A stretch of 64,000 nt of DNA from Deroplatys truncata (Eukaryota > Arthropoda > Insecta > Mantodea > Mantidae): positions 37,563,501 to 37,627,500 of the forward strand of contig CM060989.1 of assembly GCA_030765065.1 (NCBI GenBank), given 5' to 3'. A model generated the notes under the pieces. The model was not told where the DNA came from and did not search any database. It was given only the letters and a program-made list of their open reading frames with translations. Position numbers and translations under genes: made by a program. Of the stretch, positions 1-64,000 are shown in pieces; positions within the stretch are counted from its first letter, which is position 1; each line of letters begins with the position of its first letter.

Positions 1-74
1 TTTTGGGCGGGAGATATTGTTAAAAATATTCGTGTTGTATACTTATAAGATGCTGAACTTAATGCAGAGTAATG

Positions 75-338
75 TATTTCGTTTTGCTTTTTAGTTATGC
101 TGTTCAGGCCTTTTTCTTAGTAATGTTTTTGGATTCAGGCAGTCAAAACGTGTATTTTTGCTGAAATCTGGGTATCCAATTTTTGGGTGAAGTATAATAC
201 TTCCCCTACTTCGTAGTAGATAAAGTAAATAATATTTTTGAGTTCAGGAAGCCTCAAAATATGTGTTCTAGTAAAATCTTGGTATCGAATTTTCGGGTGG
301 AATGCAATACCTTCTCTTCGCTACGTAGTAGAGAAAGG
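75..338 (+). repeat. Rep1 fragments: two successive 3' ends
   Basis: Two consecutive copies of the Rep1 3' end are visible. Each carries the block 'ttggattcaggcag' or its variant, then 'ggtatc..aattttTGGGTG', 'aatactt' and a terminal CGTAGTAGA-AAAG motif (ends near 226 and 338). They are diverged and truncated at the 5' side. Confidence 0.7.
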
Positions 339-1186
339 AAAATAGTTTTATTTTTGCAGATCAATAGTTGTGCAAGTCGGTTTTCTAGGCACCGGATCCA
401 AACCCGGGAATTCAGGCATTAGCCCTGACCTGCCCACTATCACAGAGAAACTATCAATTTTCAACTCTTCTGCGGCAACACGCCAGCATTCAGCGCCTGC
501 AGTGACAAAGTTCTGAACTAGTGCTTCTGCTGGTGCTGCCAACATATCCCGAAGGACTGCACGGGATGAACCTCCCTGTTCTTTGCAGTGAACTTGGCAG
601 GAACAATTTGTGCTAGAGTACGTCTTGTGTTGACTCGTTTAAACACGTTTACACCCCAAGGTGGGGTTTGCTTACATCCGTAGGTGCGCGGGGTCTGGGG
701 ATATTTCTATCGATCAGCTTGCGTCTCGCACCCTGGCATTTACCGACATCAGTTGGTCGCCGGAGAGCACGGCGAGTACACGTCAGGCTGGAAACATCCG
801 ACAAGCTAAGGGCGTGTTGCTATTTATCGCGAGGGCCTCACAGTGAATCTCCTACAAATACTTACTTGGTGTATCATTTCGACATTTGTTTAAACAGTCA
901 CAGTGCTCTAAAGTGTAAGTTAGAACCTGTCACCGGAAAGCCGGCTTTTTATGCCTCGCCCCTTTAAACCGGGGCTGAAGAAATTTGATACACCGGCCAC
1001 TGCTGCTTCATCCAACGTTCTAATACTTCGAAGGTTCGTAAACCCAAAAATCTGTATTCTTTTCTGTATGTATGCAAATATTATGAAAAGAGAGAAATTG
1101 TGTGAATGCGTGCGCGCACGCGTGTGTGGGCAAGCGTGCGTGCGTGTGTATTCAGGTTAATTTCCGAAACCACTCGTCCCATTTTG
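339..1186. other. Unidentified stretch, locally GC-richer
   Basis: No recognisable element. The minus strand is open from about 620 down to 348 and would encode a peptide containing AGAECWRVAAEELKI, but I do not recognise it and see no start or splice signals that make it a gene. 660-970 is GC-richer than its surroundings. 1090-1150 has a CG/TG-rich simple stretch (cgtgcgcgcacgcgtgtgtg). Confidence 0.3.
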
Positions 1187-1954
1187 ACTTAATTTACCAC
1201 GTACCGAGTAGGTAGGGAAAGTATTACATTCCACCCACAATTTAGATACCGAAATTTCACCGGAAATACATGTTTTGAAGCGCTCTAAATACAAAAAAAG
1301 CATTTTTAGAAAAACACACAAAAAATTTCATATCAACACCAAACTTGTTGTTTATGTTCAGTACCTTGCAAAGAAAATCCCCCTACACCAAGCTACCCTT
1401 TAAATGGAACATTTTTTTTCAACTTGTGATTTACTAAAACTGGCTCTCACGTTTTTGATTAAAATGCCACATATTAAAGATATTTAAATATAAATAAAAT
1501 GTATATATTGAATTTTCTGGGAATAGCCCTTGAAGTCCTTTTCATTCGGAAATAATTTTGTATAACTGGTAAACGTTAAGCGATAAGCGAAGACATACCA
1601 CACAGCTAATCAAGAACTCTTTAAAACATACAATTTATTTCCAACAACATGTTTTGTGGCATCAGCCATTTCCAAGATATCCGTTATTAATGGTTCGAAT
1701 TGTTCAATGCTTAGGCATTATAAGTCCTGTCAACATTCAGTTGTTTCTCGCGATTGCATGGAAACAGTGTGGAATTTTAAGGCTAGCGTATAGCATCCAA
1801 TTCTTAAACATTTGACTATCGCCGTTCGCTTTGTATCTATAGCGAGATGTGTAGTGTAGCTATTTCTGCAAAATAAGCTTTAGCAAGAGTAGTTTTTATA
1901 CCCACTAATAAACGATAGAGGGTAGAGAATATCATGTGAATGTATCACATTAGA
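1187..1954 (-). repeat. Rep1 copy, old diverged subfamily
   Basis: The minus-orientation unit opens with a degraded end (ACTTAATTTACCACGTA). It then runs through 'gcattccaccc'-like, 'caccggaaatacatgttttgag' and 'ccctttaaatggaacat' blocks, and closes with 'atgtatcacattaga'. It lacks the long microsatellite and differs throughout from the young copies at 41-44 kb. Confidence 0.75.
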
Positions 1955-2235
1955 TTTTTATATTTATTGCAGCTCGGTTTTGTTGGTGAACGCTGTTTAC
2001 AAGATACTTTAAAAGTGTTTAAACTAGTGTGTTTAAGAGGCATTTTTACATTGATATCGCAAATTTACCATTTTAAGATGTTAATAAGAATATTTTACTA
2101 CTATATCACAAATGTAACACATGTTTTCTAACTTTGTATCCAACTGAATAACAAGAGTTGCCTTGAAACCTTAAGTTTGAGTGGTGGGTAGTATTCAATT
2201 TTATAACCTTAATTTCATTTTAATGTATTTATTTT

Positions 2236-3000
2236 ACTTTCTTAACTACATTCCTATAGTAGGTAGAGGAAATATTACATTCCGCCCAAAAATACGATAC
2301 GGAAAGTTCGCCGGAAACACACGTTTGGGGCACCCTGAATCTAAAAATATGACCGTTTGTGTTTTCTGTCTCTGTATGTGAGTTTGTGAACAGCATTACT
2401 CAAAACGAAAAGTCGATTAAATAACCAAACTTGGTATTTAATTTTAGCGTCTTCCAAGTACGCGACACGAAGATTTTCAAGAAAATCCCACAACCCCAAA
2501 ATACCCTTCACATGGAGAGCTTTTCGTTACTTTTTTTTTCTAAAAAATAGCTAAAACGATTTTCGTTAAATCACCATATATTAAAGATATTTATATGGCA
2601 AATAAAATGTATAAAGTTTCATTTCTACCCCGCCCTTAACTACAATGGTCTTATCGACGGTCTTTCCTTTGGAATATACAAGTATTATTGCCTATAGGCA
2701 ATGGTGCTAACTCGTATTCGCATGTCGTTAGATTTCTAGTAAACTTGGGGTTTTAATCATCAGATTTCACACATACACACACACACACATTCACACTCTC
2801 ATTCACACTTCCAGACTCTGTGGATGATAGAAATAATCTTTCCTAGAGAAACATCCGCACTCCACAGCCGGGAATCGAACTCGGGACTCCTCGCACAGCA
2901 GGCAGGTGCTTTACTAATATTTGTGTAACTTATAAACTGTAAGAGATGGAATGAAGAATATATATTATTATATCTCGTTAAAGCACACAATTTATATCAA
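2236..3000 (-). repeat. Rep1 copy interrupted by SINE-4
   Basis: The Rep1 end begins at ACTTTCTTAACTAC (2236). Body blocks run to about 2640, then a SINE-4 copy follows. Rep1 sequence resumes near 2916 ('gtgtaacttataaac', 'ctcgttaaagcacacaatttat'). The next Rep1 copy truncates it at about 3000. Confidence 0.65.
2641..2915 (-). mobile_element. SINE-4, tRNA-derived, partial
   Basis: On the minus strand the right half of a tRNA-like head is visible, with a B-box-like GAGTTCGATTCCC and arms ending CCGGCTGTGGAG. A tail with an AC microsatellite follows, then 'gcgaatacgagttagcacc', ending in TTGCCTATAGGC. The tail matches the copy at 14612-14815. The A-box half is missing, so this is a 5'-truncated copy. 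Confidence 0.6.
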
Positions 3001-3010
3001 ATTAATTTTT

Positions 3011-3085
3011 AGTTTCTCTATTACGTATAGTAAGTAGTGGAAGTATTGCATTCCACCCAAAATTTTGATGTCGAGATTTCATCGG

Positions 3086-3120
<35 letters not shown>

Positions 3121-3905
3121 TATGTGTGTGTGTGTTTTGAGGCCCCCTGAAGCCCCCAAAAAAAGTATTTTTAGAAAAATTTCGGCGCGCGCATATGGGC
3201 GTATGACTCTGAACAGTAAAACTCAAAATGTTAAGTAGGATAAATACCAAAGTTGGTATTTAGGTTCAGTACCGTCCAAAGATGCGACAAGCAGATTTTC
3301 AAGAAAATCCCCATACCGCAAGATACCCTTTACATGGAGCATTTTCCAAATTTCTGATTTTATAAAAAAAATATCTCTAATTTGGATTAAAACCATATAT
3401 ATTAAGGATATTTATATGAAAAATAAAATTCATATCGTTAATTTTCTGTAAATACCTTGAGAAGTCCATTTCATTCGGATGGAATGTGTATAACCTTGTA
3501 TAACTGGTAAATGTTAAGTGATAGATGAAAACGTACCAGACAAGAAATGCTCTTTAAAGCACACAATTTATTTTAAATAACTATTTTTGTGGAATCAGCC
3601 ATTTCCGAGATAATTCATTATTAATAGTTCGAATTATTCAATATTTAGCCATTCTTTTAAAGTCCTGATGATTTTAAGTTGTTTCTCGTGATGTTATGGA
3701 AATAGTGTGACATTTTAGAGTCCAGTTCAAAAACATTTAGCTATTCCTATTCCCTTTGTATCTGCAACGAAGTGTGTAATGCAGCTATTTCCGGAAAGGT
3801 TTATCTGATTAAAATGAAGTAGATAGGAAAGTAAGCTTGTGTAAGAATAACTTGTATAACTACTAATAAGCGTTTAGAGAGTAGAGAATATCATGTAAAT
3901 GTTTG
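3011..3905 (-). repeat. Rep1 copy, near full length
   Basis: Opens AGTTTCTCTATTACGTATAG and runs through the standard block order to 'gagaatatcatgtaaatg'. A (TA)n microsatellite at 3088-3116 is embedded next to 'tcatcggaaata', where most copies have none. Confidence 0.75.
3088..3116. repeat. (TA)n microsatellite
   Basis: Uninterrupted TA dinucleotides inside the Rep1 copy 3011-3905, followed by a TG-rich stretch (tatgtgtgtgtgtg). Confidence 0.95.
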
Positions 3906-4220
3906 AGTTTTTGTGTAGATAACCATTTCTGATATATACCTTAATATTGGTTTGAATTTTCAGGGTTTCAAAGCCATTACATAACGACACTTTCTTTATA
4001 AATGTGACTATCGGGTTACTTAGTGTATCGTAAAACGAAATGTGTAAATATAAATAGGTTAACAAAAATAGCTAGAAGCTTTGTAATAATAGTGTATAGA
4101 AGATTATGTAGGGAAAGCCATTGAAATGCAACACATTAAATTATTGTTTTTATTTTAGCAACAGTCACTCATCGTACAACGCTATAAAAACTTATGACAA
4201 CACTATAAAGGTACGAAACA
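3906..4220 (-). repeat. Degraded Rep1-like remnant
   Basis: Weak Rep1 tail similarity: 'cgtaaaacgaaatgtgtaa' followed near 4105-4135 by 'gtagggaaagcca..tgcaacacattaaatt'. The rest is unrecognised AT-rich sequence. Confidence 0.35.
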
Positions 4221-4264
4221 AAAAACTACACAAGCAGTGGAGTAACTAAGATAAATCACTAAAA
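4221..4264 (+). repeat. Left copy of 44/45-bp direct repeat flanking Rep1
   Basis: Begins AAAAACTACACAAGCAGTGG and ends ATCACTAAAA. The same sequence occurs immediately after the Rep1 copy at 5101-5145 with a single extra A. The pair brackets the Rep1 unit exactly and has the form of an unusually long target-site duplication. Confidence 0.9.
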
Positions 4265-5100
4265 TTTTTTTGATGTGTTACACTCACATGACTTTCTCCA
4301 CTCTTGTACAAACTATTTTTACAAACGCTTATTGTCCATATGCTTCATGTTAATCGAGATGTTAATCTTATTGCTAATTTTCTTGTAGATGCAAGGGGAA
4401 TTGGTAGGCTTTAAGCGATAGTCAAATATTTTAAGAGCTAGTTGCTAAGTGGAGCATTCCATTCTCTTTGCATATCCAGGACCAAAAAAAGTGAATAACG
4501 AATTTCCATTTGAGAAAAAGCATAAGTATTGGAAAGTTTAAGGGAATAACAAGCAATATCTCGAAAATGGTCCACTCAACAACAAAAATGTTTATGACAT
4601 AAATTGTGTATTTTTTGCGTAATAAAAGTTTGTGTATCTCATGATTTACCAGTTATGCAAAAGTCGTTCACAATGAAGAATACTTTTGGAGCCATTCCCA
4701 GAAAATTCAAGATATACATTTCATTTGTCATGAAAATATCTTAAACATATGATATTTTAATCAAAATCGTTAGAGCCATTTTTGAGAAAATTAAAATTTT
4801 CTAAAAATGTTCCATGTAAAGGGTAGTCTGGGGTGGGGGGATTTTCTTGAAAACCTTCGAGTCGCATCTCTGGAAGATACTGAACCTAAATACCAAGTTA
4901 TTGTTCGTTTCTGAGTTATGCTATTCACAGACAGACAGACAACACAGACACACATACACACACACACACGGACATGTTTCCAAAAATGCTTTTTTTGGAT
5001 TCAGGGGATCTCAAAACATATATTTCCGGTGAAATCTGGGTATCGAGTTTTTGGGTCGAATACAATACTTCCCCTACTTACTGTATGTAGTAGAGAAAGT
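4265..5100 (+). repeat. Rep1 copy bracketed by 44/45-bp direct repeats
   Basis: The + orientation unit starts with a T-run and TGATGTGTTACACTCACATG and ends GTAGTAGAGAAAGT at 5100. It includes the usual body and the AC/CAGA microsatellite (4925-4972). It is the only copy here with a long flanking duplication, so it defines the outer limits of a mobile unit (about 836 bp). Confidence 0.85.
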
Positions 5101-5145
5101 AAAAACTACACAAGCAGTGGAGTAACTAAGATAAAATCACTAAAA
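5101..5145 (+). repeat. Right copy of 44/45-bp direct repeat
   Basis: Identical to 4221-4264 except for one inserted A (GATAAAATCAC versus GATAAATCAC). It directly abuts the Rep1 terminus AGAAAGT. Confidence 0.9.
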
Positions 5146-7196
5146 AGACAAAGAACATGAAAAGAAGTGAATCTCATTCAGGTCCCTTAGGCACACAATA
5201 ACAAATTAAACATAAAAAAGGGAGCTGTAGAATTAGTGATGAGTTAATCTTCCGGTTCATTCGGTAACAGCAGATGGTCTTGAGGCAGACGGCTTCGAAT
5301 CCTGGTGATATTACGTATGTGTATTGGTGTTTATCGAGGCAAAACATATAAAATTACGCAGGAAAAGGACAAGTTTCAAAAAGTTACTCCCTTCAATTCC
5401 TTGCATACCAATTTTAACATTTGGAGCTGTTTCAATGAAACTGATACCTAATTTGCAGCATACCTTTTAAACTACCTATGCATATTTTCAACCCTTGCAT
5501 ACGGATTCTGCACTGTTTATCCTATATGAATAAAACATTGATCATCGCGCTGTAGAACAACGCAAGAATTATAGGTTCCTAAACAACTTCCAAAAACTAC
5601 GCCATAACTAATTAACCGCTGCATAGAAGTCTACACCGTCTCACCGATTTAGCAAAACTTGATCATTTACGCTTTAAAACACAGAAAAAATTATAGGCTA
5701 CATTATTTTTTTTAAATAGCATCCTTATTTTTAAACTCCATGTACAGATCTAACTCTACATAACTCTACAGAAAGCTGCACACTTTACTGTAAAACACGG
5801 CGAAAGCTATAAGGTACCACTGAGAGTCCAGAAGTAATGTATGTCCATACCTTGTCACGATTCCATGCTTCAAATCATGAGAAACGGGGACAAAACTCGC
5901 TAGTTATGCAAAACTAAGGGTTGCGACTTAGAGGAATACCGAGAGCTTAAATGACATTCTAAAAGAAGTAATTTTTACAATTTATTTTATATTTATAAAA
6001 TTAATTTTCCATTACAAACATAAGCCTCCTTTCTATTCGATTTAGTTCAATGCAGACATCACAAGTGCAGATCATTTATTATAATTTTTAATATGAAAGA
6101 AAATTGGAGGAGATTTAAAACAAAAATATGTTTGAAACCTACAAATAATATAAAATACAACTAGGGCTCAGCGCAATAGACGCTAAAATACTTAAAACAA
6201 GCAGACAAATAGGCACTTCAACAAGTTCAAAATTAGGCATTATCAGTAATGATATGCATTGAAGTAGGCACAATCATTTATTCATTTACCACTTAAAACA
6301 CATTTTGGCATGACAGAACAGTATAGAAATATAAAATATCCATATACCATATAGTAAATGTATTAAATTCCACTATTCTTTTAATGAAGTGTGAACTGTA
6401 AACATATTTCTTTAAATTTGCACCCTTCAGTTATTATGTATTTTTATGGCACATCCTATTATTACCTTTTAAGTAATTCTTCTCTTGGATGCGTTTTGCA
6501 CTCCCACGATGGTCTATAATTATTATTGAGTCTGCATATATTATTTTTAAAGAGACTACTGTTGTCTTTACAATGAAATAAGGCTAGTTTTATTAGGTCA
6601 GTACTGTTTTTTCACTCACGTGGGAAGTAGAAAACAATAAAACCACTGTATTAATGAACAACGCGATCAGTAATACTAAAATGATGGATTTTCTTGTCGT
6701 AGACCAATAGTTCTTTAGAGTTGACCATTTACCGTACGCTTTATTGTGCTAAGTAGCCACTATTTTACTATTACACAAAACAAGGCAACTGTTGACATTA
6801 GTAAGGGAATGGCAGTATTGCAAACTTCCTCAGGCACGTTGTCAACAGTGGATTATGGCTGAGAGCGCGAAATATTAATTGAAATAGTAAGGTAAATCAC
6901 TTTAACAAATACCATTAACAAATAACCGCCAATAACAAAAATAATGAAATTACGATAGGTAAAAGCTTTGATAAAAAGCCATATTAGGCCTCTAAGCTAT
7001 GAAAAAGCATATCTTCAGATTACCTTCCTGTTTGGAGTACTTATATCTACAATATTTCAATAACCTTTATCATGTTTACGCATGTGTTCTAGAGATTCTT
7101 CACCCTTTCACATACTTTAACCTTGCCCAGAGAGTTAATATGTGCTCTGATTGTAATAAACCCTTAAGGATCGGCTTCACAGTTTAAATTTGTCGT
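5146..7196. other. Unannotated AT-rich stretch
   Basis: I see no coding potential, repeat similarity to the rest of the window, or RNA gene in this stretch. Short open frames only. Confidence 0.5.
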
Positions 7197-7468
7197 CCTC
7201 TGTGGTGTAGTGCTTACCGTGCTAGCCTCTAGTTCCCGAGGTCGCGGGTTCAAACCCGCGGAGGGCGTAAAGGTCCTTAGCATGGCTTCCTTTCGGAAGG
7301 GAAGTAATACCGGTGGTCCTGTGTCGTATATTTACGGCATGTAAAAGAACCTCAAGCCTGATAAAGAGGCCTCTGAGCAAAATTACCGGTCTTTCACGCC
7401 CAATATAGAATAGGACGTTAAGGACCACAGCAGTTAAAGAGCGTCCATAAATAAAACTCAATTTAATT
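7197..7468 (+). mobile_element. SINE-1, tRNA-derived retroposon
   Basis: The tRNA-like head at 7197-7268 has an A-box-like TGGTGTAGTGCTTACC, a B box GGGTTCAAACCC and a CCGCGG-type acceptor/T-arm pairing. A family-specific body follows ('ggaagggaagtaataccggtgg', 'gccatg/gcatgtaaaagaacctca', 'gcgtccataaataaaact') and an AT-rich tail. A second copy lies on the minus strand at 17100-17396, which shows that this is a dispersed SINE rather than a functional tRNA. Confidence 0.8.
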
Positions 7469-8255
7469 TAATTTTACAGTTTAAACTTAAGCTGAAACCT
7501 TTAGTAAGCTACTGACGCCGCTTAAGTAAGCCTTGAGTTTTGCGAGTCTCACAGTAGGGCAACTGGATCCGGCTTTGCTGAGCTGAACAATTCCACGGAA
7601 CAGTAAAGTTGGTAAGATTTGCGCATGCGCATCGAGGTGAATCCCCACGGTTTGTTTATGGCAAAGCTGTTCCTAAAATAAACTTTTGTGAGCTATCCAA
7701 CATCAGAAATTTAAAATGACCGAAAAACTAGACTCACAACTTAAAACTTTACTTCTAAAGAAGTCAGCTTTCTCCTAGAAATTGTGAAGCAGCATGAGCA
7801 TGTAATATTGTTCAAGCAACAGACAAATTATATGGAGTAAGAAAAACCAAACGTGGGGGAAATTGCAATACGGGTGGATTAAAACGGTGTGAAACAATTT
7901 TGATCACTCTGCACGCTGTGAATTTGAAGTATCGGAAAGATCTCCAGCTGCAATTAGCATGGTTTCACAGCTCACACATTTTTTCAGCATCTTCAGTCAG
8001 TACCTGACGCAGTATATTTCTCCTTGGTGGGGTTCACCGGGTCAAGTGTCGTCTCTCGCAGAACTTGCTGTTTTCTTCCAGAAGTGATTGAATTAGAAGA
8101 CTGTCAGTAAACCATATGTACTATATTATTATGTATAACTTTGGTGCCAGAGGGGCCTCCTGTGGCTGACCTCAGATTAGTTTATATTGTTATTGTGTAT
8201 TTTATCATGATTCCGAATAGCATGTCTAATGCTGAACGAATCTATCCAATAAAAA
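7469..8255. other. Unannotated stretch
   Basis: No ORF, repeat or RNA signal that I can support. Confidence 0.4.
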
Positions 8256-9088
8256 TCTGATGTGTTACACTCACATGACTTTCTCTGCTCTTGTACAAAC
8301 TATTTTTACAAACGCTTATTCTCCATATGCTTCATGTTAATTGAGGTGTTAATCTTATTATTAATTCTCTTGTAGATGCAAGGAGAATTGGTAGGCTTTA
8401 AGCGATAGTCAAATAGGTTGCTATGTGGAGTATTCCATTCTCTTTGTATTACCCGGACAAAAAAAATGAATAACGAATTCCCATTTGAGAAAAAGTATAA
8501 CTATTGGAAAATTAAAGGGAATAACAAGCAATATTTCGAAAATGGTTCACTCAACAACAAAAATGTATATGACATAAATTGTGTATTTTAACGCGATCTA
8601 CATTTTTTGTGTAGTAAAATTTTGTCTATCTCTTATGGTTTACCAGTTATGCAAAAGTCGTTCACAATGAAGAATACTTTTGGAGACATTCCCAGAAAAT
8701 TCCAGATATAAATTTTATTTGTCATGAAAGTATCTTAAACATATGATATTTTAATCAAAATCGTTAGAGCCATTTTTGAGAAAATTAAAATTTTCGAAAA
8801 ATGTTCCATGTAAAGGGTAATCTGGGGTGGGGGGATTTTCTTGAAAACCTTCGTGTCGCATCTCTGGAAGATACTGAACCTAAATACCAAGTTTGGTGTT
8901 TATCCGACTGTTCGTTTCTGACTTATGCTGTTCACAGATACACAGACACACACACACGGACATGTTTCCAAAAATGCTTTTTTTTGGATTCAGGGGGTCT
9001 CAAAACATATATTTCCAGTGAAATCTCGGTATCGAATTTTGGGTGTAATACAATACTCCCCCTACTTACTATACGTAGTAGAGAAAGT
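8256..9088 (+). repeat. Rep1 copy, full length (833 bp)
   Basis: Runs from TCTGATGTGTTACACTCAC to CGTAGTAGAGAAAGT. Flanked by TAAAAA on the left and AAAAAG on the right, so any target duplication is only a short A-run. It contains the open frame beginning MFHVKGNLGWGDF that recurs in many copies. Confidence 0.9.
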
Positions 9089-9984
9089 AAAAAGTCTCCC
9101 ATAAATCTATGGGCATGGCAGTCTTGATAGGAACAACCCCAGGTGCGGCCGAGGCGCTGCCCATATCAACGCCCACCTTTGGGTATGGTAACCAGCGTAA
9201 CATCTGCTCTAAGGCACTAGGTAACCAGAAACTGATCTTTCCCAAATACTTAATCCTAAAACTGGCTTGCTTGTTCACTTTCATTGTCTCTACTAGTTTA
9301 CTATATTAAATTTATGTTATCATTTTTATAAATTGTGTCTTGCTATTCAGAGTTGCTCTCCAACTTCCTCCCGCTATGCTCCCAAATTGTAATGCCTTTA
9401 CCCATTCTAAGGTACGACATTACAATATAACCTCACGGCCAAGAGAAACATTATTTCTGAAATATAAATCAATACGTTATATTAAACATAACGGTAATGC
9501 GTGCGACAATATATACAATAAAAGCATGAAGTATACATTTAAAAACTAAGTTTTGTTTCTTACCAGTCAGTTTTATGTTTAATCGTATCATCTATAATTT
9601 CTGGTACCATGGTCAATGAACACCGTTTACCTAATCAAAATCTCTCGCAGAATTCTCGGTCATTCTGTACATGAAAATGGATTAGACGTCTTCCAAACAT
9701 TTTAGATTGTCTTCTGTTGTGCATGTGAGTTAAAATAATTTGAATTTCCTCATCGCTAATATCATCTTCAGATAACATGGCAACTCCTTGGCTTAAACCT
9801 CGGTTAAAACCAAGCAACGTATAAGCTCAGCTTATCACTTGAACTACGCACCGTAATACTCCATTGTAGCGTAAGCCTGATTAGAAGCTTAAGTCTAAAC
9901 TGTGAAACCGGGCCTAAAACAAGCACTCCTTGCTTCCTTCTCAGTTTTAAGGTCACATGCACATGTGTAAATTTGCTCGCGCGC
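9089..9984. other. Unannotated stretch
   Basis: No confident feature. The minus strand at 9635-9817 encodes a 60-residue peptide with an acidic patch (SEDDISDEEIQ) and HFHVQNDREFCERF. It could be the start of a transposase (a Harbinger-like one is a guess), but there is no catalytic region to support this. Confidence 0.25.
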
Positions 9985-10122
9985 GCGTGCTCAACCCTTC
10001 TTGTAAAAATGCTGTTTTTGGATTCAGGAGATAAAACATGTGTTTTCGGTAAAGTTTGGACATTACATTTTTGGGTGGAATACAACACTTTCTCTCCCTA
10101 CTAGGTAGAGGCAGAGAAGGTA
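9985..10122 (+). repeat. Rep1 3' end fragment
   Basis: Contains 'aaaaatgctgtttttggattcag', 'aaaacatgtgttttcggt' and 'tttttgggtggaatacaa', and ends with a diverged GTAGAGGCAGAGAAGGT terminus. Confidence 0.7.
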
Positions 10123-10174
10123 ATAAATCTTCGAATTGTTATTGCGCAAAATGTTTGCAATGACTACGGTAAAG

Positions 10175-10525
10175 CACGGTGTTTTCCGCACACATACATA
10201 GACAATTTCTATTTTATATTTGAAATATTTTTAAAGTAGTATTTTGGATCTTTGAATAATAATAATAATAATAACAATAATAATAATAATAACCATAGTC
10301 TTAGTTTAATCAGGGTTTTTCCACACACACACACACATATTCAATTTAATATTTACAATACTTTTAAAATAGTATTTTCGATCTTTGGAAAAAAATAATA
10401 ATAATAATCATAGTTATAGTTTAATCAGGGTTTTTACACACACATATTATATTTCATATTTACAATACCTTTAAAGAAGTATTTTCGAGCTTTGAATAAT
10501 AATTACAATAATACGAGAATAATCG
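10175..10525 (+). repeat. Local tandem repeat, about 105-135-bp units
   Basis: Three successive unit starts are visible at about 10231, 10364 and 10471, each reading TTAAA-(A/G)-AGTATTTT followed by (G/C)GATCTTTG or CGAGCTTTG. Each is followed by an AAT-repeat block, 'catagt..tagtttaatcaggg', an AC block and 'atattt..aatac'. Unit length varies with the internal (AAT)n and (AC)n runs. A partial upstream unit begins near 10175. Confidence 0.8.
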
Positions 10526-11261
10526 TAAACATTCGCTTTGTATTTCTCCCTCGTTCTATGCTTATGTTCACGACTCTCACCTTCTCTGCGCCATTTTTCT
10601 GTTCCCTTATTCTTTCGGTAAACATATTGGTTTCCTTCTAAATGTTTGCTTTTATTTGGTGGGCTACTCATAGGCTCTTGTTATTCTTCCATCTGAAGCT
10701 TCAACCCGTCGCCGTGGAAACCTTTGTCATCATCGATATATCCCTCTCTCTCTCTTGCATATAATACCAGCCAACCCTTCATTTCACCATTCCTGCCTTC
10801 CAGATTTTCATATATTTTCAACCATCTCTCTTCGCCCCACTATCTGAAATAAACGAGTAAGGGCGCACCATACCCTGTGAGGTCAGTATAATTCACTCGT
10901 TTACTTTTCCTTGACATATAAAGGGATCTTATAGGTTTTAAAAGATAATAAATTTAATTATATTCTATTCAGGACAAACGTAAAATACTATCCTTGACGC
11001 TATTAATATGGTTATGTTTTTGTCTTTATTTTAAGTTCAGTATATACATAATTTTATTTATAATATAATTTGGTTATTAAAAGATTTTTAAACGTAATTT
11101 TTTCGTTAGGAAAAACCAAGTCGTGTTTGAGAAAATTTTACACAAAAGGACACCCATCTGTGTAAATTATAAAATCTAAAATTTCAGTTAGATACATTTG
11201 AAGTTTGAACAAAAATCAGGATTTAATATTTAATATGTACACTAAATTTCATGCATCTCAC
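10526..11261. other. Unannotated stretch
   Basis: Contains a CT-rich simple run near 10741-10760. No other feature seen. Confidence 0.4.
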
Positions 11262-11440
11262 CTTATCCATTGTATTTTACCCCAAATCTCTGTGTCGAAG
11301 TTTGTTTGAACTGTGTGCAAGTATGTTTCAGAGTCCCGCTGAACCCCCAAAAAGCAAATGTGGAAAATTACCGTCCCTGTGCGTGAGTATCTCTGTCTGT
11401 GTGTGTCAGTGACCAGCATAACTAAAAAAAATGTCTGTCT
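11262..11440 (-). repeat. Rep1 fragment
   Basis: Diverged minus-orientation head: 'ccattgtattttacccc', 'tgtgtcgaagtttg' and 'gtgtgtcagtgaccagcataact'. It abuts a + oriented copy that begins at about 11444. Confidence 0.55.
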
Positions 11441-11443
11441 CCG

Positions 11444-13190
11444 ATGTGATATATTCACATTACTTTCTGTGGCCTCGTCGTTTATTAGTGGGTATATAAA
11501 TGTTCTTACTACAACTTATCTTTATATTTACTAAATTTTAATACAAATAAACTTTTGCAAAAATAGTTATATTACACATTTCGTTATAGACACAAAGAGA
11601 ACAGTTATGCCAAATGTTTAAGAACTGGACGCTATGTGCTGGTCTTAAAACTCCATACTGTTTCAATGGAATCGCGAGAAACAACTGAATAATCGCAGAA
11701 CTTTAAAAGAATGGCTAAGGATTTAAAAATTCGAACCATTATTAACGGAAATATTGGAGATGGCTGATGCCACGAAAAAGGTATTTGAAATAAACTGTAT
11801 GTTTTAAAGAGATCTACATTTATTGTGTAGTACGTTTTCGTCTATCGCCCTACGTTTACCGGTTATACAAGGCTATACAAAATTCCTTCCGAATGAAGAG
11901 GACTTCAAAGGCCACTCGCAGAAAATTCAAGATATACATATTGTCATATACTAAATATCTTTAAGATATTTTATATTAAGATATTGTAGCGGTTCCTACG
12001 TGGTATCTCCCCCACGATGACGTGCCACTATGCGTCGAGAACCCCACTAAGTTGATGATGATGGACCCGTAGAGACATGATGGATGCTGTATTACGTACC
12101 TGTAGGTCGTCTTGATACCTGTACTCTCGTGATGTATCATGTAGTTCTCTTAGACTGGAATCTGATGATCGTATATCTGCATTCTCGTGTATGTGTAGTA
12201 TGTTGTAATTATTATTTTATAATTATACCACGGCTGCTGATTTTAAGTCGGAGAGCAGTTGTGTGTTGTCAGGGTCAGGTATGGAGAATGTTAAACTTAT
12301 CCATACCTGAAATACATGCGTATTCTGTTAACTATTTCACTTGTATTTTACATAAACCACATGTAGATATTCACAATTCATTATTAACTTTGTCATGTTA
12401 AAATATGTATAACTGGTAGACTTTAAATACGTAGTTTTAGTGTCTATTAGAGACGAACTTATACACTACATTCCTGCTCGAACACTGACAAGCTTCTGTT
12501 AGCGTTCCTTTCAACCGTTTTCTTAGCGTACGTATTTGAATTATAGGTATGTAACAATGTACCTGATTGGTGCTACTACCTATTAACAGTTTGTTACATA
12601 TACACACATATATATATATACATATATATATATATTTACGGACTTCCATTGTCTTAATTATGAATTCAAGGTTCGTTACATGCTTACGTAGATGCCACTG
12701 CATTTCTCGTAATTTTTATTACTGGTTACATAGCTAACAATGGTCTTTCCCTCTCATATCACATTTCATAGGTTATAACGTTATATACTTGTTCTCTACC
12801 ATGTGTATGTTATAAATATATGTGTTTTTAACACCCTCTTAATTATTATACCTGCAATATTAGCAAAACATACATAACACATAAAACTTAGAACAAAATA
12901 TTAAAGAAAGACATTATTAATGTGTTGGTGCTGCGCAGCTGTGAATTAGATATCTTATTACATTAATGAGTTATCGTACTAGTTTGTCCGTGGCTAGTAC
13001 TGTATGTTGCTTCAGTATTTTGATAAAACTCCTTATAGCCATATTTTAAAATATCAAAAAGGTATAAAAGTTTTCCAAGTAAAATGTATTTTGGGGTAGG
13101 GGAATTTTCTTAATATCTTCGTATCACATCCTTGGAAGATACTGAACTTAAATACCAAGTTTTTGAGTTATACTGTTACAGTTCAAGTAA
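11444..13190 (+). repeat. Rep1 copy split by LTR-A1
   Basis: The left part runs from GATGTGATATATTCACATTACTTTC to 'taagatat' at 11984. The body resumes after the LTR at 13015 with 'gtattttgataaaactcc', matching the uninterrupted 'gatattttaatcaaaatcg' of other copies. The join shows that the LTR landed in an existing Rep1 copy. Confidence 0.75.
11985..13014 (+). mobile_element. LTR-A1, solo LTR (about 1030 bp)
   Basis: Starts TGTAGCGGTTCC and ends TTGCTTCA (TG...CA). It is collinear over its whole length with 57246-58189, both containing 'tattattttataattat', 'tttaaatacgtagttttag', 'gacaagcttctgttagcgtt' and a (TA)n run. Flanking bases GATAT and GTATT form an imperfect duplication. No internal gag-pol sequence lies nearby, so it is interpreted as a solo LTR. 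The chosen strand is the shared orientation and is arbitrary with respect to transcription. Confidence 0.7.
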
Positions 13191-14201
13191 AAACAAACTA
13201 AACATGCATTTACATACCAATCTGATGTGTATTCTTGACATTATCACTGAAGTTTACCATATAGTTGTTCTTGAATATATTCATTTGGCATTTTAAAATC
13301 TTAGTTGCTAAATTAAATGACAAAAATTTTGAATTGCGTTACGTAGAAAGAAGAGACGATTATACAGTTGACGTGTCCCGGCGTTTTCTAAACATTTTAA
13401 TTTTATTAGCATCATAATGTTTTGGAAATTGAACCACATTGTCAACGTTTTAATATGCGGCATTTCAAAAACTTAACATATTTGCATTTCATACAGAATT
13501 TATTGTGTTTTAGCATAATACCTGAACCTTCTAACAGCATTAATTTTGATCTAACGGATGAGAAAAAAACTGTTTGTCATGAATAGTTGACGATTCCTCT
13601 GAATTTTTTCCTTATTTCTCTCGGTGTTTATATTTCACAAGTTACACTGAAATGAAATTTTCAGGTGTTGTAAGTTAATTTTGTAAATATCGACATAAAA
13701 CAGTCGAAAATCAATACAATTGCAAACACGATCATTCTTGCCAAGGGGATTTCGCTTCGAAGATGCCCTTTTATCTGAATGTCAGCCAACATCGAAGATA
13801 TTAGATTACACTCCCAACGTCCCTGCGTTGTGGATTGTATATATCGTAAGGCACACGAGGGATTTGCGTCTCACGTCCAAACTGTGCACGACAGTATTCT
13901 CTACTACGCTGATACCTAAGATGTAGAAAATGTTGAGTTCGAACCAAGAGCTCGATGAAATATTCATTAAAATATAGAACCTTCGCCAAATTACATTTCT
14001 GATTTGTAGTTATAAGTTTAAGGTCTTGTGGCTTGCAGTTTAGTTGGGGGAACCTAAGTAAACTAATTGAAATGTGTGATTCGTTTCTTCGCATTGGCTC
14101 GTTAGTATTCAAAATCATTTTCTGATGTAAATATTAGATGTTGCATCATCAGCAAGTAGATAATCACGTGCGCGTTAGCCAATTTTAAAGCATTTTGTTT
14201 T
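13191..14201. other. Unannotated stretch
   Basis: AT-rich, short ORFs on both strands, nothing recognised. Confidence 0.4.
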
Positions 14202-15020
14202 ACTTTCTCTACGACGTACCTAGTGGGCAGAGAAGGTATTGCATTCCACCCAAAAATTCGATAACACATTTCACAGTAAATACATGTTTTGAGGCCTCTA
14301 AATCCAAAAAAAAGGTATTTGTAGTAAAAGGTCCATGTGTGTGTCAGTGAACAGCATAATTCAAAAACGAAACATCGGATAAATACCAAATTAAGTTCGG
14401 TATCTTCCAAAGATGCGACACAAAGACTTTCAAGAAAATCCTCTCACCCCAAACTTGCCTTTACATGGAACATTTCTTCGAAATTTTTGATTTTATAAAA
14501 AATGCCTTTAACGATTTTGATTGAAATACAATATGTATATTAAAGATATTTACTCGGAAAATGAAATGTATATTTTGAATTTTCTGGGAATAGCTTGTGA
14601 AAAGTCCCATTTATACCCCCTATAGGCAATGGTGTTAACTCGTATTCGCTTGTCGTTGGGATTTTAGTAAACATTTTGGGTTTTAATCATTAGATCATAC
14701 ACATTCACTCTCTGATTCATACTTTGTACCTCTGGGGAGGATGGGGAATAATCTTGACTAATGAAAAATTCTCACCTCCTGGGAATCGAACCCGGGACCT
14801 TTCATATAGCAGTGTATAATTTTGTATAACTGATAAACGTTAAGTGTTACACAGAAACGTACTGCGCAAGAAATGTAGATCGCTTTAAAGCACACAATTT
14901 ATTTTAAATAACTTTATTGTGGCATCAGCCATTTCCGAGATATATGTTATTAATTGTTCATGTTGTTCAATACTTAGCCATTATTTTGAAGTGCTGTCGA
15001 TTTTCAGTTGTTTCTCGCGG
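14202..15020 (-). repeat. Rep1 copy interrupted by SINE-4
   Basis: Begins ACTTTCTCTACGACGTACC and runs in standard block order. It is interrupted at about 14612 by SINE-4, resumes at 'tgtataactgataaacg' and breaks off in 'cagttgtttctcgcg'. Confidence 0.75.
14612..14815 (-). mobile_element. SINE-4, tRNA-derived, partial
   Basis: The minus strand has a B-box-like GGTTCGATTCCC followed by the same tail as 2641-2915, ending CCTATAGG. It lies at essentially the same internal position of its Rep1 host as the other copy. Confidence 0.6.
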
Positions 15021-15790
15021 TGGAGAAAAGATGGTGGTGTTGTGATGCAGGTTTACTATTGTTGAGGGAGTAGCCAGCAGTTTTGCCATTTTTGGAGGAG
15101 GAGCTAGTAGGTTTGCCTTTGGAGGAGCAGTTAATGTGGTTTGGGAGGGATAGTGAGTGGAGTTATGGTGATCTTAGATGCATGGAGATGTGAATTTGTT
15201 ATTGTTATTAAATAGGAGGCGAATTTTGAGTTTATGTAGGCTGGAGGTGGAGTTTGTGTTAGAATAAAATGGAGAATGTGAGGGAAGTGAAATGTTGTGG
15301 GGTAAAGTGCGTAGATATTTAGAGATAGAAGAAAGAAGGTTCAGTGTTTGGTTAAAAGAGGTAAAGGTTTAATATATAGTAATGCAATTTAAAAAATGAT
15401 ATAAAAATTTAAACCGAGATAATAGAAAATTAATATTGAGATTAAATAAAATGTTATGAGGTAAATAAATAAACTCAAATTTACAAATAAAGATAAGAAT
15501 GAATTAAATAAAATATTTAATTACTATAAATTAAATAACTATTAGGAGAACAATGGAATGTTATAGGTAGATAACTTTAACTTTATAAAAAAGAATTTAA
15601 TTAAGGAAAATTTTAAATAAAATATAAATATAAATAAACTTATTAAAATGATTAGTAGTTTAGTAGAAGGTTTCGTGATGGCTACCAGTACATTTTTTCC
15701 GGTGAATATAGTTAAATAGGAGTAGATAGTAGCTGGCTACCAGTGGCTAAGTTTGCTGTTTCCAGCAAGTGTAGATAAATATAGAATTTA
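15021..15790. other. Strongly C-depleted tract on the + strand
   Basis: Over 15241-15660 I count about 15 C in 420 bases, while G remains frequent in the first part. The left part (15021-15370) is G+T/A-rich ('ggaggaggagctag', 'ggaggtggag') and the right part is almost pure A/T. No ORF or repeat is recognised. The boundary on the left is abrupt, directly after Rep1 sequence. Confidence 0.6.
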
Positions 15791-16044
15791 GTATTGCAAT
15801 ACTTTTTTACGCCTTTTATCTAATCTAATAATTTATATATTTCTTTCTTTTATATTTATTTATTATTATATTGTAGACATTGTGCAGTTTATAGTGATTT
15901 TATCTGAGAAAAAAAATTGATGAAATTTAAAATGTAAATGCGTTTGTGAGAATAAATGTAAAGTTTGAATGTATGTCCCGGTGTAGTAACCAAGGTGCCG
16001 GTATAGTATATTCAGATTTTATTTATTTATTTATTTTTGTTTCT

Positions 16045-16204
16045 CGGATCTCAAGAAAGAGTATGGGATTTTAAGGCCAGCGTATAGCGTCCAGTTCTAA
16101 AACATTTGTCGAAACGTGTATTTCCGGTGAAATATCGGAATTGAATTATTGGGTGGAATGAAATACTTCCTCTGCTTACTATAGGAACGTATTAGAGAAG
16201 GTGA
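16045..16204. repeat. Two joined Rep1 fragments in opposite orientation
   Basis: 16045-16107 is a minus-orientation interior piece ('aagagtatgggattttaaggcc', 'agcgtccagttct'). 16108-16204 is a + orientation 3' end ('cgtgtatttccggtgaaat', 'attagagaaggt'). The junction deletes the intervening half unit. Confidence 0.65.
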
Positions 16205-16947
16205 TAAATAGCAGAATGGACGTCTGATAATGATTTAATACCTCACTGGATTTTATCAAAACCCAGAAGGAAAATAAAGCATGTCACGCTCCATAGAGAT
16301 TCTACGGAGCATAAGATTCAATACACGATCTTCTACGTCGCGGGTCTTAAATAGGAAATCCAGAATCAGACAGCGCCTTCAAGAAGATCTTGGGAACAAA
16401 TATCCTGCTTTATCTTCCTGGCACTTGGAGTAGGCTATTGGAAACAGCTATAGAAAATTGGGGTCAGAACTCCATCAGAGAGAAGAAAGGAAAGCCAAGA
16501 AGTGTGCAGAATACAAAACCTATAAAGTTGCGCGATGAGAGAAACAGAACAACGCTTGCAGGAAACTGCTTCACTTAGAGGTAAAACTTGACTATGAGCC
16601 ACGCTTGTTATATGAATATGAACTTTACGCCAGAGACTCTTATCGATTTTAAGAACAAAAGAAAAGAATGCAGTTCATCCTTTCGGCCATTTGATCCATC
16701 CAAATGGGGTTTCAACACTTCCTTTCAATTCCAAGTTTGTTGACTAACTTCCCGAATAACTTCGTCTGAAATTTCATAATAAAATTTATCCTTTCTAAGG
16801 GAAATAGAAGCGTAGCTGTAATAAAGATAGATGGGTTTTGGCTTCTCCTTCATTCCCCTTTATTTCTGTATGAAAGGATTTTATTGTTTCACAATAATGA
16901 GGTAGTTTGCCTGTCTAAACAATTTTTAGAGTTGCCATAACTTTTTA
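16205..16947. other. Unannotated stretch with possible old coding remnant
   Basis: The + strand at 16390-16660 reads as broken coding-like sequence (for example KVARLE-like and RLLYEYELYARDSY in shifted frames). I cannot assign a family. No start, splice or repeat evidence. Confidence 0.2.
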
Positions 16948-17590
16948 CTTTCTCATTTACGTGCTTAAAGTAAGTATAGGAAGTATTGTATTCCACGCAA
17001 AAAAATCCATACTGAGATTGTATCGGAAATACATGTTTTGAAACATTCTGAACCCCCCAAAAATATTTTTAGAAAAGATCTGCGCGCGCGTGTGTGTTTG
17101 TGTAAAATTAAGTTTTATTTATGGACGCTCTTTAACTACTGTGGTCCTTAGTGTCCCACTCTATATTGGGTGTGAAAGAACCGCAATTTTGCTCAGAGGC
17201 CTTTTTATCAGGCTTGAAGTTCTTTCACGTGCCGTAAATCTACGACACGGGACCACCGGCTTTACTTCCCTTCCGAAGGAAGCCATGCTTGGGATTTTGA
17301 CGCCCGAAAAAATCCATCGCCCTCCGCCGGATTTGAACCCGCGATCTCGGGAACTAGAGGCTAGCATGCTAACCACTACACCACGGAGGATGACATGTGT
17401 GTGTATGTGTGAACAGCATAACTCAAACACCAATGTCCAATAAATACCAAACTTGGTATTCATATTTAGAGCCCTTCCAAACATGTGCAACAAGGATTTT
17501 TAGAAACTCCCGCACCCAAAATTACTCTTTACATGCAAGGTTTTAGCGATTTTTTATTTTATCCAAAACGAGTCTAACGATTTTGATTAC
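16948..17590 (-). repeat. Rep1 copy split by SINE-1
   Basis: The head 'actttctcatttacgtgc' and 'aagtattgtattccacgc' run to the 'gcgcgcgcgtgtgtgtttgtg' microsatellite. The SINE-1 copy intervenes, then 'atgtgtgtgtatgtgtgaacagcataac' and the body continue to 'gattacaatgtcata'. Confidence 0.7.
17100..17396 (-). mobile_element. SINE-1, tRNA-derived, inserted in Rep1 microsatellite
   Basis: On the minus strand it opens with a tRNA-like head (TGGTGTAGTGGTTAGCATGC; B box GGGTTCAAATCC) and shares the full body and tail with 7197-7468. It sits in the TG microsatellite of a Rep1 copy. The A/B boxes are consistent with an internal RNA polymerase III promoter. Confidence 0.8.
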
Positions 17591-17653
17591 AATGTCATAT
17601 TACTTTCTCTACCACGTATATAGTAGGTAGAGAAAGTATTGCATTCCATTTTT
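17591..17653 (-). repeat. Rep1 head fragment
   Basis: TACTTTCTCTACCACGTATA through 'gcattccatt', cut off by the next copy starting at 17654. Confidence 0.7.
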
Positions 17654-18555
17654 ACTTTCTCTACTACGTATAGTATGTAGGGGAAGTATTGTATTCCACC
17701 CAAAAATTCGATACCGAGATTTCACCGGAAATACATGTTTTGAGACCCCCTGAATCCAAAAAAAGGCATTTTTGGAAACATGTCCGTGTGTTTGTCTGTG
17801 TGTCTGTCTGTCTGTGAACAGCATAACTCAGAAACGAACAGTCGGATAAACACCAAACTTGGTATTTAGGTTCAGTATCTTCCAGAGATGCGACACGAAG
17901 GTTTTCAAGAAAATCCTCCCACCCCAGATTACCCTTTACATGGAACATTTTTTGAAAATTTTAATTTTCTCAAAAATGGCTAACGATTATGATTAAAATA
18001 TCATATGTTTAAGATATTTGCATGACAAATAAAATGTATATCTTGAATTTTCTGGGAATGTCTCCACAAGTATTCTTCATTGTGAACGACTTTTGCATAA
18101 CTGGTAAACCATAAGAGATAGACAAAATTTTACTACACAACAAATGTAGATCGCGTTAAAATACACAATTTATGTCATATACATTTTCTTTGTTGAGTGA
18201 ACCATTTTCGATATATTGCTTGTTATTCCCTTAAATTTTGCAATACTTATTTTCTAAAATGGGAATTCGTTATTCATTTTTTTGTCTTGGATATGCAAAG
18301 AGTATTAATCTGTGGCAAAGAGAATGGTGCTGCACCCAGCAACCAGCTATTAAGAGATATGTATGTCCTTAAAGGCTACTGTATTTCCATATTGCCCTTG
18401 TAAATATATATTCCCCTTACATCTACAAGAAAATTAGCAATAAGATAGAGTCTGCAAATGTTTATCTCGATTAACATGAAGTAGATGGAGAATAAGCGTT
18501 TGTAAAAATAGTTTGTACAAGAGTAGAGAAAGTAATGTGAGTGTAACACATCAGA
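17654..18555 (-). repeat. Rep1 copy, full length (902 bp)
   Basis: Runs from ACTTTCTCTACTACGTATAG to GTGTAACACATCAGA. It belongs to the subfamily with an extra block near the 5' end ('gcaaagagaatggtgctgcacc', 'tactgtatttccatattgcc') also seen at 29234-30207 and 60401-61348. Confidence 0.9.
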
Positions 18556-19295
18556 TTATTATAGAAACGGTCCACTTGTGTCTGTGAACAGCATAACTTA
18601 AACAGAAAAGTAGGATAAACACCAAACTTGGTATTTAGTTCAGTGCCTTCCAAAGTTGCTACACAGGATTTTCAAGAAAATTCTCCACCCCAAACTACCC
18701 TTTAGATGAAATATTTTTCGAAAATTTTCATTTGATAAAAGTGTTTCTAATGATTTTTATTAAAATACCATATATTAATGACATCTACTTCACAAATAAA
18801 ATGTATATCTTGAATTTTCTGGGAATAGCTTTTGAACTCCTCTTCACTCGGAAGGATTTTTGTATAATGTTATATAACTGATAAACGTTAAGCTATGGAC
18901 GAAAACGTACTACATAAGAAATGTAGAGCTCTTTAAAGTACATAATTTATTTCAAATAACTTATTTTGTGACATAAGCTATTTCCGAGATATCCGCTATT
19001 AATGGTTCAATTGTTCATTACCTGATCATTCTATAAATTCCTTTCAACATTCAGTTGTTTCTCGCGATTGCATGGAAACAGTATGCAATTTTAAGGTCAG
19101 CATATAGCGTCCAGTTCTTAAACATTTGACTATCGCTGTTCTCTTTGTATCTATGACAATATTTTAATGTAGCTATTTCTGCAAAGGTTTATTGGGATTA
19201 AAATGAAGTAGATATAAAAATCAGCTTTAGTAAGAATAGTTTGTATACTCACCAATAAGCAATAAGGATTGAGAAAGTCATGTTAATGTGACACA
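18556..19295 (-). repeat. Rep1 copy, old subfamily
   Basis: Starts in the microsatellite region ('gtgtctgtgaacagcataac') and ends 'gaaagtcatgttaatgtgacac'. It probably belongs to the host copy whose head is 17591-17653, split by 17654-18555. Confidence 0.7.
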
Positions 19296-20109
19296 TAAGA
19301 TATTATTAAATATATTTACATGGAAAATAAAACGGATATCTTGAATTTTCTGTGAGTAATCTGTAAAGTCTTCTTTCTGGATGACTTTTGCTTAATTGCT
19401 AAACTGTTCTTTTTGGATGATACAGACTGGGTAAGAGGAATCCGATACTTGTGAGAGAATGAGAAGATCTGGCCGGGTAGTTTTTGGGAGAGAGCCAAGT
19501 ACCGATATTGGCCATTAGGGCTTCGGGTATGCCGATTCTAGCGATACATGCAATCCAGTATAGATCTAAATCATTTGATGTACTATCACGAATACCAAGA
19601 TCATGTTCTGTTTCTAGAGTATTAGAGTGGCACGAATCTGTTAGAATAACATTCAGTGTTTGTATGATGAAAATTAGATTAATGATTAAGTCGGTTTCAG
19701 AACCTCACAAAGAGTTATCAAGAACATTCATTGATCTTAACTTCGTCATTTGGAGTATTAAACTCCAGCTTGATGGGAGCCTATTTTGATGCTGTTTTCA
19801 TATTGTTCACGTGCCAAGCACAAAGAACTGTTCGTAGTTATATGACAGAGCATGTAAAGATTTCTCGTAGATACAACATTTTTGGCCATGCGAGGTTTTT
19901 CTCTGCAATGGGATCGTATGTTATTTATTGTATCTTTTTCCTTAGAAAAAATGAACGTAGTAGTTTGCTGTATGATTACGTGGTCAGGGATTCTAATATG
20001 CATTATTACATTTAAAGTGTGCTATTAATGCTGTAGACGTCGCTCTTCTACCTACTGAACCGCATAGGCGTGTGGCTCACATATAAGAGAAGTTGCCTAG
20101 CAAGTTCGG
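19296..20109. other. Unannotated stretch
   Basis: Overlapping short open frames at 19484-20015 on both strands show no recognisable domain. No repeat match within the window. Confidence 0.35.
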
Positions 20110-20595
20110 CGTTCTGTCTGAATGGAGAGTTTGGTGTGGGAAGATTTTCTTGAAAATTTCATTTGAAATATATTGTGTGTTTTAAAGAGATCTACATTTT
20201 TTGTGTAGTTCGTTTTCGGCTATCGCTTAAACTTTACCGTTTATGTAAGATTATATAAATTTCCTTCCGAATGAAGAGGAATTCACCGGCTATTTATAGA
20301 AAATTCAGGATATACATTTTATTTGTCATGTAAATGTCGTTAATATATAGGATATTTTAAAATCAACCGTTATACCCTTTTTTCAGAAAATAAAAAGAAA
20401 TTCAGAAAATGTTATATAAAGGGTAGTTTGGTGTGTGGCATCTTTGGAAGGTACCGAACATAAATACCAAGTTTGGTACTTATCGGACATTTAATTTTTG
20501 AGTTATTCTGTTCACAGACAGACACACACAGCGAATTTTGAGTGGAATGCAATACTTCCTCCATCTACTCTGTATGTGGTAGGGAAATTAAAAAC
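20110..20595 (+). repeat. Rep1 rearranged fragment
   Basis: Contains Rep1 interior blocks ('gagatctacattttttgtgtag', 'gaatgaagagga', 'gaaaattcaggatatacatttt') and a 3' end 'gtatgtggtagggaaatt'. Part of the unit is duplicated or deleted relative to full copies. Confidence 0.65.
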
Positions 20596-20983
20596 ATGTC
20601 GGTGAAATACGATCTTTACACAGGTTTGTTCAGAAGAAACCATAGTTACTAGGCTTGTTACAAATGATTGGTAGGAATATTAGCTGTAGCCCATATAGGG
20701 GATCTAATATTAGATAAGCTGCGTGTCCATAAATTTTAGCTCAGGTTTTGACAGCAATGGCAGCATTAAGGTCATTATTACAATCACGGCCTTTATGATC
20801 TCAGATGTATTGATGTCAAATGGCACTTACCCCACCATGTATGCATATAGGATGAATATGAATGCGAGTAATCTCTCCAGCTTCCTGTAATACAGAGTGC
20901 TATTCTACGTGCATACACGATAACTAGAATATGTCCTAGCTATTAAACCATTTAATGTCATAAGTAGACGTCAATTGGTGTTT
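20596..20983. other. Unannotated stretch
   Basis: Nothing recognised. Confidence 0.35.
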
Positions 20984-21720
20984 ACTTCTTCTATCACGTA
21001 GTACATAGTAGGTGGAGAAGGTATTGCTTTTTAACAAAAAAATTGATACCGAGTTTTCATCACGATGTCCCTTGAATACAAAAAGGATTTCTAGAAAAAT
21101 GTCCGTGTGTTTAAATAGCATAACTCTAAAACGAAAAGTTTGGTATCTAGGTTCTTGAAAATCCCTCCAACACAAATTACCGTTTAAATGGAACATTTTT
21201 CGAAATGTTTGGCTTTCTAAAAATAGCTGTAACGAATTTGTTTAAAATACCATTATTATATGTCAGATAAAAATGTATATCTTGAATTTTCTGAATACAA
21301 CCTGTGAAATCCTCTTCAATGCGAAGGTATTTTGAATAATCATGTATTACTGGTAAACGTTCAGCGATACGTACAACACAAAAACTGTAGATCTCATTAA
21401 AAACACAATTTATTTCAAATAACGTTTTTTGTGTCATCAGCCATTTCCGAGATATCCGTCATTAATGGTTCGAATTATTCAATACATAGCCGTTCTAGGT
21501 TCCGTAAATTTTTAGCTTTTCTCACGATGTCATGGAAAGAGTATGGAATTTTAAGGCTAGCGTATAGCTTCCACTTCTTAAACATTTGATATCACTATTT
21601 CCTTTTAATATATTAGTAATGTGTAATGCAGCTATTTCCGGAAACGTTTATCTCGATCAAAATGAAGTAGATAGGAAAATAAACTTTGGTAAGAATAATT
21701 TATATACCCATTAATAAATG
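20984..21720 (-). repeat. Rep1 copy, old subfamily
   Basis: Degraded head ACTTCTTCTATCACGTA, shortened microsatellite, standard interior, ending 'tatacccattaataaatga'. A further short Rep1 piece at 21725-21781 continues to the LTR-D1 junction. Confidence 0.7.
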
Positions 21721-21781
21721 AAAATGGGCCAGAATTTTAGGAAAAGGATGTGTGTGTGCATAACTCAAAGAATAAAAATAC

Positions 21782-22238
21782 TGTTACATGCTGGGTAGAG
21801 ACCTAAAAGTTCACATGAAGATTAAATTAATTTCTAGTAACCAGCACGCACATTGAGGGGACGTATACTGACTTGGCTGCGGAGGACCGAAACATGGTGT
21901 GGAGGTAAAAGGAAGGCGTGGGTTTTTCACTGTACAAAATCCATAACACAAATCTACTTACATATTCCTAGATTTATTTCCCAGCCGTTTGGGGTTTCTA
22001 CATTATTAAATATGACATGTGAGAGGAGATGTCCACCGATCCAAAAGCCGGCTTGCACACGCGATCCGCTTCTCACGGAATCCTAACTAAGACAGTCACT
22101 CTATCCCCACCACTCCTGGCTAGCAAAACTAACAGCCAGAAGTGACATAAACAACAATGTGTCTGGTAATGACAATGTAGAACAAGAATATCTCTGGCAA
22201 CCATAATGAAAATGTAACCCTCAAATTATTAATACGCC
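21782..22238 (+). mobile_element. LTR-D1, LTR-like repeat (about 450 bp)
   Basis: Starts TGTTACATGCTGGGTAGAG. It shares 'ctaaaagttcacatga', 'gaccgaaac', 'ggaaggcgtgggttttt', 'gatttatttccca', 'gatgtccaccgatccaaa' and 'aattatta.tacgcc' with 62989-63430, and the same plan with the minus copy at 55290-55680. Rep1 sequence on both sides shows it is an insertion. Its LTR nature is inferred from the TGTTACA start and solo occurrence. The 3' end is not sharply defined. Confidence 0.55.
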
Positions 22239-22630
22239 TTAATATTAAACTTGATATTTAACTGCAGCATCTTCCAAGGATGCCACACGAAGATTTTCAA
22301 GGAGGTCTCCCTACACCAAACTAATGTTTACATGAATAGTTTTGATTTTGATTTTCTCAAAAATGGCTCTAACCATTTTGATTAAAATACCACATGTTTA
22401 AGGTATTTGCATAGCAAATAAAGTGTATATCTTGAAGTTTCTGGGAGTAGACTGTCAGGTCCTCTTTATTCTGAATGACTTTTGTATAAATGGTAAACAT
22501 TAGACAAAATCTTACGATAAAAACAGTGTGGATCTCGTTAAAGTATACACTTTATGTCAACCTTTTTGTGACTTTAACTATTTCGAGATATTCTTTATTT
22601 TGGTTTCAATCTTGATTTTAGAACTGTGCA
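22239..22630 (-). repeat. Rep1 fragment continuing after LTR-D1
   Basis: 'attaaacttgatattta', 'gcatcttccaaggatgccaca', 'gattttctcaaaaatggctct' and 'gcaaataaagtgtatatcttga' follow the standard minus order. Confidence 0.7.
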
Positions 22631-22919
22631 TGTAAAATAGAACTCCACTGCATGCGCGAAAAGTTAGACAGATACACACACCTCCTCCGTGCTAAATGTA
22701 GCATACATCACCTGTGAAGGGCAGTAGAATGCCAACTGAAGCTGCGGTGACGGCAGAAATGAAAACGAGTGTACAACTGATACTGAGAGACTAGGCAATT
22801 AAGGGACAGCTCTTTTATCGCAGTATACTACTATTAAATGCGCGTGCGTCAAAATTAGACATTCACTGAACTATTTGTTGTAGGAAAACTTTCACATGTT
22901 ATTTAAATTTGCAGATATA
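22631..22919. other. Short unannotated spacer
   Basis: No feature recognised between the Rep1 fragment and the mariner TIR. Confidence 0.3.
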
Positions 22920-24114
22920 CGAGGGCAGTCCTAGAAGTACCCGACCTGATGTATATATAGCGGTTGTTGTTTCAAACAAATGACTGTGGTAGAAAGTACC
23001 ACCCTTATAAAGCTTAAGTTTGAAGTTTGACGATACTACGTTGTTTATTAATTGTTTGGCAGCCATTAATAGTGAACTCTCAGCGAATTTGTAAACATAG
23101 ATAAAACTGGTCATTGTTATGTGTTATGTGAGCTAGATTCTACTCTGGGGGAGTCTGCTCCTTCATTTACAACAATAAAATATTGGGTGGCAGAGCTTAA
23201 GCTAGGCTGTATGAGCTGCCAAGACTAACATCGCAGTGGTGGACCAAATGAGGTGACCACACCAGAAATCGTGAAGAAAATCCACAAAATGGTATTGGAT
23301 GACCGTCGACTGAAAATGCATGAGCTAGCAGACATCGTAGGTATTTCAAAAAGTGCTGAACATCGCATACTAACTGAAAATTTAGACATGAGACAGCTAT
23401 ATGCAGGATGAGTGCCGCATTTACTCACAATGGAAAAAAGGCAGCGTCGTGAGGATGATTTAGTCGAGTGGCGATATTTTGCTGCAATAAAGTCAAGTTT
23501 TTGGGTCGATTCATAACCATGGATTAAACATGTGTTCGTCCATCACGTCACACCTGAGACGAAGGAACAGTCAAAACAGTGGATTGAAAGAAGGGAATCG
23601 GCTCCAAAGGAGGTGAAGACAGTTCCATCTGCAGGAAAGGGTATGACGTCAGGTTTTTTGGGATGCGCGTGGAATAATTTTCATTGATTATCTTCAAAAC
23701 GGAAAAGCAGCCAATGGCGAGTATTATGCAAGCTTATTGCAGCATTTGAATGATGAAATCAAGCAAAAACGGCCGTATTTATCGCCATGGCCAAAATCAG
23801 TGATTTAAAGTTCGAAATGCTTCCTCAGGCAACCTATTCGCCAGATTTAGCCCCCTCTGATTGTTTTCTGCTTCCAAAGTTGAAGAAATAGCTTGGTGCT
23901 AAAATATTTGTCAACAGTGAAGAGCTGGAGTCTGCAGTTGATGGCTGTTTTGCAGAACTCGATGGTTCTCAGTATAAACAGGCTGTCGAAGCTATTGAAC
24001 ACCGTTGGGAAACGTGTATCTAGCTGAAAGAAGACTATGTAGAGAAATAAGGATTTTTTCCACAAACTTTTTGTGTTTTCTTTGTTAGGTCGGGTAGTTC
24101 TAGGACAGCTCTCT
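22920..24114 (+). mobile_element. MAR1: inactivated mariner element
   Basis: Inverted ends are readable: CGAGGGCAGTCCTAGAAG on the left and, on the opposite strand of the right end, an imperfect match sharing TCCTAGAA-TACCCGACCT. TA dinucleotides lie at 22918-22919 and 24115-24116. The + strand spells pieces of a mariner transposase: DDRRLKMHELADIV, a WVPHLLT-like linker broken by a stop, PETKEQSKQW, APSAGK-like, and near the end LKEDYVEK followed by a stop. The segment that should carry the second catalytic Asp (HxDNAPxH) is deleted between KRP and AMAKI. Several stops and frameshifts make it non-functional. At about 1195 bp it is roughly 90 bp shorter than MAR5. Confidence 0.9.
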
Positions 24115-24734
24115 TATGTGTTGAAATTAACAATGCCGGTGACTCAGATTTGTATAAAGCTGGAAGATAAATCCTATTAAGATAAGGTAAAATAATACGT
24201 TTCTTTATGAAGAAACGTTTACTATTTCTTTCAAATATGTATCATTAACAGGAACTAGACAAAAGCTAAACTTCTATGTGACTGCAGTCTGTAGGATACT
24301 ATGAAAGTGAATACATTTTTAGTAATGCAATTATGATTCATGCTAGTAATATTCTAGTGGAGTATTGTTAGAAAATTATCCTTTTACTAGCAATAAGTAA
24401 CTTTTGACTAAACATAACTTAAGTATTGCTTTAAATTCTTTTTATATATATGCTATAATTATGGGTTTCAGTATTTAATATTCAAGTTAATTTAGTCCTT
24501 CATTTATAACCTTATACATGAAAGTTGTTAGTGCAAGTTTTATTCCGACAATTATGACAGCTTCTGTTTGCTCAAATAGTGTCGTTTTTATCTTTTCAAA
24601 TATATACAAGTATATACAAGTTTTCAAATATATAAAGGCAGTGATGCAAAGACCTATTTCAGAAACTAGTTACATTAACCTTACTTTGTGTTTATATATT
24701 CTCCATCTTAAAATTTTATGCAAATAATCCACAT
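24115..24734. other. Unannotated AT-rich stretch
   Basis: Nothing recognised. Confidence 0.4.
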
Positions 24735-24963
24735 AACTTTACTACAAACATGGATGTACATAACTTTAACACTAGGAGAAAGGGGAATATTCATCGTCCA
24801 AATACAAAACTATCTTGCTTTCAGAAAGGTGTTTACTATGAAACAATTAAGGTATATAACGCTCTACCCAGTAATCTTAAGGAAAAAAAATAGCAATTTC
24901 AAAGTTTTTAAAGCCTCACTAAAAGAGTACCTCTGTGATAAATCTTTTTACTGTCTAGAATAA
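24735..24963 (+). pseudogene. C-terminal tail of a non-LTR retrotransposon reverse transcriptase
   Basis: From 24759 the + strand reads HNFNTRRKGNIHRPNTKL, then SCFQKGVYYETIKVYNALPS with NLKEK. After a frameshift in an A-run it continues FKVFKASLKEYLCDKSFYCL. The pattern of NTR..., then YQKG(V/A)YYxGIKxxNxLP, then FKxxLKxYLxxxSFYS is the familiar end of ORF2 in jockey/CR1-like non-LTR elements. The catalytic RT domain is absent, and the fragment carries one frameshift. Assignment rests on motif memory, not on alignment. Confidence 0.6.
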
Positions 24964-26640
24964 TATTTAAACCACAATTTAGCCTGTTGACAATTAAGTT
25001 CTAGTATACTACATATTCTTTTAACGTTAAGTTACTGTATTAAGAGATACAGAAATGAGAAATACCTTTAATATATTTTTGATATTTTATCTTAATACTA
25101 AATTTTGACCATCGTTTCATACAGCTAAAAATGTAATTTTTGAGTAGTGACACAGGCTGTAAAGTTAAGCGAAGTGCATTTTATACTCAGTACCTAACCC
25201 TGCTAACTTTCAAAGTAGTAGAAATTTGTTATTTACTGTATATTTTTAGCACCGAAATCTGAAACATTGTGTGCTTTATATATTATATAAAATTGTTTTA
25301 TTGTACATATTTCATATTTTCTAAATGTATATCTTAAAATTCATACACCGTTATTGAAGGGAAGAAATTTTGTATTTAGTAGACGTGACAATTGTTTAAT
25401 TTAATAGAAATTTGATGCTTGCTGTTTACATTTTAGCATCATAACTTAAAATATTGTACACTTTATGTGTGCAAAAAGAATAAGTTTATTGTACGTAATT
25501 GGCAATTTTTTAAAATCGCGACACTCCTTGCATACAAGTAAGGATTTAGTGCCTTGTGCAGTGACAGGCTGTAAAAGCCATGTTTTATTAAGTTCAATAC
25601 AATAGAAATATAAACGCTTTTGACATGTTCTGTGTTCAAGACCTACAAAACGCATCCTATTCTAATGTTTTCTCCATTTTTACTTTGAAAAGCTTTTTCT
25701 GTGAATGACATTTACTGGTATAAATTACCCGTTTTTTCAGAAACTATTGAAGATGGATAAATTATTTTAGGATGATATAAATAAAATCTCTAAATGCTGT
25801 TGGGAATCTACTTTGGTGTTAATAAGATTATTTTCCTTAAATAAAACAATTACTCAAAAGTAATACAATTGAAAAAATGACCCATCTTCCTTAATAAACC
25901 AACTTGTTGGATAAAAGTAGATGTTCTGAGATATGAGACACGAATTTAGCAGGTAGGGCTTTTAATCTTTCCTTAATTCGAATAAAAATGAATTGCTTCC
26001 TATGTGTGATAACAGCGTAAGATGAATTTGTGACATACCATCTTCTATAAAATATATTTATAAATAGTAAACATTTTACAAGGGACCATGTTAATTGATT
26101 CTTGCTTAAGTAAACCTGGCGCTTATAAATATAAAGCCTTGAACTCCCTTTAAAGGTTTATTTATTTATATTTTCATGGTCATTTTACTGGTGTGTGCTC
26201 AGCTTTGTGAGCCAATGTATATTCAATTCTTTACAAAACTGTTCACATGTTTTAAATATACTTTAAATGAGCATACATGGCTTTGTATTTTGCAACATAA
26301 TGAAATAAATTACAAGTTAATATCATAGAATCTGTAATGTCTCCTTTTTGTTGCAGGTAAGAGATATCTCAGTACAGTTCCTGTGGGTATGTACTCCACT
26401 CATTTACTTATATAACTATATTATTTTCTGTTAGAAATCTCTGTCCTTTAGTTTTATAATCATCCTTGGTACAGCATTTCAATCAGGATATCCTGAAGGG
26501 TTTAAGGTCTAGAAACTTAGATTTACTAAATATTAAAACCGTTGGTCTGAAGCTTAAATTACTGTTATTTAACCATTATACATATCGATAACTTTCTACT
26601 TGTATTTTCGGCGTTTCATTATTAAATTGTCAAATGCAGA
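24964..26640. other. Unannotated AT-rich stretch
   Basis: No repeat of the families above, no ORF with recognisable content. This is the longest repeat-poor interval together with 5146-7196. Confidence 0.5.
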
Positions 26641-26643
26641 AAT

Positions 26644-26757
26644 ATAGAAAGGTAGAATCACACGATTGAAAAATTCAATGCCATAGCCGGGATTTGAACC
26701 ACGGATCTCACGGTCTCCATCCGGTTGCTCTAACCAATGAGCTAGCATAGCAACATG
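26644..26757 (-). mobile_element. SINE-3 copy 1, tRNA-like head
   Basis: Minus strand: GCTAGCTCATTGGTTAGAGC (A-box region) and GTGGTTCAAATCCCGGC (B-box/T-arm), followed by 'tatggcattgaatttttc' and 'tgattctacctttc'. It could fold as a tRNA, but the acceptor arm pairing is poor, and a sister copy lies 290 bp away, so SINE origin is preferred. Confidence 0.65.
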
Positions 26758-26939
26758 TCGGTACTACATTAAATTCCCCAACTGATTCGAATGTTTCCCG
26801 GTAAACCACAAGGAGATCTCAAATTGTATTGAGATGACATACCCGAATGGCGACTTACAATGTTGTAAGTACTAGTTTCGACCACTATTAGGTCAATTAA
26901 TGGAATTAATTGTTCTTCCACACAAGCCGTGTGCTGGAC
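26758..26939 (-). repeat. SINE-3 body between two tRNA-like heads
   Basis: Sequence between the two heads reads on the minus strand as the tail of the copy at 26940-27056 ('cacacggcttgtgtggaag', 'ggtcgaaactagtacttaca'). The two SINE-3 copies are therefore arranged head-to-tail. Confidence 0.5.
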
Positions 26940-27056
26940 AGGGTTGGAAAGGTAGAATCAGACGACCGAAAAATTCAATGCCATAGCCGGGATTTGAACC
27001 ATGGATCTCCCGATCTCCGTCCGGTTGTTCTAACCACTGAGCTACCGGTGCGACAT
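26940..27056 (-). mobile_element. SINE-3 copy 2, tRNA-like head
   Basis: Minus strand: CGGTAGCTCAGTGGTTAGAA and ATGGTTCAAATCCCGGC with the same downstream 'tatggcattgaatttttcgg'. The A and B boxes are close to consensus. Confidence 0.65.
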
Positions 27057-27117
27057 TAAATTATGAAACTTCATATTTGGAAACTAAAATTTAGCCGCTC
27101 AATAAATTTAAATAGAA

Positions 27118-28471
27118 CCAATCTAATGTGTTGCTTTCACATAACCTTCTCTAGTCATTCTTCTAAAACCTATTCGTATAAAACCTTATTCATGTATCTA
27201 CCTCTTCATAATCGAGAAAAACATTATTTACACTTCGTTAATAATTTAATCAAAGTGGTTAGATCCATTTTAATAAATCATAACTAATGAAAATATTTCC
27301 ACATAAAGAGGAATTTTCTTTAAAACCTTCCTGCCGCATCCTTGGAAGATGCTGTTTGTATTTAACAGATTTTCGTTTTCGGGTTATGTTGTTCACTACG
27401 GTGGTAAACTTTTGTTATATTTTATTTGTTGAGCCCCACGTTTGGGAGCTAATTTGCGACGGTATTATTAATGTTGTTTGTGTATTTGTGTTTACTCCAC
27501 GTGGTGAAGTCATTTTGTGACGTGATTCTTTGTTAGGTTTGTTAGCTCCATCTGGTGTTAGCAATTTGCGGTCGTATTAGTGTTTGTTTGAAAGAATGCT
27601 ACTCTTATTTTATTTAAATTTTGGTTCACTGTCCTCCGGCTAGCTATTATCTTATTGGTCGAGCACTTCTCTTTATACAGGTTGTGTAAACGGAAAGGAA
27701 TCTTTTATCCAAAGATAACACTGATGAAAGAATTTGTTTTACACTTTTTATTGTCGAACACATTCACTATCACATTTACACTTTGATCTTGACACTCGCC
27801 AAACTGAAACTGTTATAATAACTTCATTACTGATCATTCCTAATTCGCGTACTTCAACTTTTTGTATAATTAACTTTACAACACTTGAGAATTTTCCTAA
27901 CTCTGCTACGCGTTACTTGCAAATCGATAGCCGACGTGTACTGTGCAAATATTTCTGCTGGACTGAAGGCGACGTGTAACGTACAAATGTTTTCTACGAA
28001 CTGGTGGACTGAAGAACTTTACCTCTAACCTAGCCCTTTTTATACTCCCACACCCCGATATGCCTAAAGATTATAACTGAGTTGCTATTGGCTAATAAAA
28101 CGCGCCAACATTAGCGTCTATTTTTATATCCAATGAAAATTATGAATACATATGTTCTAGGGAAAATGTTCCAGCAAATTCTAAGGAAAAACGCGCCAAC
28201 ATTACGTAACTTCCTCGTCTCTAATAATGATAAACAGCTCACCCCCTCGCTGCATTATTGCACGCTATTATTGTCAGTTTCAGTAAGGCAGTATAAACTT
28301 ACTTCTCAACAATAATTACAATCAACAAACATCTCAAATCAATGTCACATAAAAATGCATATTCATATTATAATCATTCTTTACATTTAAATAATTTATG
28401 ACACAAATTACTGCATCATCACCCAGGCGCACAAACACACATACATGCGGACCTTTTTTCTAAAAATGCTT
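27118..28471 (+). repeat. Rep1 copy split by LTR-B1
   Basis: Left part: 'caatctaatgtgttgctttcacataaccttctctag' through 'gggttatgttgttcac' at 27396. Right part: 'gcgcacaaacacacatacatgcgg' from 28423. The interruption falls exactly between 'gttcac' and the AC microsatellite, which are contiguous in intact copies. Confidence 0.75.
27397..28418 (-). mobile_element. LTR-B1, solo LTR (1022 bp) with TCAC duplication
   Basis: Flanked by TCAC at 27393-27396 and 28419-28422, a clean 4-bp target-site duplication. The left end (TACGGTGG...) is a mutated TG terminus; the right end is ACTGCATCA. Near the left end are three spaced copies of a motif around GAGCCCCACGTTTGGG...AATTTG (27431, 27491, 27541). 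The same plan occurs at 35642-36725 and, inverted, at 39539-40628. The minus strand was chosen because the sister LTR-B3 in its + orientation shows CCAAT-like, TATA-like and AATAAA motifs in promoter-to-polyA order. Confidence 0.8.
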
Positions 28472-28475
28472 ATTT

Positions 28476-30366
28476 ACCTTCTCTACTATATATGGTAAGT
28501 AGAGGAAGTACGTGTCGAGATTTCACCGGAAATATATGTTTTCAGCCCCCTGAATAAAAACAAAATATGGAAAAAGGTCCGCCCGCGCGTGTGTGTTTGT
28601 GTGTCTGTGAACAGCATAACTGAAAATTGAAAACTGGATAAATGCCAAAATTTTATTTAAGTTCAATATCTTTCAAAGATGCGACACGAAGATTTTCAAC
28701 AAAATCCCCTCAACTCCTAACTACCCTTTACATGGAACATTTTTCAAATCTTTTTATTTTTCTTAAAAATGACACTAACGATTTTGATTAAAGTATCATA
28801 CATTAAAAATATTTATATGATAAATAAAATGTATATCTGAAATGTACTGGGATTAGCTTGGGAGGTCCTGTTCATTCGGAAGGAATTTTGTATAATGTTG
28901 TAAAATGGTATATGTTAAGTGATAGACAAAAAATACTATACAAAAATACAGTTCGACTCTAATCACACAATTTATTTCAAATAACTTTTTTGTACCATAA
29001 GATATTTCTGAGATATCCATTATTAATGTTCGAGTTGTTCAATACTTGCGATCCTTTTAAGGTCCTCGATTTTCAGGTGTTTCTCGCGATTGCATGGAAA
29101 GAGTACGGAGTTTTAAGACCTGTGTACAGCGTCCAGTTCTTAAACATTTGACTAACGCCGTTTTGTATCTATAACAATATATGTAATGTAACTATTTCTG
29201 GAAGGGTTTATTGCGATTAAAATAGAAAAAAATTCTGAAGTGTTACACTCACATGACTTTCCCTACTCATGTGCAAACTATTTTTACAAACTCTTATTCT
29301 CCATCTATTTCATATTAATCGAGATAAACATTTGCAGAAACGATCGTTTGACATGCAAAGAGAATTACAATTTACACATAGCGACCAGTTTTAAAAATAT
29401 GTGACTATCGCCTAAGGGCTACTATGTTCCCCTTTGTTTTGTGTTTGCAAGGGCAATATAGAAATACAGTAGCCTTTAAGCATAGACATATCTCTTAATA
29501 ACTGGTTACTATGTTGCTATGTGCAGCAGCATTCTCTTTGTCACAGATTAATACTCTTTGCATATCCAAGACAAAAAACTGAATAACGAATTCCCATTTG
29601 AGAAAATAAGTATTGAAACAGTTAAGGGAATAACAAGCAATATCTCGAAAATGGCTCACTCAACAAAAAATGTATATGACATAAATAATGTATTTTAACG
29701 CAATCTACATTTTTTGTATAGTAAAAGTTTGTCTATCTCTTATGGTTTACCAGTTATGCAAAAGTCATTCACAATGAAGAATGCTTTTGGAGACATTCCC
29801 AGGAAATTCAAGATATACATTTTATTTGTCATGAAAATATCTTAAACATACGATATTTTAATCAAAATCGTTAGAGCCATTTTTGAGGAAATTAAAATTT
29901 TTGAAAAATGTTCCATGTAAAGAGTAATCTGGGGTGGGGGGATTTTCTTGAAAACATTCGTGTCGCATCTCTGGAAGATACTGAACCTGAATACCAAGTT
30001 TGGTGTTTATCCGACTGTTCGTTTCTGAGTTATGCTGCTCACAGACACACAGGCAGACGCACACAGACACACACACGGACATGTTTCCAAAAATGCTTTT
30101 TTTGGATTCAGGGGGTCTCAAAACATATATTTCCGGTGAAATCTCGGTATCGAATTTTTGGGTGGAATACAATACTTCCCCTACTTACTATACGTAGTAG
30201 AGAAAGTAATAAGCTTTCGTAAGAATAATTTGCATATTCACTAGCAAACGATCAGAATTTTTTTACTCAGGAGCTCTCGGAACATTATTTCCAGTGAAAG
30301 TACGATATCGAATTACAAATATAATGCTTTCTCTTGCTGCTATAGGTAGCTGACACAGAAAGTAAA
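28476..30366 (-). repeat. Rep1 copy (old) split by a younger Rep1 copy
   Basis: Head ACCTTCTCTACTATATATGG at 28476; body to 'attaaaatagaaaaaaa' at 29233. After the inserted + copy the host resumes at 30208 with 'aataagctttcgtaagaa'. In other copies (for example near 46930) 'agatagaaaaataagcttta' is contiguous. A further + orientation 3' end fragment is at about 30254-30366. Confidence 0.8.
29234..30207 (+). repeat. Rep1 copy, full length (974 bp), inserted in Rep1
   Basis: TCTGAAGTGTTACACTCACATG through CGTAGTAGAGAAAGT. It belongs to the subfamily with the extra 5' block. The insertion point is the A-run of an opposite-strand Rep1 copy. Only A residues could be duplicated at the target. Confidence 0.9.
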
Positions 30367-30837
30367 AATGAACTGCCAGTTTTCCCTAGATAATATTTGA
30401 AGAGTGCACTATGCTAAGTTTCTTTATCATCTGTGAAATATATGTGCATGAAAATGGGGTTCTTGATTGCGATGTTGAAGTTGATGTACCTTCAGGTAGA
30501 TATTCAATTTTGCTGGGTGCATGCGTTACGTCTATGTGCTTTTCTCAGGTTCAGAGAGTATTAGAAATTCATTTATGCTAAAAGGACATTCCTTAATGGA
30601 CTTCACCTGCTATGTGTGTGCAGCCTTTGTCCCATGTTCGGCCATGCTATCTGCCTTTGAGGGAAGGAAGCCTATTTCATTGCCAACAAAACCACATTCA
30701 CAGACACCATTCTATCTTCATTGAAGTCTTCTTATTCCCAACCTATCAACTGAGGAATTTTGCAGATGTAATCTGAGAATTATAAGAAAATCATGCTGGT
30801 CGAGTTTTTGTATAGTTTGTAGCAAACAAGACAACTG
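30367..30837. other. Unannotated stretch
   Basis: A 67-codon open frame at 30521-30724 has several Cys (YVCAAFVPCSAM) but no family I can name. Confidence 0.3.
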
Positions 30838-32124
30838 CGAGGGCTGATTGATAAGTCAGTGACTTTTTAAAGAAAATAACTTCTTTTTTCAAAGAATAAA
30901 TTTTATTTCACAACATAGTCTCCTTTCAATTCAATACACTTGTCCAAGTTTTCTCCATTTTCTTTGGCCCTTCCAAAAATATGATTTTTCGAAGTCTGTA
31001 AAGTATGAGGTTGTTTCTGTCATGATGTGTTCACTGGACGTGAATTTCTTCCCAGCAAGCCAATTTTTCAAGTTTGCGAAAGGGAAGAAGTCGCTCGGAG
31101 CCAAATCCGGAGAATATGGTGGGTGAGGTAGCAGTTCGTAGCCCAATTCCAGAAATATTGCGATGACAATAACTGACTTGTGTTTTGGTGCATTATTCTG
31201 GTGAAAGAGAACATTTTTATTTACCAAATGGGTCGTTTGTTTAACGATTCCTTGTGAAACTGATCCAGCACTGCGGCATAATATGAACCTGTGATCGCTT
31301 TACCTTTTTACAGGCACTGAATGTCTATCACCCCTTGTGAATCCCAAAAGGCAGCTGCTGTGATTTTTTCTGCCGACGGAATGGTTTTCGCTTTCTTTTG
31401 AGCAGGTTCGCCGAAGGAAATCCACTGCTTGGATTGTTTGGTTTCAGGTTGATAGTAATGGATTCAAGTTTCATCAACCGTGATATAACGCCGCAAAAAC
31501 TCATTTGGGTTGAGCTGGAACATGTTCAAACATCCCTGTGAAATGGTCATACGATTCCGCTTGTTCTCAACTGTGAGCAGTCGCGGCACCCATCTTGCTG
31601 ACAGCTTTCTCATTCCCAAAAATTTGTGCAGAGTGTTATACACCTGTTCACTCGAGATGTTTACGCTTTTGGCTATCTCACGGATTTTCACTCGGCGGTC
31701 TTCCAACACAATATCGTGAACTTTGTTCACCATTTCTTCTGTTGTGTCCTCAACTGGCCGTCCTGTTGCACAGCATCTCTTGTGTTCGAACGGTTACATC
31801 GAAGTTCGGTGAAACACTTGTGAACCAAACCATGTGATGGAGCATAGTCCCCATAATACTTATTCAGCTTTTCTTCTGTTTCCTTTACCGTCTTACCACG
31901 CAAAAAGTAGTGTTTTATCAGAACACGAAATTCACTTTTCTCCATTTTCTACAAAGCTACACACATCTGCTTATTTTAGACGCTCTCAACAATGTTCTAA
32001 GAAACAAATGACGAAGAATTTCTGTGATTATACACAGAATAGATGTAAGACTTGGTTGCAAACAAGAAACTGTGATTAGAACGCTATCCCTCTTCAAAGT
32101 CTTGGACTTATCAATCCGTCCTCG
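30838..32124 (-). mobile_element. MAR2: inactivated mariner element, full length (1287 bp)
   Basis: The ends are inverted: CGAGGGCTGATTGATAAGTC at 30838 and, on the other strand at 32124, CGAGGACGGATTGATAAGTC. The right flank has TA; the left TA has become TG. The minus strand reads a mariner transposase in pieces: N-terminal MEKSEFRVLIKHYFLRGKT with YYGDYAPSHGLVHKCFTEL (31945-31727), then EDRRVKIREIAKSV, the linker RKLSARWVPRLLT and ITVDET (31733-31464), and finally HQNNAPKHKS and YSPDLAPSDFFPF (31227-30931). The second catalytic Asp is replaced by Asn (HQNNAP), and several frameshifts separate the blocks. Non-functional. Confidence 0.92.
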
Positions 32125-32329
32125 TATATGCACAGCCTTATTTTTTAAGCTTATTCGTTTTGAGACCTAAATAACGTGCTTTTCATTGTTAACATTTATT
32201 CTTAGAGTTGTTTTGCGAAAAAGTTGAATCGGTTGCAAATTTTTAGGAGGCTTTTCGCATACTACCTTAATTTAGTGCGACTTCCACCAAATATGATACA
32301 ATCAAGTGCATGTACAAAACGACCACGAG

Positions 32330-32700
32330 CGGATAGCTCAGGCGGCAATGTCTGTGTCCCGCATTCGAGAGGTCTTGAGTTCGATTCCCGGTGGCCGCCC
32401 ACTCTAACCATGGGGATTTTCGTGGTTTTCCTCTGGTCCCTAGGCGAATGCTGGCGTGGCATGTTCTAACACGATATCTCCTTTTCTTAATTCCTATAAT
32501 TCCCCTCTCTCCTTTTCATGCTTCAGGAAGTATCTTCGCATCCAATAATGCAGCTGCTGTCGGACAAAAGGCATGGTTGCTTGCGCTTTGTAAATATTTC
32601 TCCCCATGAACGACAGGTTGCGTTGGTACGCCTGCTATGGTTGCTTCGTCGCCATCTCTGGGGGTCATGCAAATAAAACCATGCTTCGTCCGCAAAAAAA
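32330..32700 (+). mobile_element. SINE-2 copy, tRNA-derived
   Basis: Head: A-box-like TAGCTCAGGCGGCAATG and B box GAGTTCGATTCCCGG followed by 'tggccgcccactctaacc'. Body: 'atggggattttcgtggttttcc', 'gcgaatgctggcg'. Tail: 'ggtcatgcaaataaaaccatg' then A-rich. Two further relatives at 37665 and 52735 share the head and 'ttcgtggttttcc'. Confidence 0.8.
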
Positions 32701-33345
32701 TTAAATGCGGTAATCAGAGCGATTATTAATATTATTCAAAACCCAATTGCAGAATTAGCTCTTCTCACATTATCGCATGAATTACAAATATCTTATGTAT
32801 TTTTAATTTTGAAAGCTTAGTGGTATTACAAGTCGAGGTTTACGAAATTCCTGATCCCTGTGCAAGCTTTCTCAAGACTTCTTTGAACTTCATTCTAACT
32901 TTTCTCCCATTGTTTTTCCTCTGTAAGAACACGGCAATTTACTTTCGGTTTCTTATCAAAATAGATCCCATTTCCCTAATCTATTCCTAAGATTACGAAC
33001 CGTTTCTCTGTGAGGCGCACGAACAGAAGGGAATCTGTCTATAAGTAGCCGTTTTACTTGTCTGCAAGAGTTTTTGTCACAGGAATATACATGTAGAATC
33101 TGTGTTACGGACCTTTTGCACTAACACTATAGTAACACATCCACTCTATTATATTCTACTGATATCACATCGAATATGAAATCATGATAACAATCCTTAT
33201 GAAAATCTCGTTTTTGGAAACACAAATATTGTAAACGATCATTAATGAAATCTTTCGAATAATGTAACCAAACTTTAACATAGAGAAAATGCTTTTTTAT
33301 TATAAATTACAAAGATATACGGCATTTGCACCATCGTATGACATA
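32701..33345. other. Unannotated stretch
   Basis: Nothing recognised. Confidence 0.4.
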
Positions 33346-34667
33346 CACAGTGAGTTGAGAAAAACTGACCCATTTATTTCTTTAATTGTTTCAAAACGAG
33401 TTATGCTAGCGACAACTTATTAAATCTGAAATGCAGAGGAATTTTGGGAGGTTATTTACCTCTATAGTAAATGTTGAAAATGTCATCCATCTTGCATACG
33501 GCATAACTCAACACGTCGTTTCATGTTACTGGCCACTCGTTGGAGGACTCCGTTGTCAATAGCTTGAATTTCCTGTGTAGTGTGCTTCAGATCGTCCAAT
33601 GTCCTGGGGACGTGTGGTATAAACCCTGTGTTTGAAGTAACTCTATATAAACAAGTCCGGCGATGTCAAATCCGGAGATCTCGGTGGCCACAGGTTATGC
33701 GATCGTCGAAGAAACTTGCAATTAGTGCCATGGATTCATTTGATGTATGGCGTGTAGCGCCGTCCATCTGAAAATATCCTTGACTCAGCTCTATATTGTC
33801 TAGTTGCTCAGCAAACTTCATGAAAATCCGTCGGTTCTCTGCAGTGTTTACATTGTTTTAAACAAAATGGTCCCACTATTCTCTGTGCGGATATTGCGCA
33901 CCAAAGTCCGATGCTTCATGAATAACATCTGGATTTTCGCTGGTCGAGTAGCGTGAGTTATTTGAGTTCACATAGCCGGATAAGTGGAACCATGCTTTAT
34001 CTGTGTAGCATGTGATGGACAATATGACAGGATTTTACGCAATGAACGCCTGTAACCAACGGCAATAATTCAATCGTTTATCCTTATCTGGTTCCTGTAA
34101 CTGATGCACAACCGTAATCCTATACGGTTTTTGGCCTGCACTTTTCACAGCTCTCTGACACATTGAGCAGCTGTACCCTCTCTCCTGCGACAAACATCTT
34201 AATGATTTTTTGGGTGACTGATCCAGTTGTGCTCTTACGTCAATAACAACCGTGGGAAGCCTAGATGAATGAGTTTTGCCTTTTTCACTCACCAGAGATC
34301 CAGTTGTTTCCAATTTTTTACCAGTTCCGGTATTGTGTTTCTTTGGGGAGGATTTCACACCAATTTCTCTCTGGTATGCCCTTTGGGTAGCTGTAATTGG
34401 ATTCGTAATCCAGCATTGCTTTACAAGGAACAGTAGTTCATTTAATGTGTACTCCATTTTCACGTTGACTAGAACAAAATCTCAAAAACATTTGCCGACA
34501 ATAAAACTAACAATTACGAATAAACCATGAACACCTGCGCATCTAGTGACAGGCAATCGAAACTCCAGAACATTCTGTTTAATTCGGTGCTAAAATTGGG
34601 GCAATGAGTAAATTTCGAACAGAATAATTAAAGAAATAAATGTGTTAGTTCTTCATAAATCACCCTG
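33346..34667 (-). mobile_element. TCL1: inactivated Tc1/mariner-superfamily element with long TIRs
   Basis: The two ends are inverted over about 44 bp, sharing 'acatttatttctttaatt' after a diverged outermost part (CACAGTGAG on the left, CAGGGTGAT on the right), each next to TA. The minus strand encodes, from 34463, an N-terminal helix-turn-helix block (MEYTLNELLFLVKQ, then TQRAYQREIGVKSSPKK), QSPKKSLRCLSQERGYSCSM and RAVKSAGQKPYRITVVHQLQ, to LNYCRWLQAF. Beyond a stop, the reading continues in another frame with YTDKAWFHLSGYVNS and SENPDVIHEA, the first-Asp block of a DDE transposase. Such proteins often carry an HTH domain catalogued as DUF4817 (from memory). Stops and frameshifts after residue 142 disable it. 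Confidence 0.8.
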
Positions 34668-35400
34668 TATTATTTCTCATCGCTAGACTGAACAGGAACA
34701 GAGGAATTGTGTATGCCTCATCATTATTGGAACTTATGCTTCAAACGCCAAATAAAGAATGAGGATTTCATCATTCAAAATCCACTTCGAATGGAGCACC
34801 AACTTCGGGATTGAAAGAATCATATCTTTTGTACTTCAACACTTAACTCAGTGACAATATACAGTCATTTTAATTTTAAGTCCTCTCTTTGCTACTCAAA
34901 TACTGTAACGACCAAATACATTTCGTTTTTATTATGAAGTCTTGATTTTTTTTCTGTTCAGAGTTAACATTCTTAAAGCAAACACTCCGTTAAGTAGATT
35001 CCATTATGATCGCATGTTTTGCCTCCAAAGCTTCAATGAACAAAAAAGGAGTATATTAAGCATTAATTGGTCATTAAGCATTAAGTGTCATTCTCGTTTC
35101 TCTCTCTAACCTGTGTGTTAGGAGTGGTCGGACTTTACGGCGACAGTGCTAACAGAATAGAAGCTACATGGAAGGCAGGCAAACCAAAAAAACAGGGGAT
35201 GGGTTAAAACTCGTGTTTTCTCCAGTGGCAACACTGTTATAGGACTTTAGATAGTTCAAAACTTCTAAAAATCTCCAGGTAAAAATTTTTAGGTGGGAAC
35301 TCATATAACCAAACAACGTTGGCTGAATAAGCATGCTCTCTTGATATAGTTTCGAGTATCTACCAGATAACACTGTTTACTGATAAAATGCATGATGTAA
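34668..35400. other. Unannotated stretch
   Basis: No recognisable feature. Confidence 0.4.
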
Positions 35401-36950
35401 GCCATTTTCTCCTGTACTGTCCCAGACCTAACAAAGAAAACTAAAATTTTGGAAAAAGAAATTATTTCTCTACATAGTCTCCTTTTAGCTCGATACACTT
35501 TTCCCAGCGATGTTCAATAGCTTCAATACTCTGTTTATATTGAGCACCGTCGAGTTCTCAAAATAGCCATCAGCTGCAAACTCCACCTCTTCATTGTTGG
35601 CAAATATTTTACCACCAAGCCATTTCTTCAACTTTGGGAACTGAAGAACGTAGTTTTGTTGTATTGTTATTTGCCCCACGTATGGAAGCCAATTTGAAGA
35701 AGGTTATTATATCTTTACGTTATTTGCACCACGCTTTGGGCGTTAATTTGAGAGAACGTGTTTTCTTTTAACTTGTCTGCAACACGCTTTGGGCATCAAT
35801 TTGAAGTAGTTTGTATTGAAAGATTTGTATTATATTTCAACTGTTGGGGAGCCGAACTTGTAGTAGTTGCAACCGCATGCATAGTAAATAGTTTCCGGTA
35901 GCCTTCGCCCCAAATGTACTTTCAGGTGGCCTTTGCCCCAAGTTTAAAAAAGTATTAACTTTGTAATTTGCCTGTTTCTTTAAACATTATATATGTATGT
36001 TTGCCTCGGCTGCGTCAGTATTATTGTTAGAGACACGTTTCTCTTAGCAGGGTTGTGATGCGACTAAGAATGTAGGCTTACACAGATTATAATTTTACTT
36101 CAATCCTTTTATTAATGCTTGACACGATTTAAATAACACTTCACTGATAGAGAGCTGTGAGATTCTTTTATGAATTACTTGCACTTTTTAACACGTAAAC
36201 GTATTTTTCGTCTCATGCGAATACGTATTAAATCTCTTGAGGACGCATCTCACATCCGGTTACAAACGCTGTTTGCATGCAACTGAACTGATTTCAACCG
36301 CCTAAACTTGTAAATTTCTGTATAAGTCTCTGATTGGCTATTCATAATCCAATAGAATACCTTCATTTAACTAAAGCTTTTTCTGGTTGTGATTGGCTAT
36401 TTTTAAACTGTCTCAAAATTTACGTTATTGTTGCTCCAATAATGACTAGTAGCATTTAAACTTTAAAATTCATTATTGCCTCAAGGTTACCTCATTGTTA
36501 GCAACTTTTGACCTATTATTCTGACAGCTCCTACGTTATTAAATTACGTAATACATTCACATAACATTATTACACATGGATAAAATAATATAAACATATA
36601 CAATGACTCTAATATACACTTTTTATATATAGCTACATACACATATTGTTTTAAGGCGGGCTGTTATTGAATTATATATTATATACAACTAGACTGAAAT
36701 CATTTTAGTGTTAAATACTGCTTCAAAACAGAAAATGATCAGAGGGGGCTATGTCTGGCGAATAGGGCGCATCAGGAAGCAATTCGAACTTTAACTCATT
36801 GATTTTGGCCATGACGATAGTGGATGTGTAAACTGGTGCATTTTCTTGATGAAACAGAACTTTCGTTTTCGCTAAATGCGTCCGTTTTTGCTTGATTTCA
36901 TCATTCAAATGTATTATTCGCATCGTTTCCCCTATAAAGAATATTCTCAT
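35401..36950 (-). mobile_element. MAR3: 5'-truncated mariner split by LTR-B2
   Basis: Minus strand. The piece at 36950-36726 reads NDEIKQKRTHLAKTKVLFHQ, ENAPVYTSTIVMAKI and PYSPDIAPSDHFLF. The piece at 35641-35485 continues PKLKKWLGGKIFANNEEVEF. The two join in frame once the LTR and one duplicated 4-mer are removed. The second catalytic residue is Glu instead of Asp (HQENAP). The 3' end resembles MAR1 ('gtagagaaataa', 'ttttctttgttaggtc'), so MAR1 and MAR3 are one subfamily. The N-terminal half is missing. Confidence 0.85.
35642..36725 (-). mobile_element. LTR-B2, solo LTR (1084 bp) inside MAR3
   Basis: Ends TGAAGAACG and CTGCTTCA. Flanks are GAAC (35638-35641) and AAAC (36726-36729), a 4-bp duplication with one change. 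Near the low-coordinate end, a 53-bp unit with CCACG..TTGGG..AATTTGA is repeated three times (35671, 35724, 35777). No coding sequence. Inverted copy of 39539-40628, with which it also shares 'aataacagcccgcctt' and 'tgcctcggctgcgtca'. Confidence 0.85.
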
Positions 36951-37179
36951 TTAGAAAAACTGCTCTCGGATGTAAATCGTTAAAGGAATCCACCTTGTCC
37001 TAAATGAAACAATCTGAATCTCTACCGTTCTTCTACAAAATATTGATACAAAAACTTACTCCTTTGTCTACTTTACGTTAATCGAGATAAACATTTGCAG
37101 TAATAGGTTTTAACACAAAATACAAAACAAATAGAGACTTAGAAAGTAATCTACGAAAATACAATAACGAATGTATGCA

Positions 37180-37570
37180 TTAAACGAAGAAATGCGAATA
37201 AAGTAATCCAATTAAGACTACATATATCGCCTCAGAACCGTCTTTGCAGTATAGAAGCGAGACGTGCGTGTTAAGAGCAAGCGATAAAAGACGTATCGAA
37301 GCGGCCTAAATGAGATTCTTGAGATCGATACTCGGTGTGAGATTTAGAGACCAAAGAAATAGTCAGGAAACCAGAGATGAATTCAGGTAGAAATAAGTAC
37401 GGTAGAAGAAGTGATGCATCACCAGAAGACACGGAAAAAACATGTGCAAATAGTGTCCCCGGATCGTCTCCCGTTGCAAGCGACTTTCATAACACAACTG
37501 GAACTGGAGTTTAGGAGACCTAAAAGGAGATGGAGACAGCAATTCACAGAATACTTTGTCTTCGTAACAG
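37180..37570 (+). pseudogene. Non-LTR retrotransposon RT C-terminal fragment
   Basis: The + strand reads YRSETCVLRASDKRRIEAA, stop, MRFLRSILGVRFRD and, after frame changes, LEFRRPKRRWRQQF. This order (YGSETW, DKRRLxAxEMRFLRxILGV, then GRPRRRWxDQ) is typical of the end of a non-LTR retrotransposon RT. It has multiple stops and no upstream catalytic motif. A related fragment is on the minus strand at 45430-45810. Confidence 0.7.
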
Positions 37571-37664
37571 GTTTAAAAACGTAATCCTTGCCTTGGAAGA
37601 TTAAGAAGAAAAAACATGTTTTATTACACATTTCATTAATACAGTAGGCTCAAACGATAGTCAA

Positions 37665-38010
37665 GACGAGAGGGTTAGCTCAGGCGGGAGGTGGCTCGCA
37701 TTTGGGAGGTCCCATTTTCGATTCCCGGTGACCGCCCACGCTGATTATGGGGTATTTCGTGGTTTTCCTTTGGTCCCAAGGCAAGTGCCACGACTTTTTT
37801 TTCCTCCATTTTCTCTCATTTCATCTTCATTTCACGTTTCATATGTGCTATCAAGTTCTGCGGTGCTGGCGGTGCCGGGCAGATGGCGTGGATGCATATG
37901 CGTTGGAAAGATTTCTCCCCGTGAATGCCAGAGTGAGTTGTCCCGCCAGGTAGGATCGCTGCCTCGCCACTGGTGCGCGGGTATTCAAACTGGAAATGCT
38001 ACGGACTTCT
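37665..38010 (+). mobile_element. SINE-2 copy, tRNA-derived
   Basis: Head 'gttagctcaggcggg' and B box TTTCGATTCCCGG followed by 'tgaccgcccacgctg'. Body 'atttcgtggttttcctttgg' and 'gtgaatgccagagtgagttg'. It is diverged from the 32330 copy. The 3' limit is uncertain, because GC-rich related sequence continues to about 38100. Confidence 0.7.
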
Positions 38011-38239
38011 GCGCGACTCTGTTGGCCTGTCTTCCTGAGGACTTGGGACCTTCCATGGCTATTTCACCTCATCCCTGCCTCCCGGCGTGGTGTAGCCACA
38101 ATAGTTCGAAACGGTCGCAGTGTGCAGCGTGTCATTCTCCGATAACACATCCTACATCATTCAAATCTTTTAAAGACGAATCGCTATGTAATGGCTTTAA
38201 AATTCCGTTGTCTTTGCATTGCCACGAAAGAAAGCGAAA

Positions 38240-38790
38240 CGAATAGCGACTTAGCAGTAGAAAAAAGTAAAGTTCACAACTGAAAGGAATAGTTAAGAAT
38301 ATCTTGGAAATATTAGTGCCACAAAATATTTACATAAATTGTGTTTTTAAACGAGATCTAATATGTTTGGCGTAGTAAATATATAAAGTTGTACCAGTTA
38401 TACAAAATTATGTATAACCATTTCTGAATGAAGAGGACTTCACAGGCTCTTTTCAGAGAATTCAAGCGATATATTTTATTTGCTATATATCTCAAAGGTA
38501 TGATATTCTAATCCAAATCGTTACAGTCACTTTAGAGAAAAAACATTGAAAAATGTTGCATGTAAAGTGTAGTTTGGCGGGGAAGAATTTTCTTAAAACA
38601 TTTCATGCCTGTACCTTAGAAGATATAAATCTTAATACCAAGTTAGGGATTAATACGGACTCTTCGTTTTTGAGTTATGTTGTTCACATATCTTTTTCTA
38701 AAAATACTTTTTTAAAACATGTACTTCCAGTTAAACCTCGGTATCGAATTTTTGTGTGGCGTAAAATTCTTCTTCTACTTATTATTAATT
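38240..38790 (+). repeat. Rep1 fragment, old subfamily
   Basis: Interior blocks 'gagatctaatatgtttggcgtag', 'gaatgaagaggacttcacagg', 'gatattctaatccaaatcg' and 'atgtaaagtgtagtttgg', ending with 'ggtatcgaatttttgtgtgg'. The microsatellite is lost. Confidence 0.7.
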
Positions 38791-38802
38791 TATGACTAAG
38801 TA

Positions 38803-39350
38803 CGAGGCGTGTTTTCAAAGTAAGTACGTTTTAGTATGTTGCCATTGCAGCGCCTCAGTCGCAATTTTTGAGCATGTGCGATCACTTCCTCCACTCATTA
38901 GCAAGCCAGACGCAGCTGTGAGCAATCGTCGCTTTGTGTTTTCCTGTTGTTAGAGCGTTTCGAAATGTTCAAAGCAATCGAACGACCCACCGACTGTGAA
39001 GTCAGATCAGTGTTTCGTTTTTGGAATGCGAGAAATTTTACGCCAGCAAACATTCATCGTCAGTTGTGTGATATTTATGGGGAAACAAATGAGTGACAAT
39101 GCCCGGCAACACACATTCAAACAAACTCAATATCTGATCGCATCATTGGGTTGAGAACAATTCGAACAACATCCCTACAGTCCAGATTTGGCACCAAGCG
39201 ATTTTCATCTGTGTGAAACAAGAAATGCAGGCTTGGATTTCTTCACAAGTGGCATCATTCTTTGACGAAGGCTACAAAAACAAATGGTTTCCCTATTACA
39301 AGTTTCTGAATAACGGCGGTGACTAGATGGAGAAGTAGTGTAAGGTATAA
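38803..39350 (+). mobile_element. MAR4: internally deleted mariner, second lineage
   Basis: TA at 38801-38802 precedes CGAGGCGTGTTTTCAAAG. The + strand reads MFKAIERPTDCEVRSVFRFW and FTPANIHRQLCDIYGETNE, the N-terminus of a mariner transposase of a lineage different from MAR5. After about 39100 it jumps directly to PYSPDLAPSDFHL and the C-terminal region. The catalytic core between them is deleted, and no right TIR is visible. A deletion derivative that could only move in trans, if at all. Confidence 0.75.
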
Positions 39351-39538
39351 GGTAATGAATGATAATAAAGTACTAAGAAAATAATGTCTCTCATATTTTT
39401 TTAAAAAATTATCAGTTCTTTCTTTAAAACATGCTTCGTATAATTCACAATGAAACGAATAGTTAAGAATACTTTGGATATGGTTAATGCCACAGAAAAT
39501 GAACATAAAGTGTACCAGTTTTACAATATTATATACAT

Positions 39539-40628
39539 TGAGGCAGTATTTTAATACCTAAATAATTTCAATTGTATTTTACAATAAGTAAATTCAATAA
39601 CAGCCCGCCTTGAAACAATATGTATGTAATAATTATTTAAATTGTATGTAACAGTCATTGCAAATGCTTATTTTTATTGTAAACATGTTTTATTAATGTT
39701 ATGTGAATACATTATTTACTTCAATAATGCAAGAGCTGTGAGAATAATAAGTTTTAAGTTGCTAACAATGAGGTAATAATGAGGTAACCTTGTGTCAATA
39801 ATGAGTTTTAGAGTTTGAAAGTTACCAGTCATGATTATATCAAAGATAAGGTAAATTCAGTAACAGTTTAAAATTAGCCAATCAATAGCAAGGAAAAAGT
39901 TTAAGTAATATGTAGATATTCTATTGGACTAGAATTAGCCAATCAGAGACTTGAAATACCGAAGCTTACGAGTTTTAACCGTTGAAAGTTGCTCAGTTGC
40001 GGGCAAGTCTTGGTAGTGAACAGATGGAAGATGTGTTCTCTAGTGTGAATCGTAAAGTATGTATACGCGCTAAGTGAAAGTATTGATGATTCTCACAGTT
40101 CTTAAAAAGTGTAGTGCTTTATAAAAATGTGCAAGAATTAATAAAAGAAGTGAATTTAAAAAGTTAAATTCTGTGATGTCTACAATCACTGTCACAACGC
40201 ACCCTTATTAAAATATACGTGACTCTACAAACAAGATGACGCAGCCGAGGCAAAATTCAAACATAATATATACAAGCAATGTTAATAACAAAGTTAAATA
40301 TTATAGTGTAAAACATGGAGTGTAACAACTAAAATTACATCTTGAAATCAGCTTCTTGTACGTATCAGCAAATTGCGTAATAACAGTAACTAACACGTAA
40401 TCAACAAATTCAAACCGACGCCCAAAGCGTGTTCCAGGAACTCCTTAAATGCAACTAAATAAATATTACGTAAAATACAATTACGTAAGCAGCACAACAT
40501 ACCCTTCTTCAAGTTAAATATATTACACAACATCACATCTTCTTCAAGTTGGCTTCCCAAACGTGGAACTAAATAACGATCTTCAATTTTACGTAAACAT
40601 ATTTACATGGAGCAAATCTACTTCTTCA
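39539..40628 (+). mobile_element. LTR-B3, solo LTR (1090 bp) with ACAT duplication
   Basis: Perfect ACAT at 39535-39538 and 40629-40632; termini TGAGGCAGT and CTTCTTCA. In this orientation the order is CCAAT-like boxes ('agccaatcaat', 'agccaatcagag'), 'tttataaaaatg' and AATAAA near 40138, then motifs resembling the tRNA-Lys/primer-site sequence (GACGCCCAAAGCG and TGGCTTCCCAAACGTGG) near the right end. That order suits U3-R-U5 and suggests + is the sense strand. No internal region accompanies it. Confidence 0.85.
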
Positions 40629-40703
40629 ACATTGCATAGGAATGAAGAGGACTTCACAAGCTCTTCCCAGAAAATTCAGAACAATATATTTAGCAATATA
40701 TTT

Positions 40704-40707
<4 letters not shown>

Positions 40708-40741
<34 letters not shown>
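40708..40741. repeat. (TA)n microsatellite
   Basis: Pure TA run within the Rep1 host copy, after 'tttacaca'. Confidence 0.95.
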
Positions 40742-40743
<2 letters not shown>

Positions 40744-40940
40744 ATTCCTATGTAAATGTCTTAAATATACGGTCTTTTAATCAAAAAACTTAGTCATTGG
40801 TGAGAAAATAAAAAATGTCGAAAAATATTGCATATAAAGGGTAGTTTGGAGTGGGGAAATTTTCTTGAAAATCTTCGTGTCATATCTTTGAAATATACTG
40901 AACTTTACGAAATTTGGTATTTATCCAAACTTTCGTTTTT

Positions 40941-41475
40941 ACTTTTTCTACTACGTATAGTAAGTAGGGGAAGTATTGCATTCCACCCAAAAATTCGATA
41001 CCGAGATTTCACCGGAAATACATGTTTTAAGACTCCCTGAATCCAAAAACAAGCATTTTTGGAAACATGTCCGTGTGTGTGTGTGTGTCTGCGTCTCTGT
41101 GTGCCTGTGAACAGCATAACTCAGAAACGAACAGTCGGATAAACACCAAACTTGGTATTTAGGTTCAGTATCTTCCAGTGATGCGACACGAAGGTTTTCA
41201 AGAAAATCCCCCCACCCCAGACTACCCTTTACATGGAACATTTTTCGAAAAATTTTAATTTTCTCAAAAATGGCTCTAACGACTTTGATTAAAATATCAT
41301 ACGTTTAAGGTATTTTCATGACAAATGAAATGTATATCTCGAATTTTCTGGGAATGTCTCCAAAAGTGTTCTTCATTCTGAACGACTTTTGCATAACTGG
41401 TACACCATAAGAGATAGACAAAATGTTACTGCACAAAAAATGTAGATCGCGTTACAATACACAATTTATGTCATA
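40941..41475 (-). repeat. Rep1 array unit a, truncated
   Basis: ACTTTTTCTACTACGTATAG to 'caatttatgtcatat'; lacks the last ~300 bp of the unit. First member of the head-to-tail array inserted in the T-run of the host copy. Confidence 0.85.
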
Positions 41476-41482
41476 TATTTTT

Positions 41483-42016
41483 ACTTTCTCTACTACGTAT
41501 AGTAAGTAGGGGAAGTATTGCATTCCACCCAAAAATTCGATACCGAGATTTCACCGGAAATACATGTTTTGAGACCTCCTGAATCCAAAAAAAGCATTTT
41601 TGGAAACATGTCCGTGTGTGTGTCTGTGTGTGTGTGTGTGTCTGTGTGTGTGTGTGTCTGTGTGTGTGTGTGTCTGTGTGACTGTGAACAGCATAACTCA
41701 AAAATGAACATTCGGATAAGCACCAAACTTGGTATTTAGGTTCAGTATCTTCCAGAGATGCGACACGAAGGTTTTCAAGAAAATCCCCCCACCCCAGACT
41801 ACCCTTTACATGGAAGATTTTTCGAAAATTTTAATTTTCTCAAAAATGACTCTAACGATTTTGATGAAAATATCATATGTTTAAGATAATGTCATGAGAA
41901 ATGAAATGTATATCTCGAATTTTCTGGGAATGTCTCCAAAAGTATTCTTCCTTGTGAACGACTTTTGCATAACTGGTAAACCATAAGAGATAGACAAAAT
42001 GTTACTACACAAAAAA
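41483..42016 (-). repeat. Rep1 array unit b, first part
   Basis: Head ACTTTCTCTACTACGTATAG through 'gttactacacaaaaaa', containing the longest GTGTCTGT microsatellite (41610-41682). Interrupted by the foldback at 42017 and resumed at 42502-42597 ('gtttagtgaaccgttttc'). Confidence 0.85.
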
Positions 42017-42501
42017 TCTGATGTGTTACACTCACATGACTTTCTCTACTCTTGTACAATCTAATTTTACAAACGCCTATTCTCCATATGCTTCATGTTA
42101 ATCGAGATATCGAGATGTCAATCTTATTGCTAATTTTCTTGTAGTTGCAAGGTGAATATGGTAGCTTTTAAGCGATAGTCAAATATTTTAACGCTGGTTG
42201 CTATGTGGCGCATTCCATTCTCTTTGCATGTCCAGGACATAAAAAAAATGAATAACGTATTTGAGAAGAAGTATACGTATTGGAAAATTTAAGGAAATAA
42301 CAAGCAATATCTCGAAAACGGTTCACTCAACAAAAGAAATGTATATGACATAAGTTGTGTATTTTAACGCGATCTACAAGAAAATTAGCAATAAGATTGA
42401 CATCTCGATATCTCGATTAACATGAAGCATATGGAGAATAAGCGTTTGTAAAATTAGATTGTAGAAGAGTAGAGAAATTCATGTGAGTGTAACACATCAG
42501 A
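42017..42501. repeat. Foldback: 128-bp inverted arms with 229-bp loop
   Basis: The left arm 42017-42144 and right arm 42374-42501 are inverted copies of the Rep1 start (TCTGATGTG...CTTGTAG). I count only 3 mismatches and no indels over 128 positions. Both arms share private variants such as 'cgagatatcgagatgtcaat' and 'caatctaatttt'. The loop continues the left arm's Rep1 sequence to 'aacgcgat'. The structure could extrude as a cruciform or long hairpin. Confidence 0.9.
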
Positions 42502-42597
42502 TTTTTTTTGTTTAGTGAACCGTTTTCTAGATATTGCTTTTTATTCCCTTACATTTTCCAATACTTACACTTTTTCTCAAATTCGTTACTCATTTTT
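42502..42597 (-). repeat. Rep1 array unit b, remainder
   Basis: 'tttagtgaaccgttttctag' to 'ctcaaattcgttactc', truncated by unit c. Confidence 0.75.
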
Positions 42598-43443
42598 ACT
42601 TTCTCTACTACGTATAGTAAGTAGGGGAAGTATTGTATTCCACCCAAAAATTCCATACCGAGATTTCACCGGAAATACATGTATTGAGACTCCCTGAATC
42701 CCAAAAAAGCATTTTTGGAAACATGTCCGTGTGTGTGTGTCTGTGTGTCTGTGAACAGCACAACTCAGAAACGAACAGTCGGATAAACACCAAACTTGGT
42801 ATTTAGGTTCAGTATCTTCCAGAGATGCGACACGAAGGTTTTCAAGAAAATCCCCCCACCCCAGACTACCCTTTACATGGAACATTTTTCGAAAAGTTTA
42901 ATTTTCTCAAAAATGGCTCTAACGATTTTGATTAAAATATCATACGTTTAAGGTATTTTCATGACAAATGAAATGTATATCTCGAATTTTCTGGGAATGT
43001 CTCCAAAAGTATTCTTCATTCTGAACGACTTTTGCATAACTGGTAAACCATAAGAGATAGACAAAATGTTACTGCACAAAAAATGTAGATCGCGTTAAAA
43101 TACACAATTTATAACATATACATTTTTTTGTTGCGTGAACCGTTTTCGAGATATTGCTTGTTATTCCCTTAAATTTTCCAATGCTTATACTTTTTCTCAA
43201 ATTCGTTATTCATTTTTTTATGTCCTGGACATGCAAAGAGAATGAAATGCGTCACATAGCAACCAGCGCTTAGAATATTTGACTATCGCTTAAAACTACC
43301 ATATTCCCCTTGCATCTACAAGAAAATTAGCAATAAGATTGACATCTGGATTTCTCGATTAACATGAAACATATGGAGAATAAGTGTTTGTAAAAATAGT
43401 TTGCACAAGAGTAGAGAAAGTCATGTGAGTGTAACACATCAGA
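42598..43443 (-). repeat. Rep1 array unit c, full length (846 bp)
   Basis: ACTTTCTCTACTACGTATAG to GTGTAACACATCAGA. Nearly identical to unit d by eye. Separated from unit d by a T-run only. Confidence 0.92.
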
Positions 43444-43449
43444 TTTTTT

Positions 43450-44319
43450 CTTTCTCTACTACGTATAGTAAGTAGGGGAAGTATTGTATTCCACCCAAAA
43501 ATTCGATACCGAGATTTCACCGGAAATACATGTTTTGAGACTCCCTGAATCCAAAAAAAGCATTTTTGGAAACATGTCCGTGTGTGTGTGTGTGTCTGTG
43601 TCTGTGTCTGTGTGTCTGTGTGTCTGTGAACAGCATAACTCAGAAACGAACAGTCGGATAAACACCAAACTTGGTATTTAGGTTCAGTATCTTCCAGAGA
43701 TGCGACACGAAGGTTCTCAAGAAAATCCCCCCACCCCAGACTACCCTTTACATGGAACATTTTTCGAAAATTTTAATTTTCTCAAAAATGGCTCTAACGA
43801 CTTTGATTAAAATATCATACGTTTAAGGTATTTTCATGACAAATGAAATGTATATCTCGAATTTTCTGGGAATGTCTCCAAAAGTATTCTTCATTCTGAA
43901 CGACTTTTGCATAACTGGTAAACCATAAGAGATAGACAAGATGTTACTGCACAAAAAATTTAGATCGCGTTAAAATACACAATTTATGTCATATACATTT
44001 TTTTTTGTTGCGTGAACCGTTTTCGAGATATTGCTTGTTATTCCCTTAAATTTCCAATGCTTATACTTTTTCTCAAATTCGTTATTCATTTTTTTATATC
44101 CTGGACATGCAAAGAGAATGAAATGCGCCACATAGCAACCAGCGCTTAGAATATTTGACTATCGCTTAAAACTACCATATTCCCCTTGCATCTACAAGAA
44201 AATTACCAATAAGATTGACATCTCGATATCTCGATTAACATGAAACATATGGAGAATAAGCGTTTGTAAAAATAGTTTGTACAAGAGTAGAGAAAGTCAT
44301 GTGAGTGTAACACATCAGA
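43450..44319 (-). repeat. Rep1 array unit d, full length (870 bp)
   Basis: CTTTCTCTACTACGTATAG to GTGTAACACATCAGA. Differs from unit c mainly in microsatellite length and scattered bases. The sequence following it, GTTTTTAGTTAT, resumes the host copy. Confidence 0.92.
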
Positions 44320-44455
44320 GTTTTTAGTTATAAATGCTTCTTTTGATTAGTGGGGAATAGGGCATGTATTTACGATGAAATCTCGTATAGACTTTTTGGA
44401 TGCAATACAATACTTCATTTACTTACTATAGGTAAACAGAAGAGAAGCTTAAAAT
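44320..44455 (+). repeat. Rep1 host copy, right remainder
   Basis: 'gtttttagttataaatgcttc', 'catgtatttacgatgaaatc' and 'tgcaatacaatacttc', ending near 'agaagagaagctt'. It continues the copy interrupted at 40940. Confidence 0.7.
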
Positions 44456-44880
44456 ACTTCACTAAAACATCAAGAATACCATTAAAATGGGTTTACTGGT
44501 GTTTCTGCTAATTCATGCCTCTCATTTTCTTAATATTTATTTTCTGACCTCTAAAGTCTCCGCTACAGTTCACCAATTGTCTTGAATAATCCTCTTTCCC
44601 CCTTTAAATGACCGTTGTAGAAATCGTGTTAAGGGCTTACATCGCTTCATCTCCCCTGACCATGTGGGTCGTGATGAGCACTTAGTTCCCTCGTGAGCAA
44701 CTAAATCTGTGGCAGATGGAAGGTTAGAGTAATTTAATTACCCAAGCCGTAATGTTATAACAGTCACGTTTACTGCACGAAAACGCTACTTAAATCCTCT
44801 TTTTACCTATACTAGATTTCCTAAAAGCTAATTCGCTTCAGATGGTACAGGAAATTTCTGTTCTCAGGGAAAAAATCTAA
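44456..44880. other. Unannotated stretch
   Basis: Nothing recognised. Confidence 0.4.
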
Positions 44881-45110
44881 TATATTACATTCACACGACT
44901 TTCTCTGCCCATCACCGTTGATTTAATATAGCTTCCACATAGCATTCTTACAAAAGTTTCTGCTTACTCTCTCCACCACGTACATTAGTAGATAAAGAAC
45001 GTATTGCGTTCCAACAAAAATTCTATACCGAAATTTCACCGGAAATACATGTTTTGAGGCCCCTAATTAAGAAAATAATTTTTGCTCTCTCTAGCACGTA
45101 CATAGCAGGG
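44881..45110. repeat. Two short Rep1 fragments, head to head
   Basis: 44881-44960 is a + start ('aatatattacattcacacgactttctctg'). 44965-45110 is a minus head ('ctctctccaccacgtac', 'caccggaaatacatgttttgagg'). Confidence 0.65.
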
Positions 45111-45111
45111 C

Positions 45112-46450
45112 AAACTCGGGTGAATCGGGCCAAAAATTAAAAAATTCAAAATATTGGTTCCATTTTCAACAGAATTTATATTTGTTCCATTTCATAGTTT
45201 AACACAATCCCATAACAACAAATCACAGGTTAGTATGTTTCTTTAAAAACAAACACAGAAAGTGTAGTGGCGTTTTTGTTGCAGCATACAATGTCCCAGT
45301 TCACCCTTTTGAGTAAGGATGAATCGGGACAGATTTAGTATAACATTATTTGTAATAATACCTTCTTCTTCTCCACTAAGCATGAAACCTTTCCAAGGCT
45401 TGTTTAATTTATTGATTTATTCATCGTTTCCTGGGTCTTCCGACATTTCGTTTTCCTTTAGGTATGTAATAGATTATTTTCCTTGAGTAGCGTTCCTAAT
45501 TCATTCACTCTACGTGTTCTAGCCACTTTTGTCTGTTCTGCTCTATTTCTTCATTTAGGTTAAATATCTTTAATTGTTTTCTTATGTCATCATTCTTTAT
45601 TCTATCTCTTCTAGTGACTCCTAATACTGTTCTTAAAAATCTCATTTTCGTTGCCTGTAATCTCCTTTCATCTCTATTTGTCATTTTCCAAGTTTCGCTA
45701 CTATATAGAGCAACCGGAACTGCCATGGCTTTATAAAACTTCATCATCGTATTTTTTAAAGTTATTTTAATTGTTCCACATATTTTTGAAAAATTTTGTA
45801 ACAACACCTATTTTTTATATATATGATTATTTTAGACCATGCTATATACTTTTCCTTTAAGATGGTATCTTCAAATTGCGATCTACCACATAGAAACCTT
45901 TTCTTTTCCTCGACAGCAACACACTTTTCGAGGTACAGTTTTCGTCCCTTCCTTTCGCTGGTACTGAATCCGTCTCCCAGTTTTGATGATATGGGATCAA
46001 TGTATTTCACAGAACAAAACCAACACATTGTGCGACTTTCTTGTTCCTCTTCTTATTCTGGTTCGGATGACGTTAATTTTAGAAGCAACTTTCTTGCTCG
46101 TTTGTTCTGCATCTTTGATTTCTTTTCCTCTTTCTCTTCATTTTAAGGCGAATATTGTCTGGGAAGGTTAAAAGTTGTGCTCATTGTTTCCCGGTAAATA
46201 AATTCCCACTAATATTTTTGTTAGGAGAATGGACGGTGGATCATGTAAAGGCAGTGAAGGCGATGGCAAGGATTCCATCTCATGTTCACTGCCGGTCTTG
46301 GAAGTTGATGGAACAGGAGATTGTCTGAGTATAGGAGGTCTTCCGAATCTCCCTCTGTCATCCAAAAGTGGGAGATCATGCATCCACGTAGAAAATCCTG
46401 TTCAGAGAGAACATTTTCATTGAATGGATGCTTAATGGTTGACCTAAACC
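45112..46450 (-). mobile_element. Possible pogo/Tigger-like DNA transposon relic
   Basis: Tentative. The minus strand at 46028-45840 reads MCWFCSVKYIDP, later KCVAVEEKKRFLCGRS. The paired cysteines resemble the C-terminal zinc-binding segment that follows the DDE domain in some insect pogo-type transposases. Upstream (46383-46168) is Pro/Ser-rich (PVPSTSKTGSE, LPSPSLPLHDPP). The region 45115-45345 has ends like 'gggtgaatcgggcc' and 'gatgaatcgggaca', which look like transposon termini. No DDE motif is visible, and a non-LTR fragment sits inside. Confidence 0.3.
45430..45810 (-). pseudogene. Non-LTR retrotransposon RT C-terminal fragment
   Basis: Minus strand: MKFYKAMAVPVALYSSETWK, MTNRDERRLQATKMRFLRTV, LGVTRRDRIKNDDIRKQL, NRQKWLEHVE, then past a stop KIIYYIPKGKRNVGRPRKR. 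This is the post-catalytic end of a non-LTR retrotransposon RT (VxLYGSETW ... ERRLxAxxMRFLR ... GRPRKRW). About 100 codons remain open before the stop at 45505. It has no RT active site (YxDD), so it is a dead 3' fragment. The family within non-LTR elements is not assigned. Confidence 0.8.
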
Positions 46451-46477
46451 CACTCTCAGCATTGGCGGATGCCCCTG

Positions 46478-47019
46478 AGTTTGATTAAAATACCACATAT
46501 TAATCATATTTATATGAGAAGAGGTACATCTTGAATTATCTTGGAAGAGTCTGTGAAGTCCTCTTCATTTCGGAAGGAATTTTGTATAATCTTGAATAAC
46601 TGGTAAAAATAGAGCGATAGACGAAAGCTTACTGCACAAAAAATGTAGATCTATTTAAAACACAATTTATTTCAAATAGGTTCTTTTGTGACATAATTCA
46701 TTTTCGAGATATCCATTATTGAAGGTTCAGTTGTTCAATACTTGGCCATTCTCCTGCAATCATATCAACATTCAGCAGTTTCTCGCGATTGCTTCGAAGA
46801 TTATGGAATTTTAAGGCCATCATATAGCGTCCAGTTCTTAAACATCTGATATCGCTGCTCCTTTTGTATCTATAACGAAATGTATAATGTAGCTATTTCT
46901 GCAAAGGTTTTTCTGGATTAAAATAAGTAGATAGAAAAATAAGCTTTAGTAAAAATAGTTTATATAACCACTAATATGCGATAGAGGGTAGAGAAAGTCA
47001 TGTGTGATGCAACACATCT
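46478..47019 (-). repeat. Rep1 copy, old, 5' part missing
   Basis: Begins mid-unit ('gattaaaataccacatattaat') and ends 'gagaaagtcatgtgtgatgcaacacatc'. Meets the next copy head-to-head. Confidence 0.75.
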
Positions 47020-47747
47020 ACTTCATCTTAATCCAGATAAACCGTTGCAAAAATAATTTCATTATATATTTCGTTGTAGGCACAAGGGGGATAGAGAAAA
47101 CCCAATCGATAAGTCAGATGTTTAATAGCGAGTCGCTGTGTGCTGGCTATAGTATTTCAATGATATTGCAAGAAACAACTGAATAGTGACATCACTTTAA
47201 AATGAACAAATATTAACGAATATCTCGTAAATGATCTGTGCCACAGAAAAGGTTATATTACAAACATCTTATATTCTAAAGACCTCTAAATTTTGTGTAC
47301 TATGTTTTTGTCTCTCATATGTTTTATGCGTTATACAAAATTCCTTCCAAATGAAGAGGACTTCATAACCTATTCCGAGAAGATTCATTTTGTCATGGAA
47401 ATAACTTAAACATACGGCATTTTAATGAAAATCCTGAGAGCCATTTTTGAGAAAATAAAAAATTATGAAACCATTTCCATGTAAATGGCAGTATGAATGG
47501 GGAGGAGTTTCTTGAAAATCTTCGTGCTGCACCCCTGGGAGGTGGTAAACTTACCTATCAAGTTTTACATTCACCTAACGTTTCATTTTTGAGTTATGCT
47601 TTTCACACACACACAGAACTTCTTCTAAACTTTTCTTTGGATTCAGTTAGCCTCAAAATCCGTATTTCCTGTGAAATCTCGGTATCGAATTAATGATGGA
47701 ATATAATACTTCCTCTATATGATGTGGTCAAGTAGTCGAGAAAGTAA
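47018..47747 (+). repeat. Rep1 copy, old subfamily
   Basis: 'cacatctacttcatcttaatcc' to the 3' end 'gtcaagtagtcgagaaagt'. Blocks are in standard order; it is diverged and without the long microsatellite. With 46478-47019 it forms a large imperfect inverted pair. Confidence 0.75.
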
Positions 47748-49374
47748 AAATAGAGCGAATATGAAAAATTGAAACTCAACATTAATGCTTATTTGATTTG
47801 TTTGACACGGGCTGATTACTCTATTATAATAATGATGAAATATTTCAAACATAGTGTTCACAAATCCCAAAATTATAAGCGGGGATCATGAATACCTTTT
47901 AGTAGTTCTAAACTCTGCTTTATGTTTAGCACTAGGAAAAATACACTGATCAGAGATAGGAACAAATGGTTGCATTAGAACTGCATTCCCGCTAAAGCCT
48001 AGAATCTGATGTAGGGTCAACTGAATAACATTTTGTGGTGGTTTGTGAAGAGGCTGAAGGGGCTTTAGCAAATCGTTTTTGGAATCCTCTGTAACTACAT
48101 CCCGTTGTAAATCTTTTACGCTCTTTAATTCATTCAGGCATAGTCCCATCTGAATGGATTTCGATTGAAGACAGTAAATATCGACTGCGCCGAGACACCG
48201 TTGAGTAAAGTGAATAAAGGTTCGGTAAACCAAAGTCCATGTCTCACTTCAATCATTACATCCGCTTCTCTTTAAAGATAGGTCTGATCAATACATAACC
48301 AAGTCTTTAATTGATATTGTCAGCCATTTCTGCGCTAGCTTAGCAGCTTCAACTGCAAAGAGGACTGAATTTAATATCTTAGAGTATAAAGTGAGTACAC
48401 TACGTTTCTATTTGTTCTCCCCTTTAGCTAAGAAAAGCCAGACATATTTAAGTGTAAAATTCCTTCCAATATTTCTTTTTTCTTATTAAATATATGTTAT
48501 TAATTACAGTAGAGCTAAAACGGGAGGACTGCTTTCGGCCCAAAAATCTGACATAATTTGTATTTCAACCTAGGAAAATAATACAGCCTTAGTTGTACCA
48601 ATCTCCTTACGCATACACACATTTGGTCAATTTAAAATTGACCGGCGTCTGAGAGACAGAGGAATGGGGTACTTCCGTGAGCGCTCGGGACAGCCAGGCT
48701 TTATTCATAAGACTGCGTACTTGTTGTAGTTGTTATAATGGGGAATACAACTATAATAAAATCTTTCGAGAAAGTAGTTCATGTACTAAATTTCAAACAG
48801 GCAGATATTTCTGACTGCTTCAACACTGAATATTTGTAACCAAAACACACTTTATTGGTTTATAGTTCTCAAGTGGAATATGACTAAAGCCCGTTACAAT
48901 ACCACGCTTACTGCAGCACTTTTAGCTCAATGCTATAGAGTTATCTTATTGTTCTTGGGGTTGCCAGTTCAAACTTCTATGGAGTTACTTAACTTTTTTC
49001 CGTTTCATTTTAAATACAGGAGTAAAAACGTAAGTTTTCTTCATTTTTATATACGTGGTGTTTATTTAGTAGTCCGCCATACCAGTAACTGCCAACCATA
49101 ACATTAATTTATCGGTCAGAAGGAGGTGTCATACTCAGTCAATTTAATTTTATAACCACAAATTTCACCGTTATTGTAATTATATTTGTAAGTAAACTGA
49201 AGCAATATTTAAGCCATATTATTTGAATACTCAACTGTAAAACGAGTAATAAAAAGAGGATAACAGCCCACTACGGAAAATTGAACTCGAGCTGCTTGTG
49301 TAGAGGTTAAGTAGCTTAAACGCTGCTTAACGCCAAGCAGGTGTGGAGATAGTCCAAATCAGTGCCTTGTGACT
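47748..49374. other. Unannotated stretch upstream of MAR5
   Basis: The only longer open frame is minus 48233-47886 (115 codons; includes LQPLHKPPQNVIQLTLHQ). I recognise no domain and see no promoter or splice context, so it is not called as a gene. Confidence 0.3.
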
Positions 49375-49376
49375 TA

Positions 49377-49404
49377 CGAGGGTGGTCTGAAAAGTTTCCG
49401 ACCT
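49377..49404 (+). repeat. MAR5 left terminal inverted repeat
   Basis: 28 bp starting CGAGGGTGGTCTGAAAAG; identical in inverse to 50635-50662. Presumed transposase binding site. Confidence 0.97.
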
Positions 49405-49428
49405 CAACTCGAAGATGGCAGCACTCGT

Positions 49429-49437
49429 ATATAAAAG
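49429..49437 (+). promoter_or_regulatory. TATA-like promoter element of MAR5
   Basis: TATATAAAA lies 25 bp inside the left TIR and about 110 bp before the first ATG of the transposase. A plausible core promoter, inferred by position only. Confidence 0.45.
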
Positions 49438-49547
49438 CTAGTGAATTTCGTTGTTCATCTGTTGACAGTTAATCACCAATGTTTCAGCCTTTTGGACGCT
49501 AAGTTGTTATGTAACAGTCGTTTGAGTGAGGTGATGTGAGTGTTTTT

Positions 49548-50585
49548 ATGAAAATGGACAAAATCGAGTATCGAGCTGTTATTAAATATTTGTTTTTGAA
49601 AGGCAATTTGTCTACGCAAATCAAAGATGAGTTGGATTCTGTGTATGGGGACTCTGCACCATCATTTACCACAGTGAAATTTTGGGCAGCTAAATTTAAA
49701 CGCGGCCGTAAGAGCTTGGGAGCGGGACGTCCAAAAATTGCAACTACCGACGAAAACATTGCCAAAGTTCACCAAATTGTGCTAGATGACCGCAGAATTA
49801 AAATGAGAGAGATAGCAGAGGCTATGAACATGATAAAAGAACTTATTTGTCACATATTAAATCAGCATTTAGACATGAGAAAGCTGTCCGCGCGTTGGGT
49901 GCCGCGCTTGCTCACGTTTGACCAAAAACGTGTTCGAATGAACATTTCCAACGCTCTGTTGACGCAGTTTAGGCGCAATAAATCCGAGTTTTGGCGCCGA
50001 TTAATTTCTGTAGATGAAACTTGGATAGACCACTATATGCCCGAAACAAAAATACAGTCCAAACAGTGGACTGCAAAGGGGGAACCGGCTCCAAAAAAAG
50101 CAAAAACTGTTTTTTCGGCTGGGAAAGTGATGGCGACTGTTTTTTGGGATAGTCATGGAGTTATTTTAATCGATTATCTTCAAAAAGGAAAAACCATTAC
50201 AGGAGCATACTACGCATCATTACCTGACAAGCTGAAGGCAGAACTTGCGGAAAAACGGCCACATTTGCAGAAAAAGAAAACCCCGTTTCACCGAGACAAC
50301 GCACCGTCTCACACCTCAGCGGTTGCAATGGCGAAAATCCTCGAATTACGGTTTGAGCTGCTTGACCATCCGCCTTACTCACCAGATCTAGCCCCAAGCG
50401 ACTTATTTTTGTTCCTTCATCTGAAAATTGCGCTCGGAGGACAGAGATTTTCATCAAATGAAGAGGCAATCACCTTCGTGAACAATTATTTTGCAGAGAA
50501 AAACGCCGAGTACTATTTGAACGGGTTACAGAGATGGGAGCATCGCTGGGGGAAGTGTGTAGAGTTACAAGGAAAACTATGTTGA
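49548..50585 (+). CDS. Mariner transposase (DD34D), intact reading frame
   Basis: 345 codons from the first ATG (a second ATG, giving 343, follows two codons later at 49554). The enzyme cuts and pastes its own element at TA sites in the nucleus. Residues ~5-50 and ~70-111 are the two helix-turn-helix DNA-binding units (YLFLKGNLSTQIKDEL; DDRRIKMREIAEAM). The linker is RWVPRLLT (116-123). Catalytic Asp are D156 (SVDETW), D250 (HRDNAPSH) and D285 (YSPDLAPSD), with 34 residues between the last two. Two oddities: the inter-HTH linker reads SLGAGRPK and lacks the acidic/Arg-Ser residues I expect before GRP, and the C-terminus ends QGKLC. One frame over the DNA spells YVEK-stop, as in MAR1, which implies a late +1 frameshift. 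Catalysis may survive, but activity is untested. Confidence 0.95.
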   Translation: MKMDKIEYRAVIKYLFLKGNLSTQIKDELDSVYGDSAPSFTTVKFWAAKFKRGRKSLGAGRPKIATTDENIAKVHQIVLDDRRIKMREIAEAMNMIKELICHILNQHLDMRKLSARWVPRLLTFDQKRVRMNISNALLTQFRRNKSEFWRRLISVDETWIDHYMPETKIQSKQWTAKGEPAPKKAKTVFSAGKVMATVFWDSHGVILIDYLQKGKTITGAYYASLPDKLKAELAEKRPHLQKKKTPFHRDNAPSHTSAVAMAKILELRFELLDHPPYSPDLAPSDLFLFLHLKIALGGQRFSSNEEAITFVNNYFAEKNAEYYLNGLQRWEHRWGKCVELQGKLC

Positions 50586-50587
50586 AA

Positions 50588-50593
50588 AATAAA
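50588..50593 (+). promoter_or_regulatory. Polyadenylation signal candidate
   Basis: AATAAA directly after the transposase stop, before the right TIR; further A/T-rich AATAAA-like repeats follow. Confidence 0.4.
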
Positions 50594-50634
50594 AAAATAA
50601 AAACATTTCTGAAAAAATGTCTTGTATCTTTATT

Positions 50635-50662
50635 AGGTCGGAAACTTTTCAGACCACCCTCG
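50635..50662 (-). repeat. MAR5 right terminal inverted repeat
   Basis: Reads AGGTCGGAAACTTTTCAG...CCCTCG; exact inverse of the left TIR over 28 bp, followed by TA. Confidence 0.97.
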
Positions 50663-50797
50663 TATATTATAGAGTTTGCCAAAGCGGTGCACAGAAGTTG
50701 ACGGTTGTAATCCGCGCGCTCACTCGAAGGGACTTAAACGTTTAACTGCTGAAGAGATGGGCTTGTTTCAGTTTGACCGAGTGTACAGGTAAGGATT

Positions 50798-51391
50798 TTG
50801 TGTGTGTGTAAAAAATCCAGCATCTTTCAAAAATGCAACACAAGATTTTGAATGAAAACCTCCATCCCAAACTACTCTTTCATGGAAAATGTTTGGTTAT
50901 TTTGAATTTTCTCAAAAACGAGTTTAGAAATTTCAATTAAAATACACACGTCTAAGATATCCACTTGACAAATAAAATGTTTATCGTGTTTACTCTGAGA
51001 ATAGCCACTAAAGTACTCTTCATTTGGAATGGCTTTCGTATATACGTAAATGGCGAACTGTAAGGAATAGAGGCAAACTTGCTGCACAGTCTATTGCTCA
51101 GGTTAAAACATAGAATTTATTAGCAAAATTTTTTTAGCATCAACAATTTCCGTGATTTTCGTAATTATTGGTTTGGATTTTCAAATACTTACTGTTTTCT
51201 GAACTTAATTCGCGATTCTCTTATTTGTGGGGATGTTGTGGATAGAGTATGGAATTTCATGGTCAGCTTCTAGCACCCTGTTTTTAAAAATGTTTCTGTC
51301 GCTTCGTTCTCCTGTATCCTACAACGAAATGTGTAATGAAACTATTTCTGCAAACGTTTATGTCAATCATCTTGAAGTAGATAGAAAAAAA
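50798..51391 (-). repeat. Rep1 copy, old subfamily, head missing
   Basis: 'gtgtgtgtaaaaaatccagcatctttc' through 'catcttgaagtagatagaaaaa'. A + copy begins in the same A-run at 51394. Confidence 0.75.
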
Positions 51392-51428
51392 AATCTGGTG
51401 TTGCACTCACATGACTTTCTCTACTCTT

Positions 51429-52227
51429 TGTAGCGGGAAATCGTTGTTGAGCGCTATTTGTAGCGGAATAACGTCGTTCTTTGGGTTGATGCTATCTGCT
51501 GCAGTGTTGTTCCTCGGCTATGGATGCTCCTCGATTGTTGAGTTTTCGAATCCTAGCTTTTCCCTGTATATATAACTCTTGGTTTTCAGGTTATTGTGGG
51601 TGAGGCAAATTAAAAATAAACTGCATTTCTCTTAATCAGTATAGTTTATTAACAATTTAAATATCTATGGGTGGCTAGCTTTTCCCATTATTCTAATCCC
51701 ACCACTTTAAATAAGTCAGGAGCCTAACTATCTGCACACGCACTCCCACCCATATGCACACACGTGCATCTGTCGATAAGAGCATAACACTTCGTGTCGA
51801 CGTGAATTCTAGAAGATAGAGAGAGTGGGCTCTGAGACCCTGTCTGCCCTTATATACTGAGCCTAGTGAGGCTCACCTCTGTGTTTAAAAATGTAACGAC
51901 GTTTCCAATTGGTCCTCAGACCGCGTTAACTTAACATGTATGAAAATACGTTGCTCCAAATTCGTGTGCACACGCGTCACCCTGGCGCGTTGTGAAGCGG
52001 TTTCAATATCTCCGTCTCTTTCTTTTCTCTATCTGTCTCTTTCTATTTCTCCGTATCGTTACCGGTTCCCTGCTTGTTGGTTTAGTGAAAGGTTTGCTCT
52101 ACTTAGAATTCTGTTTTACCTGGAATTTTACTAGCTCGCCCGTTCTTAGAATCTGCTCTGTACAAATGTTGGATTTTGAATATTTTAACATGTTTCTTGG
52201 TGAATTATATTATTGCTGTACAATTCT

Positions 52228-52259
<32 letters not shown>

Positions 52260-52274
52260 GTATATCCCCTTTCA
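51429..52274 (+). mobile_element. LTR-C, solo LTR (846 bp) with TCTT duplication
   Basis: TCTT at 51425-51428 and 52275-52278; termini TGTAGCGGG and CCCTTTCA. The first 60 bp repeat TGTAGCGG-A-A. The tail has a (TA)n run at 52229-52259. It shares the TGTAGCGG start with LTR-A1/A2 but not the body. No internal retrotransposon sequence. Strand was set by the TGTAGCGG start and is not proven. Confidence 0.82.
52229..52259. repeat. (TA)n microsatellite
   Basis: TA run inside LTR-C near its right end. Confidence 0.9.
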
Positions 52275-52734
52275 TCTTTTACAAATTATTTTTACAAACG
52301 CTTATTCTCCATATGCTTCATGTTAATCGAGATGTTAATCTTACTGCTAATTTTCTTGTAGGTGCAAGGGGAATATGGTAGGGTTTAAGCGATAGTCAAA
52401 TCCTTTAAGAGCTGGTTGCTATGTGGCGCATTCCATTCTCCTTGTATATTCAGAACATAAGAACAAAAACGAATTGGGGACATCCTCAGAAAGTTCAAGA
52501 TATGTATTTAATTTCCCATGAAAATGTCTTAAAGATATGATATTTTAATCAAAGTCGTTAGAGACATTTTGATAAAGTCAAGCGGCTGGGCGTGTCGCTT
52601 CTTTTGATTATACTGAACTTAAATGTCAAATTTGGTACTTACCTGACTTTTAGTTTTGGATTTATGCACTCTCTCTCTCTGTCTCTCTCTCTCACACACA
52701 CATACACACACACATATATATACGTACACGGCAA

Positions 52735-53275
52735 GCAAGGTGCGCCGCGGTAACGTGCGCGACTCGCATTCGGGAGGTCCAGGTTCGAATCCTCTGCGAC
52801 TGCGCACTTTGACCCATGGTGCTTTCGTGGTTTTCCCGGATCGACAGACGAACGCTGGGGTGGTTCACCTTCCTACCACGGATCTCCGGCCCCTCATTTC
52901 CATCATCTTCCATGTCGTGTGTTTCAGGGTTGTAGGACCAGGCGACGGTGTTCGGTGCGTTGCGACTGGGCGGTGGATGTACGTTCTGTATAGCTTTCTT
53001 TCCCGGTGTCGTTGCAGGACTGCTCTGTCAGGTCTCACCTCTGAGAGGGCCGGACCGCCAAGGGTCCGGTGGCTTGTAGGTGGACCCGGGCGGCGTCCCA
53101 TGCGTTCGATCTGGAAACATTAGGGACCCTGCCCATGCTTGCGCCCGTCGTCATCCGATTCTGTTTGCCCTTCACGTTTCTCCCCTCATCTCTCCGTCCC
53201 AGGGGTCACGGCAAAAGCAAAGAGGACCGTAACGGCCTACTTGTAGTGTGCTGGTTGCGAAGGCCCCTTCGTTCA
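52735..53275 (+). mobile_element. SINE-2-related copy, GC-rich
   Basis: Head 'gcgcgactcgcattcgggagg' and B box AGGTTCGAATCC, then 'ctttcgtggttttccc', corresponding to the SINE-2 body. It is preceded by CT and AC simple repeats (52665-52715). The downstream GC-rich sequence to about 53275 may be tail or an attached unrelated segment. Confidence 0.65.
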
Positions 53276-53365
53276 TCCGTAACTATACACACACCGGGAT
53301 TTTTCTATAAAAACGTTTTTGTTTTATTATTTAGAGGACCTACTTCCGGTGAAAACTCGTAGTTA
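53276..53365 (+). repeat. Rep1 3' fragment
   Basis: 'acacacaccgggatttttctataaaaacg', 'cctacttccggtgaaaactcg'; short and diverged. Confidence 0.5.
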
Positions 53366-53389
53366 CGAAGTAAAAGTTGTTGTTGTTCA

Positions 53390-54140
53390 CCAAAGGCACA
53401 GGGAATTAATTGATCTGCAACATTTTCCCTCTGGCTTCCCAATATAAAGTCTGTAAGTTATCACTTTTAAGGCCTTTGCATTTGGTGAGATGCTGTTTAT
53501 TCAGGATGATATCTTCTTCACAGAGAGTGCACTTGGGTGTAGGTAGGCATCGTATCTTGTAGAGGTGTTCTGCGAGGCAATCGTGGTCAGTTGCCATCTT
53601 AAATAAGGCCACTGCAGTGTTCCTTGTCATTTTTTGTATATCAACTCTAACTTTTATATTCTTATAATCTTAACGTTTAATTTATCTTCATCAAGTCTCT
53701 GCCGTCTTTTGAAATGATGTTTAATGTTATTTAATTGTTTATTTATTTCTATTTGTCCTGGAGGTTTTATTTGCTGTATTGCACCTTTCTTTGCTAGTTT
53801 ATTTGCATGTTCATTGCCCAAAAGTCCGACATGACCTGGGATCCATTGTAGAGTGACATGATTTCTAGTTTCAACTGCTTTAATTAGGCTTCGTATTTAT
53901 TTAATATTTCTTGTTGTTTTATTATTGTAATTTACTATTCCATCTATGGCTGATTTTGAGTCTGATAAGATGACTTTATAGTTGTTATTTCTCCATCATA
54001 GTGGTTTGGCGTTTCATCTAATGTTAGATATTGTGCAAAATGTTTACAGTATGCTCCTCCACCAGCGTTTTTTTTAATTGATGAGGGATCCATCTGTATA
54101 TATTCGGAGCCATTCTTTTTCTGGGTATCTTTCATTTCGT
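53390..54140 (-). pseudogene. RNase H and zinc-knuckle end of a non-LTR retrotransposon
   Basis: Reading the minus strand from 54135: GGGAYCKHFAQYLTLDETPN and HYDGEITTIKS match the start of an RNase H domain (…Y(D/S)xEIxAI). WIPGHVGLLGNEHANKLAKK at about 53845-53785 is the signature late RNase H block, including the Asp/Asn-rich helix. Then MTRNTAVALFKMATDHDCL, CLPTPKCTLCEE and HLTKCKGL follow (53630-53406), the Cys/His tail common in jockey-like elements. The ADxLAK position reads ANKLAK, so the last catalytic Asp is Asn. Frames change at least once between blocks. The RT domain itself is not present. Confidence 0.8.
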
Positions 54141-55289
54141 AGCTATTTCTATGGCTCTCATTTCATTTGTTATATTGTTTTGTTTGTATATTGTATATAT
54201 CAGGACATTCTGATATTGTATATCTATATATTCTATTGGACGCGTTACCTCTGTTGCTATTATATTTGTTGTAATTATATTCTTGTATGTTAAGTTATTA
54301 ATATATGTTTGAAGCCTTATTTGAGTTTCTAAATTACTTATAGTAGTAAAAGTACTTGCGTAATAAAAGTAAAACCATTACTTTGTAGTAATTATGAAGA
54401 CTGTAGATGGTAAATAAAAGTAACAAACATTTTTATTGTTACAAAAATACGTATGGTATATCAAGAGGTCCAATAGTGGAAGTTTACATGTGCATATATA
54501 GGAAATCTAAGCCCTCAGAATTGATGGCTAAATACAACCGTCTCTCATTTCTAATGGTAATCCGCTCTACTAATTTGAGAAACAAACGCCACGAGATTTG
54601 AATCCGTTATAATGGCACTTGTTATTGCCTCACGTCATTTTATTCTGAGTTACCGCTTGGGGTTTAGCGCACAGGGGATTGAAACCTGATACTACTAATT
54701 GTGGGCCACCTTAATTAATCGTAACTTCGGCTAATGATCCCCATTAGTGCAAGTAGACTTAGTAGGAGCAGAAACAGAAGCTGGTGATAGAAGCTGTATT
54801 ATGATTTAAGCTTCAATCACAATGAAAAGTAAGCGCAGACGCAACGTAAACGCTAAACTTTGCATCCATGTTATTTAATGGAAGAATTCACATAGTTACC
54901 GGCGCAAGACGTTGCAAACTCCAAACTTAATGCTTGCGTTGCGTGTACAGAAGAAGAATTATACAGTTCTTTCCCCATGCACTGCCAGCTTCTGAACAAA
55001 GAAGATCGCGATGTGAGATTTTACACCATCTACTGTGTACAATCATGGTGCTCTTCCATTTGGCCGTGCTACGCCATTTAAATGCGTTGCAGGTCTACTA
55101 TTTTCTTGGAATAGCATTTTTGATGTTGTGTTTATTAATTTATAAAGATTGCATGAATTTTAATATTGGATGTTGTGGCGTATCAGTAATTCTATTGTAT
55201 TACCAGATGCACAGTTGTACTGTATTATGGCTACCAGACGTAGCATTATTGGACTCCTTAGTTATATTTCGGTTTTCCGGTCTTTCCTT
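54141..55289. other. Unannotated stretch
   Basis: AT-rich to 54650, then mixed. The words 'agcgcagacgcaacgtaaacgc' (54832) and, on the other strand, 'gttagcgttacgtcttcg' (55805) are similar and inverted. They may be remnants of a small DNA transposon, but the copies are too degraded to call. Confidence 0.3.
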
Positions 55290-55680
55290 TTGGCGCGGAC
55301 CACGTTTGGTATAACGCCAACCCTGTCTGGCTTGGCTAGACACGGTTGGTGGGGGAAACGCTAGCGTCACTCGAGAGAGTAAGTGGTCGTTGTAACCAGA
55401 CGCGTGTGTGGCCGGACTACGGTCTGCGGCATCTCCCTCCAACCTATTTCCCTTGTTTACTATGTAGAGAAGCCAAACGTTTTTGTGAATAAATCCCAGG
55501 TACTGTATGTTATGTAATGTTTTGTGTAATATAAAACCCACGCCTTCCCCTTAATTACACACCAAGGTCCCAAACTTCTAGCTGCTAGCGACTTGCGCCC
55601 CCGTATCTGCGTATTGGGTTGATCTAAATTGATCATTTTCTGGTAACCCTTTTGGCCTTCACCCCAGCATGTAACAATAT
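55290..55680 (-). mobile_element. LTR-D3, diverged LTR-D copy
   Basis: The minus strand begins at about 55680 with TGTTACATGCTGGGGTGAAGG. It shares the block order of LTR-D1/D2: 'ggggaaggcgtgggtttt', 'acaaaacatt', 'gggatttatt', 'ggagatgcc', 'gtccggccacacacgcg', 'tccccccacc' and 'tctagcc'. Divergence is high, so it is an older or different subfamily member. Confidence 0.5.
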
Positions 55681-56139
55681 TATTGGTTCTGTTATTCAAT
55701 TTGAAACTTGCGGTACGCTTGGAAACCAGTGTAAAGTTCTTGTGCTACGTCTACGGCTGCATTGTGAATGGCGTTGCCTTACACCTGCTATATTCTGCGT
55801 TATGTTAGCGTTACGTCTTCGTTGTGAATGGTTAATAGTTGTTCTGTATGTTATACTGGTTGTAGTGGTGTTCATTGTGCTTGCAGCAATGTTTTCTTTA
55901 CATAGAAAAAATCACTTTAATGAAGAAAGATAGATGGTGTAATTACATAAGCATTTTTATATTATTTGACCTGGATAATTCATGAAAACAAAGAAAGAGT
56001 CAGTAAACATTGCGCAAATTTAAGATTTTCCGACATATGGGGATGAGGGTGAAAGTAATAACCAAGGAATCTCTGTAATTAAAGGCAGGGGAGATCGAAG
56101 CACTAGAATAACTATGGCACAAAGGCTACTTGACAATAA
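55681..56139. other. Unannotated stretch
   Basis: An open frame at 55652-55933 encodes a hydrophobic C-terminal segment (VVLYVILVVVVFIVLAAMF) that looks like a membrane helix. There is no other support for a gene. Confidence 0.2.
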
Positions 56140-56270
56140 ATCTCATATTTATATCTTCCGAAGTTTATGGAGATCAGGGTATGGTGAATTATACAGATCT
56201 AGATATGGAATTTTTGGGTGGAATGCAATACATGCTCTGCTTACTATAGGTAAGTAGTAGACAAAATAAA
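56140..56270 (+). repeat. Rep1 3' end fragment
   Basis: 'gatatggaatttttgggtggaatgcaatac' to 'gtaagtagtagacaaaat'. Confidence 0.7.
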
Positions 56271-56579
56271 AATGAATATTTTATAAATTAAATAAATAAA
56301 TTTAACTATAGATGCAGTACAATAAAATATATTTTAACAACAGTAGTAAAAAAAACAAGGTTAAAACTTTAAAAAGTTGTGACAGTCCCCAGAGGGTTAA
56401 AGAAATGAGGTTTTTAAGGAATAATGTTAGCTAATAATAGGAATAATTTAGTGGAATCAGTATGATATTACAGAACTGGCCAGTACATTGTGGTATTTCT
56501 AACCGGTTATACTTTGCCCCCACTTTCCTCCTCTCCGTGTGCCATCTAGTCAGTTGATGCAAAGTCTATACTGCAAAGA

Positions 56580-57180
56580 GGTGGAAATCACATGTTTCGG
56601 AGTTACAGTATGTTAGTGCTCTTATGCTGTAAAAACGCCGTATGCTTTTGCAGACAGAATCTTCAGGTATGATTCCTATATGACAGCAAACTCTTGTAGA
56701 GAAATGAGACGGCGATTTGTAGACAGATACCCTGCTGTGCGTGCACCTCACTGAGAAACGGTTTGTAATCTGGTGAATAGATTTAGGAAACCGGGATGTT
56801 TTCTTGATAATAAACCGAAAGTAAATCGCCATGTTCTTACAGAGGAAAAACTCGATGACATCGGAGAAATCAAGAATTTTACAGACCTCGGCTTGGAATG
56901 AATTTAAACTTTTAGAATCAAAACCCTGTAAGGTAACTGATAATATGAGTAGAGTTAATTTCTGCAATTGGTTGTTGGATAATGAGGTACGTTAAATTTT
57001 TTATGGGGATGAAGTTTGGTTTTATTTACATGGCCATAAAGAATTAATATGTAGCGGCAAAATCATATCACTTCCAACATCTTCTATGACGAAGGTATGT
57101 GGTGGTTGTAACTTTCATTTGCGTGGTAAATCTATGTGGTTGAGTTTAAGGAACCATGAATATCTGACTATGCCGACAAA
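56580..57180 (+). mobile_element. TCL2: decayed Tc1/mariner-type transposase, HTH lineage
   Basis: The + strand reads SCREMRRRFVDRYPAVRAPH, stop, ETVCNLVNRFRKPGCFLDNK, then VNRHVLTEEKLDDIGEI, a helix-turn-helix region like that of TCL1. About 50 codons are missing. Then NFCNWLLDN and, past a stop, GDEVWFYLHGHKELICSG gives the first-Asp block of the DDE domain. Stops and deletions make it dead; no TIRs are visible, and LTR-A2 sits just downstream. Confidence 0.65.
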
Positions 57181-57245
57181 GGGCTTGCCTCCCGATGCTA
57201 AGAAATTTCCCGTTAGGCCGGCCACGCGTCCAAAAGAAGCCTCTA

Positions 57246-58189
57246 TGTAGCGGCTCCTCTTTGGTAGGCCCCCACTACGTTCATGATGATGGATGCTGTG
57301 TTACGTACCTGTAGGTCTCTTGATGCCCGAACTCTCGTGACGTTTCACGACGTTCTAGGAAACTGGAAACTGATGATCGTGTATCTGTATTCTTGTGTGT
57401 GTGTTAGTATGCTGTAATTATTATTTTATAATTATGCCACAGCTGCTGTATTTGTGTCGGAGAGCACTTGTGTCTTGTCAGGGTTGGGTATGGAGAATGT
57501 TAAAATATATTTGCACACACGTATTCTGTTAATTATTTCACTTGTATTTTAGATAAACCACATATGATATTCACAATTCACTATTACATTTGTTATGTTA
57601 AAATATGTATAACTGGAAGACTTTAAATACGTAGTTTTAGCTTCCATTTAGAGACGAGCTACTTTAGACACTACTTCCTACTCGAAGACTGACAAGCTTC
57701 TGTTAGCGTTCCCTTCAACCGTTCTTTTTAACGTGCGTATTTGAATTATAGACATGTATCAATGTACCTGATTGGTGCTACTGTCCAATAAGACTTTATA
57801 TTACACACACATATATATATATATATGTTTACAGACTTCCATCATATCAATTATGAATCCAAGGTTCGCTACATGCTTACGTAGAAATATTTCTGTAGTT
57901 TTATATTACTGGTTATATTGTTAACAATGGCCTTTCCCCCTCATATTATATTTTATACGTTATAATGTTATGTACTTGTTCTTTAAAATGTATACATTAT
58001 GACTATATGTGCTTTAACATCTATACGTATAATATTATCAAAGAAAATACATAACACGTAAAACTTATAACTAAATATTAAAGAAAGAAACCATTTATTA
58101 ATGTGTTGATGCTGAGAAGCTGTGGATTAGATACCCTATTACATTAATGAGTTATTGTATTAGCTTGTCCGTGTCTAGTTGTTGCTTCA
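57246..58189 (+). mobile_element. LTR-A2, solo LTR (944 bp)
   Basis: TGTAGCGGCTCC start and GTTGCTTCA end; flanks CTCTA and CTATA (4 of 5 match). Collinear with LTR-A1 at 11985-13014 in the same orientation. No internal sequence. Confidence 0.75.
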
Positions 58190-58770
58190 CTATATAAACC
58201 TTTGAGTAGAAGTGTTGGAGAGGATGAGATGAATACAGCAATTTTAACCTCATGAGAATGGAAGAGCCTTTGATGCTTAAACTCTGAGGTTGATAATGAT
58301 AAAATTATACACAGAGCAAGTCCTACATTTTCTGCATAGAAACTTTTGGTCCTTGCTGCACGAGTGTCCCACCGCCCTGAAGTCTGTACATTTCCAGTTT
58401 AGAACGTCAGTTCTGCAGCAGGTTAAATGCTGCGTCGACAAGTGGCTTAAAGGGGTAGAAAATGTGGAGGTAACTGGAGGCACATCCTACTCTGACGGTG
58501 TCGTCATTATATGAGAACGGGAAAAGTTGGCAGAGAGCTAACGAGGAGAGTCGTACTGTGAAATTCAACACAAGTCGGTGCAACTTGATGTTACGTCATT
58601 GTTACGGACTCCAAATAACCCTGCAGTTTGTAAACGTTATATCTCTACAGTCTTTCATGACAGCCAAATCCCAGGGGCTAACGGCTGTCCATAAATATAT
58701 GCGCTCACTACTGCATCGCATTTCCTCAAAACACAATGTTACGGCAACTTTCGTAGTTAAGAGGAAAAAG
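58190..58770. other. Unannotated stretch
   Basis: Short overlapping frames on both strands at 58277-58514 without recognisable content. Confidence 0.3.
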
Positions 58771-58845
58771 TGTTACATGATCTTCTCTACCCACTATCGT
58801 TTATTTTATATAGCTTCTTGAACTATTCTTACAAAACCTTATTTT

Positions 58846-59586
58846 TACTCTCTCTTTCACGTACACAGTAAATAGAGAGGGTATTGCATTCCACCCAAAA
58901 ATTCGATACCGAGATTTTCGCGGAAATACATGTTTTGAGGCACCCATTTTTAGAAAAGGCACTCGTGTCTATGTATGCTGTCTCTATCTGTGAACAGCAT
59001 AACTCAAAAAGGAAATTTCGGATAAGTACCAAACTTGGTATACAAGTTCAGTGTCATCCAAAGTTGTGACACGAATATTTTCAAGAAAGCCCCCCCCAAC
59101 CCAAACTACTTTTTAAATGGAACATATTTTGAAACTTTTTATTTTCTAAAAATGGCTCCAACGATTTTGATTAAAATGCCATATATTAAAGATATTTACT
59201 TGACAAATAAAATGCATATCTTGAATTTTCTGGAAATAACGTGTAACGTTCTCTTCATTCGGAAAGAATCTTATATAATGGTGTATAACCAGTAAACGTT
59301 AAGCGATAGACGAAAACGTACTACACAAGAAATGTAGATCACTTTAAAACACAATTTATTTCAAATAAGCTTTTTGTGGCATAAGCCAATTCTGAGATAT
59401 CAGTTATTAAACATTTGACTATCGCTGTTCTCTTTGTGTGTATAACGAATGTTATGTAGCTATTTATGCAAAGGTTTATTCGGGTTAAGCTGTAGTAGAT
59501 ATAAAAAGAAGCTTTAGTAAGAATAGTTTGTGTACCTAGTAACAAAGATAGAGGCTGGGACAGTCAAGTGAATGTATCACATCAGA
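58846..59586 (-). repeat. Rep1 copy
   Basis: Head ACTCTCTCTTTCACGTACAC, 'gcattccacccaaaaattcg', interior to 'gtatcacatcaga'. A + oriented start fragment precedes it at 58775-58830 ('gatcttctctacccac'). Confidence 0.8.
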
Positions 59587-60170
59587 TTTTTGTCTGCTTT
59601 ATGTTGAGATAAACCTCTACAGAATTACTTTCATTATCTATTTCGTTATAGGTGCAAAAGGGATACAGGAAAAACGGTAGTCAAATGTTTAATTGCAGAA
59701 CGCTGATTCCGATTGGACTTAGAAAATGACAAAGTATTGAACAATTCAAACCGCTAATACGAAATAATTCGCAAACGACTGATGCTGAAATAAATTGTGT
59801 GTTTTTACGAGATCTTCATTTTTATACAGTAAGCGTTTGTCTATCTGTCATGGTTTACCGGTTATTCAAAATTATACAATATTCCTTCCGAATAAGGAGG
59901 ACTTCATAGGATATTCCCAGAAAGTTCACTATATACATTTTATTTGTGACACAAATATCTTTAATGTGTGGTATTTCAGTCAAAATCGTTAAGGCTATTT
60001 ATGAGAAAATTAAAAATTTCAAAAACGTTTCCGTGTAAAGTGTAGCTTGGGGTGGGGGTTGTCTTAAAAGCCTTCGTGTCGCATCTTTGTAAGGTACTTA
60101 ACTTAATTGCCCGATTTCGTATTTATATATCCCGTTTTTTTCCAAAAACACACATTTTGAAATTAAAATA
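59587..60170 (+). repeat. Rep1 copy, old, 3' end missing
   Basis: 'gctttatgttgagataaacctc' to 'gcccgatttcgtatttat'; head-to-head with 58846-59586. Confidence 0.7.
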
Positions 60171-60400
60171 ATTTTAATTCTGCTGCATTACCTTGTTGCA
60201 TACAGGGGTAAAAATTCACAATATCATAAGTGAAATAAGTTTTGAAATTCTAGTGTCTGAAAAAATGTTTGAAGAATCAATCCTAAAGTAAATTTTTCCG
60301 AAATTTTCATCAAATTTCAGTGTTGCATTCTTTTAAACCGAATAGGAACATAAGCGAAAATTTAAAAGCGTATATAGGTAAAGAAACAAATAAGTAAAAA

Positions 60401-61348
60401 TCTGATGTGTTACACTCACATGACTTTCTCTACTCTTGTACAAACTATTTTTACAAACTCTTATTCTCCATCTATTTCATATTAATCGAGATAAACATTT
60501 GCAGAAACGATCTTTTGACATGCAAATAGAATTACATTTTACACATAGCGATCAGTTCTAAAAATATTTGACTATTGCTTAAAGCGTACTATGTTCCCCT
60601 TGTTTTGTATTTACAAGGGCAATATAGAAATACAGTAGCCTTTAAGCATAGACCTATCTGTTAATAGCTGGTTGCTAGGTGCAGCACCATTCTCTTTGCC
60701 ACAGATTAAAACTCATTGCATATCCAAGACAAAAAAATGAATAACGAATTCCCATTAGAGAAAATAAGTATTGAAAAATTTAAGGGAATAACAAGCAATA
60801 TCTCGAAAATGGTTCCCTCAACAAAAAAAAATGTATATGACATAAATTGTGTATTTTAAGCGATCTACATTTTTTGTGTAGTAAAATTTTGTCTATATCT
60901 TATGGTTTACCAGTTATGCAAAAGTCGTTCACAATGAAGAATACTTTTGGAGACATTCCCAGAAAATTCAAGACATACATTTTATTTGTCATGAAAATAT
61001 CTTAAACATATGATATTTTAATCAAAATCGTTAGAGCCAATTTTTAGAAAATTAAAATTTTGGAAAAAATGTTCCATGTAAAGGATAATCTGGGGTGGGG
61101 GAACTTTCTTGAAAGCCTTTGTGTCGTATCTCTGGAAGATACCAAACCTAAATACCAAGTTTGGTGTTTATCTGACTGTTCGTTTCTGAGTTATGCTGTT
61201 CACAGACACACACACACGGACATGTTTCCAAAAATACTTTTTTTGGATTCAGGGGGTCTCAAAACATATATTTCCGGTGAAATCTCGGTATCGAATTTTT
61301 GGGTGGAATGCAATACTTCCCCTTCTTACTATACGTAGTAGAGAAAGT
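60401..61348 (+). repeat. Rep1 copy, full length (948 bp)
   Basis: TCTGATGTGTTACACTCAC to CGTAGTAGAGAAAGT, left flank GTAAAAA, right flank AAAAGAA. Extra-block subfamily as at 17654 and 29234. Confidence 0.9.
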
Positions 61349-62344
61349 AAAAGAATACTGTTTTGTTTTATTATTCTGCTACTAAGAGTATAAATTAGAT
61401 TATTGGTTTGCATCGCGCGGTACAATCACACTTTGAAGCCGTAAGAGTTTCCACGTAACTGACATGGCATTCAGCATTGAATACCTTCGCTTTTGTGTCC
61501 GAGCGTATAAACTGCTAAACAGAATAATCTATCGGTTACATGCCAGCCTTTACCCCTTCCAAATCCCGGAATAAAGCTTTAGATCACTCAGTACAGATCA
61601 TTGAGCGTGTACTGTATGGGGACAGTATGTCACTGGAAAGCATGCTACATTGTACGCCTTTTTTGTATTCTCCTAGCTGTATGTCCTTTCATATGAGCTC
61701 TCTTGAAACCTAATACGAAGAGACGAATCGATTTTCATTACATTTGGCTTTGAAGCGCTTTATAAGCTCCTGTCCCTCACTGTGCTATTGTTTCAGGTAT
61801 ATTTTAGCTACGGATGCATACAGATACAATAAAACACAACAGGAAATTACTTCCCAAATATTAAACTGGACTGAATATATATAGGATAAAATTTAAGGGC
61901 TGATAATGTTACTCAGAATATAAAATGTGCATTCATCTCTTTGGTTTTGAAATCGCGCAGAGGTAGTAACTGACAAACCTTCATCTACATACGATATTTT
62001 TTACTCTAACGTTCATGCAAGGCCGATTTAAAAGTAGTCGATACACAGAATGTCACAAAAACTAAAAAAAAGGAACTATTAACTAAAAAAATAAAATGCT
62101 GGGCCCATTATAGAATGCACTGGAAGTAAAACCTTCGCCCAGAGTAATAATTCTTGGTACTACCAAAGGTTAAAAGAAATGAACAAGGATTTAAAGCAGT
62201 TTTAAATAAGAGTAACAATCCATACAGCCCTAAAGGTACTGAATATTTTAACATTCAAATGTAGAAACTATGATATATTACAATTGAAGCACATTGCCTT
62301 TGAATTTGTCCTTCTCACAATGCATTTGGTATTTTGAAATGAAA

Positions 62345-62393
<49 letters not shown>

Positions 62394-62988
62394 GACATCA
62401 ATTCGCTTCCATGACATTTTAAATGACGCTCCATGCCGTACATGAATTTAAAATTTTACTTACGCCAAAAGTATACGTTATGCATAATTTAGACAAGGCC
62501 GAAAAGTGTGAGACGGCCGCTCCCAGACACGAGGCTCAATAAAAGTCCTTAACTGGTCGTCGAAAACTATCACAACTCTTCTTCCTCGGAACGCATCTCT
62601 CGGGGTGCACCGGGAAGGTCAGATGATGACGTGGAGACAGCACAAATGCTACCTATACTGGCGGAGAGAACGCAACCTGGCGAGCGCTGTAGAAACATGT
62701 TACAGCCGACTTCTGCCCGGCGTAATGATAAGCAGGAGCCGAAAATTGTAGTTCATGATTGCAGGTACATGAAACAACTGCGGCCATCTCTGCAAAAACA
62801 GCCACTCGATGAAAGAAGAGCCACAATTGGCTCATTACCTATGACCTGTGCGGGAAATCGTCGGTCCAAGTGAATATTAAAGGACTATCCTGCTAATGTT
62901 AAATCTTGGAACGGGAATGAATTATCATAAAGAAACATATAGAGCCACGTCAAGAAAAGAAGAAGAAGAGAGAGAGAGTAAAAATATA
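61349..62988. other. Unannotated stretch
   Basis: No recognised element. 62460-62880 is GC-richer and includes an 80-codon frame (62631-62873, Arg/Gln-rich), which I cannot identify and do not call. 62940-62980 has GA-rich simple sequence. Confidence 0.35.
62349..62396. repeat. (AT)n microsatellite, longest in the window
   Basis: About 47 bases of perfect AT repeat. Confidence 0.97.
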
Positions 62989-63430
62989 TGTTGGATAGAG
63001 GCCTAAAAGTTCACATGAAAAATTAAATTAATTTTTAGTATCCAGCACACATTGGGGGGACTATACTCACTTGGCAGCGGAGGACCGAAACGTGGTGTGG
63101 AGGTTAGGAGGAAGGCGTGGGTTTTCCACTGTACAAAATCCATAGCACAAATCTACTTACACATCCCCAGATTTATTTCCCAACCGTTTAGGGTTCTTAC
63201 ATTATTAAATATGAAAGGTGAGGGGAGATGCCCACCGATCCAAAGGTCGGCTTGCACGCGCGATCCGCTTCTCTCGGAACACTCAGCAAGACAGACGCTA
63301 TATCATCACCACTCGTGGCTAGCAAAAACGACTAGCCAGGAGTGACGTCATCCCAGTCAACATAAAAGGAAAACAACAATATGTCTGGTAATGACAATGA
63401 AACCCCTCAAATTATTACTACGCCACAATA
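62989..63430 (+). mobile_element. LTR-D2, LTR-like repeat
   Basis: TGTTGGATAGAGGCC start. Collinear with LTR-D1 (21782-22238), same orientation, including 'ggaggaccgaaac', 'ggaaggcgtgggtttt', 'gatgcccaccgatccaaa' and 'aattattactacgcc'. Compared with D1 the first few bases (TGTTACA) are missing. Confidence 0.55.
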
Positions 63431-64000
63431 AGTAGAGAAATAGAAGTTCAATAAACGGAAGAGATCAACAATAACTTCGGAGGAAAGTCAACTAGCCAGA
63501 GAGAGGACGTCATTGTAACATTTTGTGTACCAGACGCGAGAACGACACACAAGAGAAAATTCCCGCAGAAGAAAGGAGAATTAGTCTGCGTATAATTGGA
63601 GGACGGTTGAGCATTAGTTTCGTGGTATTTTATTAATAGTTAAGGTGGGAAAGTTCCGTGTCGAGATAATTAAGTAATAAACTCCGCCAGACGCGTTCAG
63701 AAATAGTATATGTTATCCCGCATGAGAGAAGTACCTCGACTTATATTTTACATAATATACGTTTCTATTTAGCATCTCACATATACAGTGCTCCGAAACA
63801 ACGAGTTAGATTAATGCAGATGGTAGAGAACATCAAAGCAAATATATTTCGATAATGAACAACGTATGGTCTCTGAAGTCAACTTGCAGTGTTAGGGAAC
63901 TGTTTGTGAGTGGTGCTGACGTAAGCTGTTGTGTCGGTGTCGCTGACTGGGAATATGTACTGACCTTCAAACCTGCTCTGTTTTGGCTTGAGGTCTGCTT
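63431..64000. other. Unannotated window end
   Basis: Could be internal sequence following LTR-D2, but no coding motif or primer-binding site is recognisable. Confidence 0.25.

Follow-up and report, generated by a model that had tools for sequence, protein, structure and literature searches.

At positions 8256-9088, on the minus strand, lies an 833 bp full copy (c1) of a repeat interpreted here as a non-autonomous Helentron-associated element. The window, i.e. the whole stretch of DNA analysed, comprises 64,000 nucleotides (C15:37563501-37627500) of a host assembly of 4.29 Gb in 818 contigs. Along the minus strand the element opens, after a T-run, with an imperfect palindrome whose ACTTTCTCTACT forms the 5' terminus. 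A/T-rich sequence comes next, then a GT/CT microsatellite whose length is not constant, then a conserved body and a segment of varying length that leads to the 3' end, which is made up of AGTAGAGAAAGT, a 5-bp hairpin, CAGA and a second T-run.

The initial annotation had described a 12-mer that is terminal at one end and about 22 nt in at the other, a hairpin at the terminus and an internal GTCT/GTGT-type microsatellite, and each of these features was located. The 12-mer at 9077-9088 (minus strand) is exact and terminal, preceded by TTTTT and embedded in the imperfect palindrome of approximately 34 nt at 9055-9088 (minus strand), which also contains the hairpin TACTATACGTAGTA at 9067-9080. Its inverted counterpart at 8278-8289 (plus strand) carries one mismatch in c1 and is situated 22 nt from the 3' end, and the microsatellite (approximately 8933-8958, minus strand), downstream of the 5' end, differs in length among copies. 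With up to one mismatch allowed, the 12-mer occurred 28 times in the window, against an expectation of 0.37. The polarity of the annotation was however reversed, with the 5' and 3' ends swapped: under the Helentron convention the 9088 end is the 5' end and the 8256 end the 3' end. The hairpin that it had named as the 3' hairpin thus sits at the wrong end, the 3' hairpin being ATGTG-TTACACT-CACAT at 8260-8276 (minus strand; stem of at least 5 bp), followed by the T-run.

Hairpin strength is the weakest point of the end structure. A stem of at least 5 bp was predicted in 12 of 17 3' ends, with a mean z of -0.6, barely above shuffled sequences, and for the 5' palindrome the gain in stability over shuffles was moderate (mean z -1.7, with nine of the 28 ends below -2). 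The ends read T-run|ACTTTC and CATCAGA|T-run, on which grounds a canonical Helitron (5'-TC, 3'-CTRR, a single 3' hairpin and insertion between A and T) was rejected.

Family copies and target sites

A total of 55 profile matches to the family covered 20,512 bp, or 32%, of the window; seven copies are full and resemble one another, and many others are diverged or partial. In addition to c1 and the full copies of the array discussed below, full copies were placed at 4271-5100 (c2, minus strand), 17654-18555 (c3, plus strand; profile match), 29234-30207 (c4, minus strand), the last of these inside an older copy, and 60401-61348 (c5, minus strand; profile match). Older copies seated in the T-run of another copy were present at 3011-3901 and 58847-59586 (both plus strand), the former having a degenerate 3' end such that its profile match stops at model position 846 and its end was extrapolated to 3913. 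When pieces of one copy were left unmerged, 19 of the 55 matches retained only the 5' (9088-type) end, eight only the other end, nine both and 19 neither.

Genome-wide, the exact 34-nt 5' end of the family was counted 123,665 times (61,749 + 61,916), with no occurrence of the reversed control pattern. Three such exact ends fall in the window, compared with approximately 1.8 predicted from the genome average; the 5' end of c1 is one base off the exact 34-mer. If the number of bp per exact end were uniform, extrapolation from three counts would put the family at about a fifth of the genome. Scans of the viral_contigs and genome_contigs sets with the family retrieved two loci, L001 and L002, of which L001 was discarded as a chance match of 26 bp at 88%.

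Other repeats were also noted in the window. A pair of approximately 0.9 kb (12077-13018 and 57286-58193) is 81% identical, and a shorter repeat, which we take to be SINE-like, is present in two copies at 7191-7464 and 17105-17395 (83%), the second of which splits a family copy into two pieces at the microsatellite. The segment 18577-18773 was considered as a long target site duplication (TSD) of 17396-17600 and rejected, the identity between them (74%) not exceeding that to other copies.

An insertion preference for A/T runs, claimed in the initial annotation, is borne out by T-rich flanks: at least four of the five flanking bases are T at 24 of 28 5' ends and 11 of 17 3' ends in the window, against a window background of 5.6%. 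Thirty loci were fetched from the genome, one of which lacked a recognisable end, one being the window copy (L023) and two (L051 and L052) having identical flanks; in the 29 with both ends, 25 of the 5' flanks and 28 of the 3' flanks had at least four T in five. These 29 copies share no more than six bases between their flanks, all T-rich (TTTTT, TTATT, ATTTTT). Paralogous empty sites were available for 29234-30207, 3011-3901 and 58847-59586, and in each the relatives align through the junction with no duplication beyond T-rich bases, though at 63-80% identity single junction bases are uncertain. No TSD of fixed length was found at the three window empty sites or in 29 of the 30 fetched copies; consistent TSDs of that kind were one of the two findings that, according to the initial annotation, would have refuted its reading. 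With flanks this rich in T, a few of the terminal Ts may be either element sequence or duplicated target.

The flanks were also compared in 15 pairs: ten from copies whose two ends could both be placed, one from a tandem pair treated as a unit, and four from copies in which an end is uncertain or missing. Of these, c2 alone rose above the 99% level of the null, with a direct duplication of approximately 45 bp flanking 4271-5100, an exception to the no-TSD rule that the earlier reading had not mentioned.

The autonomous partner and the proposed mode of transposition

The Helitron Rep domain (PF14214) was matched at least 152 times in the host assembly, and by manual count at least 30 among the matches listed have an open frame of 1,000 aa or longer. 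Twelve of these long-frame loci, chosen for frames exceeding 2,100 aa, were examined, six being read whole and six only in short stretches at the predicted ends. All 12 carry the family 5' end upstream and the family 3' end downstream of the frame, so that the search for an autonomous partner suggested in the initial annotation yielded Rep/helicase loci with both family termini. In the six loci read whole, the partner measures 9,786-10,598 bp, counted from the last of the 5' ends through to the 3' end, the latter lying 937-938 bp past the frame in five and 1,197 bp past it in the sixth (H5). Compared with these six autonomous elements, the first 652 bp of c1 are 88.0-92.9% identical and the last 31 bp 93.5%. 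Most of what precedes this 31-bp end in the final part of the short element is not matched colinearly by any of the autonomous copies examined, and hence the short element is not a pure deletion derivative of them.

Partner domains were tested on a single ORF, a frame of 2,324 aa without stops at L053:1930-8901. Pfam matches were obtained to Helitron_like_N (E 1.2e-27), PIF1 (E 1.9e-28, with its 2B domain) and DUF6570 (E 1.1e-16), and no DDE transposase or reverse transcriptase was reported for this ORF. No endonuclease was reported at E ≤ 0.01 in a scan of the full-length ORF; when the C-terminal 240 aa were scanned alone, Exo_endo_phos_2 was matched at E 1.8e-6, scoring 28.3 bits where the cut-off is 27.4, and a PDB sequence search with this region returned no significant match (best E 0.41). 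The protein also has the motifs RGSPHEH (VEFQMRGSPHEH, with RG at residue 1142), GDFN and SDH, 12 matches to a charged repeat spaced 21 residues apart and an N-terminal match to Herpes_teg_N, presumably a peptidase family; frame length differs between partner copies. In PMC4067079, a C-terminal endonuclease and a serine in RG(S)PHxH, where Helitrons have leucine, are given as marks of Helentrons.

A second class of Rep loci (L003-L010) gave higher PF14214 scores and frames of 215-849 aa, with stops in seven of the eight. None of the eight matched the family at E 1e-10, a weak control given flanks of only about 1.5 kb, and these loci probably represent another Helitron lineage. In the window itself, no Rep or helicase was detected in the 40 frames scanned with Pfam out of 66 of at least 85 aa, and no PF14214 match among those listed falls within it. 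The window does hold an uninterrupted mariner frame of 351 aa at 49530-50582 (plus strand) with Transposase_1 and Mos1 HTH domains, and two frames at 30934-31793 (minus strand) with sub-cut-off matches to DDE_3 (E 0.0083) and HTH_Tnp_Tc3_2 (E 0.00023), which may be the decayed remains of a Tc1-like element.

Read in the opposite direction, from 8256 to 9088, the repeat could be viewed as a SINE/LINE- or Penelope-like retroelement with a constant 3' end, a short A-tail, 5' truncation, arrays and variable TSDs. The A-run at the 9088 end, the excess of matches keeping only that end (19, versus eight for the other) and the TSD-like duplication of about 45 bp at c2 fit such a reading. Against it, the three window empty sites lack a TSD, the 29 genome copies share T-rich bases only, and the two-ended partner encodes Rep, helicase and endonuclease domains with no reverse transcriptase domain reported; the partner protein refutes this reading, which has next to no probability. 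A miniature inverted-repeat element driven by a DDE transposase would likewise be short and non-coding with inverted repeats, but the inverted repeats here are asymmetric, there is no fixed TSD and the family ends occur at all 12 long-frame Helitron-Rep loci examined, making this origin vanishingly improbable.

Another alternative is a member of the Helitron2 group proper, lacking an endonuclease and thus not a Helentron. Helitron2 elements are described in PMC3627910 as having a 5' repeat that is part of a hairpin and lies 0-2 bp from the terminus, a 3' repeat 20-30 bp before the end and ahead of a hairpin, and insertion after TTTT, a description that suits the present termini equally well; the endonuclease call is also a narrow one (28.3 versus 27.4 bits). 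Nonetheless, the C-terminal Exo_endo_phos_2 match does exceed the Pfam cut-off and is accompanied by GDFN, SDH and RGSPHEH, and we consider this placement highly unlikely.

With its ends, its choice of targets, the absence of any fixed TSD, a partner protein encoded between the same ends and its abundance all observed, the repeat is almost certainly a HINE, that is, a non-autonomous Helentron (Helitron2-type) rolling-circle element moved in trans by an autonomous Helentron of the same genome. The Helentron link that the initial annotation had put forward by inference is accordingly supported by a direct sequence link to a Rep/helicase partner, with only the assignment of the ends reversed. As for the mechanism, which we infer from the protein domains together with published Helitron models and not from observed transposition, the Rep nuclease would nick at the 5' end, T-run|ACTTTCTCTACT palindrome, and the helicase would displace one strand; termination at the subterminal inverted repeat and hairpin would then release this strand, which would be joined into a T-rich target with no fixed duplication. 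The loci with long Rep/helicase frames and the short element, whose exact ends number more than 120,000 in the same large genome, constitute a matched autonomous/non-autonomous pair, a good starting point for a Helentron transposition assay.

Head-to-tail arrays and self-insertion

A tandem head-to-tail array, of the kind noted initially, was found at 40941-44319 (plus strand), with junctions at T-runs. The array consists of a unit at 40941-41482 (model positions 1-530), a unit at 41483-42597 (model 1-632) and full copies at 42598-43443 and 43449-44319. The units starting at 40941, 42598 and 43449 are 96.6-97.7% identical to one another and that starting at 41483 is 94.4-95.1% identical to them; no remainder of either truncated unit was found beyond 40941-44319. 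Inserted in the second unit at 42017-42501 is an inverted pair of family 3' ends, each pointing outward, where the host copy lacks approximately 38 bp between two A/T runs; this could have arisen by fold-back of a 3' end.

The element model contains two T8 runs, at 532-539 and 629-636. One or two 1-632 units lie ahead of the element at five of the six partner loci read whole, and at seven of the 12 loci (three by BLAST, four by eye) the sequence past the partner 3' end continues as model 633 onward, so that the partner appears seated inside a copy of the short element. Exact self-junctions numbered 17,490 (5') and 10,606 (3') genome-wide, with none for the reversed controls; as the 5' and 3' patterns were unequal in length and stringency, the ratio of these counts is uninterpretable. 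Pairing was sampled with 99 of 100 listed 5' junctions against 62 of 100 listed 3' junctions in one stretch of C1, and 31 of the 99 had a same-strand 3' partner 0.6-12.5 kb downstream, at a distance of one copy-length in 13 cases, compared with a mean of 1.6 and a maximum of 8 in 200 shifted controls. This excess indicates that self-insertion makes arrays, at least in part; the other 68 lacked an exact 3' partner and may have a diverged or missing remainder.

New copies would, on this basis, insert into the family's own T8 runs and split the resident copy into a 1-632 unit on their upstream side and a 633-858 remainder on their downstream side. Helitron tandem arrays are attributed to bypass of the terminator in the published view (PMC4067079), and such bypass may also have occurred here, notably at the full-to-full junction 43443/43449, whilst self-insertion explains head-to-tail arrays without it. 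Mobilisation of composites from an outer 5' end is suggested by loci such as H9, where the 1-632 unit found upstream is bordered on its outer side by a different flank and nothing of the remainder follows the 3' end. We tentatively propose, at somewhat less than even confidence, a self-targeting Helentron whose T8 hot spots generate arrays of the form (1-632)n-[full copy]-(633-858)n, with composites remobilised from outer 5' to inner 3' end and a satellite-like, self-nesting share of the 4.3-Gb genome. Thousands of self-junctions also amount to natural pairs of filled and empty sites, which may help to tell which of the Ts are the element's own.

Comparison with known systems

The HINEs and Helentrons described from mite, Culex and Drosophila (Thomas et al. 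2014, PMC4067079) are like the present family in their palindromic subterminal inverted repeats (subTIRs) of 12-15 bp, 3' palindrome and terminal Ts, in their T-rich target without a TSD, and in the microsatellite or tandem repeats of some copies; their partners likewise encode Rep, a PIF1 helicase and a C-terminal Exo_endo_phos_2, with the serine in RG(S)PHxH. Differences are that the 3' subTIR lies 22 nt from the end here and 38-60 in the mite HINE, that the ORF here has a block of 21-aa repeats and an N-terminal Herpes_teg_N, that the part before the 31-bp 3' end is absent from the autonomous copies examined, and that identity to the partner is 88-93% and not above 95%.

Drosophila DINE-1/INE-1 (Yang and Barbash 2008, PMC2374699) is similar in having a subTIR at or near the 5' end, an internal 3' subTIR with a stem-loop a few nt after it, a GTCY-rich microsatellite in the 5' block and a TT preference in T-rich sequence, but its subTIR sequence is another one and there is no significant identity. 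The Drosophila INE-1 primer printed in PMC5624886 did not match the family significantly, 147 of 2,000 shuffles being as good. The DINE-1 core does resemble the family by eye, but no homology to DINE-1 is claimed, as the similarity to the primer was not significant.

Chlamydomonas Helitron2 (Bao and Jurka 2013, PMC3627910) shares asymmetric terminal inverted repeats, hairpins at both ends and TTTT insertion, and differs in that the partner here has an endonuclease. In Chlamydomonas, short Helitron-1N families have no TSD (one exception in 200), whereas CRe-1/2/3 often have TSDs, some of 44 or 50 bp and so comparable to the duplication of about 45 bp at c2; the over-represented end is the 5' end here, in the window, and the 3' end in CRe-1/2/3. 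The lepidopteran Hel-2/MITE01 (PMC4344730) is also short, with a subterminal inverted repeat, a 3' hairpin and a CTGT microsatellite, but has 5'-TC and 3'-CTRR ends and inserts between A and T, neither of which was seen here.

Searches of the open literature, with subscription journals and repeat databases outside their scope, covered the end sequences as well as Helentron arrays, protein domains and genome size, and none of the titles listed dealt with this element or family. On the features tested, the sequences place the element as a putative member of the Helentron/HINE group, the endonuclease assignment being narrow. The family is new and its kind is known, and in this genome the element is very abundant and often inserted into itself.
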